A stretch of 64,000 nt of DNA from Saccharofermentans sp. (GCA_024403675.1 JAKSRH010000004.1:1-64000), one strand, 5' to 3'; counted from the stretch's first letter, positions 1-64,000 are shown. Notes: generated by a model not told the origin, from the letters alone. Translations and numbers: made by a program.

Positions 1-1265
1 TCTTTGAAGCAGAGGGAAAGGGTCGCGATAGCGATGATCGTCCTATTTATAATGTTAAGGCTCAGGTAGCATTCTGTTTTAATAATGAAGTAAATGAACT
101 CCAGTACTTCCATAACTCTAGTTATCTTGAGCATGGTGGTTCTCCTGATAAGGCTGTAAAGAATGCATTCCTTTATAGTATTGATAAGGAAATCAAGGCA
201 AGAGATAAGTATAAGGGAAATGAGAATAAGATAAAGTTCGAGGATATTCAGGACTCACTTATTCTTGTAAGTTCTACTTTCTCTACTCAGACATCTTATG
301 AGAACCAGACTAAGAAGGCTATTAACAATAAGTTTGTACAGGATTTCATGAATGAACTTATCAAGCATAACCTTGAGATTTGGTTTATCGAGAATAAGGC
401 ATTGGGTGATAAGGTTGTAGATCAGGTTCTTATCAATAAGCGTTCTCGTGAAAATGCTGAGAAGACTCGTACAGCCATGAAGGGCAAACTTACAGGTAAG
501 ATTGATATTGCTAATAAGATTAAGAAGTTCCATGACTGTAAGAGTAAAGATACTTCTATCCGTGAGCTTTATATCGTAGAGGGTGATTCTGCGATGGGTT
601 CTATTATTCTTGCTCGTAATGCTGAGTTCCAGGGTGTAATGCCTATCAGAGGTAAGATTCTTAATTGTCTTAAGGCTAATGATGCACAGATTTTTAAGAG
701 TGAAATTATCACAGACCTTATTAAAGTATTAGGATGTGGTGTCGAGCTTAAGAATAAGCATAGTAAGGATATGTCTGCATTTAATCTTGATCAGCTTAGA
801 TGGAACAAGATTGTTATCTGTACTGATGCTGATGTCGATGGATTCCAGATTCGTACACTTGTTGCCACAATGATTTATAGACTTGCTCCTACTCTTATTG
901 ATGAGGGTTATGTTTATATAGCTGAGTCTCCTTTGTTTGAGATTACTGCTAGAACAAAGGGTAAGAATGCTAAGGAAGAGACTTATTTTGCTTATAGTGA
1001 TAAGGAGAAGTCTGACATCGTTAAGAAGTTAGAAGGCCAGACACTCACTATTCAGCGTTCTAAGGGTCTTGGTGAGAATACTAAGGAAATGATGGCACAG
1101 ACAACTATGAATCCTAAGTCTAGAAGACTTATTAGAGTTACTCCTGATGATGCCAAGAGAACAGCTGAAGTATTTGAGATGCTCCTTGGTGATAATCTTG
1201 ATGGTCGTAAGCGTCACATTGAGCAGGATGGCTACAAGTATCTTGAGATGCTTGATTTGAGCTAA
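1..1265 (+). CDS. parE: Type IIA topoisomerase subunit B (ParE/GyrB-like), 5' truncated by window edge
   Basis: This is the C-terminal part of an ATP-dependent type IIA topoisomerase B subunit. The frame is open from base 3, so the gene begins upstream and the internal ATG at 348 is not its start. The visible part holds the end of the transducer domain and then the TOPRIM domain, with the metal-binding Glu in IVEGDSA and the DxD pair in TDADVDG. The C-terminal signature RSKGLGENTKEMM is also present. The gene lies 35 bases ahead of the A subunit, so the two form an operon. The sequence differs somewhat from canonical GyrB (DGFQIRT instead of DGSHIRT), and the partner lacks a GyrA box, which favours a topoisomerase IV-like decatenase over gyrase. 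The ParE versus GyrB assignment remains an inference. Confidence 0.9.
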   Translation, partial: FEAEGKGRDSDDRPIYNVKAQVAFCFNNEVNELQYFHNSSYLEHGGSPDKAVKNAFLYSIDKEIKARDKYKGNENKIKFEDIQDSLILVSSTFSTQTSYENQTKKAINNKFVQDFMNELIKHNLEIWFIENKALGDKVVDQVLINKRSRENAEKTRTAMKGKLTGKIDIANKIKKFHDCKSKDTSIRELYIVEGDSAMGSIILARNAEFQGVMPIRGKILNCLKANDAQIFKSEIITDLIKVLGCGVELKNKHSKDMSAFNLDQLRWNKIVICTDADVDGFQIRTLVATMIYRLAPTLIDEGYVYIAESPLFEITARTKGKNAKEETYFAYSDKEKSDIVKKLEGQTLTIQRSKGLGENTKEMMAQTTMNPKSRRLIRVTPDDAKRTAEVFEMLLGDNLDGRKRHIEQDGYKYLEMLDLS

Positions 1266-1300
1266 TAGTATTTGTTTAAGTTGAATTTTGGAGAATAAAT

Positions 1301-3559
1301 ATGGCAAAGAAGAAGAAAGACGAGAATACTAAGTCTTTATTAACAGATAGTTTTACAGATTCATCTATCGCTGATGCTCCTATCGAGAATCAGTCTATTA
1401 TCGATATGCTCGAATCAAACTACATGCCTTATGCTATGTCAGTTATTGTTTCCAGAGCTATTCCAGAGATTGATGGATTTAAGCCTTCACACCGTAAGCT
1501 TCTTTACACAATGTACAAGATGGGTCTTCTCGGTGGTAATAGAACCAAGTCTGCTAACGTTGTTGGTCGTACAATGAGCCTTAACCCTCATGGTGATGGT
1601 GCAATTTACGAGACAATGGTTCGTATGACTCGTGATAATGAGTCACTTTTACATCCTTATGTTGATTCCAAGGGTAACTTTGGTAAGCAGTATTCCCGTG
1701 ATATGGCATATGCTGCTCACAGATATACAGAGGTAAGACTTGAGAAGATTTGTGAAGAAATCTTCAAGGGCCTTGATAAGGATGCTGTTGATTTTGTTGA
1801 CAACTATGATGGAACAATGAAGGAGCCAACACTTCTTCCTGTTACATTCCCATCTATCCTTGTTAACTCCAACCAGGGTATTGCCGTAGGTATGGCATCT
1901 AATATTTGCTCTTTTAACTTAAGAGAGGTTTGTGATGCTACTATCGCTTATATGAAGGATGCAAATGCTGATATCCTTAGTATCATGCCTGCACCTGATT
2001 TTTCTGGTGGTGGTACTATCCTTTATAGCCGTGATCAGATGGAGAAAATCTACGACACTGGTCGTGGTTCTGTTGTAATCAGATCTAATTACACAATTAA
2101 TAAGAAGGAAAATAGTATCGAGGTAACTGAGATACCATATTCTACTTCTGTAGAGCAGATTATCGAAGGTATTATCGATCTCGTTAAGGCTAAGAAAATT
2201 AGTGAGATTAACGACGTTCGTGATGATACAGACCTCAATGGACTTAAGATTACTATCGAGTGTAAGCGTGGTACTGATCACGAAGCACTTATGACAAAGC
2301 TCTTTAAGCTTACTACACTTCAGAGCTCCTTTGGTTGTAACTTCAATGTGCTTATAAATGGTAATCCTAAGGTGCTTGGCGTTAAGGACCTTCTCCGTGA
2401 GTGGCTTGATTGGAGACGTTTGTGTCTTAGAAGAGAGTTGAATTTTGATCTTGGTAAGAAGAAGGATAGACTCCATCTCTTAGAAGGTCTCGAGAAGATT
2501 CTCCTTGATATTGATAAGGCTATTGAGATTATCCGTAATACTGAACTTGAAGAGGAAGTTGTTCCTAACTTGATGAAGGGCTTCTCTATTGATGAGATTC
2601 AGGCTGAGTTTGTAGCAGAGATTAAGCTCCGTAATATTAATAAGCAGTACATTATCAAGCGTATTGCTGATAAGGAAAAGCTTGAGGCTGACATCAAAGA
2701 CCTCGAGGATATCTTAAGTAAACCAAAGCGTATCGATAAGCTTATCGAAGAGACTTTGAAGGAAGTAGCTAAGAAGTATGGTCAGGACAGAAAGACACAG
2801 CTTGTTATGCAGGAAGAAGTTACTGAGTTCAAGCCTGAGACAATGATTGCTGACTATCGCTGTCACCTTATGCTTACAAGACATGGTTATCTTAAGAAGA
2901 TGACTTTACAGTCTTTACGTAATGCGGGTGATCTCAAGATTAAGGAAGACGACGAGATTTTCATTGATATTGAGTGCGAGAATAGAAGTGAAGTGCTTTT
3001 CTTCTCTGATAAGTGCAATGTTTATAAGGCAAAGACTTATGAGTTTGCTGATTCTAAGCCATCAGAGTTTGGTAATTACTTAGCAAATGATCTCCAGCTT
3101 GAAGAAGGCGAGAGAATCCTTTTCATGCATGTTACTACAGACTATAAGGGTAATTTTGTAATTGGCTTTACTAATGGTAAGGCTGCGCAGTTCCCAGTAA
3201 ATGTATACGAGACAAAGCAGAATCGTAAGAAGCTTATTAACGCTTTTAGTGATATTTCTCCAGCAGTTTCCTTCCTTTGGATACCAGAGGGTGATGATCC
3301 TGACTTGGTAGCTAGAAGTAACCTTAAGAAGGCTGCTGTATTTAAGTCATCTCTTATTCCACTTAAGACAACAAGAACTACACAGGGTGTACAGCTTCTT
3401 GTTTCTAAGCGTGGTTCCGAAATGACTGGAATAGACACACTTGCAGAGGTTGGCATTAACGACCCTGAGTACTATAGAGTAAGAAGAATCCCTGCGATTG
3501 GTTATTATATCAAGGAAGATTCTTTTGAGAATAAGCAGATTGGACTAGAGGATCTCTAA
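1301..3559 (+). CDS. parC: Type IIA topoisomerase subunit A (ParC-like)
   Basis: This is the breakage-reunion subunit that pairs with the upstream B subunit to pass one DNA duplex through another. At 752 residues it is close to ParC length and shorter than most GyrA proteins. The N-terminal winged-helix/tower domain contains VGRTMSLNPHGDGAIYETMVRM-type sequence around residues 88-109, and the catalytic Tyr is at about residue 142 in AHRYTEVRL. A coiled-coil segment follows at about residues 370-510. The last 230 residues form a short beta-pinwheel-like domain in which no GyrA box (QRRGGKG-type) is visible, so negative supercoiling activity is unlikely. An acidic and Lys-rich N-terminal extension of about 30 residues precedes the conserved core. 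The start ATG follows a GGAG element. Confidence 0.9.
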   Translation: MAKKKKDENTKSLLTDSFTDSSIADAPIENQSIIDMLESNYMPYAMSVIVSRAIPEIDGFKPSHRKLLYTMYKMGLLGGNRTKSANVVGRTMSLNPHGDGAIYETMVRMTRDNESLLHPYVDSKGNFGKQYSRDMAYAAHRYTEVRLEKICEEIFKGLDKDAVDFVDNYDGTMKEPTLLPVTFPSILVNSNQGIAVGMASNICSFNLREVCDATIAYMKDANADILSIMPAPDFSGGGTILYSRDQMEKIYDTGRGSVVIRSNYTINKKENSIEVTEIPYSTSVEQIIEGIIDLVKAKKISEINDVRDDTDLNGLKITIECKRGTDHEALMTKLFKLTTLQSSFGCNFNVLINGNPKVLGVKDLLREWLDWRRLCLRRELNFDLGKKKDRLHLLEGLEKILLDIDKAIEIIRNTELEEEVVPNLMKGFSIDEIQAEFVAEIKLRNINKQYIIKRIADKEKLEADIKDLEDILSKPKRIDKLIEETLKEVAKKYGQDRKTQLVMQEEVTEFKPETMIADYRCHLMLTRHGYLKKMTLQSLRNAGDLKIKEDDEIFIDIECENRSEVLFFSDKCNVYKAKTYEFADSKPSEFGNYLANDLQLEEGERILFMHVTTDYKGNFVIGFTNGKAAQFPVNVYETKQNRKKLINAFSDISPAVSFLWIPEGDDPDLVARSNLKKAAVFKSSLIPLKTTRTTQGVQLLVSKRGSEMTGIDTLAEVGINDPEYYRVRRIPAIGYYIKEDSFENKQIGLEDL

Positions 3560-3564
3560 TATAG

Positions 3565-5454
3565 ATGAGTTTTACTCAGAACAACATATTTGATGCATAT
3601 GAGAAAAAGAGCAAAAAGAAATGGGGCAATACTATTGCCTCCATTCTTTGCATTGTCGTGATTTTTGCTCTTTTAGTATCTTTGGTGTGGATTAATATAA
3701 CTCAGAAAGAAGAGGAATCTATTATTCCTGAGTTTATTGCTGCTCTTGATGAGGGTAGATATGATGATGCACTTGAGATGTATAGACATACCCACGATAT
3801 CGTTGTTGCTGCAGACCCTGAACAGATGCAGGAAGTAAGTGAACAGACTGAGATAATGTCTCAGATGGAATCTATCGTTAATGAGAGATTGGTATCCATT
3901 GAGAGCCTCGTTCGTGAAGAAAGATATGTTTTATCTACTAGTGACCTTCAGTTTATGAACGAGATGGGGGAATTGACATCATCTCAGATTTCACAGTGGC
4001 TTAGAGATATCTGTGAGGATTTCATGCTTGGAAAGATTCAGAAGCCAGATGTTATTTTCATCTTTAATCAGATGATTCAAATTGGTAATGTATCAGCTTC
4101 GGCTACACCGCTTTTGCAGGAAATCGAGATTATAGAGATGGCTGCAGGTGATGTTCAAAGTGCCGAGAATGATTATATTAACCTTAACTATGTTGGTGCA
4201 GTACAGAAATATACAAGTATTGCAGATAATTACGAAGGATTCGTTAAAGACTTTTCCACTGATCGTATAACAGAGATTAAAGAAGTCATGTATGAGCCTA
4301 TGCTTGCTCAGGGAGAACACTGGCTTGATACATATAAGTACTACTCTGCTGAGGAATTATTCTCTGATTTGGCAGTAATTTTCCCTGATGATTCTAGAAT
4401 TAGTAATGACCTTTTCGAGGCTACATCTCATACAGAGGCTGTTCAAAAGTATAAGGGCACAGTACAGGTAATTAGCGTTAGACCGCTTATTGCGGCACAG
4501 GATAGAGCTTCTGGTGACGTAGGACTTTATTTATCACCAGAGCAGTTTACTCGCATTCTTGAGGAGCTTTATGCTAATGACTATGTCTTGGTTGATGCTG
4601 AGACAATGGCAGATCAAAGTGAGGCTAATTTTATTACTGAAGTTGACCTTACAGTTCCAGAAGGTAAGAAGCCAGTAATTATTATTATTGAGCCACTGGA
4701 TTATAGTGTGCTTAATTATTCAGCTGGTAATTGTAGCAGACTCATTTTAAATGAGCAGGGACAGGTATGTGGAGAGTATATAGATGCTCAGGGTCAGACT
4801 GTAGTGTCTAGATATGCTGAATCTGTTGGTATTTTAGATGCCTTTGTAGAGAGTCATCCAGACTTTTCGTATAACGGTGCAAAGGGTGTAATTTCGATTT
4901 GTGGAAATGAGTCATTCTTTGGATATGTTGTTTGTCCAGAACAAGCTGAAGTTAGGGCTTCTAACATGGAGGCTATCGGTCGTACAGCTCCTACATATTC
5001 TGAAGCTGATATGGATGCAAATAGTGAATCTGTAAAGGCTATTACTGAGAGACTTGTAGATACTGGATGGAGATTTGCTTCTTCAACCTATGGCAATATT
5101 AATGCTTATGAGTCTGATATGCAGACAATTGTGGATGATACATCTGCATGGATGAGTAGAATTAGACCTCTTATTGGAGATGTACATATCATTGTATATC
5201 CAGGCGGCAACTATATTTATGGTACAGATGAAAGAGCTGAGTACCTCAAGAGTAATGGTTTTAGAATATTTGTAGGAATGGGAACTCAGCCATATTACAT
5301 TTATGGAAACAATTATTTGTACTACGATAGAATGATTGTTAGTCAGACGTCTCTGGGTAATACTGATTTTTCACAAATGTTTAGTGTTAATTATATTTTG
5401 TACGGAGCAGTAGAAAATCAAGAAGAGCAGGCTCCACTGGACCCAGAAGGCTAA
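3565..5454 (+). CDS. Membrane-anchored protein with polysaccharide-deacetylase-like (NodB-fold) C-terminal domain
   Basis: The protein has 629 residues. A short basic cytoplasmic tail (KKSKKKWGN) is followed by one transmembrane segment at about 22-46, so it is anchored with the rest outside. Residues about 50-290 are helical and rich in acidic residues, with a TPR-like look (EGRYDDALEMYRHTHD). Residues about 296-610 follow the order of a NodB-type deacetylase: a first strand (VISVRPLIA), SPEQFTRILEELYANDYVLVDAE, and a late IIVYPGGNYIYG strand. The usual FDDG catalytic pair is replaced by IIEPLDY, so deacetylase activity is doubtful. The protein may be a glycan-binding or scaffolding relative. 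The gene starts 5 bases after parC and is probably cotranscribed, with only a weak, distant GAGG as ribosome site. Confidence 0.6.
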   Translation: MSFTQNNIFDAYEKKSKKKWGNTIASILCIVVIFALLVSLVWINITQKEEESIIPEFIAALDEGRYDDALEMYRHTHDIVVAADPEQMQEVSEQTEIMSQMESIVNERLVSIESLVREERYVLSTSDLQFMNEMGELTSSQISQWLRDICEDFMLGKIQKPDVIFIFNQMIQIGNVSASATPLLQEIEIIEMAAGDVQSAENDYINLNYVGAVQKYTSIADNYEGFVKDFSTDRITEIKEVMYEPMLAQGEHWLDTYKYYSAEELFSDLAVIFPDDSRISNDLFEATSHTEAVQKYKGTVQVISVRPLIAAQDRASGDVGLYLSPEQFTRILEELYANDYVLVDAETMADQSEANFITEVDLTVPEGKKPVIIIIEPLDYSVLNYSAGNCSRLILNEQGQVCGEYIDAQGQTVVSRYAESVGILDAFVESHPDFSYNGAKGVISICGNESFFGYVVCPEQAEVRASNMEAIGRTAPTYSEADMDANSESVKAITERLVDTGWRFASSTYGNINAYESDMQTIVDDTSAWMSRIRPLIGDVHIIVYPGGNYIYGTDERAEYLKSNGFRIFVGMGTQPYYIYGNNYLYYDRMIVSQTSLGNTDFSQMFSVNYILYGAVENQEEQAPLDPEG

Positions 5455-5503
5455 TATTTAAATCGATTGTTAAATTTATATTGCTATTTTGGGATAAAGT
5501 GGA

Positions 5504-5528
5504 TTGAATAACAAAAAAACTATATAAT
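5504..5528 (+). promoter_or_regulatory. Possible promoter for the PH-like gene
   Basis: A perfect TATAAT lies at 5523-5528, with TTGAAT at 5504-5509. The 13-base spacer is shorter than the normal 16-18, so only the -10 element is convincing. It lies 31 bases before the ATG at 5559 in a 104-base AT-rich gap, and a GGAGGAG ribosome site follows it. Confidence 0.35.
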
Positions 5529-5558
5529 TATTTTGAACATGTTATATGGAGGAGAATT

Positions 5559-5996
5559 ATGGCTAAGGAAAAGATTGATAGATTATCACAGTACACACAA
5601 GAAAAGCCAATTCTTTGGAAGGATAGAAAGAGATATTTCGGTTTACCTCTTTCTTTTACAAGATATAGTTTTGATGAGGATAAGTTCTATTCCAATATTG
5701 GATTTCTTAAGACAGAAAAGAATGAAATCCTTCTTTATAGAGTACTCGATATTAAGCTTGTAAGAACTTTAGGCCAGAAGATTTTTGGTGTTGGTTCTGT
5801 AATTATGGTAACTGCAGATAAGACTAGCCCAGAGTTCCATATTAAGAGCATTAAGGATTCAGAGAGAGTATTTAAATCTCTTAGCACAATCATTGAGAAA
5901 GAGCGTGACGAGAAGAGAGTACTCGGTAAAGAAATGTTCGGTACAGCTAATCATATTGATGATGGTTGTATGGACGGCCATATTGATGGTATTTAA
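5559..5996 (+). CDS. Small PH-like (bPH_2-type) domain protein
   Basis: This is a 145-residue soluble protein with no signal peptide or membrane segment. The central part has the alternating-strand pattern of bacterial PH-like domains: PILWKDRKRYFGLP, then SFTRYSFDEDKFYSNIGFLKTEKNEILLYRVLDIKLVRTL, and a C-terminal helix after SPEFHIKSIKDSERVFKSLSTIIEK. Such domains occur in membrane-associated or stress proteins, but their ligands are mostly unknown. The start at 5559 is set by a strong GGAGGAGAATT ribosome site. The C-terminal tail is rich in Gly, Asp and His (HIDDGCMDGHIDG) and might bind metal, which is speculative. The sirtuin gene follows 23 bases downstream. Confidence 0.6.
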   Translation: MAKEKIDRLSQYTQEKPILWKDRKRYFGLPLSFTRYSFDEDKFYSNIGFLKTEKNEILLYRVLDIKLVRTLGQKIFGVGSVIMVTADKTSPEFHIKSIKDSERVFKSLSTIIEKERDEKRVLGKEMFGTANHIDDGCMDGHIDGI

Positions 5997-6019
5997 TTAC
6001 GGTAATTAGAGGTTAATTA

Positions 6020-6838
6020 GTGGAAACTAGATTAGACAGATACGAAGGCGCTAGAGATAATAAAATACAGCAGCTTCATGATTTAATCATGGAGTCTAAG
6101 CGTATTGTATTCTTGGGTGGTGCAGGTGTATCTACAGAGAGTGGTATTCCTGATTTTAGAAGTGGAGATGGCCTTTATAATCAGGATACAGGTAAGAATT
6201 ACCGCGCTGTAGATGTAGTATCTCGTTCATTCTTTGATAAGCATCCAGAAGAGTTTTATGACTTCTATAAGACTAAGCTTATCTATCCAGATGCTAAGCC
6301 TAACAAAGCCCACAAGGCTCTTGTAAGACTTGAGAAGCATGACAAGCTTCTAGCTATCATTACACAGAATATTGATAGACTTCACCAGGATGCTGGTTCT
6401 AAGAAGACAATTGAGCTTCACGGTTCTGTCTTCCATAACCACTGTATGGATTGTAATAAGAGATTTAGTACAGAGTATTTGGTATCTCAGGATGGTGTTC
6501 CTAGATGTGATCGTTGTGGCGGTATAGTTAAGCCAGATATTACTTTGTATGAAGAAAATCTTGATCATGAGAAAGTAGATGCTGCAATTAAGGCTCTTAA
6601 GAAGTGCGATCTTCTTATTATTGGTGGTACTTCACTTACAGTTTATCCAGCAGCAACTTTCGTACAGTTTATTAAGCACAATAGAGTAGTTATTATTAAT
6701 AAGAGTTCTACTTATCTTGATTTGTCAGCAATGCTTACAATTCACGATAGTATTGGTACTGTGCTTGATCAGGCTATTCCAAAGAGATGGCCAAAGGAGA
6801 CAGGAAAGAAGTCTACTACTAAGAAGAAAAATGGATAA
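6020..6838 (+). CDS. NAD-dependent protein deacylase (sirtuin, SIR2 family)
   Basis: This 272-residue cytosolic sirtuin removes acyl groups from protein lysines, using NAD and yielding nicotinamide and O-acyl-ADP-ribose. NAD-binding motifs GAGVSTESGIPDFRS (34-48) and TQNIDRLH (115-122) are present, as is the catalytic His134 in LHG. A four-Cys zinc site lies at residues 142, 145, 163 and 166, followed by GGTSLTVYPA for cofactor binding. The segment after the second Cys pair reads KPDITLYEENLD, where many family members have a PDVVxFGE-type loop. The start is GTG, chosen because AGAGGT lies 8 bases upstream and the family N-terminus fits. Its last 8 bases overlap the start of the membrane MutS gene, so the two are translationally coupled. 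Confidence 0.9.
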   Translation: METRLDRYEGARDNKIQQLHDLIMESKRIVFLGGAGVSTESGIPDFRSGDGLYNQDTGKNYRAVDVVSRSFFDKHPEEFYDFYKTKLIYPDAKPNKAHKALVRLEKHDKLLAIITQNIDRLHQDAGSKKTIELHGSVFHNHCMDCNKRFSTEYLVSQDGVPRCDRCGGIVKPDITLYEENLDHEKVDAAIKALKKCDLLIIGGTSLTVYPAATFVQFIKHNRVVIINKSSTYLDLSAMLTIHDSIGTVLDQAIPKRWPKETGKKSTTKKKNG

Positions 6839-8642
6839 TAACAAAGATTTTTATTCTGAAAAGGTTAAGAAATATACTTCTGAACTTAAGAGTGTCAAAA
6901 GTCTTAATCAGCGATTAAGTCTTTTGAGACTTCTTTTTTTCGTGCTTATTATTGTTGCCATAGTTTTAGGTATTTCTAATAAATGGGGAGCAATTACTTA
7001 CGTGGTTGCCGTAGCTGTTTTGGGAATTTTTGTTGCGCTTTGTATAGTTCATGGTAAATCACAAAGACGCGCAATTCATCTTCAGAATTTGATTGATGTT
7101 TCACAAATGTATATTTCTAGAACAGAAGGTGATTTTTGTAAGCTTCCTGATAAGGGTGAGGAATTTATTGTTCCTGGTCATGATTATGCTAATGATCTTG
7201 ATGTTTTTGGAAATGTATCTTTGTTTGCAAGATTTAATGTATCTCGTACTGCTTGGGGTAGAGCTAGTTTTGCTAAAGAGCTTAATGGTGATAATAAATC
7301 TCGTACTAATGATGAGATTATTAAGCGCCAGAAGGCTTGTGAGGAGCTTCTAAATAAGCGCGAAATGCTTGTAGAATATGAAGCAGTAGCTATTGAAGGC
7401 AAGGCAAGTAAAATGCCAGATGCAGTTATTTCACTTTCGGATAGTGGTAAACCTTTTTCTAAGGTGCACCTTGCAATTATGTTTATGCTTCCACTTTTTT
7501 GGCTTATTCCTATTATTTTGATGCTAAGCGGAAGCTCCTTTGGAACAGCATCTATCCTTTTGGTAATTGTAATTAATCTTATCTTCTGGTTCGTGGCTGG
7601 TTCTAGTTATGGACAGCAGCTTAAGGCTGTAGATGGTATTAGTAGACAGGTTGATGCTATCTCAAATCTTTATGGCATTTTAGAGAAGGAAGACTTTAGT
7701 GATGATTATCTAAAGCTTCTTACTAAGGGTGGTGCCAAAGATACACGAAAGGCATCAGAAGGACTTAAAGTTCTTGCTAATACTTGTTCTAAGGCAAGAC
7801 TTCGTGAGCAGCCAATTTTAGCTTTAATCCTAAATGCTATATATCCTTATGATATCTATTGTGGACGTCTTTTTAATAATTGGGCGCTTAACTACGGTGC
7901 AGAGTTGAAGGTAAGTATCGAGGCTTTGGCTACAATGGAGTCTCTTATGTCTTGCGCCTGTGTTGGTATAGTAAGTAAAGAATATTCTTTCCCTAAGCTA
8001 AAAGATTGTGCTCCAGACTCCTATGAGAATGCATATTTTTCAGGAGAGATGATTACACACCCTCTTATTAGCCCTGAGAATGTGGTATCTAATTCCATTA
8101 CGCTTGATGGAAAGACAGCCTTGATTACTGGTTCTAATATGTCTGGAAAGACTACACTTATTCGTACTGTGGGTATCTGTTCTTTGCTTGCTTATATGGG
8201 TGCGCCTGTGCCGGCTACTTGCTGTGAACTAGGACGTATGCGTATTATATCTTCTATGAGAATAGTGGATTCTATTGAAGAGCAGATGAGTACTTTCCGT
8301 GCTGAACTTGTGAGAATAGCAGGAATTGTAAAGGCAGCAGAGGACAAGATGCCAATGCTTTATCTTATTGATGAGATTTTCCGTGGAACTAACTCAAAGG
8401 ACAGAACTGATGGAGCTATGACAGTTCTTAAAAAGTTAGGCGAAAAGTATATCATTGGAATGATGACTACACATGATTATGCGCTATGCGATATGTGTGA
8501 GAAAGATTTAACGAACATCGCATATTATCACTTCTCTGAAACCTATGAAAATGATGGAATTACATTTGATTATAAGCTCAGAAACGGGGTTTCACATGAG
8601 TCTAATGCCACGTATCTTATGCGTTTGGTCGGCATAATGTAA
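6831..8642 (+). CDS. Membrane-bound MutS-domain-V ATPase
   Basis: The protein has 603 residues. Two transmembrane pairs are visible near residues 28-75 and 215-265, which is unlike mismatch-repair MutS. The C-terminal 180 residues are a MutS-type ABC ATPase: Walker A GSNMSGKTT at about 434, Walker B YLIDEIFRGTN with Asp at about 514, and the switch His in TTHDYALCD. No mismatch-recognition domain (FxE motif) is visible. This is the poorly characterised class of MutS-related membrane proteins, so a role in mismatch repair should not be assumed. The ATG at 6831 overlaps the end of the sirtuin gene. A longer reading with upstream starts would put extra Arg/Leu-rich residues inside the sirtuin frame and was not used. 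Confidence 0.8.
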   Translation: MDNNKDFYSEKVKKYTSELKSVKSLNQRLSLLRLLFFVLIIVAIVLGISNKWGAITYVVAVAVLGIFVALCIVHGKSQRRAIHLQNLIDVSQMYISRTEGDFCKLPDKGEEFIVPGHDYANDLDVFGNVSLFARFNVSRTAWGRASFAKELNGDNKSRTNDEIIKRQKACEELLNKREMLVEYEAVAIEGKASKMPDAVISLSDSGKPFSKVHLAIMFMLPLFWLIPIILMLSGSSFGTASILLVIVINLIFWFVAGSSYGQQLKAVDGISRQVDAISNLYGILEKEDFSDDYLKLLTKGGAKDTRKASEGLKVLANTCSKARLREQPILALILNAIYPYDIYCGRLFNNWALNYGAELKVSIEALATMESLMSCACVGIVSKEYSFPKLKDCAPDSYENAYFSGEMITHPLISPENVVSNSITLDGKTALITGSNMSGKTTLIRTVGICSLLAYMGAPVPATCCELGRMRIISSMRIVDSIEEQMSTFRAELVRIAGIVKAAEDKMPMLYLIDEIFRGTNSKDRTDGAMTVLKKLGEKYIIGMMTTHDYALCDMCEKDLTNIAYYHFSETYENDGITFDYKLRNGVSHESNATYLMRLVGIM

Positions 8643-8690
8643 ATAACCCGTTAACATTATCAAACATGCCTTATTTTTGACTAAATTCGT

Positions 8691-8719
8691 TTGCCTGAAA
8701 AATCAAAGTTTATTATAAT
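8691..8719 (+). promoter_or_regulatory. Sigma-A-type promoter of the kinase/vWA/PP2C operon
   Basis: TTGCCT at 8691-8696 and a perfect TATAAT at 8714-8719 are separated by 17 bases. Transcription would begin about 7 bases after the -10 element, at 8726-8727. The first ATG of the kinase gene is at 8728 and no Shine-Dalgarno sequence precedes it, so the transcript may be leaderless or nearly so. Confidence 0.65.
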
Positions 8720-8727
8720 GATTTTGT

Positions 8728-10512
8728 ATGGAGATTAGGAATTTATCAGGATATAGTTCATTGGTTGTGGACTATTCTATAATTAGAGAGTTTGGGGGGA
8801 CTTCTCTTTTTAAAGAGTTCCTTGACCTTATTGTATCTAATAATAAGGCTGTTTATGTTAGTAAAGCTTTTAAGCTCCTACATTATTGTGTTATCCACCA
8901 GGCTGATAAGAAGTATTCATACGTAGCAGAAGCTATGCGTGATTTTTGTGCTGTTTTGCTTCCTAATAAGCAGCTTCATTCAGTTCAGTCTACAGACACA
9001 GTTGAATTCCTTGGCAAGGTAAGTGATATTGAGAATTCATGTCTTATTGTTACTGAGCACTCTATTTTTACTAAGCGTTTGTTAGAGCTTAAGCCAGATT
9101 ATAAGAAAGATATTTGCGTAATTGGACAGGATGGGTTCGAGATTTATCATGGCGTTGAAGATCTTGTTAGTAATTTCCCAGTTCCAGTTATTAGTCCTCT
9201 TGCATCTGTAAATAAGTATCTTGATGCACCAGTTTATTGTAATGTCGGTGATGTTGTTGTTACTGGACGTAAGCAGAATATTACTCTTACTAAGAGAATA
9301 AGTAGTGGTGCAGAGGGAATGGTATTTAATACTGATTCTCCTAAGGTAGTTGCTAAGATTTACCATAAGGGTGTTATTACACCTCTTCGTTGGAGTAAGT
9401 TGAAGCAGATGGTTTCATTGGGTATCAATAGTATTGGTATTTGCTGGCCTCAGGATCTTATTTACTATAGAGATGTGCCTGTAGGTTATACAATGAATCT
9501 TGGTAAGGGTCGTACTCTTGGTAATGTATTTGATGGTCCAGATGCTATTACAGAAAGCTTCCCTGAGTGGACTAGAATCGATGTTGTTAATACTCTTGTA
9601 GATCTTATCGAGAAGTATCTCTATCTTCATATGCACGACATTATTGCTGGTGATATCCAGATGAAGAATGCACTTCTTTATTCTTCTAATTCTGTTTATC
9701 TTATCGATATGGATAGTGCTCAGGTTGGTAATTTGCCTTGCCCTGTTGGTACAGAAGAGTTTACAGACCCTGAGCTTTGGGGTAAGAACTTTGCAGGTTT
9801 CTTACGTCAGTTGAAGGATGAGGATTATTCTATTGCAATGCTTGTATTCTCTATTCTTTTCTGTGGATTACATCCATATGCTACTAGAATGGGTGCTGAT
9901 ACACTTCGTGAAGAGATTCTAGAGAAGAATTTCCCATATTTGCTCGATAATTCTTCTGATGAACATATTCCGAAGGGTGGATATAATTACATTTGGGAGT
10001 ATTTACCAGCTAAGATTAGAGAGATGCTTTATGGTGTCTTTAAAGAAGGTAAGAAATACGAGGCTCTTGTCTGGTATGAGGCTGTTGTAGCTTATAAGGA
10101 TGCATTGTCTGCACATCAGATTGAAGATGAAGAAGCATACAAGGTTTTCCCTAAGATGAATTACAAGAAGGCAGAGACTGTAGTTAATACTGGTGCTCCT
10201 GAAGGTCTTAAGAATCCTACATTTAAGACAAAGTTTGCAGGTATTAATAGTAGCGCTGTGTATCAGCCTACACCATTAGTTAATAATGCTCCAAAAGCAA
10301 CAAACACTAATAGTGCTACTACAAATAATACTTCTAGTAGCCCATCGTCTGCATTTACAGGATATGGTTCAGGTGCAAGTCCATTTGTACCAAAGGGTGC
10401 TTCCACAACACCTACAAATAGACCTAATAATACACCTACAAATACACCACCACCTGCTAGTGAAGATAAGGGCGGTATTTTGAATAAATTTAAGAAAGGC
10501 CTTTTCGGCTAA
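8728..10512 (+). CDS. Ser/Thr-type protein kinase of a TerY/YegI-like triad, with possible PIN-like N-terminus
   Basis: The protein has 594 residues. Residues about 1-150 form an alpha/beta domain with a PIN-like pattern: acidic strand end VVDYSII, then SDIENSCLIVTEHSIFTKRLLEL. The fold assignment is an inference. The kinase domain spans about 185-440: Gly-rich loop SSGAEGMVF, Lys210 in VAKIYHK, catalytic AGDIQMKNALL with Asp309, and metal-binding LIDMDSAQ with Asp327 and Asp329 where most kinases have DFG. This form is typical of YegI-like kinases found with vWA and PP2C partners. The C-terminal 110 residues are low-complexity Asn/Thr/Pro/Ser, ending in a basic KFKKGLFG. It is the first gene of a four-gene unit, and the vWA gene follows after 18 bases. 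The ATG has no ribosome site; see the promoter entry. Confidence 0.75.
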   Translation: MEIRNLSGYSSLVVDYSIIREFGGTSLFKEFLDLIVSNNKAVYVSKAFKLLHYCVIHQADKKYSYVAEAMRDFCAVLLPNKQLHSVQSTDTVEFLGKVSDIENSCLIVTEHSIFTKRLLELKPDYKKDICVIGQDGFEIYHGVEDLVSNFPVPVISPLASVNKYLDAPVYCNVGDVVVTGRKQNITLTKRISSGAEGMVFNTDSPKVVAKIYHKGVITPLRWSKLKQMVSLGINSIGICWPQDLIYYRDVPVGYTMNLGKGRTLGNVFDGPDAITESFPEWTRIDVVNTLVDLIEKYLYLHMHDIIAGDIQMKNALLYSSNSVYLIDMDSAQVGNLPCPVGTEEFTDPELWGKNFAGFLRQLKDEDYSIAMLVFSILFCGLHPYATRMGADTLREEILEKNFPYLLDNSSDEHIPKGGYNYIWEYLPAKIREMLYGVFKEGKKYEALVWYEAVVAYKDALSAHQIEDEEAYKVFPKMNYKKAETVVNTGAPEGLKNPTFKTKFAGINSSAVYQPTPLVNNAPKATNTNSATTNNTSSSPSSAFTGYGSGASPFVPKGASTTPTNRPNNTPTNTPPPASEDKGGILNKFKKGLFG

Positions 10513-10530
10513 ACTTGGAGGATAGATATA

Positions 10531-11253
10531 ATGGCTGAAGCGTTTAGTGCATCTGATTTTGGTAATAGTACAAAGAGAAGATTACCTATTTGTTTTTGTC
10601 TTGATACATCAGGATCTATGTTAGGAAATCCTATTCAGCAGCTTAACATGGGACTTTCTAACTTTGTTGCTTCCATTAAGGCTAATGATGATACAAAGTC
10701 TGCTACAGATATTGCCATTGTTACTTTTGGTTCTTCTGTAGAGATTGTTATGCCATTTGGAAAGATTAAGGATGAGGGTATTCCAGAAATTTCTGCATCT
10801 ACTACTCTTACTCCTATTGGTGAAGGTATCCTTACAGCTCTTGAGCTTCTTAATGCTCGTAAGGAAGGATATAAGGATCTTGGTATTAAGTACTATCAGC
10901 CATGGCTTGTAGTAATTACAGATGGTGCTCCACAGGGCCCTAATGCGATGGCTAATATGAATCTTGCTATTGAGGCATGTAATGAGCTTGAGAAGAATGA
11001 TAAGCTTGTTATTTTTAATATCGGCGTAGGTAATAGCGTTGATTTCGATATTTTGAAGAAGCTTTCACTTAAGAGAGAAGAGCCAATTTCTGTATCATCA
11101 TCTGACTTTGGTAAGCTCTTTGAGTTCCTTGGTTCTTCAAGTTCTTCTGTAGTATCTTCTGGAATGAGTGATGATGCTCTTTATAACATTAATACTGAGC
11201 CAGAAGGTGAGTCTGTTGATGTTGACGACTTCTTTAAGTTCATGGAAGAGTGA
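10531..11253 (+). CDS. TerY-like von Willebrand A domain protein
   Basis: This is a 240-residue cytosolic vWA protein. The metal-ion-dependent adhesion site is complete: DTSGS at residues 25-29, a Thr in STTLTPIGEG, and the downstream Asp in VVITDGAPQG. TerY/YegL proteins of this kind occur in triads with a PP2C phosphatase and a kinase and are thought to act as metal-dependent scaffolds or as phosphorylation targets in stress signalling. Here the kinase is immediately upstream and the phosphatase immediately downstream. The C-terminus is Ser-rich (SSSSSVVSS) and then acidic (DVDDFFKFMEE), a possible target region for the kinase, which is an inference. The ribosome site is TTGGAGGATAG ahead of the ATG. 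Confidence 0.85.
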   Translation: MAEAFSASDFGNSTKRRLPICFCLDTSGSMLGNPIQQLNMGLSNFVASIKANDDTKSATDIAIVTFGSSVEIVMPFGKIKDEGIPEISASTTLTPIGEGILTALELLNARKEGYKDLGIKYYQPWLVVITDGAPQGPNAMANMNLAIEACNELEKNDKLVIFNIGVGNSVDFDILKKLSLKREEPISVSSSDFGKLFEFLGSSSSSVVSSGMSDDALYNINTEPEGESVDVDDFFKFMEE

Positions 11254-11258
11254 TACTT

Positions 11259-12380
11259 ATGGCAAATAAGATTGCAGCAGTTACATTAACCGGTCAAAAG
11301 CATAAGAACCGTGATATTCCATGTGAAGATTCTTCTCTCGCTATTTCTAAGAATGGCGTAGATGTTGTTGTTGTCGCAGATGGTGCTGGTAGTAAGCAGT
11401 ATACTCATGCGAAGTATGGTTCTAAAGCTGCGACAGAAGCTATTGCTGAGCTTATTACTGAGCATTTTGATGCTATTTATAATGAGAATAGAGAAGCTGC
11501 TATTAAGACTATTGTTATTGCAGCAGTTCACGTTAAGTTTGCAGCACTTATTGAAGAGTTTAAGCTTGATTCTATTGAGAGACTTTCATGTACACTTCTT
11601 TTTGTGGCAGTTAAGGATAGACGTGTTATCGTAGGTCATTTGGGTGACGGACTTATTGTTAGAGTATCATCTTCAGGTGTAAGTCCACTTACAATGCCTC
11701 AGAATGATTTGGCTGGACATACATATTTCGTTACTGCTAATCATGCTGCAGATTATATGAGAGTAGTTAAGACAACTACTGATGATATTCATGCCATTGC
11801 TCTTATGTCTGATGGTGTTCAGGATTCAGTTTATGATGAGAATTCTGGTCTTGTTAAGCCGGTTGTTGCACGTATGGTCGAGACATTAAAGAATGGCAGA
11901 GAAGAAGCAGAGAAAGAAATTTCTGATATTGTTGAAAAATATATCGTAGGTGGATCTAATAATAGTGATGATTCATCGTTCGGTGTTCTTTATATTGAGA
12001 ATACAGTAGCACCTAATTCACAGGGACTTCCTGGTAATGCTGATGCTTTCCCAAGAGGAACAGAGACTTTTAAGGATTTACAGATGCTTATGGTCGAAGA
12101 TGTTAAGAAAGCTAAGAAAATTATTTTAGATGCTGCTAATAATGAAGCACCTTCTGAGTCAAAGGGAAATGAAGACGAAGATGAAGTTAAGAGTGCTGAA
12201 GAAAGGGTAGATACAAAAGTATCTGAGGAGCCAGTTAATGAATCAGCAAAAGATACTGATGCTGATACAAAGGCTCCAGATAGTAAGTCAGAAAGTAAAC
12301 CAAAGAATACTTTGGCTATGATTATGACTGCTATTGCTGTAATTGAGTTAATTGTAATCGTTGTGTTGGCTATTAAGTGA
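11259..12380 (+). CDS. PP2C-type protein phosphatase with C-terminal membrane anchor
   Basis: This is a metal-dependent Ser/Thr phosphatase of 373 residues and the likely antagonist of the kinase two genes upstream. Conserved PP2C metal ligands appear as VADGAGSKQY, GHLGDGL, LMSDGVQDSV and SNNSDDSSFGV. Residues about 270-350 are an acidic, low-complexity linker, and the last 23 residues are a single hydrophobic segment ending in a Lys. This makes it a tail-anchored protein with the catalytic domain in the cytoplasm. A GTG at 11250 is in frame, but GGAAG at 11244-11248 is far better placed for the ATG at 11259. The vWA stop codon lies between the two candidate starts, so the genes are tightly coupled. 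Confidence 0.85.
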   Translation: MANKIAAVTLTGQKHKNRDIPCEDSSLAISKNGVDVVVVADGAGSKQYTHAKYGSKAATEAIAELITEHFDAIYNENREAAIKTIVIAAVHVKFAALIEEFKLDSIERLSCTLLFVAVKDRRVIVGHLGDGLIVRVSSSGVSPLTMPQNDLAGHTYFVTANHAADYMRVVKTTTDDIHAIALMSDGVQDSVYDENSGLVKPVVARMVETLKNGREEAEKEISDIVEKYIVGGSNNSDDSSFGVLYIENTVAPNSQGLPGNADAFPRGTETFKDLQMLMVEDVKKAKKIILDAANNEAPSESKGNEDEDEVKSAEERVDTKVSEEPVNESAKDTDADTKAPDSKSESKPKNTLAMIMTAIAVIELIVIVVLAIK

Positions 12381-12406
12381 TTAATGGTTCCTGGGGAGGA
12401 AATAAA

Positions 12407-13399
12407 ATGAACGAGAGAAAGTATGAAATACTTCCAGGTACAAAGGTACCTGATTTGAAGTCGATTATTATGGCGGCTTCTGATTTTTCTGTTTCAGGCG
12501 TTGAAGACGTTGAAGTTAAGGGAAAGAATATTTCTAATTCAAATAGTTCCAGTGGACCAGTTAAGGTTACTGGTGCAGCTGTGGATGAGCTCAATAAGCT
12601 TGGTAATCAGGTTGCTGAAGAAGAAGAGAGAGCTGCTGAAGAGAGCCGTCGTAAGATGGAAGAAATTAAGAAACAGGTTTATACTCCTGACTTAAGTGAT
12701 CTTAAGAAGGCTGCAGAAGAGCAGATGACACCTGAAAAGCGTGAAGCAATTGAGAAAGAGCAGGAAGCCCTCGAGGCTGCAAGAGCAGAGGAAGCAGCAA
12801 AGCAGAAAGCTAGAGAAGAGCGTCGTATGCAGCAGCAGAAAGTTCTTGAAGAAAGCCTTGCTCGTAAAGCTGCTGAAGCAGAAGCTAAGGCTGCTAAGGA
12901 AGCTGAGGAAGAAGCTGCAAGACTTCAGGCTGAAAAGGAAGAAAAGAAACGTAAGGCTAGAGAAGAAGCTGCAGCTAGAGCTGAAGCTCGTAAGAATGAG
13001 AAGCCTGCACAGGATGAAGATTATAAGGCTTGGGTAAGAGCTAAGAAGGAAGCTGCTATGGCTGAGGCTGCAGAAAAAGAAGCTGCAACAAAGGCTTCGG
13101 AAGTTGTAGAAGACGTTGCACCTGTAGTTCAGGAAGTTGTTGAACAGCCTAAGCAGGAAGAGCCTGAAGATGAATACAAGGCATGGGTAAGAGCTAAGAA
13201 AGAAGCTGCTATGGCCGAAGCTGCAGAAAAGGCTGCTAAGGAAGCTGCAAAAGCTGCTGCAAAGGATTCTAAGCCAGAGGCAAATGTTAAACCTGATTCA
13301 AAGCCAGATCCAAAGCCAACACCTGCTGGTTCCGCTCCAATTGTTCCTGAAAGTGATGAGGAGCAGCAGACACTTGATGACTTTAGCGAGTTCCTTTAA
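12407..13399 (+). CDS. Ala/Glu/Lys-rich coiled-coil protein, fourth gene of the kinase/vWA/PP2C unit
   Basis: The protein has 330 residues and I do not recognise a family. The first 70 residues are mixed (EILPGTKVPDLKSIIMAAS) and may fold. Residues about 75-205 and 265-295 are long charged helices of Ala, Glu, Lys and Arg, strongly coiled-coil-like. A block beginning YKAWVRAKKEAAMAEA occurs twice, at about residues 207 and 255, separated by an acidic Val/Pro stretch. The tail is Pro/Lys-rich and ends with an acidic DDFSEFL motif similar in character to the end of the vWA protein. The start at 12407 follows GGGGAGGAAATAAA; an earlier in-frame GTG at 12377 lacks a site. A rho-independent terminator follows, so this is the last gene of the operon. 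It may be a scaffold or substrate of the kinase. Confidence 0.7.
   Translation: MNERKYEILPGTKVPDLKSIIMAASDFSVSGVEDVEVKGKNISNSNSSSGPVKVTGAAVDELNKLGNQVAEEEERAAEESRRKMEEIKKQVYTPDLSDLKKAAEEQMTPEKREAIEKEQEALEAARAEEAAKQKAREERRMQQQKVLEESLARKAAEAEAKAAKEAEEEAARLQAEKEEKKRKAREEAAARAEARKNEKPAQDEDYKAWVRAKKEAAMAEAAEKEAATKASEVVEDVAPVVQEVVEQPKQEEPEDEYKAWVRAKKEAAMAEAAEKAAKEAAKAAAKDSKPEANVKPDSKPDPKPTPAGSAPIVPESDEEQQTLDDFSEFL
13021..13233 (+). repeat. Imperfect direct repeat within the coiled-coil gene
   Basis: Two copies of about 65 bases, at about 13021-13084 and 13169-13233, encode nearly identical helices beginning YKAWVRAKKEAAMAEA. The copies differ mostly at third codon positions, so the protein sequence appears to be kept by selection after an internal duplication. 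Confidence 0.8.
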
Positions 13400-13425
13400 T
13401 TAGTCATTATATTGTGTTTTTAATT

Positions 13426-13462
13426 ACGACTGTCTGATTTTTTATTAGACAGTCGTTTATTA
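13426..13462 (+). terminator. Rho-independent terminator of the kinase/vWA/PP2C operon
   Basis: A perfect 10-base stem, ACGACTGTCT (13426-13435) with AGACAGTCGT (13447-13456), encloses an 11-base T-rich loop and is followed by TTATTATT. It lies 27 bases after the stop codon of the coiled-coil gene and separates this operon from the XrtG locus. Confidence 0.8.
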
Positions 13463-13528
13463 TTCGTCAAATGTGAACAAAAATGTTAATTCTCATTTAT
13501 TTTTAACATATCTGTATTATTACAGGAG

Positions 13529-13545
13529 TATAATTAGGGTGAGGT
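13529..13545 (+). promoter_or_regulatory. Possible -10 element and ribosome site at the start of the XrtG locus
   Basis: A TATAAT occurs at 13529-13534 in the 94-base AT-rich gap after the terminator. No -35 element at the right distance was found, and it lies only 16 bases before the ATG at 13551. GGGTGAGG beside it is a good ribosome site. A promoter somewhere in 13460-13530 is expected, but its exact place is uncertain. Confidence 0.3.
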
Positions 13546-13550
13546 TAGGT

Positions 13551-13979
13551 ATGAATAAGTATATTGAATTAACATTTCGATTTAATTCGTCACATAGTAA
13601 TGTCGGAGATAAGTTGGAAAGACATTTCCATACATTCTCTATGACTCTTACAATTGATTATGTTACTAAGGAAATCGAGAATACGGTTGTTCGATATATA
13701 AATGAATTTCTGAATCAATTTAATGATAAGTATCTTGATGAATTGGATTATTTTAAAGGTGTTTATCCAAGTATAGAGACAATTGGCGATTGCTTTTTTG
13801 ATTCTATACAGCATTTACTTAGTAAAATGAATGTTAACCTATTGCAGTTAAGCATTTCGGATAGTCCTTTAAAAGCTTATCTTGTTGGTGACAGACTTAT
13901 GCTTCCTAATCTTAACGATAATATTAGCAATAAGAATTTTGCACTTATGATGAAGTTCTTGGAGCGAAGTGGAAACTAA
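13551..13979 (+). CDS. 6-pyruvoyl-tetrahydropterin synthase-related protein, XrtG locus (copy 1)
   Basis: This is a 142-residue protein of the T-fold PTPS/QueD family. The three zinc-binding His are kept, in FNSSHS (His15) and HFH (His25, His27). The catalytic Cys normally just before the HxH motif and the rest of the QueD active-site signature are not visible. The reaction is therefore unlikely to be that of queuosine or biopterin synthesis. PTPS-related proteins are a recognised companion of XrtG-type exosortases in Firmicutes. It opens the seven-gene XrtG locus, with the substrate gene 11 bases downstream. The ATG at 13551 is chosen because GGGTGAGG lies just upstream and the family N-terminus (KYIELTFRF) begins there. 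An upstream in-frame ATG at 13473 would add residues without homology to copy 2. Confidence 0.75.
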   Translation: MNKYIELTFRFNSSHSNVGDKLERHFHTFSMTLTIDYVTKEIENTVVRYINEFLNQFNDKYLDELDYFKGVYPSIETIGDCFFDSIQHLLSKMNVNLLQLSISDSPLKAYLVGDRLMLPNLNDNISNKNFALMMKFLERSGN

Positions 13980-13990
13980 GGAGGCAATGT

Positions 13991-14725
13991 ATGAAGAGAT
14001 TTATAAATAAGTTATTTGTTGCAACTATTACATCTGCCATGGTTTTTTCTTCTTTGACAGGAATTGTTTTAGCTGATAATGGTGCTAATCCATCATCTTC
14101 AATTGTAATTGATGGTTTGTATGATGATTGGAATAATGTACCAGTTCAGGAGATTACATATACAGGATACAATGGTACAGATATTCATGTTGGTCAGATT
14201 TATACTGATGGTGAGTATATGTATGTACACTTTAAGGTAAGTGATTTGTATTCATCAGAAATGCCTTTAGGACAGTTTTATTTAACTGTTAATGGTGTTA
14301 CACAGGAAATGCATATTTTCCCAGATAATAATTTCTGGGGTAGTGTTAACCAGGGTAATCCAGGATCTTTTAATAACTTATCAGTAGGCGTAAGAGGTCA
14401 GGCAACTAATTGGCAACCAACTACTTTGGCTGGTGAGTGCATCCTTAATTGTTATAATGCACCTTGGTATTCTGGAAATGATAAAAAGGGATCAGAATTT
14501 GAGTTTAAGGTGAAATTAGAAGATGTGGCTAATGCATATGGTACACATCCTGAGTCCATGGGCACAATAACAATTACCAATACATCTTTGGGTACAGAAG
14601 GCGTATCTATTGCTGGCACTCCTACTGGTCCAATTATTGGTGTTGCAATAGGCTCTATTATTGCTATGGGCGGCGCTTATGTCGCATTAAAGAGGAAGAA
14701 TACGGAAACTTTGGAAAAGTCATAA
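13991..14725 (+). CDS. Firmicu-CTERM-type surface protein, likely substrate of XrtG
   Basis: The protein has 244 residues. It has an N-terminal signal peptide (basic MKRFINK, hydrophobic core, cleavage near LADN at about 29). A mature domain follows, beginning VIDGLYDDWNNVPVQEITYTG, which resembles the opening of CBM9/DOMON-like sugar-binding folds, an inference from the DGxxDDW pattern. The C-terminus has the three-part layout of a sorting signal: short motif GTPTGP, a hydrophobic segment of about 20 residues, and a basic KRKN tail. This matches the Firmicu-CTERM signal, known as a rare, usually single protein per genome coded beside XrtG. The next gene downstream is XrtG. The start is set by AAGGAGGCAATGT. 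Confidence 0.8.
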   Translation: MKRFINKLFVATITSAMVFSSLTGIVLADNGANPSSSIVIDGLYDDWNNVPVQEITYTGYNGTDIHVGQIYTDGEYMYVHFKVSDLYSSEMPLGQFYLTVNGVTQEMHIFPDNNFWGSVNQGNPGSFNNLSVGVRGQATNWQPTTLAGECILNCYNAPWYSGNDKKGSEFEFKVKLEDVANAYGTHPESMGTITITNTSLGTEGVSIAGTPTGPIIGVAIGSIIAMGGAYVALKRKNTETLEKS

Positions 14726-14744
14726 GATTTCCGTAGATATTAGT

Positions 14745-15335
14745 ATGAGAATAATACTTATATTATTTATATTATTGTGGATTTATATTCTTTCTGTGCT
14801 ATATAGATCCAAGAATAGTTTTTTCTATTATCTAGTTGGAAGCGTTGGTTTATTTACTTTTTCAATGATAATTATAGAGCCTTTTGCTGTGCCTATTTTA
14901 CAGAAAAATGTAGCTGCGGTAGCAGGTGTGATAGGTGATTTAACAGGAATTTATTCGTCTTATTTTAATTCTGGAATTCTTTTTATTTCTCATAATGCCA
15001 CGAATCTATCTTTGTTTATTGATTTTGAGTGTTCTGGTGTTATTGAAATAATTGCGTTCATTTCTTTGTTAGCATTCTTTGGTATTTACGATATATATGA
15101 GCGTGTGATTATAGGATTTGTAGGAACTATTATGATATTTGTCTTTAATGTTTTAAGGATATTTATTATTTGTATTTCTGTATATATAGGTGGTATGAAT
15201 ATCTATTTTGTGGCACATACCATCATTGGTAGATTGTTCTTTTATGTGTGCACAGTATTTTTATATTTTTATGTGTTTACTAAGTCTCAAATTATAAGAC
15301 AAAAGTTAGGAGGTATTAAGCATGACAATACTTAA
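14745..15335 (+). CDS. xrtG: Exosortase family protein XrtG
   Basis: This is a 196-residue integral membrane protein with about six hydrophobic segments. The three catalytic residues of the exosortase/archaeosortase family are visible and in order: Cys96 in FECSG, Arg138 in FNVLRI, and His158 in VAHTIIGRLFFY. Exosortases are transpeptidases that cut C-terminal sorting signals and transfer the protein to a cell-surface acceptor. XrtG is the Gram-positive form; its acceptor is not known. It sits directly after its presumed substrate and overlaps the glycosyltransferase gene by 14 bases. No good ribosome site is seen before the ATG, so translation may depend on the substrate gene upstream. The gene is very AT-rich compared with housekeeping genes in the window. 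Confidence 0.88.
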   Translation: MRIILILFILLWIYILSVLYRSKNSFFYYLVGSVGLFTFSMIIIEPFAVPILQKNVAAVAGVIGDLTGIYSSYFNSGILFISHNATNLSLFIDFECSGVIEIIAFISLLAFFGIYDIYERVIIGFVGTIMIFVFNVLRIFIICISVYIGGMNIYFVAHTIIGRLFFYVCTVFLYFYVFTKSQIIRQKLGGIKHDNT

Positions 15336-16704
15336 TCACTTCTTTCATAGCGAAATTATATTTTGGGCAGCTTGGATAATCATACCTGTGATAATGGAAA
15401 TTATTCCTACTATAGGTAACTTTTTTATATTGCTTTATAAAAGAACTGTTGTAAAAAACAAAACTGAAAATCTAGCTACTCCAGAGATAACAGTTATTAT
15501 TCCTATTTATAATTCTGCCGACACATTAAGAAACTGCATAAAGTCCGTATATGACTGTAATTATCCTAATGATAAGTTGATGGTTCTTCTTGCAAATAAC
15601 GAGACTAAGGATAATAGCTTTGAAGTATTTAAAGAATGCCAGTCGGAATTTAGTGACTTAAGAATGAGTTGGATTAACGCACAGCAGGGTAAGTCTAAAG
15701 CTTTAAATCTTGCTCTTTTTAACGCTGAAGGCGTATACGTAATTCATATAGATAGTGATGGTGTTCTAGAAAAGTCTGCTTTATATAATATGATTCGTTT
15801 CTTTGAGACACATCCTGATATTCATTGCGTCACAGGTACAGTACTAACTAACCCTGAATTAATCGACGATACAAAAGGATTCTTCAAACGCTTATTTCGT
15901 AAAATGGAGTTTGGAGAATATTGTCAGGCCTTTTTATCAGGTCGTAATTTTCAGTCTGAATTAAATAGTGTATTTACAGTTTCTGGTGCTTTTTCTGGTT
16001 TTAGAAGATCCGCTATTATGAAGACTGAACTTTATAACTTCGAGACTTTATGTGAAGATACTCACGTAACATTTCAAATTAGAGATAACTTGAAAAAGAG
16101 AGTTGCACTTTGTAGTGATGCGATATTTTTTGTAGATCCTATTGAAGACGTAAACAGATTGTATGTTCAAAGACAGAGATGGCAAATAGGTGAGCTTGAA
16201 GTATTGCATATGTTTAGAGATGAAAAAGCTATGAACATAGGAAGTCATTACTTAAGGGATTTTGTAGTAAGACTTGTTGTGTTTGATCATACTTTTGCAT
16301 TTCCTAGAATGATTTGGTATTTCGCATTACTTGCCTTGGCTTTGATTAACTATCCTTTAAGACTGATTGTAATTTCAGTTATTTTGCTTTTTATCCTTTA
16401 TAGTATTGCAAATTTGCTTTTGCATATTTGTATTACTATGTTTCTTAAGGACTTTAAGGAATTGCGAAGATATTACTTTAGAAAGTGGTATTTAATATTC
16501 CTTCTTCCAATATTTAATTTTATTACGTTCTGGTTCAGATTTGCAGGAATTATTAACTCTATATATCAGACGGAAAGAGTGTGGACTACACGTAATTTTA
16601 CACAGGAAAGAAACGATTTTATCGAAGTAATCAGGCATGATTTTTCAATATGTATGAATTTTATAAATAGAATAAGAATGCATGTTAACGATTCAGAATC
16701 TTAG
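15322..16704 (+). CDS. Membrane glycosyltransferase family 2, XrtG-associated
   Basis: This is a 460-residue processive-type GT2 enzyme. One hydrophobic segment (15-35) precedes the GT-A catalytic domain: TVIIPIYNSADTL, the nucleotide-sugar site IHIDSDGVL, the acceptor-side LCEDTHVTF, and VQRQRWQIGE, a Q-x-x-R-W motif typical of cellulose and hyaluronan synthase relatives. Three or four transmembrane segments follow (about 315-400). Enzymes of this build polymerise and export a glycan across the membrane. The tight linkage to XrtG, including a 14-base overlap, suggests it makes the glycan to which the substrate is attached or which it accompanies; this is an inference. The ribosome site AGGAGGT lies inside the xrtG 3' end. 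Confidence 0.85.
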   Translation: MTILNHFFHSEIIFWAAWIIIPVIMEIIPTIGNFFILLYKRTVVKNKTENLATPEITVIIPIYNSADTLRNCIKSVYDCNYPNDKLMVLLANNETKDNSFEVFKECQSEFSDLRMSWINAQQGKSKALNLALFNAEGVYVIHIDSDGVLEKSALYNMIRFFETHPDIHCVTGTVLTNPELIDDTKGFFKRLFRKMEFGEYCQAFLSGRNFQSELNSVFTVSGAFSGFRRSAIMKTELYNFETLCEDTHVTFQIRDNLKKRVALCSDAIFFVDPIEDVNRLYVQRQRWQIGELEVLHMFRDEKAMNIGSHYLRDFVVRLVVFDHTFAFPRMIWYFALLALALINYPLRLIVISVILLFILYSIANLLLHICITMFLKDFKELRRYYFRKWYLIFLLPIFNFITFWFRFAGIINSIYQTERVWTTRNFTQERNDFIEVIRHDFSICMNFINRIRMHVNDSES

Positions 16705-16730
16705 TTAGTAGTAGTTATTGAGGGTTAAAG

Positions 16731-17834
16731 ATGGCAAGAAATAGAAAAAGAAACATGACTAGTGAAAACCGTATGGGAACGGTTTTTATTGGTGTAATTA
16801 TATTTATTATATTGGTTTCTTACTTTATCTATTATGAGATGAATTCTAATTTGGAGAGAGTAAAAAACTTGTATATTAATGAGCAAACTCATACCGTTAG
16901 TTTGCTAAGAAATTATGCTATGGAAAAAGAATCTGAAGGTATAGTTGGTCAAGACTTGGTGCAGTATCTTCCAAGTGTTTATGACGCTAGTGGTGATAAT
17001 TTCCTAGTATATGAGGAGAATGGTGAAATTCTTTTTGCCAAAACTATTATGGCTACTGATTCTCTCGGTCAGCTTCGTAATTCTGAATTATATTGGGAAG
17101 AACTTAATAAGCAGGAACTTGTTATTTCATCTGAGAGTTGGGATAGAGAAGACGTTCATTGCACCATTTATATAGTTACTTTGGAGCAGAGTATTTATCA
17201 GAAGACTAACCTTAACAAACATTCACAATTTGTATTTATGGCGACAGTATTGTTATGTGTTGTGCTGTTCAGTTTATTAATTACTTACGTCGGTGTTCTT
17301 AATAGAACTGAGCGTAGTTTGGCGGATACTTCTACAAAGCTTAAGGAGAGTAATAAGAATATAGAAAATTATATTCAAATGAATCAAGACACTCATATTG
17401 TTGATGATGAAAAGTTTGAAACAAAGTATAGGAGTATGAATCAGTTTTATGATCCTTCAGTACTTCGTAACCTATTATCCAAATCTAATGAGGGCGATTT
17501 AAAACCAGTTTATCTAGTAATTATTAATTTTAAAATGTTTTCTAGATACTATTCATTAGGTGAAATATCTGATTTTGCTGCTGTAATAATGAGTGCTATT
17601 AAGTATAGAGAACTTCTTTTCGAACTTCGTAAAGGAACATTTGGCGTTGCTATTTATCACAGCTCAGATTCAGAGGCTAGACTTAGAGCAGAATCTTTTA
17701 TTAGTCTTCTTAATAAACATAATAAGGAAAAGAAGATTTTCGAAGGTTTTACATATGACATTGAGGTATTAGGTGCAGGTGAAGATGCTCCTATAGAAGA
17801 TTTCGAGAAAGTAATGGAGAAAGTTGAGGGTTAA
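16731..17834 (+). CDS. Membrane sensor protein with degenerate GGDEF-like domain, XrtG locus
   Basis: The protein has 367 residues. Two transmembrane segments (about 16-38 and 165-190) flank an extracytoplasmic sensor-like region with a dCache-like size (DNFLVYEENGEILFAKT). A coiled linker follows, then a C-terminal domain of about 120 residues with the strand order of GGDEF proteins (VYLVIINFKMFSRYY, later FELRKGTFGVAIYHS). The GGDEF signature itself is replaced by RKGTFG, so it cannot be an active diguanylate cyclase as read. It may bind a nucleotide or act structurally to control the neighbouring glycosyltransferase. It lies between the GT2 gene and the second PTPS-like gene, 26 and 3 bases away. 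Family assignment is from pattern only. Confidence 0.55.
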   Translation: MARNRKRNMTSENRMGTVFIGVIIFIILVSYFIYYEMNSNLERVKNLYINEQTHTVSLLRNYAMEKESEGIVGQDLVQYLPSVYDASGDNFLVYEENGEILFAKTIMATDSLGQLRNSELYWEELNKQELVISSESWDREDVHCTIYIVTLEQSIYQKTNLNKHSQFVFMATVLLCVVLFSLLITYVGVLNRTERSLADTSTKLKESNKNIENYIQMNQDTHIVDDEKFETKYRSMNQFYDPSVLRNLLSKSNEGDLKPVYLVIINFKMFSRYYSLGEISDFAAVIMSAIKYRELLFELRKGTFGVAIYHSSDSEARLRAESFISLLNKHNKEKKIFEGFTYDIEVLGAGEDAPIEDFEKVMEKVEG

Positions 17835-17837
17835 GAG

Positions 17838-18284
17838 ATGCCATATAGACAGTATAAATTTAAGTTTTATCTCAATTCTAGTCACTCTATTATTAAAGAT
17901 GGCGTGCTTCGTGATAAGCACCCTCATACTTGGGAGATTTCACTACACATAGTTAATATTAGAAAAGAGTTTGTTCCTTTTGGAAAAATTGAGAAAAGTG
18001 TAGAGGAGTATTTTAGCTTATACCAGAATAAGTACCTTAATGAGATTAAGCCTTTTGACGTAGTAAATCCTACTTTGGAAAACATGGCTGATTATTTTAA
18101 GGATGGGTTATCTAAGATACTAAATGATCTTGGATGGGTGTTAATTCTTCTTGAAATGAGTGAGACCCCGTCGCGTACATATGTAATAAGTCTTTTGGAT
18201 GACGTGGAGCTATCAGAAGACCAAACTATTAATGCATTTACAGATTTATTTTTGGAAAGACTAAAGAAGGGTAATAATGGATAA
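17838..18284 (+). CDS. 6-pyruvoyl-tetrahydropterin synthase-related protein, XrtG locus (copy 2)
   Basis: This is a 148-residue paralogue of the protein at 13551-13979. Zinc ligands appear as YLNSSHS (His16) and HPHTW (His28, His30). Both copies share the order NSSHS, a charged insertion, HxHT, then a late ISDSPLKAY / MSETPSRTY strand. The catalytic Cys of true PTPS/QueD enzymes is again not seen in its usual place. The last 8 bases overlap the start of the large membrane protein, so the two are translationally coupled. The two copies bracket the substrate, exosortase, glycosyltransferase and sensor genes, and may form a hetero-oligomer since PTPS-fold proteins assemble as hexamers; this is an inference. 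Confidence 0.75.
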   Translation: MPYRQYKFKFYLNSSHSIIKDGVLRDKHPHTWEISLHIVNIRKEFVPFGKIEKSVEEYFSLYQNKYLNEIKPFDVVNPTLENMADYFKDGLSKILNDLGWVLILLEMSETPSRTYVISLLDDVELSEDQTINAFTDLFLERLKKGNNG

Positions 18285-20721
18285 AAACAATAACAAATTG
18301 TTTAGCATGCGTAATCTTAAGTGGTATATAGCACCACTTATTATGGCCGTGTGCGTTTTTATTTATTTAACTGATAGAGGTCATATTCCTTCCGGTTCTG
18401 ATGTGTGGGGCCATGTTTATAAAGCGGATTATCTTTATAAGCAAGTGAAGTCTGGAAAAATATATCCGTTATTTGATATGTACTGGTATAACGGAATGGA
18501 GACCTTCCGTTATTGGGGACCACTTTCTTATTTTTACTACATAATTAGCTTTTTCATCGCAGGTGGCAATATAAATGTGGCATATAGAATTTTTGTCGCA
18601 TCTGTTTTCTTTTTTGGTGGCATACCATGGGTGATGCTTGGTATAAAAACTAATAAGAAAGCACTTGGTTCTATTATTGGCGCCATGTGGTTTATGATGC
18701 CTGATAATGTGCACATATTAATAGCTTTTGGTAATGTGCCTCAGATTTTTTCCACAGTATTAATTCCATATTTAATTTTGTTTATATGGATTTACACACG
18801 TGACAAAAACAAAAAAGCAGCAATAGGACTTGTGGTTATGATGGCGTTATTAACCATTACGCACCTTATGATTACTGCTATTGTTGGTGTATCTACTTTT
18901 GTTTTCCTATTGATTGATTCCATCTGGACCAAAGAGTATGTAACTAAAATCAAAGTCCTGATATACATGGTTTTAGGTATTGTATGTATGGGTATATGGA
19001 TGATACCAGCAGTTACAGGTGGAGTTATAGGAGCTTCATCTTCATCTACTACTGATGGCGGTGCTATTTTTGTTAGTGAACTATCTATATCTCTTAATCC
19101 AATTACTAGATTTATATACGGATATACCTATTTTTATATTGGATTGGCGTTAATAATTGTATGTGTATTTGCACTTATTGCTTCTGATTCTAAGTATAAG
19201 GCAGGATTTGTATTTTTGCCTTTGATTGTAATTCTTTCAACACCAGATGCATTTGAATTAATAGTAAAGCTCCCACTTGGTGGTCTTTTCTGGATGGAAA
19301 GATTTTTGCCTATAGCGTATGCATATTTTCTTATGTCAATTTTTGAATGGAAGCATATTAAAAATAAATATCTTGGAATTATAGTTGCTCTTATTCTTAT
19401 TGATATAGTACCTTTTGGTTCTTTTGAGTTTAATCAGCATGTATATCAAGATGATTGTTATTACGACACACAGATGGTAAATAAGCACACTATTAAGCGT
19501 TCGAGCGTATTAGATTTAAGTAGCTACGGTCCTTATATGTCTTATGCAATTCCTGATAGTGACAAACTTTATACTTTTGGATGGGCTTGGCAGGGCGCTA
19601 CTACTGCGGATAACATCATGCTTGTAAATGATGCATTAGAAAATGAACACTATAATTATGTGTTTGATCGTTGCCTAGAACTAGGTGATGATACCGTATT
19701 AATTAGAAAGAGTGCTATCCCACCATATGCTTGGGGTAAAGTGTTTGATGCGGCAATTCATTGTAATTATGGGTTAGTAGACGAAAGTGAGACTGCATAT
19801 GTGTTCCGCCTTAATAGTTTGCCAGAGGATTACGACGGCTTTTTTGGAACAATAGCGGACTATCGTGGAATATCAATTGGTTATTATGCAGCTACCATGA
19901 CTACTGCGTATCCGTCTTTTATTTTGGGAGATAGTATTTATATTGATGATTACACAGTGGAAGAATTGACTAAGTATGACACAGTCTTTTTGACTGGCTT
20001 TGAATACAATGATAAAGATTCAGCAGAGGATATCGTCAATCAAGTCGCTAATAGTGGCACTCGTGTAATTATTGATGCTTCCCATATGCCTACAGATCCT
20101 CGTAATAGACAGGAGTACTTTATGGGTGTTCTGGCATCAGATGTAAACTTTAGTTATAGTTATCCTTTATTGTCTGTTAATGGTACTACAATTAATCCTA
20201 TGGATTTTTCTTCAGATAATGCGAACTTTAAAACCAAATATATAAGCGGCGTTGATAATGAGCTTGGTACATTTGTATTAGGTAATAAAACACTATGTTT
20301 CCTAGGAACCAATAATACTAATGAAAATGTATATTTCCTTGGATTAAACATTATGTATCAAGCTGTTGATGTGAATGACCAGGGCTTGTTTATGCTTCTT
20401 GATGACTTGTTACTAATAGGTCATGATGAATTGCCTAAGCGTGAAATAGTTCCAATTGATGTTACATATGATTCAGAAGGATTAAAAATAACATCTTCCA
20501 AAGACAACGTAAATACAGCTATATCTTTTTCAGATGTATTTGCGAATGATAACGGTAATAAGCTAAAGTCTCAGTTTAACTTGCTAGTTGTAGATGAAGG
20601 TACAACTAATATTACTTATAAATATTCTGATTTTAGCCTAGGGTTAGTAGTTAGCTGTGTCGGAATCGTCGCAGCCGTAGTACTAATCTATATTGATAAA
20701 AGAAGAAGTATTAGTAATTAA
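18277..20721 (+). CDS. Large PTPS_related (GT-C-like) integral membrane protein, XrtG locus
   Basis: The protein has 814 residues. About eleven transmembrane segments fill residues 15-375, followed by an extracytoplasmic domain of about 400 residues and a final transmembrane helix near the C-terminus (residues 787-805). The N-terminal signature with GSDVWGHVYKADYLYKQ and YWGPLSYFYY marks the PTPS_related membrane family, whose layout resembles YfhO and other GT-C glycosyltransferases that use lipid-linked sugars. Despite the family name it has no PTPS fold. It closes the XrtG locus. Its stop codon overlaps that of the convergent mraY gene by two bases, with no terminator between. Its likely role is assembly or transfer of a surface glycan. 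Confidence 0.75.
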   Translation: MDKNNNKLFSMRNLKWYIAPLIMAVCVFIYLTDRGHIPSGSDVWGHVYKADYLYKQVKSGKIYPLFDMYWYNGMETFRYWGPLSYFYYIISFFIAGGNINVAYRIFVASVFFFGGIPWVMLGIKTNKKALGSIIGAMWFMMPDNVHILIAFGNVPQIFSTVLIPYLILFIWIYTRDKNKKAAIGLVVMMALLTITHLMITAIVGVSTFVFLLIDSIWTKEYVTKIKVLIYMVLGIVCMGIWMIPAVTGGVIGASSSSTTDGGAIFVSELSISLNPITRFIYGYTYFYIGLALIIVCVFALIASDSKYKAGFVFLPLIVILSTPDAFELIVKLPLGGLFWMERFLPIAYAYFLMSIFEWKHIKNKYLGIIVALILIDIVPFGSFEFNQHVYQDDCYYDTQMVNKHTIKRSSVLDLSSYGPYMSYAIPDSDKLYTFGWAWQGATTADNIMLVNDALENEHYNYVFDRCLELGDDTVLIRKSAIPPYAWGKVFDAAIHCNYGLVDESETAYVFRLNSLPEDYDGFFGTIADYRGISIGYYAATMTTAYPSFILGDSIYIDDYTVEELTKYDTVFLTGFEYNDKDSAEDIVNQVANSGTRVIIDASHMPTDPRNRQEYFMGVLASDVNFSYSYPLLSVNGTTINPMDFSSDNANFKTKYISGVDNELGTFVLGNKTLCFLGTNNTNENVYFLGLNIMYQAVDVNDQGLFMLLDDLLLIGHDELPKREIVPIDVTYDSEGLKITSSKDNVNTAISFSDVFANDNGNKLKSQFNLLVVDEGTTNITYKYSDFSLGLVVSCVGIVAAVVLIYIDKRRSISN

Positions 20722-21683
20722 AGGAAAGCAGCTACGAGAGCGATATAAAGCACATCAATAAAAAGTGCACATCCGATAATTACACCCCAAGTCATAGGAA
20801 CAGAGAAACCAATTCTTTTCTTAAGGTGGTCATGAATAGGTGTAGTTACGTTCTTGAGGATAATAATCTTTTTATGTGTAAGACGACCGATAGTAATCTT
20901 TAAGATGGAAAGACCGCCATCAATAAGGAATGGAAGTCCAACGATAAGGTAAGCAAAAGGAATGCCCATGTACATTGCATAAAAAGCAATAAAGAAACCA
21001 ATTGCACGAGATCCTGCGTCACCCATGAGCATTTTGCTTGGGAAGTGATTGAACCATAGATAAGGAATAAGTACTGCAACAAGAATAAGACCAGAAACAG
21101 CCTTTGTGCTATCAAATCCATTTACCATGGAACCAGTGATTGTAAGTGTAATTATAGTAAATACTGAAAGTGTTCCGGAAAGACCATCAACACCGTCAGT
21201 AGCGTTAGTGGCATTAATGCTAACGATAAAAAGAATAGCGGCGAGAATAGCGTAGATTACGGAAGGAATCTCAAAAGAAGCACCTCCGAGTGAAATGGAA
21301 ACCTCACTTCCATAACAAGCAACAAAGACAATAGCGCCAACAATAGCGATACCGAAGTCAAGTGCGCCCTTGATGTACTCGCCCCAAGCTGCAGCTGATC
21401 TGTCGTCAAGGAAACCACATATCATGGAAGCTACTACAAGGAGCATGCTTACGATAAATCCCCAGGAGTGCTCACCAGCAATAAGGGCAACAATTGCAAA
21501 TACCAAAACGAAATAAAAACCAACACCAGTTGGCTTTCCGATATTTACCTCAGAACCAGCAGCAAACTTACGGCCTCTATCGTGCCCCAAAAGTTTACCT
21601 CCGAAAGGCATAAACTTAAGTGCGGCAAAAGTACCAGCAGCTGCAATAATCATGAAAATAGCTATATATAATGCGTCAGGCAT
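20718..21683 (-). CDS. mraY: Phospho-N-acetylmuramoyl-pentapeptide-transferase
   Basis: This 321-residue membrane enzyme transfers phospho-MurNAc-pentapeptide to undecaprenyl phosphate to form lipid I. Family motifs are all present: GFLDDR (the catalytic Asp pair), NATNATDGVDGLSG, MGDAGSRAIG and TPIHDHLKK (the His motif specific to MraY, against WecA-type enzymes). About ten transmembrane segments are visible. The start is the ATG at 21683, with GAGG six bases upstream; an in-frame TTG at 21689 has no room for a ribosome site. It stands alone on the minus strand outside any division/cell-wall cluster, divergent from argS. Its 3' end meets the XrtG locus tail to tail. Whether another mraY exists elsewhere cannot be told. 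Confidence 0.88.
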   Translation of the reverse strand: MPDALYIAIFMIIAAAGTFAALKFMPFGGKLLGHDRGRKFAAGSEVNIGKPTGVGFYFVLVFAIVALIAGEHSWGFIVSMLLVVASMICGFLDDRSAAAWGEYIKGALDFGIAIVGAIVFVACYGSEVSISLGGASFEIPSVIYAILAAILFIVSINATNATDGVDGLSGTLSVFTIITLTITGSMVNGFDSTKAVSGLILVAVLIPYLWFNHFPSKMLMGDAGSRAIGFFIAFYAMYMGIPFAYLIVGLPFLIDGGLSILKITIGRLTHKKIIILKNVTTPIHDHLKKRIGFSVPMTWGVIIGCALFIDVLYIALVAAFL

Positions 21684-21718
21684 AATCAACCTCGTGTAAT
21701 ATTAATATTTATAAATCT

Positions 21719-21746
21719 ACGACATTATACAAAAAAATGCTATAAT
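21719..21746 (+). promoter_or_regulatory. Extended -10 promoter of argS
   Basis: TGCTATAAT at 21738-21746 is an extended -10 element. ACGACA at 21719-21724 could be a weak -35 at 16 bases. The leader of about 35 bases before the ATG at 21789 contains AAGGGAG and is too short for a T-box. Confidence 0.5.
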
Positions 21747-21751
21747 TCAAC
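21724..21751 (-). promoter_or_regulatory. Probable mraY promoter
   Basis: On the minus strand a perfect TATAAT is read at 21729-21724, with TTGAAT/GTTGAA 15-16 bases further upstream at about 21751-21745. The leader would be about 35 bases and includes the GAGG site. It overlaps the argS promoter on the other strand, so the two genes probably compete for polymerase. Confidence 0.45.
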
Positions 21752-21788
21752 AGATAAAGTAATTAATTAGTAAAAAGGGAGACTTTTT

Positions 21789-23519
21789 ATGGATCATAAG
21801 TCAAATATTGCATCTACTATCGCAGAAATTACTGGCCTTGATAAAGAGCAGGTTTATAAGTTAATTGAAATTCCACCACAGTCCGATATGGGTGATTATG
21901 CTTTCCCATGTTTCGTGCTTGCTAAGACACTTCGCAAGGCACCTCCAATGATTGCTACTGACCTCGCAGCTAATGAGAAGTTTGCAGATTCTAGCATCTA
22001 TACAGTAAAGAATGTTGGTCCTTACCTTAACTTTTTCGTAGATCGTGGTTTTATGGCCGCAGATACTATTGCTACAGTTAACGCAGCTGGTGATAACTAT
22101 GGTGCTGATAATGAGGGTGAAGGTAAGAATGTTATCGTAGAGTATTCTTCTCCTAACATTGCTAAGCCTTTCCACGTAGGTCACGCTTTCACAACAATTC
22201 TTGGTAATTCCCTTGCAAGAACTTATAAGAAGCTTGGCTACAATGTAGTTCGTATGAATCACCTTGGTGACTATGGTACACAGTTCGGTAAGCTTATCAC
22301 TGCTTATAGACTTTGGGGTGATGAGGATGCACTTGCTGAAGATCCAATCAAGGAGCTTCTTAGAATTTATGTTAAGTTCCATGAAGAAGAGAAGAATGAT
22401 CCATCTCTTACTACAGATGCAAGAGAGAATTTCAGAAAGCTCGAGAATGGTGAAGAGGAAGAGTACAAGCTTTGGAAGAGATTCCGTGATGAGTCTCTTG
22501 TAGTGTTTGAGAAGCTCTATAAGAGAATGGGCGTAGAGTTTGATAACTATAATGGTGAGTCTTTCTATTCTGATAGAATTCCAGCAGTAGTTGATATGCT
22601 TCGTGAGAAGAACCTCTTAGTGGAGTCTGAGGGAGCTCAGGTAGTAATGCTCGATGAGTATAACCTCCCACCATGTATCATTCTTAAGTCTGACGGAACA
22701 ACTATTTATGCTTCCCGTGACCTCGCTGCTGTTCTTTATCGTAATGAGACATATAATTTTGATAAGAATATTTATGTAGTAGGTATTCCACAGGCACTTC
22801 ACTTTAAGCAGGTATTCTCCGTACTTAAGAAGGCTGGCTACGAGTGTGCTGATGACTGCGTACATGTAGGTTTTGGTCTTGTTAAGTTTAAGAACATGAA
22901 GTTCTCCACAAGAGAAGGTAATGTTGTTCTTCTTGAGGACCTCATCAATGAGTCTGTAAGCAAGGTAAGAGAAATCATTGCTAAGAATGCTCAGGATAGA
23001 GGCGATGATATGTCTGATGAAGAGATTGATAATATCGCAGAGAAGGTTGGTATTGGCGCAGTAGTTTATACATATGTTAAGTCAGGACGTGAGCGTGATA
23101 TCGTATTCTCTTGGGAGGATATGCTCGACTTTAATGGTGATACAGCTCCTTATCTTATCTACACATATGCACGTACACGTTCTATCCTCCGTAAGGCAAA
23201 GGATCAGGGCTTCGAGCCAAGCTGTGATAAGGAAATTCTTTCTAAGCTTACTACAGATGATGAGTATGAGCTTATTAAGTCTATTGGTGATTTCCCAGAG
23301 GCAGTAAAGAAGGCATCTACAACTTATGAGCCATTTATGATTTCACGTCAGATTTCTCTTATCGCTAGAAACTTCAATCGTTTCTATAACAACTCCAGAA
23401 TTCTTGGAGCAGATTCAGAGGATCTTACACGTGCTCGTCTCGCAGCTTGTGAGGCTGTATGTGCTACTTTGAAGTCTGGTCTTGACCTTCTTGGAATTGA
23501 TGTAGTGGAGAAGATGTAA
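21789..23519 (+). CDS. argS: Arginyl-tRNA synthetase
   Basis: This class I aminoacyl-tRNA synthetase joins Arg to tRNA-Arg. It has 576 residues, which is normal. The N-terminal tRNA-binding (Add-1) domain runs to about 110. The HIGH motif appears as NIAKPFHVGHA at about residue 126, and the KMSK equivalent as KFSTREGNVV at about 376. The C-terminal anticodon-binding DALR-type domain ends with ARLAACEAVCATLKSGLDLLGI. The start follows AAAGGGAGAC. The M3 peptidase gene begins two bases after the stop, so they are cotranscribed. Confidence 0.95.
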   Translation: MDHKSNIASTIAEITGLDKEQVYKLIEIPPQSDMGDYAFPCFVLAKTLRKAPPMIATDLAANEKFADSSIYTVKNVGPYLNFFVDRGFMAADTIATVNAAGDNYGADNEGEGKNVIVEYSSPNIAKPFHVGHAFTTILGNSLARTYKKLGYNVVRMNHLGDYGTQFGKLITAYRLWGDEDALAEDPIKELLRIYVKFHEEEKNDPSLTTDARENFRKLENGEEEEYKLWKRFRDESLVVFEKLYKRMGVEFDNYNGESFYSDRIPAVVDMLREKNLLVESEGAQVVMLDEYNLPPCIILKSDGTTIYASRDLAAVLYRNETYNFDKNIYVVGIPQALHFKQVFSVLKKAGYECADDCVHVGFGLVKFKNMKFSTREGNVVLLEDLINESVSKVREIIAKNAQDRGDDMSDEEIDNIAEKVGIGAVVYTYVKSGRERDIVFSWEDMLDFNGDTAPYLIYTYARTRSILRKAKDQGFEPSCDKEILSKLTTDDEYELIKSIGDFPEAVKKASTTYEPFMISRQISLIARNFNRFYNNSRILGADSEDLTRARLAACEAVCATLKSGLDLLGIDVVEKM

Positions 23520-23520
23520 T

Positions 23521-25230
23521 ATGTACGAAGTTGGCCAGGAGTTAATGCCATTTTTTAAGGATATTAAGTATGTTCGTCCTAGCGTGGAAGAATTTACTGA
23601 GGTTGTTCGTAGAGTAAGACTTAAACTCATGACTTCTCAAGACCCAGAGCAGGCCTATGAGGCAATCATGGAGTATGAGCATCAGATAAGTAAGTTCGAT
23701 ACGGCATTTGCTCTTTGCATGATTCTTCATGACTTAGATACATCTAATGAGTTTTATACAGATGAGTTAGATTTCTACGATGAAGCTAACCCAGCTATTT
23801 CTGAGCTTTCTTCTGCAGTTCTTACTGGTATTTTGAACTGCCCATGTAGTGATCAGCTTCGAGAGAAGTATGGTGACATGATTTTTAAGAAGGCTATTAA
23901 TCAGAAGGAAATTATTTCTAAGGAAGTTCTTGATGATCTTGCCAAGGAATCATCCCTTGAGAATGACTATTCTCAGATTCAGTCTGAGGCAGAGATTTTC
24001 TTCCGTGGTAAGACTTTGAATCTTTCACAGCTCGCAGCATACCTCGAGTCTACTAACCGTCGTGTGCGTCGTGATGCCCATGCAGTACTTGATAAGTACT
24101 ATATGGAAAAGAAAGAGACTTTTGACAAGATTTATGATGATATGGTCAAGGTCAGAACTACAGTAGCTAAGAAGCTTGGCTATAAGAACTTTACTGAGCT
24201 TGGTTATAAGCGTATGGAACGCTATGACTATACAGCAGAAGATGTAAAGAAGTTCCGCGATAATGTTGTAAAGTACATTGTTCCAATTACAACACAGATT
24301 AGAAAGCTCCAGAAGGAAAGACTTGAGGTGGATAATCTTATGTTCTATGACCTTCCATGCCTTTTCCGTAAGGGTAATCCAGTACCTATCGTGCCAGGTG
24401 AAGGTTATGAGCGTGTTGCAGGTGATTTCTTTAATAGAATTTTTGGCGTTGACCCAAGCTTTTTTGACGTGCTTTCTGAGCATGGTTTTACAGACCTTTT
24501 GTCACGTAAGGCAAAGTCTACTGGTGGTTACTGCATGTACTTAGAGGATTACGCTATCCCATTTATTTTCATGAATGGTAATGGTACTGCTGATGACGTA
24601 GCTACTATCGTGCATGAGGGTGGACATGCGTATGCAGCTATCAAGAGTGCAGAGGTTTCTCCTTTCGTAGAGTGCCTTTCTCCAACACTTGAGACATGTG
24701 AGATTCACTCCACATCTATGGAGTTCTTGTCATATCCTTACATGGAAATGTTCTATGGTGATAAGGCAGATCAGTATCGTGAGCTTCACATGACACAGGC
24801 GCTTTTGTTCTTGCCTTATGGCTGTATGGTAGATGAGTTCCAGCATATTGTATACGATAATCCTGATATGACTCCAGATGAGCGTCACGCTGCTTGGAAG
24901 GCATTAGAGGAGAAGTATCAGCCTGGTATTAACTATGATGAGGATCATCCTTTCCACGCTATGGGTGGTGCATGGATGAAGAAGGATCATATCTTTACTA
25001 CACCTTTTTATTATATTGATTACTGTCTTGCACATATTTGTGCTTTGCAGCTTTGGGATGAGTCCCGTGAGGATGTTAAGAGTGCACTTGCTAAGTACAA
25101 CATTCTCTGCGAAATAGGTGGTACAGATACTTTCCTTAAGCTTATTAATCAGGCAGGACTTGAATCACCATTTGATACAGGAGTTATGAAGAGACTTGCA
25201 TTCTCTGCTTGTCGTTTTCTTGAGTTATGA
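23521..25230 (+). CDS. M3 family oligoendopeptidase
   Basis: This is a 569-residue cytosolic zinc metallopeptidase of the thimet/PepF family that degrades short peptides. The zinc motif HEGGHAYAA places His365, Glu366 and His369, with the third ligand in ETCEIHSTSMEFL about 29 residues later. The N-terminal helical lobe and the C-terminal VKSALAKYNILCEIGGTDTF segment fit the family. No signal peptide is seen. Its 3' end overlaps the downstream methylase gene by four bases (ATGA), giving an argS-peptidase-methylase unit. Confidence 0.88.
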   Translation: MYEVGQELMPFFKDIKYVRPSVEEFTEVVRRVRLKLMTSQDPEQAYEAIMEYEHQISKFDTAFALCMILHDLDTSNEFYTDELDFYDEANPAISELSSAVLTGILNCPCSDQLREKYGDMIFKKAINQKEIISKEVLDDLAKESSLENDYSQIQSEAEIFFRGKTLNLSQLAAYLESTNRRVRRDAHAVLDKYYMEKKETFDKIYDDMVKVRTTVAKKLGYKNFTELGYKRMERYDYTAEDVKKFRDNVVKYIVPITTQIRKLQKERLEVDNLMFYDLPCLFRKGNPVPIVPGEGYERVAGDFFNRIFGVDPSFFDVLSEHGFTDLLSRKAKSTGGYCMYLEDYAIPFIFMNGNGTADDVATIVHEGGHAYAAIKSAEVSPFVECLSPTLETCEIHSTSMEFLSYPYMEMFYGDKADQYRELHMTQALLFLPYGCMVDEFQHIVYDNPDMTPDERHAAWKALEEKYQPGINYDEDHPFHAMGGAWMKKDHIFTTPFYYIDYCLAHICALQLWDESREDVKSALAKYNILCEIGGTDTFLKLINQAGLESPFDTGVMKRLAFSACRFLEL

Positions 25231-26684
25231 GATTACCTGAAGAATTTTTAGCTAGAATGAAAAATCAGTTGGCAACTTCCGGAGTACCTGAAGAGGGTTT
25301 CTGGGAGAGCTTTGACGAAGTTCCACTTAAGGGCCTTCGTCTTAATCGCATGAAAGTAAATGCTGACGAATATAAGGACGTTTTAGCAGACCTTGGTGAA
25401 GGCGTAGATAAGGTATCATGGTGTGCGTCAGGCTTTTATACTACAGCAGAAGCTGCAGGTAATGACCCATATTATCACGCAGGTGTTTACTATCCACAGG
25501 AACCATCTGCAATGCTTCCTGCTGAAGTTATGGCAGCTAAGCCAGGAGATAAAGTTTTGGACCTTTGCGCTGCGCCTGGTGGTAAGGCGTGTCGTCTAGG
25601 TGAGGACTTAAAGGGCGAGGGTCTTCTTATTGCTAATGAGATTTCTGAGAACCGCGCGAAAGCACTTCTTCGTAATATCGAGCGCATGGGAATTAGTAAC
25701 TGCGTTATTTTAAATGAGACTCCAGAAAAGCTTGCTACAAGGTTCGGAGGCTTTTTCGATAAGATTCTTGTTGATGCACCTTGTTCTGGTGAGGGTATGT
25801 TCCGCCGTGACCCAGCTGCGACAAAGAGCTGGGAAAAGTATGGTCCTGCTCAGTGCATGGAGCTTCAGTATGGCATTATCGAAGCTGCACACCTTATGCT
25901 TAAAGCTGGTGGCGAGCTTGTTTATTCTACTTGTACTTTCTGTGATGGTGAAGATGAGATTCAGATTGCTGAATTTATCAAGAGACATCCTGAATATAGT
26001 GTAATTGCTCATCCAGAGTTGGAGGGTGTTACTCACGCTGGTAATGATTCTATCCTTCCAGGTTCAATGCGTATCTGGCCTCACTTAACAAGAGGTGATG
26101 GACATTTCTGTGTGCATCTTAAGAAGAATGAAGATGCATTAGTAGAAGAAAGCGAGCTCGAGAAGATTCCTTCTTATAAGCGTAAGAGAAATGATAACTA
26201 TGGTTTTGGTAAGTCTCGTGAGGCTCTTTTTGACTTTGTTAAGTCTATTCTTACTAAGGAAGCAGCAAAGAAATTTAAAGATGACAATAACGATAATTTT
26301 GTGCTTCACTCAGGTAGAGTTCATCTTCTTAATGTGGAGGAAAGACTTTTTAATGGTCTTAAGGTAGTAAAACTTGGTCAGTATCCTGGAGAAATTAAGA
26401 ATACTTCAGTAGAGCGTATTTTTATTCCATCCCATTCTTTGGCTTTGGCAATTAATTATGAGGATATTCGTGAGGATTCTGTAGTTAGTCTTAGTCGTGA
26501 TGATGAGAGACTTATTAGATATCTTAAGGGTGAGACAATAATCGTCAATTTTGAAGAGTATCCTGAACTTAAGAAAAAAGGTACGGTTATAATCGCTGTA
26601 GGTAAGTATCCTTTAGGTTTTGGCAAGATTACTGGTGATGGCTCTATTAAGAATCAATATCCAAAAGCTTGGCGATTAGTTTAA
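25227..26684 (+). CDS. RsmF-like RNA cytosine-C5 methyltransferase (NOL1/NOP2/Sun family)
   Basis: The protein has 485 residues. The Rossmann-like S-adenosylmethionine site is VLDLCAAPGGKA at about 112-123. The two catalytic Cys occur in DAPCSGEGMFRRDPAA and VYSTCTFCDGEDE, the standard pair for RNA m5C methylases. The N-terminal RNA-binding part and a C-terminal domain of about 170 residues (FVLHSGRVHLLN, later GTVIIAVGKYPLGFGK) match RsmF/YebU-type enzymes, which modify 16S rRNA. This is a different gene from rsmB at 49588. The start ATG overlaps the preceding stop. The exact rRNA position modified is not deducible here. Confidence 0.85.
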   Translation: MRLPEEFLARMKNQLATSGVPEEGFWESFDEVPLKGLRLNRMKVNADEYKDVLADLGEGVDKVSWCASGFYTTAEAAGNDPYYHAGVYYPQEPSAMLPAEVMAAKPGDKVLDLCAAPGGKACRLGEDLKGEGLLIANEISENRAKALLRNIERMGISNCVILNETPEKLATRFGGFFDKILVDAPCSGEGMFRRDPAATKSWEKYGPAQCMELQYGIIEAAHLMLKAGGELVYSTCTFCDGEDEIQIAEFIKRHPEYSVIAHPELEGVTHAGNDSILPGSMRIWPHLTRGDGHFCVHLKKNEDALVEESELEKIPSYKRKRNDNYGFGKSREALFDFVKSILTKEAAKKFKDDNNDNFVLHSGRVHLLNVEERLFNGLKVVKLGQYPGEIKNTSVERIFIPSHSLALAINYEDIREDSVVSLSRDDERLIRYLKGETIIVNFEEYPELKKKGTVIIAVGKYPLGFGKITGDGSIKNQYPKAWRLV

Positions 26685-26784
26685 AATATTGCTTTTTTCT
26701 CTTAATCTTAGAAATAGATATATAGACATATAGGTATCTTATTTTATACAATTCTATTGGAATTTTTAGGGATAAGGTATTTAT

Positions 26785-28983
26785 ATGAAACGAATTATTT
26801 CATTGCTACTAAGTACAATGATTGTACTTTCTGTATTTTTGTTTTCAGGGAAGTCCGCTATGGCGGCAGAACAAAATGATGTATCAAGTTTTGTCACTAG
26901 AATGTATAGTGTCTGTCTTGATAGAGAACCAGATCCAGCAGGATTAAATGACTGGACAAGTAAACTTGTAAATCATGAGGCCACAGGCGTATCTGCAGCA
27001 TATGGTTTTATTTTTTCAGGTGAGTTCCAGAATAAGCAGTGCACAAATGAGCAGTATGTAACTTATATGTACAGTGCTTTCTTTGGAAGAACACCTGATC
27101 CAGATGGATTAAATACTTGGGTTACCCTTCTTAATAATGGAGCATCTAGAGAGTTTGTATTCTGTGGATTTGCTAATTCCGTAGAGTTCGATAATCTTTG
27201 TAAGTCTTATGGCATTATTAGAGGTTTCCATATTGAAGGACAGAACTTTGTTCAGGTTGGTATGGTTAATCTCTTTGTTGAGAGACTTTATAACGAAGTT
27301 CTTGGCAGATCTTGTGATAGTCAGGGAATGGCAGATTGGACAACACTTTTAGTAAATCGTACATATTCTGGTTCCCAGGTAGCTGCAGGATTTGTATTTT
27401 CAGAAGAATTTACTAACAAGCATTTGTGCAATAGTTGTTATCTTGATACTTTGTATCAGGCATTTATGGGAAGAAGTGCAGATAGTGCGGGTAAGTCCAC
27501 ATGGATGGAACTTCTTAATAATGGAATGAGCCGTGAAGATGTATTTAACGGGTTTGCTGGTTCAGCAGAATTTAATAGAATTTGCGATTCTTATGGCATC
27601 AGTAACGGTACGATGACATTTGTAGGTGCTGGTACTTATGCATCTGGTAGTTGTACTAGATGTGGTGTAGTTAACCCTATTATTACGCCTGCGCCAAGTA
27701 ATACAAGCAATTCTAGCAACCCAGGCACATCTGGTAACTCTAGTTCTTCAAATCCAACGCCATCTGCAGGTAATGGAAACGTTTCTATTACACCTACAGC
27801 GACTCCTACACCAACCTCTACACCAGAACCTTATCATATAGAATCAAGATATGGTTTTACACGCTGTTATGATAATGATGGTGTAATGCAAAAAGGATGG
27901 ATAAAGCTAGACGATAACTGGTATTATTTTTCTCTATATGATGGAGATATGTATACTGGATGGCATGTAATTAATGATTCTACATACTATTTTAATAGCA
28001 ATGGTGTCATGAAGACAGGCTGGCTGAAAGATAACAGTCATTGGTATTTCTTTAATTTAACATCAGGTAAGATGAGTACTGGTTGGGTTTCATATAATGA
28101 TAAATGGTATTATTTCAACGATGATGGTCGTATGGTATATGGAGAGCAAACCATAAAAGGTAAGGATTATTACTTTGATGAAACAAATGGAAATGCTCGT
28201 ACTGGTTGGGTAAAGGGTAATTTTGATGAATATTACTACTATGACCCTGATAGTTATGTTCGACTTACTGGTTGGCTTAAATATAATGGTTCATGGTATT
28301 ATCTTTCTCCTGAAATGGCAGTAGGTATCGTATCAATTAAAGGTAGTTCTTACTGTTTTGATGAAGATGGTAAGATGGTTACTGGTTGGGTGGATAGAGG
28401 ATACGGCGAATGGTCATACTTTGAGCCTTCTACTGGTAAGCAAATTAGAAATCAATGGTATGAAATTAATAATGTGATTTATCACTTTGATGATTGGGGT
28501 TATCTTGATACAAAAAAGTATGTAGATGGATATTGGGTCGATAAAAATGGTCACAGAAAAACAGGGTGGATACATATTAATGATGGTCAACCTAATGCTC
28601 ATTGGGAGTATCTTGATCCTGTAACACATACCCTAGCTACTGGTTGGCGTGAGATTGATGGTAAAATCTATCACTTTGGATATGATCGAAATGATGGAAT
28701 AAATGATAATGTAATGAATACTGGACTGACAACTTTAATGAATGGATCTGGTCATTTAACCACTTACTATTTTGGAGAAGATGGTGCAGCTCAAAAAGGA
28801 ATGATTGAAATAGATGGAATATTATTCTATTATGGCGATAATTATGAAAGATGTTTTCATGAGTGGGTATTCTATAATGGTAATTGGTATTTTATAGATT
28901 CTTTCGGAATGGTTTCTAAGGACACAACTATTATGGGATATTATTGCGGTCCAGATGGAATCTGTTATGATTATCCAGGTTAA
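26785..28983 (+). CDS. Secreted protein with four DUF4214 repeats and cell-wall-binding repeats
   Basis: The protein has 732 residues. A signal peptide (basic MKR, hydrophobic core, cleavage near SAMAAEQ at about 28) leads into four DUF4214 units at about 33-85, 87-145, 155-215 and 218-275. Each carries a motif like MYSxxLxRxPDxxGLNxW. A Ser/Thr/Pro/Asn linker of about 55 residues follows. From about 350 to the end there are more than a dozen aromatic repeats of the type GWxxxxxxWYYF and GxMxTGW, the choline/glucan-binding-like repeats that hold proteins on the cell wall non-covalently. No enzyme domain is visible. The gene stands alone after a 100-base AT-rich gap. A surface adhesin or S-layer-like role is an inference. 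Confidence 0.8.
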   Translation: MKRIISLLLSTMIVLSVFLFSGKSAMAAEQNDVSSFVTRMYSVCLDREPDPAGLNDWTSKLVNHEATGVSAAYGFIFSGEFQNKQCTNEQYVTYMYSAFFGRTPDPDGLNTWVTLLNNGASREFVFCGFANSVEFDNLCKSYGIIRGFHIEGQNFVQVGMVNLFVERLYNEVLGRSCDSQGMADWTTLLVNRTYSGSQVAAGFVFSEEFTNKHLCNSCYLDTLYQAFMGRSADSAGKSTWMELLNNGMSREDVFNGFAGSAEFNRICDSYGISNGTMTFVGAGTYASGSCTRCGVVNPIITPAPSNTSNSSNPGTSGNSSSSNPTPSAGNGNVSITPTATPTPTSTPEPYHIESRYGFTRCYDNDGVMQKGWIKLDDNWYYFSLYDGDMYTGWHVINDSTYYFNSNGVMKTGWLKDNSHWYFFNLTSGKMSTGWVSYNDKWYYFNDDGRMVYGEQTIKGKDYYFDETNGNARTGWVKGNFDEYYYYDPDSYVRLTGWLKYNGSWYYLSPEMAVGIVSIKGSSYCFDEDGKMVTGWVDRGYGEWSYFEPSTGKQIRNQWYEINNVIYHFDDWGYLDTKKYVDGYWVDKNGHRKTGWIHINDGQPNAHWEYLDPVTHTLATGWREIDGKIYHFGYDRNDGINDNVMNTGLTTLMNGSGHLTTYYFGEDGAAQKGMIEIDGILFYYGDNYERCFHEWVFYNGNWYFIDSFGMVSKDTTIMGYYCGPDGICYDYPG

Positions 28984-29015
28984 TATATTGATAAATATTA
29001 AAAGGAACTAAACAT

Positions 29016-29603
29016 ATGAGATTTATTATCGCTACAGGTAACAAAGATAAGGTTAGAGAAATTAATGAGATTTTGGCTGGAACTGAGTTTGAGGCAGTTT
29101 CTATGAAAGAGGCTGGTTTTAACCCAGAGATAATTGAGGATGGCTCCACTTTTAAGGAGAACGCACTTATCAAGGCAAAGGCAGTGCATGCACTTTGTAA
29201 TGAGTACGTTATGGCTGATGACTCTGGCCTTTGTATTGATGCCCTTGATGGCGCACCTGGTATTTATTCCGCACGTTTTTGTGGTGAGGATTCTACTTAC
29301 CCTGAGAAGTTTGCCAAGATTAACGAAATGCTTGAGGGTGTTCCAGATGATAAGAGAACTGCACACTTTACTTGTGCAATTGCTGTTGTTAGACCTGATG
29401 GTAGTTCCTTTACTGTAGAGGAGTACTTTAATGGTGTGCTTCTTAAGGAGCCTCAGGGTGAGAATGGTTTTGGTTATGATCCTATTTTCTTTGTGCCAGA
29501 ATATAACATGACTTCTGCAGAAATGAGCATTGACCTCAAGAACAGCATGAGCCATAGAGGTAAGGCACTTCGCCTAATGGTTGAAAAGCTCCTCGAAAAG
29601 TGA
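29016..29603 (+). CDS. rdgB: XTP/dITP diphosphatase (RdgB/HAM1)
   Basis: This 195-residue house-cleaning enzyme hydrolyses dITP, XTP and similar purine nucleotides to monophosphates, keeping them out of DNA. Signature segments are IIATGNKDKVREI at the start, TFKENALIKAKA, MADDSGLCIDALDGAPGIYSARF, GENGFGYDPIF and SHRGKALRLM. Length is normal. The ribosome site AAAGGAAC precedes the ATG. It sits between a surface-protein gene and the threonine-pathway genes. An apparent proofreading-deficient polymerase elsewhere in the window makes nucleotide-pool cleaning of some interest, but no link is shown. Confidence 0.95.
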   Translation: MRFIIATGNKDKVREINEILAGTEFEAVSMKEAGFNPEIIEDGSTFKENALIKAKAVHALCNEYVMADDSGLCIDALDGAPGIYSARFCGEDSTYPEKFAKINEMLEGVPDDKRTAHFTCAIAVVRPDGSSFTVEEYFNGVLLKEPQGENGFGYDPIFFVPEYNMTSAEMSIDLKNSMSHRGKALRLMVEKLLEK

Positions 29604-29623
29604 TAATATTTCCTTCTGCGAAC

Positions 29624-29648
29624 AACTGTCCACGTAGGGTGGACTGTT
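29624..29648 (+). promoter_or_regulatory. Hairpin in the leader of the ACT-domain gene
   Basis: GTCCAC (29628-29633) pairs with GTGGAC (29639-29644) around a five-base loop, and the stem extends by three more pairs after one mismatch. No T-run follows, so it is not a normal terminator. AGGGTGGAC at the 3' side recalls the T-box antiterminator, but the leader is far too short for a T-box. It may be an operator or an RNA-processing structure. Confidence 0.4.
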
Positions 29649-29683
29649 ACAGATAAAAATACATGCTTTGTGGGAGGTTTTTT

Positions 29684-30127
29684 ATGGACGAGACAACTGA
29701 ATATTATCTTGTTGATAAGAAGGTTCTTCCAGAGGTTTTCCTTAAAGTAATGGAAGTAAAGCAGCGTATTAATACAGGTGAGTCTGTATCTGTTAATGAG
29801 GCTGTTCGTAAGACGGGTTTATCTCGTAGTGCTTATTATAAGTATAAGGATTCTGTGTTGCCTTTCTATGAGGCAACTAATGGTAAGAAGGTTACTTTCC
29901 TTATTAAGGTAGAGAACTTTCAGGGGATTTTGTCATCCATCCTTAATGTTATTTCTCAGTCTAGAGCTAATATTCTTACTATTAACCAGAACATTCCTGT
30001 TAATGGTCTGGCTGATATTTCTATTTCTCTTGAGACAGTATCTATGTATGGTTCTGTCGAGGATATTATGGCTGATGTTAAGAGAATTGCCGGAGTTAGA
30101 AGCTGTACTGTATTAAGCAGAGAATAA
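29684..30127 (+). CDS. ACT domain protein (PheB/UPF0735-like regulator)
   Basis: The protein has 147 residues. An N-terminal helix-turn-helix-like part (SVNEAVRKTGLSRSAYYKYKDSV) is followed by an ACT domain at about 70-145 with the pattern KVTFLIKVENFQGILSSILNVI, the usual amino-acid-binding fold. Proteins of this family often lie beside hom or aromatic amino-acid genes and probably sense an amino acid. Here homoserine dehydrogenase follows 30 bases downstream. The start at 29684 is set by GGGAGG six bases upstream; the ATG at 29663 lacks a site. The regulatory target is unknown. Confidence 0.85.
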   Translation: MDETTEYYLVDKKVLPEVFLKVMEVKQRINTGESVSVNEAVRKTGLSRSAYYKYKDSVLPFYEATNGKKVTFLIKVENFQGILSSILNVISQSRANILTINQNIPVNGLADISISLETVSMYGSVEDIMADVKRIAGVRSCTVLSRE

Positions 30128-30157
30128 ATTGTTTTTAATAGTTTGGAGGATATATAA

Positions 30158-31381
30158 ATGATTAACATTGCGATTCTTGGATTTGGTGTAGTTGGTGGCG
30201 GTGTTGCCGAAGTTATTACAATGAACCAGGAGAAGATTGATGCTCACCTTGGAGAGCCAATCAGAGTTAAGAAGATTCTTGACCTTCGTGAGTTCCCAGA
30301 TAGCCCATATAAGGATCTTGTAACTCATGACGATAAGGAAGTATTTGATGATCCTGAGATTTCTGTTGTAGTAGAGACAATTGGTGGCGCTCGTATCGCT
30401 TATGAGTTTACTAAGAGAGCTTTGTCTCTTGGTAAGAGCGTTGTTACATCTAATAAGGAGCTTGTTGCTACTCACGGCGTAGAGCTCATGCAGATTGCTA
30501 AGGAACATAACTGTCTTTACCTTTATGAGGCTGCAGTAGGTGGTGGTATTCCAATTATTCGTCCACTTCACAGATGTCTTGCAGCTAACCGTGTAGTCAG
30601 AATCGCTGGTATCGTTAACGGTACTACAAACTACATTCTCACAAACATGAGAGTAGCTGGTATTTCTTACGATGAGGCTCTTTCTCAGGCTCAGGCAAAT
30701 GGTTATGCAGAGCAGAATCCAGCAGCAGATGTAGATGGTATTGATGCACAGCGTAAGCTTTCCATCCTTTCTTCTATTGCAATGGGTGGTCTTTATGTAG
30801 CTCCATCTGAAATCAACACAACAGGTATTTCTGCTATTACTCTTGATGATATTAACTTTGCAACTAAGATTGGTTGTGGCATTAAGCTTCTTGCTGTATT
30901 CCTTAATGATGATGGTTATGATATGCCAGCTGCTTATGTTGCACCTCACTATGTATCTAAGAAGTCAATGCTTGCTCCAGTAGAGGATGTATTTAACGGA
31001 ATTATCGTAGAAGGTAATGCTCTTGGTGAGGCTATGTTCTATGGTAAGGGTGCTGGTAAGCTTCCTACAGCTTCTGCAGTAGTAGGTGATATCCTCGAGG
31101 CTGCAATGCCACCTGAGAAGAATTCCACAACAAAGAACTGGTTCGCAGGTGAGGAAGGAAAGCGTGTAACAGCTGAGTATTCTGATATTGTTGTTGATAT
31201 CGTAATTAAGGCTGCTAGTGGTAAGGCAGAGGCTCTTAAGGCAGCTTGCGCTAAGTACGAAAACGAAATCGTTTGCGACGACAGTGAGGCCACTGCTATA
31301 ATTGTTAAGAGAATTACTACTAAGGACATTGATGCACTTGTTGCTTCAGTGGATGGTAAGTGGCTCCACTACATGGCATAA
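30158..31381 (+). CDS. hom: Homoserine dehydrogenase
   Basis: This 407-residue NAD(P)-dependent enzyme reduces aspartate semialdehyde to homoserine on the route to Thr and Met. The nucleotide-binding motif GFGVVGGGV is at the N-terminus. The catalytic region contains EAAVGGGIPIIRPL, NGTTNYILTNM and AEQNPAADVDGIDAQRKL. A C-terminal domain of about 70 residues (EYSDIVVDIVIKAASGKAEAL) replaces the standard ACT domain. Feedback control may therefore act through the separate ACT-domain protein immediately upstream; this is an inference. The ribosome site TTGGAGGATAT is strong. Confidence 0.94.
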   Translation: MINIAILGFGVVGGGVAEVITMNQEKIDAHLGEPIRVKKILDLREFPDSPYKDLVTHDDKEVFDDPEISVVVETIGGARIAYEFTKRALSLGKSVVTSNKELVATHGVELMQIAKEHNCLYLYEAAVGGGIPIIRPLHRCLAANRVVRIAGIVNGTTNYILTNMRVAGISYDEALSQAQANGYAEQNPAADVDGIDAQRKLSILSSIAMGGLYVAPSEINTTGISAITLDDINFATKIGCGIKLLAVFLNDDGYDMPAAYVAPHYVSKKSMLAPVEDVFNGIIVEGNALGEAMFYGKGAGKLPTASAVVGDILEAAMPPEKNSTTKNWFAGEEGKRVTAEYSDIVVDIVIKAASGKAEALKAACAKYENEIVCDDSEATAIIVKRITTKDIDALVASVDGKWLHYMA

Positions 31382-31397
31382 ATAAAAGAGGGGAACT

Positions 31398-31886
31398 ATG
31401 ATTCCAAAGTATGATTTTGACAATTCATACGATATAGACCAGACTTCTCTTGACCGAAATGTTCTTAATACTAAGGATATGAATGAGAAGACAGGGTTTA
31501 TAGTAAAAACAGATGAAGCTAAGCGTGCTGCTGCTAGAAGTAGTCGTTATGAGTCTGTGGAATTTACTGAGCGTTCCGTTGATTTTACTGAGCCTTTTGA
31601 GGACGAGGAGTTACTTTCTGGTCGTGTAAAGCCAACTGTTGCTGGCTACTACAACACAGGCTATGATGGTTCACCTAATGTATATAATCCAACACATGAC
31701 AAGATGACTGGTAGAGGCAATGTTTCTTTCGCTAAGAAAGAAGCTTCCAGTGAACCACTTCCTAAGGAAGCATACGGTTCTCCTGAGTTTTTCAAGAACC
31801 CAGTTGATTTAGCTATTGCATGTGTAGCCCTCGCTGTATTTGTAATTGTAGAACTTATTATTTTGTATTTTGTTTTGTTTAAGTGA
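31398..31886 (+). CDS. Tail-anchored protein of unknown function
   Basis: The protein has 162 residues with no recognised domain. Residues 1-130 are polar and look disordered, with acidic and basic stretches (DFDNSYDIDQTSLDRN, VDFTEPFEDEELLSG) and Tyr/Asn/Gly-rich segments (GYYNTGYDGSPNVYN). One strongly hydrophobic helix of about 25 residues at the end is followed by a Lys, so it is probably anchored with the N-terminus in the cytoplasm. The AGAGGGG ribosome site is good, and it follows hom by 16 bases. The zinc-ribbon gene starts three bases after its stop. Confidence 0.65.
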   Translation: MIPKYDFDNSYDIDQTSLDRNVLNTKDMNEKTGFIVKTDEAKRAAARSSRYESVEFTERSVDFTEPFEDEELLSGRVKPTVAGYYNTGYDGSPNVYNPTHDKMTGRGNVSFAKKEASSEPLPKEAYGSPEFFKNPVDLAIACVALAVFVIVELIILYFVLFK

Positions 31887-31889
31887 TTT

Positions 31890-32159
31890 ATGAATTTTGT
31901 TCCTGATGGCACTATAATGTGCGGTTTTTATGAGTGTAAAGAATGTGACATGCGCTATCTTGATACTAAGATAGTTCCTAGAATGATGTGTCCATATTGT
32001 GGTAAAGAAGTTGATATGGAAATTGGTCCTGACGACGAGATGCCAACAAATATGGAAACTGCTGTCTTGCTTGATGTTATTGAGGGTGAGGAAGACGTAG
32101 CTAGAATGGACGTGCTTCTTAATACAGCCTTCGACAATAGTGACGATTCCTGGATTTAA
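31890..32159 (+). CDS. Small zinc-ribbon protein
   Basis: This is an 89-residue protein. Two Cys pairs, CKEC (about residues 16-19) and CPYC (34-37), form a four-Cys zinc ribbon, followed by an acidic tail (MEIGPDDEMPTNMET, later DNSDDSWI). It resembles rubredoxin-like or RNA-polymerase-type ribbons but no family can be named. There is no clear ribosome site before the ATG, and coupling to the tail-anchored protein just upstream is likely. A second ATG at 31917 would shorten it by nine residues without losing the zinc site. Confidence 0.65.
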   Translation: MNFVPDGTIMCGFYECKECDMRYLDTKIVPRMMCPYCGKEVDMEIGPDDEMPTNMETAVLLDVIEGEEDVARMDVLLNTAFDNSDDSWI

Positions 32160-32184
32160 TTTATCAGTAGATAATTATTGACTA

Positions 32185-32193
32185 TGTTATAAT
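32185..32193 (+). promoter_or_regulatory. Extended -10 promoter of the RmlD-like gene
   Basis: TGTTATAAT at 32185-32193 is a perfect extended -10 element. A TTGACT overlaps it immediately upstream but is too close to act as its -35. The predicted leader is about 33 bases to the ATG at 32233. Confidence 0.45.
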
Positions 32194-32232
32194 AAACACG
32201 TTCCCAAAAATTTAATAAAGGATGTGTGTATT

Positions 32233-33066
32233 ATGAAGTACTCAATTTGGATTACTGGAGCTTCCGGTAAGATTGGTAGTCGACTCGTAAAAATACTTAA
32301 GGCAGACACAGATAACCGTGTTGTTGCTACTGACACAGATGTTGATATCACTGATATTAACGAAGTTATTTCCGCAGCTGATATTTATAAGCCAGATGTA
32401 ATTATTAACTGTGCTAGTATTTCTGATGCTAAGTATTGCGAAGATAACATGATTGAAGCCTTTCGCGTAAATGCTCTTGGTGCTCGTAACCTTGCCATGG
32501 CTTCCCGTAAGCATAACTGCAAGATTATTCATCTTTCTACAGATGATGTCTTTGAGGGTAAGAAGAGCGACCGCCAGACAGAGTTTGATGACACACAGCC
32601 TATTTCTGTATATGGTAAAAGTAAGCTTGCTGGAGAAGGCTTTGTAAGAGAGCTTAACCCTAAGCACCTTATCGTAAGATCTTCTTGGGTATATGGTATT
32701 GGTAGGGGTGATTACTTTTCTTATGTAAAATCTATGGGTGAATCAGGAGAGAAATTTAACGCTCCTACAAATAAGATTTCTACACCAACTAGCGCAGACA
32801 CTTTGGCAGAGTTTATTTGCTCACTTGTTGATAAGTCTGAGTATGGTATTTTTCACGCATCTTGTGAAGGTTCATGTAACCGTTATGAATTCGCTGTAGC
32901 AATTCTTGAGAGCCTTGGCTACGATAAGTCTCTTGCTGTTGCTGATGACTCCGAAGAAGCTTCCGTAACTCTTCTTGAAAATCTTATGCTAAAGATGACT
33001 GGAATTTACGAGATGCCTGATTGGAAGACTGATTTTGATCAGTATGTAAAAAGTATTAAGGGGTAA
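32233..33066 (+). CDS. RmlD-like dTDP-4-dehydrorhamnose reductase family protein
   Basis: This is a 277-residue short-chain dehydrogenase-type protein. The N-terminal NAD(P) site is WITGASGKIGSRL, and the catalytic YxxxK is YGKSKLAGEG at about 131-140 after the HLSTDDVFEG strand. This is the RmlD/SDR subfamily, which reduces 4-keto sugars. No RmlA, B or C genes lie nearby, so the true substrate is uncertain. Related enzymes include spore-coat sugar reductases and the MAT2B type. The ATG at 32233 is preferred over a GTG at 32224 because AAAGGA is then at a workable distance. The symporter gene follows closely. Confidence 0.8.
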   Translation: MKYSIWITGASGKIGSRLVKILKADTDNRVVATDTDVDITDINEVISAADIYKPDVIINCASISDAKYCEDNMIEAFRVNALGARNLAMASRKHNCKIIHLSTDDVFEGKKSDRQTEFDDTQPISVYGKSKLAGEGFVRELNPKHLIVRSSWVYGIGRGDYFSYVKSMGESGEKFNAPTNKISTPTSADTLAEFICSLVDKSEYGIFHASCEGSCNRYEFAVAILESLGYDKSLAVADDSEEASVTLLENLMLKMTGIYEMPDWKTDFDQYVKSIKG

Positions 33067-33072
33067 ATATTA

Positions 33073-34344
33073 ATGGGTAGTGAAACAAAAAAGAAGGGGA
33101 AGTTTTCCCTTACAACTAAGATTTTTATCGCATTGATTTTGGGCCTTATTGTTGGTGTTATTTTTAACTTAGCAATCCCAGCTTCTTACGTAAGAGATAC
33201 AGTATTTGTAGATGGTATTTTCTATGTAATTGGTAATGGCTTTATTAAGCTCATGAAGATGCTTGTAGTACCTCTCGTATTTTGCTCACTTGTATGTGGT
33301 GCTTCAGCTATCGGTGATACTAAGTCACTTGGTAAGGTTGGTGGTAAGACTATCGTGTTCTATCTTTGTACTACAGCACTTGCAGTATCTGTAGCTATCG
33401 GTGTAGCTAATGTAATCAAGCCAGGTAAGGGATTCGATATGAGTTCTATTCAGGCTGCTAGTGATGTAACAACAACTGAGACAACAGTTACAGAGACACT
33501 TCTTAATATCATTCCTGATAACCCATTTGGTTCTCTTGCTAACGGCACAATGCTTCAGGTTATTTTCTTTGCACTTATAGTTGGTATTTTGCTTGCTAAG
33601 ATGGGTGAGAAGGCTGAGCTTCTTTCTAACTTTATGAATCAGTGTAATGACCTCATGATGGAGATGACAACACTTGTTATGTCTTTTGCTCCTATTGGCG
33701 TTTTCTGCATGCTTGCTAGAACTTTTGCTAACCTTGGTTTCGACGCTTTCGTACCACTTCTTAAGTACATGGGTAGCGTTGTTCTCGCACTTGGTGTTCA
33801 GCTCTTTGTAGTTTACATGTTCTTCCTTGTTATATTTACAAGACTTAACCCATTTAAGTTCCTTAAGAAGTTCTTCCCAGTTATGGCTTTCGCGTTCTCC
33901 ACATCTACTTCTAATGCGACAATCCCACTTAATATCGACACACTTGAAAGTAAGATTGGTGTTCCTCGTAAGATTGCTTCTTTCACAATTCCGCTTGGTG
34001 CCACAATCAACATGGATGGTACTTCCATCATGCAGGGTGTAGCTGTAGTATTCGCAGCACAGGCATATGGTATTAATCTTGGACTTAAGGGATATGTCAC
34101 AGTAATTGCTACTGCCACTCTCGCATCTATCGGTACTGCTGGTATTCCTTCCGTTGGTCTTGTTACTCTTAGTATGGTATTTGCTTCTGTTGGTCTTCCA
34201 ATCGAGGCTATCGCGATTATTATGGGTATTGATCGAATCCTCGATATGCTCCGTACAGCAGTTAACATCACTGGTGATGCAGTATGTACAACAGTTATTG
34301 CTCATCAGAACAAAGAACTTGATCGTAAGGTCTTTAATTCGTAA
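33073..34344 (+). CDS. Dicarboxylate/amino acid:cation symporter (DAACS family)
   Basis: This is a 423-residue transporter with about eight transmembrane helices and two re-entrant loops. It imports Glu, Asp, Ser/Thr or C4-dicarboxylates with sodium or protons. Family marks are the Ser-rich re-entrant loop FAFSTSTSNATIP, the cation/substrate motif ATINMDGTSIMQG, and the C-terminal IDRILDMLRTAVNITGDAVCT. The Asp and Arg in the last segment contact the substrate in homologues. The exact substrate cannot be told from sequence. The gene starts seven bases after the RmlD-like gene and ends ahead of a clear terminator. Confidence 0.92.
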   Translation: MGSETKKKGKFSLTTKIFIALILGLIVGVIFNLAIPASYVRDTVFVDGIFYVIGNGFIKLMKMLVVPLVFCSLVCGASAIGDTKSLGKVGGKTIVFYLCTTALAVSVAIGVANVIKPGKGFDMSSIQAASDVTTTETTVTETLLNIIPDNPFGSLANGTMLQVIFFALIVGILLAKMGEKAELLSNFMNQCNDLMMEMTTLVMSFAPIGVFCMLARTFANLGFDAFVPLLKYMGSVVLALGVQLFVVYMFFLVIFTRLNPFKFLKKFFPVMAFAFSTSTSNATIPLNIDTLESKIGVPRKIASFTIPLGATINMDGTSIMQGVAVVFAAQAYGINLGLKGYVTVIATATLASIGTAGIPSVGLVTLSMVFASVGLPIEAIAIIMGIDRILDMLRTAVNITGDAVCTTVIAHQNKELDRKVFNS

Positions 34345-34369
34345 TCGAGCACTGTTTTAGTTAATAAGA

Positions 34370-34406
34370 AAGCCCGCTGAATTTATGAAGTTCGGCGGGC
34401 TTTTTT
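34370..34406 (+). terminator. Rho-independent terminator between convergent genes
   Basis: GCCCGCTGAA pairs with TTCGGCGGGC across a loop of about seven bases, followed by six T residues (34401-34406). A-rich sequence on the other side (AATAAGAAA) lets it work weakly in the reverse direction too, for the nifS-nifU transcript that ends at 34452. Confidence 0.9.
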
Positions 34407-34451
34407 GTGTTTTGTTGAAAAGTAGAAAGTGTTTTCAGAATATATGAAAAA

Positions 34452-34883
34452 TCAGTCGTGGCAGTGCGCACACTCCACATCGTCAGGAATCAAATCGTGG
34501 TCATACTCGATATTATTACGTGTGTAATAATCCTTAAGGGCTGACTTGATAGCCTGTTCAGCGAGAACAGAACAGTGAATCTTGTGAGCAGGAAGACCAT
34601 CCAGAGCCTCTGTAACGGCCTTGTTAGTGAGGTTAAGAGCCTCCGATAGAGGCTTGCCTTTGATAAGCTCTGTAGCCATAGATGAGGAGGCAATAGCGCT
34701 ACCACATCCGAAAGTCTCAAACTTAACATCTACAATAATGTCGTTTTCAATCTTGAGATAAATCTTCATGATATCTCCGCACTTGGCATTACCAACTTCT
34801 CCAATTGCGTCTGCGTCTTCAATTGCTCCAACATTTCTTGGGTTTCTAAAGTGATCCATTACCTTATCGCTATAAAGTGCCAT
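34452..34883 (-). CDS. Iron-sulfur cluster scaffold protein (NifU/IscU-like)
   Basis: This 143-residue scaffold assembles Fe-S clusters from sulfur supplied by the adjacent cysteine desulfurase. The three conserved cluster Cys are in NAKCGD, GCGSAIAS and IHCSVLAE. The start MALYSDKVMDHFRNPRNVG is typical. A C-terminal extension (DDVECAHCHD) holds two more Cys and two His, which may bind metal and is not part of the core fold. GGAGG lies seven bases before the ATG. It is the second gene of the minus-strand nifS-nifU operon. Confidence 0.92.
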   Translation of the reverse strand: MALYSDKVMDHFRNPRNVGAIEDADAIGEVGNAKCGDIMKIYLKIENDIIVDVKFETFGCGSAIASSSMATELIKGKPLSEALNLTNKAVTEALDGLPAHKIHCSVLAEQAIKSALKDYYTRNNIEYDHDLIPDDVECAHCHD

Positions 34884-34901
34884 ATAAATACCTCCAGTAA
34901 A

Positions 34902-36092
34902 TTACAAGATAAATTCTCTTTTGCCGTTAACTAAGTCGCGCCAGATAGGGGACATGTTACGTAAATATTCAACAACGCTAGCTACGGACTCAATGATGTA
35001 GTCAATATCGCTTTCTGTGATGTCTTCACCGATACTTAGTCGAAGAGAGCCATGAGCTACGTCGTGCACGCGACCAATAGCAAGAAGCACATGGGAAGGG
35101 TCAAGGGAACCTGATGTACAAGCAGAACCTGAAGATGCAGCGATACCCTTGTCGTCAAGAAGAAGGAGAAGGCTCTCGCCCTCGATACCTTCGAAACAGA
35201 AGTTTACGTTACTTGGGAGACGACTTACTTTGTCTCCATTAAGGGATGAGTGTGGAATTTTGCTAAGTCCTGCAATAAGTCGAGCTCTAAGAGGAAGCAA
35301 ATGACATGTAGTCTTTTCGATATTAGCTACGGCTTCTTCTAAAGCAACCGTCATACCAACAATACCAGGAAGATTTTCAGTTCCTGCACGCTTGCCACGT
35401 TCCTGTGCACCACCTTCAATTATGTTTGTGAGGTTAATGCCTCGGCGACAGTAAAGTGCGCCTACGCCACGTGGACCATGGAACTTGTGAGCTGAAAGGG
35501 AAAGCATGTCAATGTTTTCCTCTTTGACATTAATGTTAATGTGTCCCACAGCCTGAACTGCGTCAGTGTGGAAGATAACATCATGAGCTTTACACACGGC
35601 GCCAATCTCACTTATAGGATAGATAGTACCTATCTCGTTATTGGCATACATAACAGTTACAAGTGCAGTGTCTTCTCTAAGTGCAGCCTCTACCTGTGAA
35701 GCTGTAATAAGTCCTGTAATAGGCTCTACTGGAAGAAGTGTAATCTCAAAGCCTTCTTTAGCGAGCTTATTTAATGTGTGAAGTACTGCGTGGTGTTCTA
35801 CTGATGTAGAGATAATGTGCTTTTTGCCTTTTTTAGCACCAAGATAAGCAGCGGAGATAATGGCTTGATTATCTGCCTCAGATCCACCAGAAGTGAATAA
35901 AATCTCGCGTGGTTCACATCCGAGAATATTTGCCATACGGCTACGAGCATCTTCTAATGCTACTTTGGCTTCCTGACCAAATTCATAAAGGGAAGATGGG
36001 TTGCCGTAGATGCTTTCCATATAAGGAATCATGGCATCAATTGCAGTTCTGGATGTACGGGTTGTTGCTGCATTGTCTGCATATATTTTCAT
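34902..36092 (-). CDS. Cysteine desulfurase (NifS/IscS-like)
   Basis: This 396-residue pyridoxal-phosphate enzyme takes sulfur from Cys to give Ala and an enzyme persulfide for Fe-S cluster assembly. The PLP Lys is in [15 protein letters not shown], the catalytic Cys in [10 protein letters not shown], and the N-terminal motif is [10 protein letters not shown]. Length is normal. AGGAG is eight bases before the ATG, and the NifU-like scaffold follows 18 bases downstream. A TTGACA-containing promoter with an overlapping palindrome lies upstream, suggesting regulation, for example by an IscR-like repressor; none is coded in the window. Confidence 0.93.
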
Positions 36093-36133
36093 AAGAAAGT
36101 CTCCTTAAATTTAATTCCTAGTAATCTAATCAG

Positions 36134-36166
36134 ATTTAACAATATAAAACCTATCATGTCAATAGG
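36134..36166 (-). promoter_or_regulatory. nifS promoter with palindromic operator
   Basis: On the minus strand TTGACA (36162-36157) and TTAAAT (36139-36134) are 17 bases apart. The inverted repeat CCTAT...ATAGG (36150-36166, seven-base spacer) covers the -35 element, a common position for a repressor site. The leader to the ATG is about 35 bases. Confidence 0.55.
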
Positions 36167-36198
36167 AATTAGGAAGATATTAAGTGTTAATAACGCAT

Positions 36199-36224
36199 TT
36201 GAAATAGAAACAAAATGGTATAAT
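36199..36224 (+). promoter_or_regulatory. Extended -10 promoter of the lipoprotein gene
   Basis: TGGTATAAT (36216-36224) is an extended -10, with TTGAAA at 36199-36204 at a short 14-base spacing. AAAGGAG and the ATG at 36247 follow. Confidence 0.5.
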
Positions 36225-36246
36225 AGATACAAAGGAGTTAGTACCG

Positions 36247-37650
36247 ATGCATAGGAAAAGTTCAGTATTTTTATCAGTTGTTACCATGATGGCGATGTTG
36301 TTATCCATATCGTCATGTAAGGCTGAGCAGAAATCATTTCCTGAATTTTCTTATCCTGAGGAGACTACAACTGCTACGGTTCAGACTGATGATTCAGATG
36401 ATAGTGTAAGTACAGATATCACTGATAATATTTATGAGATATCCATGGCGGTACCTTATTCTCAGCAGACCATGAATAGGCTTTTGAAGCTTTATTATTT
36501 AAAGACTTCTGAGATTATGCCTGATGATACTACTGGCGCTAGTATTAATTTGGATTATTTGGATTCTATTACCACACCTTGGATTATTGATGTAATTAAT
36601 ATTCCTAGTGAGGGTGTTGGTATATCTGCTATTAAGTCTTGGTATGACTCTGGTGTAGTGCCTGATGTTTACTTGGTAAATGATTTGGATACAGTAATTG
36701 AAGCTGGGTATGCTCAGCCTCTTGGTAATTATATTGGCTCTTTAAGCATGAGTTCTTCTGGTATCTATGGCAGTGCACTAGTTTCTTGTATGGATAGTGA
36801 AGGTGCATATGGTATTCCTCTTTATCAGTCATTCATGCTTATGTATGGTAACAAGGATTACTATACTGAGGATGGCATACTTCAGTTTAGATGTAGTTTT
36901 GATGATTTCCGTGAGTATCTTGAGGCTCTTGACGCTACTTATAACCAGGATGAAGAGGTGATGGTACCTCTTTCTAGAGGATATGAATTTATTCCTTATA
37001 TTACTGGTGGTTCATACATGCTTATGGATGAATACCTAAGTGATAATTCTGATGTTGATGAACTATTAACACAGGATATTGATTTTATTGATAGCCTTTA
37101 TGAGGCTGGACTTACTAAGGATACGGACATTGATGGTTCTGATCCTACTATTACAAGATGTGGTGCACTTTGGATTGATTCTACTTCTAATATGCTTAGA
37201 TGGAGTGCGTATTATCCTGATAGCATCTACTATTCCTTGATCCCTACAGAGTCTGATACAGATGACCTTAAGCTATATGCTTCTGTATATCCACTTTGTC
37301 TTTCTACTAAGAGTCAAGATAAGGATTTTGCCGCTAACTTTGCAGCATTTATCTGTATGGACACAGATGCGTTGATGCTTCTAGAAAGACTTGAACCACA
37401 GATTGGTTATTATCCTGTTTGTGATTCAGATATGCTTTGGGACATGATTTGTGATAATGATGAATTTGGTAGTGTTGCTATGATGCTTCGTCAGAATGTT
37501 CAAAATAGTGTTTATTGTCCTACTTTGGGAAGTCTTTATGAGCAGCAGGTAAATGACTATTGTTCTTCCTATGCTTCTAGATATTCAGAATCGGAGCAAG
37601 CTGAAGAGGAAGAGCCTTTCGAATTTAGTTTGGAGGATATAGCTCCATGA
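36247..37650 (+). CDS. Lipoprotein resembling extracellular solute-binding proteins
   Basis: The protein has 467 residues. The signal sequence ends in a lipobox (LSISSC) that places the lipid-bound Cys at about residue 19. A Thr/Asp-rich spacer follows, then an alpha/beta region with the flow of family 1 solute-binding proteins (AIKSWYDSGVVPDVYLVNDLDTVIEAGYAQPLGNYI, later WIDSTSNMLRWSAYYPDSIYYSLIPTES, and FAANFAAFICMD). No permease or ATPase genes are adjacent, so transport is uncertain. The C-terminus is acidic. The gene overlaps the Ogt fusion gene by four bases (ATGA). Confidence 0.65.
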   Translation: MHRKSSVFLSVVTMMAMLLSISSCKAEQKSFPEFSYPEETTTATVQTDDSDDSVSTDITDNIYEISMAVPYSQQTMNRLLKLYYLKTSEIMPDDTTGASINLDYLDSITTPWIIDVINIPSEGVGISAIKSWYDSGVVPDVYLVNDLDTVIEAGYAQPLGNYIGSLSMSSSGIYGSALVSCMDSEGAYGIPLYQSFMLMYGNKDYYTEDGILQFRCSFDDFREYLEALDATYNQDEEVMVPLSRGYEFIPYITGGSYMLMDEYLSDNSDVDELLTQDIDFIDSLYEAGLTKDTDIDGSDPTITRCGALWIDSTSNMLRWSAYYPDSIYYSLIPTESDTDDLKLYASVYPLCLSTKSQDKDFAANFAAFICMDTDALMLLERLEPQIGYYPVCDSDMLWDMICDNDEFGSVAMMLRQNVQNSVYCPTLGSLYEQQVNDYCSSYASRYSESEQAEEEEPFEFSLEDIAP

Positions 37651-38723
37651 GAAAGTATCTTGCAGCAGACGAATTCCTTCGCAAAGTAAAAATTAGCGAT
37701 GCGAATATCCTTGTAAAAGAGGGTGTGCTGCAGATGTCTGTAAAAAACGCACAGGAGCTTATTAGAGTAGCGTCTCTAGATAATGGCGTTGATGGATATA
37801 TTGGCGAGAACATTTATATTCAGGTCACATCATCAGCTGACGATATCTCTCGTAAGATGATTAAGATTTATTCTCTTATTTCTGACGAACATGTGCTTTT
37901 CGAGTGCATGGATGAACTTATGCGTAAGCTTTTCTTTAAAGAGGATGCGCGCAAGGTGTCTATTCTTATTACTAGTAGCGAAGTAATGTTAGATGAAGTT
38001 CTATGCGAAATAGGCTTTATGCAAGAAGCTTTACTTAGAGATGAGATTTGTAAAGTGGTAGATGGCCGTAAGGTGTACGAGGACGCTGGTCTTTATAGTA
38101 TCCAGAGAAGTGAGTATAAGGGATATAACGTTTGCTTTGTGCCATTTCAAAGAGGTGTGGTGGCAATTACTGGCGGAATTACTTACGTGGATGGCTTGTA
38201 TTTCTTATCTTACGAGGAAGCTATAGAGGATAGCTACATAGCAGAGTGTGCGTGGTATCAAGGTATTACTGACGATGATGCCAAAGTTCTACCACGAAAG
38301 GATTACCCATGGGATATGTTGCCAGAGGAGTTTTCCTTCATGCCACCAGAATTAATCAGAGCTAATGAAGAAGTTAAGGAGTATTTTCATAAGCAGCGCC
38401 AGAACTTCGATATTAGTGTGAAAATTCACGAAAGTACACCATTCCAGCTCCAGGTGTGGGACAAGCTTAAAAGTATCCCTTATGGTGTTACTGTTAGTTA
38501 CGAAGATATTGCCTTGGAGATTTCTGATAATGACCTTCAAAGGGCACGTAAACTTACACGTGCTGTAGGTAAGGCTTGTAGTGAAAATCCAGTTCCGATA
38601 ATAGTGCCATGTCATAGAGTTATTGGTAAAAATGGTCGTTTGGTGGGCTTTTCCGGGGGAATTGAATTTAAAGATTTTCTCCTTCAAAATGAGCTCTTTG
38701 CTACTGCTTTGCCACTAAATTAA
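37647..38723 (+). CDS. O6-alkylguanine-DNA alkyltransferase fused to a GNAT-like N-terminal domain
   Basis: The protein has 358 residues. Residues about 265-355 are a complete Ogt/MGMT domain: FQLQVWDKLKSIPYGVTVSYEDIA, the helix with RAVGKACSENP, and the active-site PCHRVIG with Cys322, which accepts the alkyl group once in a suicide repair reaction. The N-terminal 200 residues resemble a degenerate GNAT acetyltransferase (LCEIGFMQEALLRDEICKVVDGRKVYEDAGLYS) and lack a clear acetyl-CoA loop. A linker with YPWDMLPEEFSFMPPELIRAN lies between. Standard Ogt proteins have a different, shorter N-terminal domain, so this fusion is unusual. The start overlaps the lipoprotein stop, with GGAGG ten bases upstream. 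Confidence 0.75.
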   Translation: MRKYLAADEFLRKVKISDANILVKEGVLQMSVKNAQELIRVASLDNGVDGYIGENIYIQVTSSADDISRKMIKIYSLISDEHVLFECMDELMRKLFFKEDARKVSILITSSEVMLDEVLCEIGFMQEALLRDEICKVVDGRKVYEDAGLYSIQRSEYKGYNVCFVPFQRGVVAITGGITYVDGLYFLSYEEAIEDSYIAECAWYQGITDDDAKVLPRKDYPWDMLPEEFSFMPPELIRANEEVKEYFHKQRQNFDISVKIHESTPFQLQVWDKLKSIPYGVTVSYEDIALEISDNDLQRARKLTRAVGKACSENPVPIIVPCHRVIGKNGRLVGFSGGIEFKDFLLQNELFATALPLN

Positions 38724-38802
38724 TCCAACGGACAAATTGTAATATTTATCTCCTTTAATGTCTGTTAGACTATATTCACTTGAATACTTAAGAGGTGAAA
38801 AA

Positions 38803-39873
38803 ATGTCTACTAAGACTAAGGTTGTAAGAGTAGGAAATGTGCTTCTCGGAGGCGGTAATCCAATTGCTATTCAGTCCATGAATAACACCAATACTGCTGA
38901 TGTTAAGGCTACTTTGGAGCAGATTTATAAGCTTGCTGATGCTGGTTGTGATATTACGCGCGTCACTGTACCTGATATGGAAGCTGCTAATGCACTTAAG
39001 GAGATTACAGCTAAGTCACCAATCCCTGTTGTAGCTGATATCCATTTCGACTACAGACTTGCAATTGAAGCTGCCAAGAATGGTGCTGCTAAGATTAGAA
39101 TTAATCCTGGTAACATTGGTGGAGAAGAAAAGCTTCGTATGGTTGCTCAGACTTGCAAGGAGAGAGGACTTCCTATTAGAGTAGGCGTTAATTCCGGTTC
39201 TATTGATCGTAAGCTTGTAGAACAGTACGGTGGAGTATGTGCAGAGAATATGACTATTAGTGCGCTTGGTGCCGTGAAGCTTCTTGAAGATGTTGATTTT
39301 GATGACATTGTAATTAGTATCAAATCTAGTAGTCCTAAGCTTACAATAGACACTTATAGAACAATTGCTTCTAAGTGTAATTATCCTCTTCATGTGGGAG
39401 TTACTGAGGCAGGCACACCTTGGGAAGGTGCTATTAAGTCTGCAGTAGGTATTGGTACACTTCTTGCTGAAGATATTGGCGATACAATTAGAGTATCTTT
39501 GACAGGAGATCCAGTAGAAGAGATTAGAGCTGGTATAAGTATCCTTAAGGCACTTGACCTTCGTAAAGGCGGAATCACTTTCGTGTCATGCCCAACATGT
39601 GGTAGAACACAGGTTCCTCTTATTGAACTTGCTCAGGAAGTGGAGAAGAGAATTTCTGGACTTCCTTATGATCTTAAAGTGGCAATTATGGGCTGTGTTG
39701 TAAATGGTCCTGGAGAAGCTAGAGAGGCTGATATCGGCCTTGCTGGTGGTAAAGGCGAGTTCTTATTATTCCGTCACGGAGAGTCTATCCGTAAGATTAG
39801 TGCTGATAATGTGCTTGAAGAGTTTACTAATGAAGTAATCAAGTTGGGCGAAGAAAAATTATCTAAGTTATAA
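38803..39873 (+). CDS. ispG: (E)-4-hydroxy-3-methylbut-2-enyl-diphosphate synthase
   Basis: This 356-residue Fe-S enzyme of the non-mevalonate isoprenoid pathway converts MEcPP to HMBPP. An N-terminal TIM-barrel half (PIAIQSMNNTNTADV, VADIHFDYRLA, KIRINPGNIG) is followed by the cluster-binding end with Cys in FVSCPTCGRTQ and GCVVNGPGEA. The ATG at 38803 is chosen because AGAGGTG lies just upstream. An earlier in-frame ATG at 38758 would add 15 residues with no family counterpart. polC follows nine bases later, so they are cotranscribed. Confidence 0.95.
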   Translation: MSTKTKVVRVGNVLLGGGNPIAIQSMNNTNTADVKATLEQIYKLADAGCDITRVTVPDMEAANALKEITAKSPIPVVADIHFDYRLAIEAAKNGAAKIRINPGNIGGEEKLRMVAQTCKERGLPIRVGVNSGSIDRKLVEQYGGVCAENMTISALGAVKLLEDVDFDDIVISIKSSSPKLTIDTYRTIASKCNYPLHVGVTEAGTPWEGAIKSAVGIGTLLAEDIGDTIRVSLTGDPVEEIRAGISILKALDLRKGGITFVSCPTCGRTQVPLIELAQEVEKRISGLPYDLKVAIMGCVVNGPGEAREADIGLAGGKGEFLLFRHGESIRKISADNVLEEFTNEVIKLGEEKLSKL

Positions 39874-39881
39874 GGAATAAT

Positions 39882-42800
39882 ATGAAACAAATAGCTCAAA
39901 TGATGAATTTTCCAAGTTCTTGTACTAAAGGACTTGATAGTCTCGTTGTCGAGAAGATTGATATGTTTAGAACAACAAATACGATTAGCATTGTTGTTTC
40001 TCATCTTGATATGATTTCAGAAGAGAATAACCTTGTTTCTTTTGTTGAGACATTATCTTCTAAGACTTCATGCAAAATTAATATCAAATTTATTGGTGTA
40101 AATAGCAGTAATTTAGCATCTGCTATTACTAGTTTGCAGCCATATATCGCTTATTGCTTAAAGGATATTAAGTACTTTAATGAGTGTAGCTTAAGCTATG
40201 TTAGTGATGATACTGGCAGTAAGGTAGTAGTTAGTTGTGGCACTGTATGTTATGAACTTATGGATGAATCAGGCCGTAAGAATATTAATACTGCCTTGGA
40301 TTCCTTTATGCAGAATGTTCTTTGCATTAATCCTGTGCCAGTAGAGTTCTACATTAATGACGCCGATGATGACTATGTATATCCAGATCCTGCAGAAGCA
40401 GCCCCAGCATATCCAGCTGAGGATGACTATTATTCTTATCAGCCAGTAATTCCACAGGAAATCTATGACAGCATGAGAGAAGCTGAGGCAAAAGCTGTTG
40501 AAAAGCAAGCTCAGAAGGAAAAGTCTGAGGATAAGGAAGAACTTGACCCAGAGTCTTGGCTTGCTAAAGCTAAGAAGCAGCAGGCTGAAAATAAGAAGGA
40601 AAATAGTGGTTTCGATTATAGAAATGTACAGAAAAATGCCGATTCCTTGTTCGGTCGAGTTAAGGCCGGCGTAGCATCTTATAACATTAAGGATGTTACT
40701 GATGGTATGGGTCTTATTAATATTGCTGGCCAGCTCACTTTTACAGATGATCTCAAGTTAAGTAAGACAGGTAACTGCGTAATTGCCAAGTTTAATATCA
40801 TTGATAAGACTGGTGGTATTGCAGGTATCATGTTTGTTAAGCCTGAGCAGGCTGATGAATTCGGTTCTAAGTTCAAAAAGGGTGGTTATGCTGGTTTCCA
40901 AGGCATTCCACAGATTAATAGAGGCGAGTTTAATTTTAAGGTAGATGGTATTTTTGAAGCTAAGAAGCCATCTGGTCGTAAGGACTACGCTGACTATAAG
41001 AGAGTAGAACTTCATGTCCACTCTAAGATGAGTGAGAAGGACGCTGTATCTGAGCCTTCTGACATTATGAAGCTTGCAGCATCCTTTGGACATAGAGCAT
41101 GTGCCATCACTGACCATGGTAATGTACAGGCTTTCCCAGATGCTTATAACACAGCATGTGGCCTTAAGGTAGGAGATACTGAAGAGCAGTTTAAGTCTAT
41201 TCTTGGATGTGAGGGATATCTTGTAGATGATGGTCCTACTATCGTTTATAACCTTCCTTACGACGAAGAGAAGCGTCGCTCTATTGGCTCATTCGTATCT
41301 ATTACTATCGAGACTACTGGTAAGGATTCTTGTACTGACACAATCCTTAAGGTAGCGGCATCAAAATATAGACTTAAGAACTATCTTGGTGTACGTGAGG
41401 AAGAAGAGGGTGAGTCTGATGAAGATGCTATCGCATTTTCTAAGAACGATATCGACACATCGCTTTGGGAGCCAGAAGAGATTCCAGAGAAGCTTCGTGA
41501 CGAGAATATCGCTATCGAAAGTAAAGGCATCGTAGATAACTCTGTTCATGTATTAAATATCGAGCAGCAAGTAGAATCTATTTATTCTGAAGATGGTGTA
41601 GAAGTAATTCCTGATACTATCGTATTCGAGCATGTAGCTGATTTCTATGCTGAAGTAGAGGATATTATTTATCCTGGTTCTGGTGAGCCATGTGATTCTT
41701 ACTTTAGAATGGGCGAACTTGTTAAGTTTATCGGTGATTCATATATTACTGGTCCTAATATCTTCGAGACTTTGGGATTTTTAAGAAGAGCTGGTTTTGG
41801 TATCAATATCGAGGACCACGTTTACTACAGAAATAAATTTTTGCAGCCAGCAATTTGCCTTGAGGATGTTGTTAGATATGGCTACGAAGATTATAAGGGC
41901 AAGGATGTGCTTACTGTAGTTAGTGAGATGGGTATTAAGCAGGACGAAAGTGGTGACGAGCCTCTTCTCGCAGATTGTAAAAACGCTGCTGCAATCCTTG
42001 CTAAGTATCTTGCTGATAAGGCAGAAGTTAACCCAACTAAGCTTAATAAGGCTATTGGTCATTTAAGTGAGGACCAGATTAAGTCAAAGCAGTGTAAGGC
42101 TTATCACGTTATTTACCTTGCTAGAAATAATCTTGGTCTTTATAACATGTACAACATTGTATCTGAGGCTAATATCCATTATTTCTACTTTAGACCTCGT
42201 ACACCAAAGAGTATGCTTAAGTACTTTAGCTCCTCCATGATTGTTGGTGGTGCTTGTGAGCGTGGCGAAATTTATCGTCATGTTATGTCTACTTATAAAG
42301 CTTGTGGTAAGAGCCGTGAGGTAGCTTTTGGTACACTTTGTGCTGACGAGAAGATGGCAGATATTATGAGCCTTTACGATTATGTGGAGATTCAGCCTAT
42401 TTGTAATAACATCTTCATGACTCGTGAGGACCCGCAGAAGTCTGATACAGGTAATGTACCTGTTAATAGAGAGGATATCGTAATTATTAACGAGCTCCTT
42501 GTGCAACTTGCGGATTACTATGGTAAGCCATGCTGTGCTACAACTGACTCCCACTTCCTCGAAAAGGATGACGGACGTTACCGTAAGCTTCTTCTCTTTG
42601 ATATGGGATTTGCAGACGCTGACCAGCAGTCTGACCTTTATTTCAGAACTACGGACGAAATGCTTGATGAGTTCAGTTACCTTGGCGAAGATAAAGCTTT
42701 CGAGGTCGTTGTAACTAATACTAATAAGATTGCAGATATGATTGAGTATGGTATCAAGCCATTCCCATCAGGTACTTATCCGCCAATTATTTCTCGTGCG

Positions 42801-44669
42801 GCTGCGGATGTAAGAGATATGACTTACACCAAGGCTAATCGTATGTATCGTCATAACGGTAAGCTTAATGAGGAAATCGCAGCAAGAATCGAGAAGGAGC
42901 TTAACTCCATTATCGGTAATGGTTATGCCATCATGTACTATATCGCATACCGTCTTGTTAAGAAGTCTAATAATGATGGATATATCGTAGGATCTCGAGG
43001 ATCTGTAGGTTCGTCTTTGGTAGCTACCATGTGTGGTATCACTGAGGTTAACCCTATGGCACCTCACTATAGATGCCCTAAGTGTAAGTATTGTGAATTT
43101 GATCATACGGGTACTTATGGTTCAGGCTTTGATATGCCACTTAAGAACTGCCCTGAGTGTGGTGAAGAGATGATTAGAGATGGTCAGGAAATTCCTTTCG
43201 AGACCTTCCTTGGATTCTATGGCGACAAGCAGCCTGATATCGACCTTAACTTCTCATCCGCATACCAGCCTAGGGCACACGAGTATGTAGCGGTGCTTTT
43301 CGGAGCGTCACACACATTCCGTGCGGGTACTATTGGTGCTTTTGCGGACAAGAACGCAATTGCCCTTGCACGTAAGGTAGCCGAAAGCAAAGGACAGGTG
43401 GCGTCAAATGCCATGCTTGCGTATATGTCTGACGGCATTATTGGTGTTAAGAGAACTACAGGTCAGCACCCTGGTGGTATCGTCGTTGTCCCTAAGGAGA
43501 TGGACGTTTATGAGTTTACGCCTATCCAGTATCCTGCTAATAAGACGACATGTGGCATTATTACTACACACTTTGACTTTAATAAGCTTCACGATACTAT
43601 CTTGAAGCTCGATATTCTTGGTCACGCTGATCCTACTGTGCTTCGTATGCTTCAGGAGCTCACTGATATCCAGGTAACTGATGTTCCAGTTCCTGACGTG
43701 CAGGTGATGAGTCTTCTCGAGTCTACTAATGCGCTTGGGTTCCCACTTGAGGCTACAGAGGCTGGTTCTGCTACACTTGGTCTTTCTGAGATGGGTACAC
43801 ACATGGCTCGTAACATGATTAAGGAAGCAAAGCCAACTAAGTTCTACGACCTTGTTCAGCTTATGGGTCTTTCCCACGGTACTGACGTATGGACAGGTAA
43901 TGCGCAGGACCTTATTCGTAATGGTACTTGTGATATCAATTCCGTTATCGGATGTCGTGACTCTATTATGACAACTCTCATTCACTGGGGACTTCCTAAT
44001 AAGGACTCCTTTGACATTATGGAGAAGGTTCGTAAGGGTAAGGGACTTGCTCCTGAGAAGGAAGCCCTCATGCGTGAACACAACGTGCCTGATTGGTATA
44101 TTGGTTCTTGTAAGAAGATTAAGTACATGTTCCCTAAGGCGCATGCGGCTGCTTATACTTTGTCTACTTTGCGTGTAGCTTGGTTTAAGGTTTACCACCC
44201 TGAAGAGTATTACTGCTCATTCTTTACCATCCGTGGTGATGAATTCAATGCGGGTAATATGTGTAAGGGTGAGGAGCACCTCGCTAACCACCGTCGTGAA
44301 CTTGGCGAAAAGATGCACCAGGACGATAACCCTAAGACTAAGTCTGAGTTCTACTTAAGTGAAATTGTAGAGGAGATGTACCACAGAGGTATTAAGTTCC
44401 TTCCAATTGATCTTGAGAAGAGTCATGCTACTAATTTTGTAAAAGTAGCTAAGGGTGAGATTCGTCCACCTCTTGATGCTATCGATGGTATTTCTTCTTC
44501 CATGGCAGAGGCTATTACTGAAGCTCGTGATGAGGCGCCTTTCACTACACGTGAAGACCTTATGAATCGTGCTCATATTGGTAAGGCTGCTCTCGAGATT
44601 CTCGACAACTATGGTCTTCTTACTGATTTGCCAGAGACAAGCCAGATTGATATTTTCTCCTTGCTTTAA
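39882..44669 (+). CDS. polC: DNA polymerase III PolC with apparently inactive proofreading exonuclease
   Basis: This is the replicative polymerase, 1595 residues against about 1440 in Bacillus. In order: N-terminal region with a charged, disordered insert (about 160-245), OB domain (about 260-360), PHP domain opened by VELHVHSKMSEKDAV and ITDHGNVQAFPDAY, the inserted exonuclease domain (about 470-710), PHP remainder, zinc Cys set (RCPKCKYCEF / NCPECGEE), and the polymerase core with DIDLNFS, KRTTGQHPGG and LSHGTDVW. Polymerase motifs are intact. In the exonuclease domain motif I reads TIETTG (Thr475 where Asp is required), motif II NIFETLGFL lacks the Asp, and motif III EPLLAD has Glu693 in place of the catalytic His, though Asp698 remains. 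An acidic insert of about 90 residues follows motif I. No ribosome site is strong; GGAATA precedes the ATG. Confidence 0.93.
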   Translation: MKQIAQMMNFPSSCTKGLDSLVVEKIDMFRTTNTISIVVSHLDMISEENNLVSFVETLSSKTSCKINIKFIGVNSSNLASAITSLQPYIAYCLKDIKYFNECSLSYVSDDTGSKVVVSCGTVCYELMDESGRKNINTALDSFMQNVLCINPVPVEFYINDADDDYVYPDPAEAAPAYPAEDDYYSYQPVIPQEIYDSMREAEAKAVEKQAQKEKSEDKEELDPESWLAKAKKQQAENKKENSGFDYRNVQKNADSLFGRVKAGVASYNIKDVTDGMGLINIAGQLTFTDDLKLSKTGNCVIAKFNIIDKTGGIAGIMFVKPEQADEFGSKFKKGGYAGFQGIPQINRGEFNFKVDGIFEAKKPSGRKDYADYKRVELHVHSKMSEKDAVSEPSDIMKLAASFGHRACAITDHGNVQAFPDAYNTACGLKVGDTEEQFKSILGCEGYLVDDGPTIVYNLPYDEEKRRSIGSFVSITIETTGKDSCTDTILKVAASKYRLKNYLGVREEEEGESDEDAIAFSKNDIDTSLWEPEEIPEKLRDENIAIESKGIVDNSVHVLNIEQQVESIYSEDGVEVIPDTIVFEHVADFYAEVEDIIYPGSGEPCDSYFRMGELVKFIGDSYITGPNIFETLGFLRRAGFGINIEDHVYYRNKFLQPAICLEDVVRYGYEDYKGKDVLTVVSEMGIKQDESGDEPLLADCKNAAAILAKYLADKAEVNPTKLNKAIGHLSEDQIKSKQCKAYHVIYLARNNLGLYNMYNIVSEANIHYFYFRPRTPKSMLKYFSSSMIVGGACERGEIYRHVMSTYKACGKSREVAFGTLCADEKMADIMSLYDYVEIQPICNNIFMTREDPQKSDTGNVPVNREDIVIINELLVQLADYYGKPCCATTDSHFLEKDDGRYRKLLLFDMGFADADQQSDLYFRTTDEMLDEFSYLGEDKAFEVVVTNTNKIADMIEYGIKPFPSGTYPPIISRAAADVRDMTYTKANRMYRHNGKLNEEIAARIEKELNSIIGNGYAIMYYIAYRLVKKSNNDGYIVGSRGSVGSSLVATMCGITEVNPMAPHYRCPKCKYCEFDHTGTYGSGFDMPLKNCPECGEEMIRDGQEIPFETFLGFYGDKQPDIDLNFSSAYQPRAHEYVAVLFGASHTFRAGTIGAFADKNAIALARKVAESKGQVASNAMLAYMSDGIIGVKRTTGQHPGGIVVVPKEMDVYEFTPIQYPANKTTCGIITTHFDFNKLHDTILKLDILGHADPTVLRMLQELTDIQVTDVPVPDVQVMSLLESTNALGFPLEATEAGSATLGLSEMGTHMARNMIKEAKPTKFYDLVQLMGLSHGTDVWTGNAQDLIRNGTCDINSVIGCRDSIMTTLIHWGLPNKDSFDIMEKVRKGKGLAPEKEALMREHNVPDWYIGSCKKIKYMFPKAHAAAYTLSTLRVAWFKVYHPEEYYCSFFTIRGDEFNAGNMCKGEEHLANHRRELGEKMHQDDNPKTKSEFYLSEIVEEMYHRGIKFLPIDLEKSHATNFVKVAKGEIRPPLDAIDGISSSMAEAITEARDEAPFTTREDLMNRAHIGKAALEILDNYGLLTDLPETSQIDIFSLL

Positions 44670-44686
44670 GTAGAGGTTACTAATAC

Positions 44687-46957
44687 ATGGAATATAGAAC
44701 AGCTGGAATCATATTAAGAGATTCAGTTCGTCAGACTAATCAGGCATATAGTTATCTTATTCCTGATAGTCTGATGGATGTTGTTGTGCCTGGAAGTTAT
44801 GTAGAGGTACCTTTTGGAAATGGTAATCGTGTGCAAGCTGGTCTTGTAACTACTGTTTCCATGATGGAGATTGATGACTCCAAGATAAAGCGTTTTAAGT
44901 ACATTACACGTCTTCTTGACCCATATCCTGTTGTAAAGCCAGACCAGATAGAACTGATAGAAGCTATCTCTAAGAGGTATCTTTGTACTCTTGGTATGGC
45001 TATGTCACTTATGGTGCCATCTGCTATTGGTAGACCACATAGGGACAAGGCAAACTTTGTGGCGGTTAAGGATGTTATGGAGGCCAAGGCTATACTTGCC
45101 CAAGGTGGCCTAAAATCAAATAATCAGCGTATGCTTCTTGATTACTTGCTTGATAATGGTGAGTGTGAGAAGAAGATGCTTATGTCCATGACTAAGTGCA
45201 CCGAAAGTCACCTTAAGGGACTTCGTGACAAAGACTTAGTAACAGTTACAAAGCGTGAGGTAGACGACATTGAAGAAATCGAGGAAGTAGTTCCAGATGC
45301 TAGCTTCAATGTGGTTCATGAATTAAATGATGAGCAGAGAGTTGCTTATAGAAGTATTACTGATTCAATTAATGAGAATAAGCCTGAAGTATTTTTGCTT
45401 CATGGTATTACTGGTAGTGGTAAAACTGAGGTTTACTTAAAATGTGCAGGAGAAGTTTTGGAGCAGGGTGGAAGTGTTATTTATCTTGTCCCTGAGATTT
45501 CACTTACACCTCAGACTGTTAGCTGGATTACTGGTAGATTTGGAAATACTGCAGCTGTGCTTCATAGCCGTCTTACAGATAAGCAACGTGTTCGTCAGTG
45601 GAATCGTATTCGTAATGGTTCTGCTCGTATTGTTATCGGTCCTAGAAGTTGTATCTTCGCACCAGTGTCTAATTTGAAGTTGATTATTTTGGATGAGGAA
45701 CATGATGGCTCTTACAAGTCAGATTCTTTCCCAAAATATTCTGCTAAGGATATTGCTATGCTTCGTTCCAAAAAGAATGGTGCCACTATAGTACTTGGTT
45801 CTGCTACACCTTCTTCGTCTACATATTATGCGGCTAAGAATGGTTACTATAAGCTTCTTACCATGAAGAATCGTGCTAACCCTAATGCGGTGCTTCCTAC
45901 AGTTCGTATCGTTGATATGAAAAACGAGGTGAAGTTCGGAGGAAGTGATATATTGTCCACACCTCTTAAAGAAGCTATGGCTAGAGCTTTTGCTGATAAA
46001 AAGCAGGTTCTTTTGTTTCTTAATAGACGCGGTTTCTCAAGAACACTTATATGTTCTGACTGTGGTGAGCCTTGTTCATGTCCTAATTGCTCTGTAGGTA
46101 TGACTCTTCATAACAATAGACATTCTTCTCAGAGAATTCTTATTTGTCATTATTGTGGTTACACTATTCCTGCAAATGAGGCTCTGTGTAAAACTTGTGG
46201 TGGTAATCACTTTACTAAGGCAGGTGTTGGTACCCAGCAGCTTCAGGAGTTACTTGCCAAGATGTATCCTTCCGAGAAGATTCTTCGTATGGATCAGGAT
46301 ACTACTGTTGGTGCAGGTGCTCATGAAGAGATTCTTACAAGATTTCGTAATCATGAGGCATCTATTCTCATTGGTACTCAGATGATTGCCAAGGGCCATG
46401 ATTTCCCTGACGTAACTGTAGTTGGTATTTTATCTGCTGACTTAGTAGCTTCCTCATCTGACTATAGAGCCTCCGAGCGTACTTTCCAGCTTATTACACA
46501 GGCTGCTGGTCGTGCTGGTCGCGCAGGATCTCAAGGTACTGTTTTCCTTCAGTGCTTAAAACCTGATAATCCACTTTTGCAGTATGCTAGCCGTCAGGAC
46601 TATCAGTCTTTCTATGAGTCTGAAATAGTTTATCGTAAGGCTATGAACCTACCTCCATTTAAGGCGATGGGTGAGATGGTGTTGTCTTTGCCTGATGAGG
46701 ACATGTTAAGTCAAAGAAGTGCAAATCTTGAGAAGTATTTAAGAGATTTCTTAAGTTTTCAAGATTCTAAGTACGGATTCGAGCTATATGGCCCAGTTCC
46801 GGCACCTATTTACGAATTAAGAGGAAGATATCGTAATATATTCATCATAAAAGCCACAAATAAGTCTGCTATGAATGCTATATTTAGACAGGTAATGAAG
46901 GATTTTGATGCGGAATACTATCCAATTTCTTATGATAGTGATTCTACTGGAGGTTAA
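44687..46957 (+). CDS. priA: Primosomal protein N' (replication restart helicase)
   Basis: The protein has 756 residues. The N-terminal 3'-end-binding domain runs to about 105. The superfamily 2 helicase has Walker A ITGSGKTEVY at about 240 and DEEHDGSYKSD as the DEAH-type motif. The zinc domain shows the eight-Cys pattern CSDCGEPCSCPNC and CHYCGYTIP...CKTCGG. Later motifs are ILIGTQMIAKGHDFPDV and QAAGRAGRAG. It loads the replisome at stalled forks. It follows polC after 17 bases, and a DUF2974 gene starts two bases after its stop. Confidence 0.94.
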   Translation: MEYRTAGIILRDSVRQTNQAYSYLIPDSLMDVVVPGSYVEVPFGNGNRVQAGLVTTVSMMEIDDSKIKRFKYITRLLDPYPVVKPDQIELIEAISKRYLCTLGMAMSLMVPSAIGRPHRDKANFVAVKDVMEAKAILAQGGLKSNNQRMLLDYLLDNGECEKKMLMSMTKCTESHLKGLRDKDLVTVTKREVDDIEEIEEVVPDASFNVVHELNDEQRVAYRSITDSINENKPEVFLLHGITGSGKTEVYLKCAGEVLEQGGSVIYLVPEISLTPQTVSWITGRFGNTAAVLHSRLTDKQRVRQWNRIRNGSARIVIGPRSCIFAPVSNLKLIILDEEHDGSYKSDSFPKYSAKDIAMLRSKKNGATIVLGSATPSSSTYYAAKNGYYKLLTMKNRANPNAVLPTVRIVDMKNEVKFGGSDILSTPLKEAMARAFADKKQVLLFLNRRGFSRTLICSDCGEPCSCPNCSVGMTLHNNRHSSQRILICHYCGYTIPANEALCKTCGGNHFTKAGVGTQQLQELLAKMYPSEKILRMDQDTTVGAGAHEEILTRFRNHEASILIGTQMIAKGHDFPDVTVVGILSADLVASSSDYRASERTFQLITQAAGRAGRAGSQGTVFLQCLKPDNPLLQYASRQDYQSFYESEIVYRKAMNLPPFKAMGEMVLSLPDEDMLSQRSANLEKYLRDFLSFQDSKYGFELYGPVPAPIYELRGRYRNIFIIKATNKSAMNAIFRQVMKDFDAEYYPISYDSDSTGG

Positions 46958-46959
46958 GG

Positions 46960-48108
46960 GTGAATACTTTTTTTGAATATATTGAATGGCGTGGTGATTT
47001 AAGCTTTGATGTAGTTCCTTTTAATGAGGTCGATGCAGCTATTCTTGCTCGTCTCATTTATATGCCTTTCGATATATGTGTTTCTTCTGATTTTGATAAA
47101 TCATCTCTAGTATCTGATGCATGTGAGGAAATGCTTAACACTAGATATATGGAAGAACAGCTTTTGTCTCGCGACATTGATTTGAAATTTATTAAAGCTA
47201 TTCGAGATTCTCGTAGATTTGGTGGTTTGTATCTTACAGGTTTTGTTAGTCGTCTTAATATCGATGCTGAGTATCAGTTTGCCGCAGGTGTTTTTGACCT
47301 AGGTAAGAATAATTATTACTTGTGCTATCGTGGTACTGATAAGAACTTGGTTGGTTGGAAAGAAGACCTTAATATGGGTGTTGTCTTCCCAGTACCAGCA
47401 CAGCACATGGCTCTCGAGTATTTTGAAAATGCAGCAATTTCTTTGCCAGAGGGTGAGTATATTATTGGTGGACACTCCAAGGGTGGTAATCTTGCTGTTT
47501 ATGCTGCTGCTTTTAGTAACATTCAGTGCCAGAGCATGGTAAAGGAAATCTATAACTTTGATGGTCCTGGCTTTAACGAAGATGTTATGGAAATGCTTGA
47601 GTATCAGTCAGTTAAACTAAAGATAAATACTTTTGTGCCTCAGTTTTCTGTGGTTGGCATGATTCTTGATCGTATCGAGGACTATTCTGTAGTTTGCTCA
47701 GATAACGTTGGTATTTTGCAGCACGAACTTTATTCTTGGGGTGTTGGTCGCGATAGCTTTATCCTTAAAGAGAAGGTAGATTCTGGAAGTAGATTCATTG
47801 ACCACACACTTAAGGATTGGTTATCCAAGCTTGATACTAATGAGCGAAGTGAGTTTGTTGATACTTTATTTGATGTGCTTACTGCTGGTGATGCGACTGT
47901 TGCTGAAGACCTTCTTAATGGTAAAAACGTTGCTCAGATGTTTAAGGTGTATGCCAAGATGGATGCCAAGACTCGTAAGTCCTTTAATTCAGTTCTTGTA
48001 AGTCTTGCTATGAGTGCTGGAAGTACAGCTTCTAGTGCAGTAGGAAACAAGTCCTTTGTAGTTGCCGATAAGGTAGTTAGAAGAATCGGCCGCAAGAAGG
48101 GTGTTTGA
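46960..48108 (+). CDS. DUF2974/Mbeg1-like lipase-fold protein
   Basis: The protein has 382 residues. An alpha/beta-hydrolase core is indicated by YRGTDKNLVGWKEDL and the nucleophile elbow GGHSKGGNLAVYAA, with the Ser in G-x-S-x-G, followed by IYNFDGPGF. This matches the DUF2974 (Mbeg1-like) family, whose substrates are unknown; lipase or esterase activity is a guess. The start is GTG with GGAGGTTAAGG directly upstream. The C-terminal 90 residues are helical, with a weakly hydrophobic Ala/Ser-rich stretch and a basic end (RRIGRKKG). No signal peptide is seen. Confidence 0.8.
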   Translation: MNTFFEYIEWRGDLSFDVVPFNEVDAAILARLIYMPFDICVSSDFDKSSLVSDACEEMLNTRYMEEQLLSRDIDLKFIKAIRDSRRFGGLYLTGFVSRLNIDAEYQFAAGVFDLGKNNYYLCYRGTDKNLVGWKEDLNMGVVFPVPAQHMALEYFENAAISLPEGEYIIGGHSKGGNLAVYAAAFSNIQCQSMVKEIYNFDGPGFNEDVMEMLEYQSVKLKINTFVPQFSVVGMILDRIEDYSVVCSDNVGILQHELYSWGVGRDSFILKEKVDSGSRFIDHTLKDWLSKLDTNERSEFVDTLFDVLTAGDATVAEDLLNGKNVAQMFKVYAKMDAKTRKSFNSVLVSLAMSAGSTASSAVGNKSFVVADKVVRRIGRKKGV

Positions 48109-48129
48109 TTTCTTATTACGCGCATATTG

Positions 48130-48138
48130 TGTTAAAAT
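48130..48138 (+). promoter_or_regulatory. Possible extended -10 promoter upstream of def
   Basis: TGTTAAAAT at 48130-48138 fits an extended -10 in the 63-base gap before def. No good -35 is visible. It may be an internal start for the def-fmt-rsmB part of the long operon. Confidence 0.35.
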
Positions 48139-48171
48139 AATCGTTGGAAATAAATTAAAGAAGGTGAATGT

Positions 48172-48648
48172 ATGGCACTTCGTAATATTGTACTTGAGAC
48201 AGATCCACTTATTCGTAAGACTAGTAGACCAGTAGATGAGATTACTCCAAGAATCATTAAGCTTTTGGATGATATGGCAGAGACTATGTACTTCGAGAAC
48301 AGAGGTATTGGTATTGCAGCTCCTCAGGTTGGAGTACTTAGAAGAGTATTTGTAGTAGACGTTGGAGATGAGCATGGTCTCATCGAGTTTATTAATCCTG
48401 AGATTACATTTAGAAGTGGTTCACAGGTTTATTGTGAGGGTTGTCTCTCACTTCCTGGTAAGAGTGCAGATGTAGAGCGTCCAGAGATTATTAGAATCAA
48501 GGCTCTTGATAGAAATGGTAAAGAGTTCGAGCTCGAGGCGGATGGACTTCTCGCTATTTGTATCTGTCATGAGTATGATCACCTTGATGGAATCCTTTTC
48601 ACAGATAAGGCTATTGATGGTGTTGTTAACATTCAGCCACAGGAGTAA
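48172..48648 (+). CDS. def: Peptide deformylase
   Basis: This 158-residue metalloenzyme removes the formyl group from the first Met of new proteins. All three motifs are present: GIGIAAPQVG, EGCLSLPG (Cys metal ligand) and CHEYDHLDG (two His ligands and the catalytic Glu). AAGAAGGTG precedes the ATG. The stop codon overlaps the fmt start region, so the formylation and deformylation genes are coupled. Confidence 0.96.
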   Translation: MALRNIVLETDPLIRKTSRPVDEITPRIIKLLDDMAETMYFENRGIGIAAPQVGVLRRVFVVDVGDEHGLIEFINPEITFRSGSQVYCEGCLSLPGKSADVERPEIIRIKALDRNGKEFELEADGLLAICICHEYDHLDGILFTDKAIDGVVNIQPQE

Positions 48649-48650
48649 TG

Positions 48651-49598
48651 ATGAATAAATCAGATATTAAAATCGTATTTATGGGCACACCGGAGTTCGC
48701 TTCAGTGTGCCTTGACACACTTTTAGAAGCAAATTTCAATGTAGTTGCTGTAGTTTCACAGCCAGATAAGCCAGTAGGAAGAAAGCATATTATTACTCCA
48801 CCTCCAACTAAGGTGAGAGCGCTTGAAGCTGGTATTCCTGTATTTCAGCCAGATTCCATGAAGACTGATGAGTCTTATGAGGAAATAAAGAAATATGCCC
48901 CAGACCTCATTATTACTGCTGCTTACGGTAAGCTTCTTCCAGAGAGAGTATTAAATATCCCAACATATGGATGTATTAATGCTCATGGTTCGCTTCTTCC
49001 TAAGTATAGAGGTGCGTCTCCAGTTCAGATGGCAATTCTTAATGGTGAAGAGGTTACTGGTGTTACAGTAATGAAGATGGATATTGGTATGGATACTGGT
49101 GACATGATTACTAAGGTTGAAGTACCTATTGATGAGAATATTGATACAGATGGTCTTATGATGGAACTTGCTAAGGCTGGCGGTAAGCTTCTTGTTGATA
49201 CTATCGAAGACTATGTTAACGGTATTATCACACCTGTTCCTCAGGACGAAAGTCAGGCAACACATTGTTCCATGATTAAGCCTGAGGATGGTATCTTTGA
49301 TTGGAATCAGGATGTAAAGAAGATTCACGATAAGGTTAGATCTTTTAAGACATGGCCAGGTGCACAGACATCTCTTGATGGTAAGAGAGTTAAGGTGTAC
49401 GAGACTAATATTTATAGAGATGCCACTTTTGATGAGGTGGAGCCAGGTACTATCGTAAAGGCTCATAAGGGAGACCTTATTGTAGCTTGTGGTAGTGGTT
49501 ATCTTAAGATAAATGAACTTCAGCTTGAGGGTGGTAAGCGCCTTAAGGCAATTGACTGCGCTCATAACTATAAGGTTGGTACAAAGTTTGGTACTTAA
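48651..49598 (+). CDS. fmt: Methionyl-tRNA formyltransferase
   Basis: This 315-residue enzyme formylates the initiator Met-tRNA using 10-formyl-tetrahydrofolate. The N-terminal Rossmann domain has FMGTPEFASVCL, and the active site has INAHGSLLPKYRGASPVQMAIL with the catalytic Asn-His pair. VTGVTVMKMDIGMDTGDM and the C-terminal tRNA-binding domain (TWPGAQTSLDGKRVKVYE) follow. Two ATG codons are adjacent; the one at 48651 is five bases from AGGAG and is preferred over the one at 48648. The 3' end overlaps the likely rsmB start by 11 bases. Confidence 0.95.
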   Translation: MNKSDIKIVFMGTPEFASVCLDTLLEANFNVVAVVSQPDKPVGRKHIITPPPTKVRALEAGIPVFQPDSMKTDESYEEIKKYAPDLIITAAYGKLLPERVLNIPTYGCINAHGSLLPKYRGASPVQMAILNGEEVTGVTVMKMDIGMDTGDMITKVEVPIDENIDTDGLMMELAKAGGKLLVDTIEDYVNGIITPVPQDESQATHCSMIKPEDGIFDWNQDVKKIHDKVRSFKTWPGAQTSLDGKRVKVYETNIYRDATFDEVEPGTIVKAHKGDLIVACGSGYLKINELQLEGGKRLKAIDCAHNYKVGTKFGT

Positions 49599-50904
49599 TG
49601 ATCGCGAGACAGCTTATCAGTTGCTTTTCGAGTGTCTTGAAAAGGATGCTTTTTCTAATCTTGCACTTAAAGGTGCTAAGGTAACTGATTTTGTCACTGC
49701 AAGCGTGTATGGAACTATTACTTACTGCTATTCTTTAGATTATTTTATTAAGAGTTGTTCAGGTAAGGATGTAAATAAGTTTGATCCACAGACTAGAACT
49801 ATTTTAAGACTTGGTAGCTGGCAGATTTTGTGTTCTAGCAAGGTGCCAGATTATGCTGCGGTTAATTCTTCTGTAGATCTTGCCAAGAAGTATGCCAAGA
49901 AAAGTACTGGGTTAGTAAATGCAGTTCTACATAAGATCTGTGATATGGACGATAAGGCTAGAGATTTTAATTCCTATAGACCAGAAATTGCTACTAGTCT
50001 TAAGCCGGAAATTTTTGGTATTTTTAAGAAAGACTACGGTAAAGAGCGTGCATTTAGTATCGCCAAAGCACTTCTTAATTCCAATGGAACAACAATTAGA
50101 TTTAAATCGTCTATTACTAAGGATGCTATCCTCGATAAACTTAATAATGACGGGGTAAAGGTAGAAGACGCACCTTTTATGGATAATGCACTTAAGGTGG
50201 TTTCTAGCGAGAAGAATATCTCTGAATGGAAGTCATTTAAAGATGGTGATATCTTCGTTCAGGGTGAGTCTGCAATGCTTACTTCTATTGTGGCAGATCC
50301 TAAGAAGAATATGCGAATTCTCGATTGCTGTGCGGCTCCTGGTGGCAAGACTACGCATTTAGCTGATCTTACTGAAGATAGTGCTATGATTGACGCTCTC
50401 GACATTAATGAGAGTAGAGTAGAACTTATTAAGCAAAATGCTAATAGACTTGGGTTTAAGTCCATAAATGCTATGAAGGGTGACGCTTCCACCTTTGGAA
50501 GTAATAAAGCACAATATGATTTGGTGATTGCTGATGTTCCTTGTAGTGGGTTAGGACTTATGGCTAAGAAACCTGATATTAGACTTCAGATTACTTATGA
50601 CCGTATCCAGGAATTGTTGCCACTTCAGAAGGCAATACTTAATAATGCGGCACGTAATGTGGTGCCAGGGGGAACACTTATTTATAGTACTTGCACTATT
50701 AATAAGGCAGAAAATGAGAATCAGGTCGAAGAGTTTCTTAAGGAACACGATGACTTTTATGCGGAAGATATTAGACCATATCTTCCAGATAGACTTAGTT
50801 TAGGAGACAGAGAAGAAATGGCTTCTAAGGGAATGCTTACTTTGTTCCCAGATATGGACGGCTGTGATGGTTTCTTTATTTCTAGATTAAGAAGGAGGAC
50901 ATAA
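49588..50904 (+). CDS. rsmB: 16S rRNA m5C967 methyltransferase RsmB
   Basis: The protein has about 438 residues. An N-terminal NusB-like RNA-binding domain (DRETAYQLLFECLEKDAF) is followed by the methylase with AdoMet motif ILDCCAAPGGKTTHLA and the Cys pair in DVPCSGLGLMAKKPDIR and IYSTCTINKAENE. No ATG fits the N-terminus. A TTG at 49588, inside the last codons of fmt and about eight bases after AAGGTTGG, gives MVLNDRETAY and is the best start. An ATG at 49513 in the same frame would add a stretch read from the fmt gene. This makes the fmt-rsmB junction an 11-base overlap with probable translational coupling. Confidence 0.85.
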   Translation: MVLNDRETAYQLLFECLEKDAFSNLALKGAKVTDFVTASVYGTITYCYSLDYFIKSCSGKDVNKFDPQTRTILRLGSWQILCSSKVPDYAAVNSSVDLAKKYAKKSTGLVNAVLHKICDMDDKARDFNSYRPEIATSLKPEIFGIFKKDYGKERAFSIAKALLNSNGTTIRFKSSITKDAILDKLNNDGVKVEDAPFMDNALKVVSSEKNISEWKSFKDGDIFVQGESAMLTSIVADPKKNMRILDCCAAPGGKTTHLADLTEDSAMIDALDINESRVELIKQNANRLGFKSINAMKGDASTFGSNKAQYDLVIADVPCSGLGLMAKKPDIRLQITYDRIQELLPLQKAILNNAARNVVPGGTLIYSTCTINKAENENQVEEFLKEHDDFYAEDIRPYLPDRLSLGDREEMASKGMLTLFPDMDGCDGFFISRLRRRT

Positions 50905-51941
50905 TGAAGAAGTTTTGCTTAGATCTTACTTTAGAAGATGTTAAAGCTTGGTGCGTGGAGAAAAAACTCCCAGCCTTTAGAGCGGGTCAGATTTATAAAT
51001 GGCTTTCTTCTGGCGTAATTGACACTGAGGAGATGACAAACATCCCTAAAAATATAAGAGAGCAGTTAAATGAAGACTTTTCTATGGATGGAATGAAGGT
51101 TATCCATAAGTTTGTGTCCGAGATAGATGGTACGACTAAGTTTGTATACCTATTAGGTGACGGTAATATTATCGAGACTGTTGTTATGAGATATAAGACA
51201 GGTCTTTCAGTTTGTATTTCATCTCAGGCTGGATGCAAGATGGGCTGTACTTTCTGTGCATCTGCAAAGGCAGGTTTTGGTAGAAGTTTGACATCAGGTG
51301 AGATGCTTGGACAAGTTATTTTGTCTGGAAAAAACATGGGTGAAAAAATTCATAACGTAGTAGTTATGGGTATCGGTGAACCATTTGATAACTACGATAA
51401 TCTTATTGGTTTTATAAAGCTTGCAAATAATCCAGATGGACTTAACCTTGGCGCACGTCATATTACTGTATCAACTTGTGGACTTATCGAGCGCATTAAA
51501 GAGTTTACTGCACTTCGTCTTCAGGTTAATTTGGCAATTTCACTTCATGCGCCAAATGATGAACTTCGTCGTCAGCTTATGCCAGTTCCTGCACACTATC
51601 CACTTAAGGATTTGATCGCGGTTTGTCGTGACTACGTAAATGCTACTGGTAGACGTATTACTTTCGAATATTCTCTTTTTGATGAGCTTAATGATACTAT
51701 CGCGTGTGCAGGTGAACTTGCACGACTTCTTAAGGGGCTTAACTGCCATATTAATTTGATTGCAGCAAACGAGTTCCCTGGTAGCCCTTATAAGCGTTGT
51801 CGTCCTAAGCGTATTGAGGTTTTCCGTAAGGAGCTCGAAAGACTAGGTCTTAATGCTACACTTCGTCGTGAGATGGGTACAGACATAATGGCGGCTTGTG
51901 GTCAGCTTCGCCGTGGTATCGAGGAGGAAACAAAATGCTAA
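50904..51941 (+). CDS. rlmN: Dual-specificity 23S rRNA/tRNA adenine-C2 methyltransferase RlmN
   Basis: This 345-residue radical-SAM enzyme methylates C2 of A2503 in 23S rRNA and A37 in some tRNAs. The cluster motif CKMGCTFCAS is at about residues 112-121. The AdoMet-contact GIGEPFDNYDN, SLHAPNDELRR and FEYSLFDELND segments are typical, and the second catalytic Cys is in MAACGQLRRG near the end. AAGGAGG precedes the ATG, which overlaps the rsmB stop by one base. Its 3' end overlaps the phosphatase gene by seven bases. Confidence 0.95.
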   Translation: MKKFCLDLTLEDVKAWCVEKKLPAFRAGQIYKWLSSGVIDTEEMTNIPKNIREQLNEDFSMDGMKVIHKFVSEIDGTTKFVYLLGDGNIIETVVMRYKTGLSVCISSQAGCKMGCTFCASAKAGFGRSLTSGEMLGQVILSGKNMGEKIHNVVVMGIGEPFDNYDNLIGFIKLANNPDGLNLGARHITVSTCGLIERIKEFTALRLQVNLAISLHAPNDELRRQLMPVPAHYPLKDLIAVCRDYVNATGRRITFEYSLFDELNDTIACAGELARLLKGLNCHINLIAANEFPGSPYKRCRPKRIEVFRKELERLGLNATLRREMGTDIMAACGQLRRGIEEETKC

Positions 51942-52624
51942 GTTACATTAAGTCTGACAAAGGTTTAAGAAGTAATAACGAAGACTTTGCTCTTGATGCT
52001 CAGGTGGGAAAGTATAAGATTTTTGCAGTTGCTGACGGTATGGGTGGCGAAAATAATGGTGAAGTGGCATCTAACGTTGCTTGTAATACCGTTATAACTA
52101 ATCTTGTTTCTTATTTTGAAGCTAATGACAATCCTAGTGAAAATGATATTAAGGATGTGCTTAATAATGTTTTCCAGGAGGCTAATAAGGAAATCCTTAA
52201 AACATGTGCTAATGCTGGACTTCGTGATAGTGATATGGGCACTACTTTAACAGTAGCTGTTATAAGAGAGCGTAAGGCAATTATTGCACATATCGGTGAT
52301 ACTAGAGCTTATTTAAAACATGGCTCAAGTCTTACTAGACTTACAAGTGATCACGTGTCTAATACGGATAGTAATCAACTTGTAAAGTTCCTTGGCGTAA
52401 ACTGTTTTATAAATCCAGACATTTATAGTTATAATATAATGTACGGAGATTTATTTGTTCTCTGTACAGATGGAGTATATAAGAATCTATCAGATGCTAC
52501 TATTGTGGAGTGTTTGAAGATTCATAACGATTTGGAAGGTTCTGCAGATAAGTTGTTTACTGCAGCAATGGAAGCGGGAAGTAGTGATAATTTGACAGTC
52601 CTTCTTGCTAACATTAGACCTTAA
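51935..52624 (+). CDS. prpC: PP2C-family Ser/Thr phosphatase (PrpC/Stp)
   Basis: This 229-residue cytosolic phosphatase reverses phosphorylation by the PASTA kinase coded next. PP2C metal ligands are in FAVADGMGGENNGE, AHIGDTRAYLKHG, LCTDGVYKN and GSSDNLTVLLANI. The start at 51935 follows GAGGAGG; an upstream in-frame ATG lies inside rlmN. It is a second, separate PP2C from that at 11259 and lacks the membrane tail. The gene order rlmN-prpC-prkC is conserved in many Firmicutes. Confidence 0.93.
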   Translation: MLSYIKSDKGLRSNNEDFALDAQVGKYKIFAVADGMGGENNGEVASNVACNTVITNLVSYFEANDNPSENDIKDVLNNVFQEANKEILKTCANAGLRDSDMGTTLTVAVIRERKAIIAHIGDTRAYLKHGSSLTRLTSDHVSNTDSNQLVKFLGVNCFINPDIYSYNIMYGDLFVLCTDGVYKNLSDATIVECLKIHNDLEGSADKLFTAAMEAGSSDNLTVLLANIRP

Positions 52625-52642
52625 TTTGGAAGGAGTAAGAAG

Positions 52643-54766
52643 ATGAGCGTACAAGGCCCAGAAGGTTTGCTTTTAGCTGGTAAATATAGAATTATTCAGC
52701 TTATCGGCAAGGGTGGAATGGCAAATGTATATTTGGCTTCCGATGTTAATACTGGCGTTAAAGTTGCAATTAAGATTTTGAAGCCTGAGTTGTCATCAGA
52801 TGAAGAGTTCATCAGAAGATTTGATACAGAAGCTAGAGCTGTATCATCACTTAATCACTCAAATATTGTTAAGGTGTTTGGTGTAGGTCACGAGGGTAAC
52901 TACAGATACATCGTACAAGAGTATGTTGAGGGTATCACAGTTAAGGAACTTATTAATCAGAATGGTCACCTTGACTGGAGAGTAGCTGTACCTATCGTTA
53001 TTCAGGTAGGCATGGCTCTTGAATATGCTCATAACAATGGAATTGTTCATAGAGATATTAAGCCTCAGAACATTCTTATTAGTAGAGATAGAATTGCTAA
53101 GATTACAGACTTTGGAATCGCTAGAGCTACTTCAGGTAATACTATTACCATGACTTCTGGTGGTGCACTTGGTACAGTTCACTATTTTTCACCAGAGCAG
53201 GCTAGAGGTGGTAATGTAGGTCCTGGTTCTGATATCTATTCTGTAGGTGTAATGCTTTATGAGATGGTTACTGGACGAGTTCCTTTTGATGGAGAGTCTA
53301 ATGTAGCTGTAGCTGTTAAGCACCTTCAGGAAAAGCCACCAGTTGCTTCTCTTTGTGTACCTGGTATTCCTAATGGACTTGATTCCATCATTATTAAGTG
53401 TATGCAGAAGACACCAGAGCTTCGTTATATGTCTATGAGACAGATGGTAACTGAGCTTGATGCACTTATGGTAGATCCTAATGGTGTATATGGTGTTATT
53501 AATGCTGTGCCTCAGACATATCAGCCTGTTGAGCCTCAAAATGTTAACTTCAGACAGGATCCAAATTACGATAAGATTGGTGAACTTGAGAAGTCTGCTG
53601 AGTCTAGAAGAAGATCTAGATTAAGAGACAATATTCTTCTCGTACTTATTATCGTATGTATTGTTGGTGTTCTTGTAGCTCTTGGTGCTCTTGTGGTTAA
53701 TTCTGTAGGTAAAGCTACTAACGGTGGCCAAGTAGGTACAGAAGTTTATACAATTGAGGACTACACAGGTAAGTCTCAAGATGAAGTGGTACAGATTCTT
53801 GAAAAGAATGGAATTAAATACAAGATTGAGACTGAAATAGTAGAAGACGAGACAAAGGTTGGTACAGTTATTGACCAGTCTATTAAAGAGGGCGTTACTA
53901 TTAAGTCTGGTTCTGATGTGCATACTCTCGTAATTACGGTAGGTGTGGCACCTGATTCAGTACCTCTTGCTGATTATGCTGGACTTAATTATCAGGATGC
54001 ATTTACTGCACTTAATGCTCTTGGTTATAACGTAAGTCTCTTGGCCGAGGTAAGTGAGGATGTAGAGCCTAATATCGTTATTAGAACTCAGCCAGAAGCA
54101 CTGTCAATGGTATCTCCTGGAGATTCAGTCGTAATCGTATATGCTAGAGAGCCAGAAAGTTCTGTTATCCCACCATATACAAATACAACTACACTTGAAG
54201 AGTATAGAAAGACACTCGAAGAAAATGGTCTTTCCATCTCTATGGTAGATGGCGCACCTGAAGTTAAGGCTCTTCCAGAGTCACAGCAGTATGTAATCGT
54301 AACTGATCCACCTTCTGGAACATCACTTCCACGTAGATCCTTTATTAAGGTTATTGTAGGTACATATGAGGATGCACAAAGAGGTGGTACACCAACTCCT
54401 ACACCAGCACTTATTACAATTGCTGTAACTGTTGAAGGTGGTGGTACAGTATCTGGATTTGGTGAGTTTGAGGAAAATACAAGTGTTACACTTACAGCTG
54501 TAAGTGGTGAAGGATTTACTTTTGACCACTGGGTAGATCCATATGGTAATACCGTTGCATATTCAGATACATACACATTTGTTGCGTATAACCCTAATTC
54601 ACATGGTAACTCAACAACTCCAGCAGAGCCTGTTACATTGAATTATAGAGCAATATTTACAGCTAATCCAACACCAACACCTGTGCCACCACCACCGGAG
54701 ACTCAGGAGACTACAACAGCTCCTACAGATCCGCCACCACCTCCACCACAGGATGGTCAGTACTAA
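52643..54766 (+). CDS. prkC: PASTA Ser/Thr kinase with extra C-terminal InlB-like repeat
   Basis: The protein has 707 residues. The cytoplasmic kinase (about 14-275) has GKGGMANVY, Lys44 in VAIKIL, Asp138 in HRDIKPQN, and DFGIARA. A juxtamembrane linker leads to one transmembrane helix (about 331-355). Three PASTA domains follow outside (about 370-435, 437-500, 505-575), which sense muropeptides or lipid II in relatives. An additional domain at about 590-675 (TVEGGGTVSGFGEFEENTSVTLTAV, FDHWVDPYGN) is like the divergent InlB B-repeat, and the end is Pro/Thr-rich. Standard PrkC ends after the PASTA domains, so this tail is unusual. AAGGAG precedes the ATG. Confidence 0.93.
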   Translation: MSVQGPEGLLLAGKYRIIQLIGKGGMANVYLASDVNTGVKVAIKILKPELSSDEEFIRRFDTEARAVSSLNHSNIVKVFGVGHEGNYRYIVQEYVEGITVKELINQNGHLDWRVAVPIVIQVGMALEYAHNNGIVHRDIKPQNILISRDRIAKITDFGIARATSGNTITMTSGGALGTVHYFSPEQARGGNVGPGSDIYSVGVMLYEMVTGRVPFDGESNVAVAVKHLQEKPPVASLCVPGIPNGLDSIIIKCMQKTPELRYMSMRQMVTELDALMVDPNGVYGVINAVPQTYQPVEPQNVNFRQDPNYDKIGELEKSAESRRRSRLRDNILLVLIIVCIVGVLVALGALVVNSVGKATNGGQVGTEVYTIEDYTGKSQDEVVQILEKNGIKYKIETEIVEDETKVGTVIDQSIKEGVTIKSGSDVHTLVITVGVAPDSVPLADYAGLNYQDAFTALNALGYNVSLLAEVSEDVEPNIVIRTQPEALSMVSPGDSVVIVYAREPESSVIPPYTNTTTLEEYRKTLEENGLSISMVDGAPEVKALPESQQYVIVTDPPSGTSLPRRSFIKVIVGTYEDAQRGGTPTPTPALITIAVTVEGGGTVSGFGEFEENTSVTLTAVSGEGFTFDHWVDPYGNTVAYSDTYTFVAYNPNSHGNSTTPAEPVTLNYRAIFTANPTPTPVPPPPETQETTTAPTDPPPPPPQDGQY

Positions 54767-54777
54767 GGAGAATATTA

Positions 54778-55689
54778 TTGGAAGATAAAATTCAAGGCGT
54801 TATTACAAAAGGAATTGGAGGCACTTACACAGTAGGTGCCTCTAATGGTGTTTCATATTTATGCCAGATTAGAGGCGGTATTCGCAAGACAGGACTTACT
54901 CCAGCCGTAGGCGATAGCGTGCTTATCGGTGAGTCAGGTGATCCTGATGTGCCATATGTTATTGAGAAAATTCTTCCTCGTAAGAATAGTCTTGTTAGAC
55001 CACCACTTGCTAATGTAGATGCCTTAATTCTTTGTTTTGCAGTTAAAGATCCTGAGCCGGATCTTAAGATGCTTGATAAGATGCTTATTATTTGTGGTAA
55101 GAATAATATAAAACCAATAATTTGTTTTACCAAATGTGACTTAGATAGTGAGTTCGCTCAAAATTTATATGATGATTACACCAAAACGGGTGTATTATGT
55201 TTTATGTCCTACGAAGATAATAAGCCTTCAGTAGATGAGATTTTTGATGCCTGTGGCGAGTCTGTTCTTATCGGATTTGCTGGACCTTCCGGAGTAGGTA
55301 AGAGCACTTTGTGTAATAGTATTCTTGGATCTAATCTTATGGCTGTGGGTGATATTTCAGAGAGACTTGGAAGAGGCAAGCATACTACAAGACACGTGGA
55401 GCTTTTCTCTTATAAGGGCAAGTTCCTTACGGACACTCCAGGTTTTACTTCTCTTGATCTTCTAGACCTTGGATATGAATATAGGGATGTTATTCTTGGA
55501 TATCCTGAGATAAAAGAATTAAGCGTGGAATGTCGCTTTGATGACTGTAGACATATCTCAGAAAGAGACTGTGCAGTTAAGCCTGAAGTTGGTAACAAGA
55601 TAGGCTCAAAGCGTTATGAAAGATATAAGGAATTTAATGAATTCTTATATTCCATGCGTAATAATTACAATGGAGGAACCAGAAAGTGA
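54778..55689 (+). CDS. rsgA: Ribosome small-subunit GTPase RsgA
   Basis: This 303-residue GTPase checks late 30S maturation. An N-terminal OB domain (GVITKGIGGTYTVGA) precedes a circularly permuted G domain: G4-type TKCD comes before the P-loop GPSGVGKSTL, then DTPGFTSLDL. The zinc site is ECRFDDCRHISERDC. The start is TTG, supported by AAGGAG seven bases upstream and by the family N-terminus. It overlaps rpe by four bases (GTGA). Confidence 0.94.
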   Translation: MEDKIQGVITKGIGGTYTVGASNGVSYLCQIRGGIRKTGLTPAVGDSVLIGESGDPDVPYVIEKILPRKNSLVRPPLANVDALILCFAVKDPEPDLKMLDKMLIICGKNNIKPIICFTKCDLDSEFAQNLYDDYTKTGVLCFMSYEDNKPSVDEIFDACGESVLIGFAGPSGVGKSTLCNSILGSNLMAVGDISERLGRGKHTTRHVELFSYKGKFLTDTPGFTSLDLLDLGYEYRDVILGYPEIKELSVECRFDDCRHISERDCAVKPEVGNKIGSKRYERYKEFNEFLYSMRNNYNGGTRK

Positions 55690-56360
55690 GTTCATTAGAG
55701 AAAAAAGAATTGGCACCATCTTTATTGGCAGCTGATTTTGCATATTTGATGAAAGATATTGAGGCAGTTAGTGGATCTTGTAAGTATTTGCACTTAGATA
55801 TTATGGATGGTCATTATGTGCCAAATATTTCTATCGGTGTGCCTATTGTTGCTTCTATTCGTAAGCATACAGATATGATTTTTGATACACACCTCATGAT
55901 TTTAAATCCAGGTGATTATATTAAAGATTTTGCTGATGCTGGTTCTGACTATATTACTTTCCATATCGAGTGTACAACTAATGCAGTATCTCTTATTAGT
56001 GAGATTAGAGCTCTTGGAAAGAAAGCCGGTGTAGCTATTCACCCAGATACACCTATTGAGGCTATTTTCCCTTATTTGGAGAAGGGCGCTGCTGATCTTA
56101 TCCTTGTTATGTGCGTTCGTCCAGGTTTTGGTGGACAGAGCTTTATTAGAGGATCTCTTTCTCGTATTGCTACTTGTCGTGAACGACTTGATAAGAATGG
56201 TAGTGATGCTATTTTGTCTGTAGATGGTGGTATTAATACTTCTACTATTGTCGCTGCTTCTGAAGCAGGTGCTGACCTTTTTGTAACAGGTAGTGCTGTA
56301 TTTGGTAAGGAGAACAAGGCAGAAGCTGCTGAGACTCTCTTTAAGGCTTTAGGTCAATGA
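55686..56360 (+). CDS. rpe: Ribulose-phosphate 3-epimerase
   Basis: This 224-residue TIM-barrel enzyme interconverts ribulose 5-phosphate and xylulose 5-phosphate. Metal and catalytic residues lie in LAPSLLAADFA-type start sequence, LHLDIMDGHYVPN, DTHLMI and LSVDGGIN. The phosphate site is VRPGFGGQSF. The GTG start is eight bases after GGAGG. The 3' end overlaps thiN by four bases, continuing the common rsgA-rpe-thiN order. Confidence 0.95.
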   Translation: MSSLEKKELAPSLLAADFAYLMKDIEAVSGSCKYLHLDIMDGHYVPNISIGVPIVASIRKHTDMIFDTHLMILNPGDYIKDFADAGSDYITFHIECTTNAVSLISEIRALGKKAGVAIHPDTPIEAIFPYLEKGAADLILVMCVRPGFGGQSFIRGSLSRIATCRERLDKNGSDAILSVDGGINTSTIVAASEAGADLFVTGSAVFGKENKAEAAETLFKALGQ

Positions 56361-57016
56361 TTACTTCAAATTACACATTAATTATCTCGGGAGGACCAAT
56401 GCCACATGCGGCGGAGGTTCTTTCTTCTTATGCTTCAAAAGCTAATAGCATCATATGCGCAGATAGTGGTGTGGATTATGCACGCGAGGCAGGGATAAAG
56501 ATAGATAAGGTTTTTGGTGACCTTGATTCCATAAGTGAAGTTGGAAAAGCTTACGTAGATATTAATAGGATTCCTTTGGAAGTTTTTCCTTGCGAAAAGG
56601 ACATGACTGATACAGAGTTAGTGCTAAGTAGCACTTCTGGTGATGTTGTGCTTTTTGTGGCTTTAAATGGTCGTATAGATCACATTATGGGCAATATCCT
56701 TATGTGTGCCCGTTATGTGGATGAAGGCCGTAAAATAATGATTACAGACGGTAGTTTTAAGGTGTATTTCCTTAAAGGTGAAGATACACTTTACTATGAA
56801 ACTTGTGGTAATGAGGTGGTGTCACTTTTGCCACTTCGTTATGATGAAGATGTAACTGGAGTTACTACTAGAGGTCTTTACTATGAGTTGTCAGATGCTA
56901 CTTTAAAATACGGCTATTCTCTTGGGGTAAGTAACTGCTTTAAGAAAAGTGGGACTTCATGTGAGATTTCTCAAAAGTCAGGTATCATGGGCGTTTTTAT
57001 TGGTCCTGAGAGCTAA
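56357..57016 (+). CDS. thiN: Thiamine pyrophosphokinase
   Basis: This 219-residue enzyme makes thiamine diphosphate from thiamine and ATP. Family segments are ICADSGVDYAREAGI, VFGDLDSISE, FPCEKDMTDTEL and LNGRIDHIMGN, holding the acidic metal ligands. The C-terminal substrate-binding beta domain ends with SGIMGVFIGPES. No thiamine riboswitch is present because it is the last enzyme gene of the long operon and starts by ATGA overlap with rpe. Confidence 0.93.
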   Translation: MITSNYTLIISGGPMPHAAEVLSSYASKANSIICADSGVDYAREAGIKIDKVFGDLDSISEVGKAYVDINRIPLEVFPCEKDMTDTELVLSSTSGDVVLFVALNGRIDHIMGNILMCARYVDEGRKIMITDGSFKVYFLKGEDTLYYETCGNEVVSLLPLRYDEDVTGVTTRGLYYELSDATLKYGYSLGVSNCFKKSGTSCEISQKSGIMGVFIGPES

Positions 57017-57041
57017 AGAGGGTTAATAATAGGACATAATT

Positions 57042-57071
57042 ATGGGACAAAAACCTACTTGTTGGTACTGA
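57042..57071 (+). other. Micro-ORF between thiN and the terminator
   Basis: ATG GGA starts a nine-codon frame, MGQKPTCWY, closed by TGA, with AGGA seven bases before the ATG. If TGA were read through, the frame would continue as GCGSNI and stop at TAA. No family is recognised. It could be a leader peptide or chance. Its position just before a terminator hairpin is the reason for listing it. Confidence 0.3.
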
Positions 57072-57110
57072 GGATGCGGTAGTAATATATAATCGTGATC
57101 ACAAGATAGA

Positions 57111-57140
57111 AGACCGAACGAATTTCGCTCGGTCTTTTTT
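57111..57140 (+). terminator. Rho-independent terminator of the priA-thiN operon
   Basis: AGACCGAACG (57111-57120) pairs with CGCTCGGTCT (57126-57135) with one mismatch and a five-base loop, followed by a T-run. It separates the housekeeping operon from the DUF5688 gene. A TATAAT at 57088-57093 lies upstream of it but has no matching -35. Confidence 0.85.
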
Positions 57141-57160
57141 ATTACCAATAAAGGAGATAA

Positions 57161-58126
57161 ATGATGCTGAATTACGAAGAATTTAAGCAAGAAATCAGAG
57201 ACAATTTAATTCCTAGAATGGGAGATAAATATTCTGATTGTGTATTTGAAGAGATGGAAGTCAATAAAGCGGGCAAGGTAAAAGATGGCTTCGGAATTAA
57301 TTCACTTACAAAAAAGAAAAAGAACAAATCAATTATGCCTACACTATATTTTGATGACCTTTATAGGGATTATTTAGTTCATGGTGACATGGAACTGGTA
57401 TTAGATTGTGTTACTAAGGCAATGCTAAAGGGAATGAAAGAAGGAAAGCACATTATTAAAGCGATTGATATTGAAAAAGGACCTGAAAGGGTCCTTTTTC
57501 AATTGCTTAATGTTAATGAGTATCAGTCTCTTTTAAATGAAGTTCCTCATAGACGCTTCTTGGACTTGGCAGTTATTTACAGGTGGGCAATTAATGTAAG
57601 TAGTGATGGCTTTTCGAGTACTATTATTAACTACGAAATGGCGGAAAAGTATGGTCTTAGTGAAGATGACCTTTATGAGATGGCTTTCTATAACACACGA
57701 AAGTATTTTCCACCTGTAATTAATTCCATGGACGATATTGTCTTTAACATGGTCATGAGAAATGGTGCCACTGCAAAGGAAGCTAGGGAAGTCATTAGTA
57801 GAATTCCTGAAGAAAATAAGATGTTCTTTATTACTAATGGTTGTAGCAAAATTGGCGCAGTTGTTCTTCTTTATAACGATATTTTTAGAAGTATGGCGCG
57901 TAGGTTGGGTTCAGATCTTTACGTAGTACCTTTGTCATCAGCAGAGATTATGGTTATGCCAGTAAACTCGGATAATGATATAGAAAAGATTGCTGAATCC
58001 TTTATGAGGCTTAATGAAGTTAAATTCGAAGATGAGGATTTTATTTCTGACAATATCTATTATTTTGACGCTGAATTATGTCAATTGAGTTGTTTTTCCT
58101 CGTTTAATCAGGGGGATATACAATGA
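57161..58126 (+). CDS. DUF5688 family protein
   Basis: The protein has 321 residues, is soluble and has no signal peptide. It fits the DUF5688 family seen in Clostridia, with an N-terminal FKQEIRDNLIPRMGDKYSD-type helix pair, a central YEMAFYNTRKYFPPVI block, and the conserved C-terminal LYVVPLSSAEIMVMPV. Function is unknown. The family often lies near genes for surface proteins, and here the gene overlaps the adhesin gene by four bases (ATGA), so the two are made from one mRNA. AAGGAG precedes two adjacent ATG codons (57161 and 57164); either could be the start. Confidence 0.8.
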   Translation: MMLNYEEFKQEIRDNLIPRMGDKYSDCVFEEMEVNKAGKVKDGFGINSLTKKKKNKSIMPTLYFDDLYRDYLVHGDMELVLDCVTKAMLKGMKEGKHIIKAIDIEKGPERVLFQLLNVNEYQSLLNEVPHRRFLDLAVIYRWAINVSSDGFSSTIINYEMAEKYGLSEDDLYEMAFYNTRKYFPPVINSMDDIVFNMVMRNGATAKEAREVISRIPEENKMFFITNGCSKIGAVVLLYNDIFRSMARRLGSDLYVVPLSSAEIMVMPVNSDNDIEKIAESFMRLNEVKFEDEDFISDNIYYFDAELCQLSCFSSFNQGDIQ

Positions 58127-61100
58127 AGACTCGTATTATTAAAAAGATTGTTTCTTTGGGTGTTGCTTTAGGTGTTATCTTTGGCTTTTCTTTTGCTGGC
58201 ATAGAGCTATTCTTAACATCTAGTAAGTACTATAAGGAGCATGACTCACATGTTAAGTTCGATGCTTTTGGAGATGTTAAGGAGATTAAAGTATCTGCTA
58301 ATACAAATGATTCATTATCGATAGAAGACTATCTCTATAGTAATAGAAATGTTGATTTAATTCCTGTTTGTTCGAAGGAGATGGAACAGGTTGATGCTAT
58401 TAGGGTAAAGCAGATATTTGTGGATAAGTCATCACTTGATTTTGAAGTTAATTCTAGTAGTGATTATTGGGCTAATACTAGAGATTATGCTGGTTACCTT
58501 AAGATGAATGAATCAGTTCAAATCCTCTATGATCCTGGTAAAGATTCTGATTATTTCTTATCCCTTGTAAATCCTATGGATAACATTAATAGTTCTGTGG
58601 AATTCACTAAGAGTAATATGCAAGGTGAATCAATAGATAATTGTATTTACGACAGTGATACCGGTATCGCTTATATTAGAAAGAATGCTATTTCTGATGA
58701 AGGTCTAGCTTCAATTCAGGCAGAAGTGTTTTATATGTGTGATAATGCTTCACCCTCAAATAATGTTGGTGTATCTGTAACAAATAAAAACATATCTGAT
58801 GGACTAATAAGTAACGGTATAGCGTCTCTTGATGCCGCTGATGATGTAGTCAAAATCCACATCGCTAGTAAAAAGGCGCAAATGGAATTAGCCACAGATT
58901 ACCTTGGGGTTAAGATCAATGACCATGAGGTAAGTAGTAACTATTATTGGTACAACAAAGATGATGGCTCATTAGTAATTAAGTATCCAGCATCTAGTAT
59001 TTATTCTGTTTCTATTGAGGCGCAAAAGCCCGGGGTTTATAAAAGGGTATTGAATTATCTTTACCACATGTGGGATGCTCCTACAGTAAATGCTGACTCT
59101 TTTGATGATATGAATGTAGCAAGTGGTGCGTGGTCTGCATCAGGAGGTGTGCCTGGAGCTGGTACTACCTTTGTGGTAGATGGTGTTTCTGTTCAATATG
59201 GTAACTATACTGCTGATGGTAAAACTTATATTCCTAGAACAGAAAATAAGTTAACAGATGCAGACCTAGCTAATATGGCATCAGTTATTGCAGGAGGAAG
59301 TGGTGGAGACCTTAATGCTCAGTACTATGCTTCTGGTAACTTTCAGGTATATAAGGTAAATATCCCAGATAAAACACTTGTAAAAGATGGTATTACTTAC
59401 CATATACCTGCATCTACTTTCGTGCTTCATTGCTCTCATAGTACGGTTAATGCCATATCTGGAAATCCCAACATGGATCCAGGTAAGGTTATTGTTAATA
59501 TCATGGGCATTTCTAATGGTTTCGCACTTGTGGGTATGTTTACGGAATTTCCAGGTTATGCTCAAGAAGGTGTTGGTTATTTTAGAGTGCCTTTCGAGAC
59601 AGATACCACGGCACATGCTAAGGTAAATATTCATAAAAGTTACCTTGGTAACGGTTATCCTAAAGCTATTTTTGCTATTGTTCCTGAAAGTCAGGCAGGT
59701 ATTGATAACTATGGTATCACTGCCATGAATAATGTTAAGGCTTTCGTAAGACATGTGTATCGTTATGCTGGTGTAAGTGATGTAGCTGCCATGAGTAACT
59801 GGGAAGCAGATATCTTTTGTTGCCGTGGTTCCAAGCCTGCCACATCTAGCGTTATTAGGACTATGTTTTATCAGCTTTTTTCTAACCGCATGCACTATGA
59901 CGGGCTTGAAGATGGCACTTCAGTATTAAGGTTTAATTCTCCTGATGATGCAAACTATGTTATTGGTATTTTAATATGCGCCCTCAATGATACTTATGAG
60001 TACGGTTCTGCACAGAACTGGGTATATACGGAAACATTTCCTGAAAATACTGAACTTGATGTATATAGAGCAATTGATGAGGTACTTTGTGCGCCTGTGT
60101 ATAACAAGTCAGATACGATTGATGCTATTGGAAGATTTTATGTTTCTCCTGATATTACATTGATGGTTACAGATGGTAATGGTAATGCTAGTGCTGATTT
60201 GTTCCTGGGTAACATTTCTAGTGGAAATTCTTCTATTACTGCTAAGTTTATGTATCGCGAAGTGTTTGGTGGTAGAGACCAAGGTAAGATTGATAGTGAT
60301 ACTTATACACTTGAACTTACATATAACCAGGTGTCAGGAGGGACAAGTATTACTTATGGTATCTATGCTGGTAACGGAGCCATAATTTATAGCAAAATAG
60401 GTGATTCCATAACTCTTGTTAATACTATGGGAGTGGGATCTGATAGTTTTGTTAATGCTAAAGATGATGTGGTATATCCAGCTTCAATTAGCCTTGTGAA
60501 AACTGGTGGTGTGTTTTCTGGTGTAAATGTAGAGCGAAAAACAATAAATGGTAAGACATATGTGATTAATAGTCCTTATCAGACTAATGTGCCTGTAAAT
60601 GGTGCAATATATTGTATAACTTCAGGTGCTACTGTTTATCCTATGGTAAGAAATGGTAATAATTTTACTTATGGTAACCTTACTTCTGAAGAAGGAAAAA
60701 CAACTGTATATAAGATTTTTGAGAAGGTTGCTCCAAGTGGTTATAGCGTATCATCTGCTTATTGGGAGGTGTCAGTAATTAGAACACACACAGTAGAAGG
60801 TGATACTAATGTTTATCGTGATTCTATTTCTAGTATTAAATACTATGGCCCTGATAACAAAAACTACGACGTGGCAGTAAATAGCGAGCCTTTAGTTGCT
60901 GTGGATGAGCTTCAGACAGCGTCTATTACCGTTAATAAGACCTTTGATAAGGTAATTGCGTCAGATAGTGTTAATTATGAGGAAGAACTTAAAAAGTGCG
61001 TTTTTGGCCTTTATGCTAAGGAGAAAATTACTCTTACTAATGGTACAACTATTGCCCCAGGCACTTTAGTTAGCGTAGCTACTATTAGTAGCTGGGATGG

Positions 61101-64000
61101 AAGTGAAAGTGATATTAAAGGTTATGCTTCCTTTGAAGGAATTCCTAATGGTAAGTACTATGTCGCCGAATTAGATGGTTCTAGCTTGTTTGCTTTAGAT
61201 AAGTCTCAAAAGGAAGTAAATGCAAATGGTGGAAAGTACACGGTGTCTTTTACTAATAGAACTGGTTCTATAAATGTAGTTAAAACTAAGCCTAGTGGCG
61301 ACAGATTTATGTTAGATACGGTAAAGTTTGAACTATATAAAGATGGTGTAAAACTAATAGCTACTGGAACTACCAATGCTAAGGGTGAAGTTAGTTGGGA
61401 TAATGATGTGTCATCACTACTACTAGGTAGCTATGTTATTAAAGAAAGCTTCACTCCAGTAACTTATGAGTGCACGGATGGCACTATTCTTAACTATGAA
61501 ATTCAAAACAATTCTAATTGGAAAAAAGAGTCTGATACTTCATATTCATATGCTTTTGAACTTAAGGATGATATAGGTTCTGAGATTACTTTTAGTGTAG
61601 AGAATGATTTGCAGGATACAGAATTTTTCTTAAGAAAAGTGATTATTTCCGAAGGTGATGAAGCTGATATTAGATTTGATCTTATTTCTAATGATGTACT
61701 TGTTGCTCAAGGTAGCTGCCATACAGAAGGCGATACTACTAAGGAATATGACGTGGTATGGGATTTTGATGGAAGTAAAAATTCGCACATTATGATTCCT
61801 ACAGGTGTATATGAGTTACGAGAGTATATAGAAGAATCTAGTTTTTGTGGAGTGGATTATACATACCTTTGTCCTGATGGTTTTGAAATTAGTAGTGATG
61901 GTACTTATTTCTATAAGTATATGTATATCACTGACAATGAAGGTGTAACTAGCGAAGTAGTTACAAATACTAGAAAGACAGCAGACCTTGAAATAATGAA
62001 AGACTCAGAAACAGGAGAAATCGAGAATGTTATGTTCCGTCTTTGTTATAGAGGAAATGATGAGGAACCTTGTGCCAAAGAGGAGCGTGTCTTGATAAGA
62101 CCTTCGGAGGACCAAACTGTCTTTATGACTAACGAAGAGGGTAATATCAGAATTACTAATTTGCCTCAGGGTTGGTATGAGATTATTGAGATAGTACCTG
62201 ATGGTAACAAAGTTATTTGGGAAGGCGATTTATCAGAGGAGGGTAATAGACTTGTAAACCTTTCTGGAGAAGACGCATATGTTACTACAATGGTAACCGC
62301 ACGAAATGAGATTAATGTCTCAGTGGTAGTAGATAAGAAGGATTTATGGACGCTTAAGGCTGTTGGTGGTGCTTCTTTTACTCTTTATAGTGATGTTAAT
62401 AGAAATGGTATCGTAGACGATGAAGAGGAAGAGACAAGAGTTTTAGCATATGATGAAGATAAGGATGGTGTTGTAGAGTTTAATAACCTTCCTTCTGGTC
62501 AGTACATAATTCGAGAGTATGCTACAGTAAATGGCTATTATATTAATTACACTGATTTTGTTGTTGTAATTAATAGTAGAGATAATAGTTATGTCGAAGT
62601 TGATGAAGAGCCTTATAGTGTACCTATACTTATTTATAAGAAAGACTTCGATGATGATAATCATTACCTTAGTGGCGCAGTGTTTACCCTTTATGAAGAT
62701 GTTAATCGTAATGGATTATACGAGGAAGATATTGATGTAAAGGCTGTGACTTATGGAGATGAGAGAGGTGTAACGAAGGAAGCATCTTTCTATGAAATCA
62801 CTAAAGATGGTAATAAAGTTTATATTTCTGATTATGTTAAGCCAGGATATTATCTTATTTATGAAGAAGTTACTCCATACGGATATGACCATGTAAATAG
62901 TAAGTTCACTTCTGTTGTTATTGATTCTGTTGATACAGATACGGATGGATTTAAGGTGTTTCCTCATGAGGTGACTATTAAAAATATATGTCGTGGAAGT
63001 GTGCATATCACAAAGGTAGATGAGGAATATCCTGATATGAAACTATCTGGTGCAGAATTTTCAGTTTATAAGGATGTGAATAAAAACATGATTATTGATG
63101 AAAAAGATGTATTGGTGGGTACTATGAAGGAAGAAAGTATAGGTGAGTACTATGCTTATGATTTGCCTTATGGTGACTATCTTATCGAGGAGACAATGTC
63201 TCCAGCAGGATATGTAAAGAGAGATGATACATGGAATGTATCAATTAAAGAAAATGGTGAAGTGTACGATATTCTTGATAGTGATTTTGAAGGTATTAGT
63301 AATAAGTTCTCTGGTAGAGTAAGCATCTATAAGACAGAGTCAGAAAATGTAGGAACGGGCAAGTATGTTTCTGGCGCTGTTTTTAGTGTGTACACTGATG
63401 ATAATGAGTATGTAGGAATACTTAATGAGGATGTAGATGGTGTATACCGCTTAAGTGGACTCAAGCGAGGTAACTATTATGTTATAGAAGAGGTGGCTCC
63501 TGAAGGCTTTATAAGAGACGAAGGAGTGTATTCTTTTGAGATTAGTAATGATGCTTACGACGTAGTGGTAGATAACGCTGATACTTATGGTGTGGAAGGT
63601 TATTTTATCGAGGATATTCCTAGCATTGGTACAACGCTTACAAACGATAAGACAAAGTCTCATATTGTGCCACGTAATAGTGTAGTGACTCTTACGGACG
63701 AGGTTAGTTATTCTGGTCTTATTCCTGGTAAGGAGTATGTTATGACGGGTACATTAGTAAATAAAACTAATGGTAAGCGTGTTACTGGTGTAAGTGATGT
63801 AGATATTACTTTCGTGCCTGCTACGTCTTCTGGTGTGGTGAAGGTGCCATTTACTTTGCAGACTTCTAGAATTGATGGTAATGCCGTTGTTGCTTATGAA
63901 AAGCTTTATCTTGATGGTAATTTGGTTGTTGATCACTCAGATATTAACAATTCTAGTCAGACAGTTAGTTTTAATAAAGTAGATGTCCCAAGTACAGGTG
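58123..64000 (+). CDS. Giant surface adhesin with SpaA/prealbumin-like and VaFE domains (3' end outside window)
   Basis: The frame is open from the ATG at 58123 to the window end, at least 1959 codons. An N-terminal basic stretch and hydrophobic segment act as signal. The first 900 residues or so are an adhesin head with few recognisable motifs. From about residue 940 a series of prealbumin/SpaA-like domains is seen, each ending in a motif like LPxGxYxIxE (GSIN..., GASFTLY, GAVFTLY, GAEFSVY, GAVFSVY). Several contain a Ca-binding-like loop DVNRNG.xD. The last 120 residues are a VaFE-type ester-bond domain: TLTDEVSYSGLIPG, VVAYEKL, HSDINNSSQTVSF. The frame ends with VPSTG, and a sortase signal is expected later. 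DUF5688 precedes it. Confidence 0.85.
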   Translation, partial: MKTRIIKKIVSLGVALGVIFGFSFAGIELFLTSSKYYKEHDSHVKFDAFGDVKEIKVSANTNDSLSIEDYLYSNRNVDLIPVCSKEMEQVDAIRVKQIFVDKSSLDFEVNSSSDYWANTRDYAGYLKMNESVQILYDPGKDSDYFLSLVNPMDNINSSVEFTKSNMQGESIDNCIYDSDTGIAYIRKNAISDEGLASIQAEVFYMCDNASPSNNVGVSVTNKNISDGLISNGIASLDAADDVVKIHIASKKAQMELATDYLGVKINDHEVSSNYYWYNKDDGSLVIKYPASSIYSVSIEAQKPGVYKRVLNYLYHMWDAPTVNADSFDDMNVASGAWSASGGVPGAGTTFVVDGVSVQYGNYTADGKTYIPRTENKLTDADLANMASVIAGGSGGDLNAQYYASGNFQVYKVNIPDKTLVKDGITYHIPASTFVLHCSHSTVNAISGNPNMDPGKVIVNIMGISNGFALVGMFTEFPGYAQEGVGYFRVPFETDTTAHAKVNIHKSYLGNGYPKAIFAIVPESQAGIDNYGITAMNNVKAFVRHVYRYAGVSDVAAMSNWEADIFCCRGSKPATSSVIRTMFYQLFSNRMHYDGLEDGTSVLRFNSPDDANYVIGILICALNDTYEYGSAQNWVYTETFPENTELDVYRAIDEVLCAPVYNKSDTIDAIGRFYVSPDITLMVTDGNGNASADLFLGNISSGNSSITAKFMYREVFGGRDQGKIDSDTYTLELTYNQVSGGTSITYGIYAGNGAIIYSKIGDSITLVNTMGVGSDSFVNAKDDVVYPASISLVKTGGVFSGVNVERKTINGKTYVINSPYQTNVPVNGAIYCITSGATVYPMVRNGNNFTYGNLTSEEGKTTVYKIFEKVAPSGYSVSSAYWEVSVIRTHTVEGDTNVYRDSISSIKYYGPDNKNYDVAVNSEPLVAVDELQTASITVNKTFDKVIASDSVNYEEELKKCVFGLYAKEKITLTNGTTIAPGTLVSVATISSWDGSESDIKGYASFEGIPNGKYYVAELDGSSLFALDKSQKEVNANGGKYTVSFTNRTGSINVVKTKPSGDRFMLDTVKFELYKDGVKLIATGTTNAKGEVSWDNDVSSLLLGSYVIKESFTPVTYECTDGTILNYEIQNNSNWKKESDTSYSYAFELKDDIGSEITFSVENDLQDTEFFLRKVIISEGDEADIRFDLISNDVLVAQGSCHTEGDTTKEYDVVWDFDGSKNSHIMIPTGVYELREYIEESSFCGVDYTYLCPDGFEISSDGTYFYKYMYITDNEGVTSEVVTNTRKTADLEIMKDSETGEIENVMFRLCYRGNDEEPCAKEERVLIRPSEDQTVFMTNEEGNIRITNLPQGWYEIIEIVPDGNKVIWEGDLSEEGNRLVNLSGEDAYVTTMVTARNEINVSVVVDKKDLWTLKAVGGASFTLYSDVNRNGIVDDEEEETRVLAYDEDKDGVVEFNNLPSGQYIIREYATVNGYYINYTDFVVVINSRDNSYVEVDEEPYSVPILIYKKDFDDDNHYLSGAVFTLYEDVNRNGLYEEDIDVKAVTYGDERGVTKEASFYEITKDGNKVYISDYVKPGYYLIYEEVTPYGYDHVNSKFTSVVIDSVDTDTDGFKVFPHEVTIKNICRGSVHITKVDEEYPDMKLSGAEFSVYKDVNKNMIIDEKDVLVGTMKEESIGEYYAYDLPYGDYLIEETMSPAGYVKRDDTWNVSIKENGEVYDILDSDFEGISNKFSGRVSIYKTESENVGTGKYVSGAVFSVYTDDNEYVGILNEDVDGVYRLSGLKRGNYYVIEEVAPEGFIRDEGVYSFEISNDAYDVVVDNADTYGVEGYFIEDIPSIGTTLTNDKTKSHIVPRNSVVTLTDEVSYSGLIPGKEYVMTGTLVNKTNGKRVTGVSDVDITFVPATSSGVVKVPFTLQTSRIDGNAVVAYEKLYLDGNLVVDHSDINNSSQTVSFNKVDVPSTG

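Follow-up and report, generated by a model that had tools for sequence, protein, structure and literature searches.

A complete XrtG exosortase operon with a probable surface-glycan synthase, a single CBM9-like substrate and a putative pseudo-enzyme control module

The window analysed here, a stretch of 64,000 nucleotides from Saccharofermentans sp., a clostridial bacterium of rumen type, almost certainly carries a genuine, complete XrtG operon of a catalogued but almost unstudied kind (Table 1). This operon probably makes a surface sugar polymer, beside which the exosortase would fix a single protein with a sugar-binding fold. That the whole works as a signal-gated glycan synthase, with a lectin-like protein anchored by XrtG, we consider an even bet. 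With the CBM9-like fold of the substrate, a module of pseudo-GGDEF and PTPS proteins, and a series of gene fusions, what was a row of neighbouring genes can be described as a definite machine that is open to test.

Table 1. Features of the XrtG operon and its upstream boundary; positions are counted from the first letter of the window.
Feature	Position	Strand	Basis or remark
Intrinsic terminator-like hairpin	13426..13456	+	13-pair stem, T-rich tail; between upstream gene (end 13399) and operon
PTPS1, PTPS-fold protein	13551..13979	+	PF01242 30.3 bits (over cut-off); TIGR03112 65.7 bits (cut-off 69.35)
Firmicu-CTERM substrate	13991..14725	+	TIGR04145 125 bits (cut-off 50); AF2 model; CBM9 fold and profile matches
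XrtG exosortase	14745..15335	+	TIGR03110 189.7 bits (cut-off 102.75); invariant residues
Processive-type membrane GT2, ~4 TM	15322..16704	+	TIGR03111 613.6 bits (cut-off 363.95); DSD, ED and QRQRW motifs
Bitopic sensor, degenerate GGDEF (residues 237-367)	16731..17834	+	AF2 pLDDT 89.7; GGDEF structures Z ~13; RKGTFG motif
PTPS2, second PTPS pseudo-enzyme	17838..18284	+	TIGR03112 143.9 bits (cut-off 69.35)
Giant membrane protein (PF10131), probably a GT-C glycosyltransferase, ~9 TM and a large soluble region	18277..20721	+	PF10131 502.8 bits (cut-off 26.4)

The original prediction described seven tightly packed genes, and all seven open reading frames are present on the plus strand between 13551 and 20721, with gaps under 30 bases or overlaps, as it had described (11 nt, 19 nt, a 14-nt overlap, 26 nt, 3 nt and an 8-nt overlap). 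The first gene indeed starts at the ATG at 13551; a longer reading frame with a GTG start at 13473 shows no homology upstream of residue ~29-33. When the proteins were searched with NCBIfam profiles, XrtG, the GT2 enzyme, the Firmicu-CTERM protein and the second PTPS protein scored over the curated cut-offs. All four families of the system (TIGR03110, TIGR03111, TIGR03112 and TIGR04145) are present, the locus is complete, and the gene order is that of most relatives. XrtG is the Gram-positive branch of the exosortases. Besides its own family model, the XrtG protein matches the superfamily model TIGR04178 (46.6 bits, cut-off 23), and its TIGR03111 and TIGR03112 partners are encoded by adjacent genes. 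All 81 homologues retain each of the three residues proposed as its active site, Cys96, Arg138 and His158, which are located in membrane helices; the D-x-E-C-x-G-x-x-E motif around the active-site Cys is likewise invariant in this set.

We assembled 80 further loci from named public genomes and sorted their genes by profiles grown from the window proteins. Over the 81 loci, every operon gene (394/394) is encoded on the same strand as XrtG and, of the 378 junctions, 362 measure no more than 60 nt (median -4 nt): linkage in the XrtG operon is far beyond chance. Of 115 same-family genomes, 29 contain XrtG, and the genomes with Firmicu-CTERM are exactly the same 29. In 28 of them TIGR03111 exceeds its cut-off; in the remaining genome, G460, it is split between contigs.

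The distribution also bears on the origin of the operon. Five genomes of the same genus (G260, G427, G422, G433 and G432), none among the 29 XrtG-positive ones, have the gene that precedes the operon directly adjoining the convergent MraY-like gene that follows it here. Since these flanking genes are neighbours where XrtG is absent, the operon is a discrete insertion that takes up the ~7.3 kb between 13399 and 20718, and is most simply explained by horizontal acquisition as a unit. In a quick GT2 tree, the window and locus L031 belong to a group of 17 rows (support 97) that come mostly from Lachnospiraceae, and the same-genus locus L108 is in the other half of the tree. Genomes of this genus carry two XrtG lineages, with substrate scores of ~115-125 and 50-68 bits, which suggests at least two acquisitions.

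Neither flank appears to belong to the system. The MraY-like gene (20718-21689) is absent near XrtG in the other 80 loci and adjoins argS in related genomes that lack XrtG. The kinase, VWA and PP2C genes upstream are absent near XrtG elsewhere, and the terminator-like hairpin stands between them and the operon. Taken by itself, the region 8728-13399 looks like a phosphorylation module of the TerY type, with kinase-like, VWA-like, PP2C and coiled-coil genes; in several genomes of this genus, the PP2C and coiled-coil ones adjoin the pair formed by the MraY-like gene and argS. Neither the window nor any of 13 related loci yielded a riboswitch, for instance of the c-di-GMP type, at Rfam gathering scores, and a promoter scan returned sites no more numerous than in shuffled sequence.

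The Firmicu-CTERM protein is built of a signal peptide, one CBM9-like domain (residues ~37-207), an AGTPTGP motif, a transmembrane helix and a KRK tail, in agreement with the tripartite C-terminus that had been described. It had also been called the single adjacent substrate, and this holds genome-wide, the assembly (89% complete) containing one Firmicu-CTERM match and one XrtG. The C-terminal motif (G, T/A/S, S/P, T/S, G, P/A), followed by a helix and basic residues, occurs in 71 of 78 collected substrates, and nearly all of the 78 have IDGxxDDW near the start of the domain. A domain search of the same set found a single copy in 32 proteins, a pair in 43 and three copies in 2; one protein gave no match. 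Where a genome yields two Firmicu-CTERM matches, these share one reading frame; the rule is therefore one substrate protein per genome, with at least one domain copy.

Three comparisons liken this domain to carbohydrate-binding module family 9 (CBM9). Firstly, in a Foldseek search with the AlphaFold (AF2) model (pLDDT 85.1), the top matches were two CBM9 entries and a carbohydrate-binding protein of Bacteroides, and a third CBM9 entry stood at rank 6. Secondly, VIA-align 2 aligned the model with CBM9 structures over 139-146 residues at Z 7.2-7.8 and rmsd 3.7-5.7, against an immunoglobulin background of 5.8; common beta-sandwich arrangements also score below Z 8 in VIA-align, and the structural match alone is suggestive. 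Thirdly, hhalign matched the substrate profile to CBM9 domains of the same class (78%, E 1.7e-5, score 40.7), while none of 60 column shuffles scored above 26.2 and reversal of the profile gave 14.6; the invariant columns G, W, Y and E of the CBM9 set correspond to those of the substrate set. The domain resembles CBM9 (PF06452) in its predicted fold and has the IDGxxDxxW motif and the Y and E landmarks in common with it. Unlike members of that family, it has no Pfam CBM9 match, either in the window substrate or in 30 relatives; Pfam recognises nothing in the domain, and a Pfam CBM9 search of the organism's own genome gave no match. Because the likeness in fold and profile is suggestive and a Pfam match is lacking, we call the domain CBM9-like and not a CBM9 member. 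A lectin-like substrate is well supported as a predicted fold and as a hypothesis. Among the loci collected, this domain is confined to Firmicu-CTERM proteins and one substrate-XrtG fusion. In that fusion, a single open reading frame (L089:9290-10579) runs from a signal peptide through a CBM9-like domain and an AGTPTGP motif straight into XrtG; it comes from a single metagenome-assembled genome, and an assembly error is possible.

The GT2 enzyme had been predicted to be processive, and it is indeed of the processive type: it matches TIGR03111, and D144 S145 D146, E245 D246 and Q283 R284 Q285 R286 W287 are conserved in 64 homologues. The closest characterised resemblance is to PgaC/IcaA, with a TIGR03937 score of 127.2 bits that lies well under the PNAG synthase cut-off of 422.3. 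The description of the last protein as a GT-C-like giant membrane protein found indirect support: the window protein matches PF10131 only, and what favours GT-C is its context together with a PMT_2 match below its cut-off in one relative (E 0.0029). We regard it as a probable GT-C type glycosyltransferase. Related operons contain GT2 + GtrA + GT-C sets, and their extra genes encode DPM1-like GT2 with GtrA, GT2-GtrA fusions, YfhO and GT2-sulfatase fusions. By analogy with GtrA/GtrB/GT-C systems, which are the basis for reading the polymer as decorated outside the cell, these added proteins suggest extracytoplasmic decoration of the glycan. The XrtG-associated GT2 is fused to a sulfatase-superfamily (PF00884) domain in L052:10572-13472 and L063:10572-13448, and GT2 reading frames of ~950-990 aa in several other loci may share this architecture. 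YfhO-family membrane proteins (PF09586) lie directly after the sensor in L051:13181-15826 and directly after the GT2 in L077:12002-14557.

The same genes could serve mainly to glycosylate protein, the GT2 and GT-C enzymes modifying the Firmicu-CTERM protein and XrtG then releasing or anchoring the glycoprotein. Each genome has one substrate beside its own transferases, a long spacer of low complexity and high Ser/Thr/Pro content (up to 41%) is present in many related substrates, and the GtrA/DPM-like GT2 and GT-C sets resemble polyprenyl-phosphate-sugar pathways. The window substrate, however, is without such a spacer (~21% S/T/P overall), and in its QRQRW motif and its arrangement in the membrane the conserved GT2 is like the processive polysaccharide synthases. 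We judge protein glycosylation unlikely to be the main activity.

A second alternative concerns the exosortase reaction. We infer that the Firmicu-CTERM protein is cut by XrtG and is joined to a glycan or guides it; against this, no gene for a lipid or amine acceptor is conspicuous. XrtG might instead only cleave and release its substrate, as a soluble or transient factor of glycan assembly that is never covalently anchored. In favour of release, the operon has no conserved gene for acceptor synthesis; against it, work on the archaeosortase, a distant relative, indicates that substrates are attached to lipid (PMC7157517). Release without anchoring seems to us improbable.

The product of 16731-17834 had been described as a sensor-like membrane protein. 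The AF2 model shows such a layout: a transmembrane helix, an extracytoplasmic domain, a second transmembrane helix and a coiled coil, with an alpha-beta domain at the C-terminus. That description was incomplete: the output end of the protein is a degenerate GGDEF domain, and in close relatives a PTPS domain takes its place. All 50 matches listed by VIA-align for the C-terminal domain are GGDEF-containing structures (Z up to 13.6), with 129-132 residues aligned at ~3 A in most, and PF00990 is matched by 7 of 34 sensor relatives (best 1.1e-22). The window protein has RKGTFG in place of RxGGDEF, and none of its relatives has an intact GG(D/E)EF motif at the aligned position; with its active-site motif lost, the protein was rejected as an active diguanylate cyclase. 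Signalling by c-di-GMP is probably present in the organism, as its genome holds 16 other GGDEF matches. One Desulfosporosinus homologue of the sensor (L105:15353-17197), encoded inside an XrtG operon, combines GGDEF and HD_5 domains and has an SGSEF motif.

Two PTPS-like proteins had been foreseen. Both were found, PTPS1 falling just under the TIGR03112 cut-off. We compared their residues with the E. coli QueD sequence, matched to QueD chains such as 4ntm. Among 101 PTPS domains, each of the three zinc His ligands is kept in 97 and Glu109 in 91. The catalytic Cys is absent from the family, its position being occupied by L, K, Q or R, and the Asp69-His70 dyad is lost, with D69 replaced by Q in 80 of the 101 domains and H70 by N, D or G. 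Neither protein, having lost these motifs, was retained as an active PTPS enzyme. That the PTPS and GGDEF genes encode active enzymes of pterin metabolism and c-di-GMP synthesis is very improbable, since PF01242 scores over its cut-off and retained zinc histidines and Glu109 have to be set against replacement of the catalytic Cys and the Asp-His dyad across the PTPS family and a sensor family in which no member has GG(D/E)EF in place.

Fusions of the PTPS domain are the most informative new point of the analysis. In nine loci (L037, L039, L040, L043, L048, L055, L061, L071 and L089), the sensor is fused to a PTPS domain in place of GGDEF, and in 19 loci a PTPS domain forms the N-terminus of the PF10131 protein. 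In Clostridium acetobutylicum, CA_C2581 is annotated as one gene for a PTPS-related membrane protein; the two parts have evidently been annotated together already. As the PTPS fold is fused both to the sensor and to the membrane transferase, gene fusion argues for a physical role in control or scaffolding. A control module of GGDEF and PTPS pseudo-enzymes is well supported as a set of predicted folds and as a hypothesis.

We propose the following scheme. The membrane GT2 would polymerise and extrude a surface glycan, which the PF10131 protein would decorate on the outside from polyprenyl-linked sugars. The Firmicu-CTERM protein would be exported by Sec and held by its C-terminal helix, and XrtG, with Cys96 as the nucleophile, would process it near the G[TSA][SP][TS]GP motif. 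The CBM9-like domain would then sit on, or be covalently joined to, the outer face at the glycan exit, where it could retain or organise the emerging glycan. In the cytoplasm, the sensor with its degenerate GGDEF domain and both PTPS pseudo-enzymes with their zinc sites would make up a module for control or scaffolding, through which a signal from outside reaches the glycosyltransferases. More tentatively, all of these may be parts of one membrane machine: the pseudo-GGDEF sensor and the two zinc-binding PTPS pseudo-enzymes would serve as a relay to the glycosyltransferases, by allostery or as a scaffold, and the exosortase would attach a dedicated protein of CBM9 fold to the glycan as it is being made. 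If true, this would be a Gram-positive, signal-gated coupling of polysaccharide synthesis to display of the cell's own lectin.

The locus agrees with the known exosortase G system in its four families, its gene order and its one dedicated substrate; nothing in it is disqualifying, PTPS1 being slightly under the TIGR03112 cut-off. The original prediction knew of no experimental work on such systems, which is nearly right: in the open literature searched, the sole paper that uses the term Firmicu-CTERM reports transcripts of an XrtG system that are higher in certain strains of Lactiplantibacillus plantarum (PMC12854382). That system likewise comprises a Firmicu-CTERM protein, XrtG and associated glycosyltransferases; the passage that gives its four genes mentions neither a GGDEF sensor nor PTPS genes. 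An annotation table for Levilactobacillus brevis includes an exosortase-G-system-associated glycosyltransferase (PMC8951740). Biochemical work on the substrate, acceptor or glycan of XrtG was not found in the open literature searched, and the wider literature may differ. XrtG relatives occur in engineerable organisms, namely L. plantarum, with its reported system, and C. acetobutylicum, by the annotation of CA_C2581.

Among more distant relatives, the Gram-negative EpsH/XrtA system with its PEP-CTERM substrates shares the exosortase fold, the tripartite C-terminal signal and the association with exopolysaccharide genes. It serves many substrates per genome and uses a PEP motif (PMC12188702), whereas here one substrate carries a GTSTGP-like motif; exosortase substrates of other bacteria stabilise exopolysaccharide at the cell surface (PMC12188702). 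Archaeosortase A of Haloferax volcanii belongs to the same superfamily as XrtG and has a Cys active site; its substrates are lipid-anchored with the involvement of PssA/PssD (PMC7157517), whereas the XrtG operon here has no such genes.
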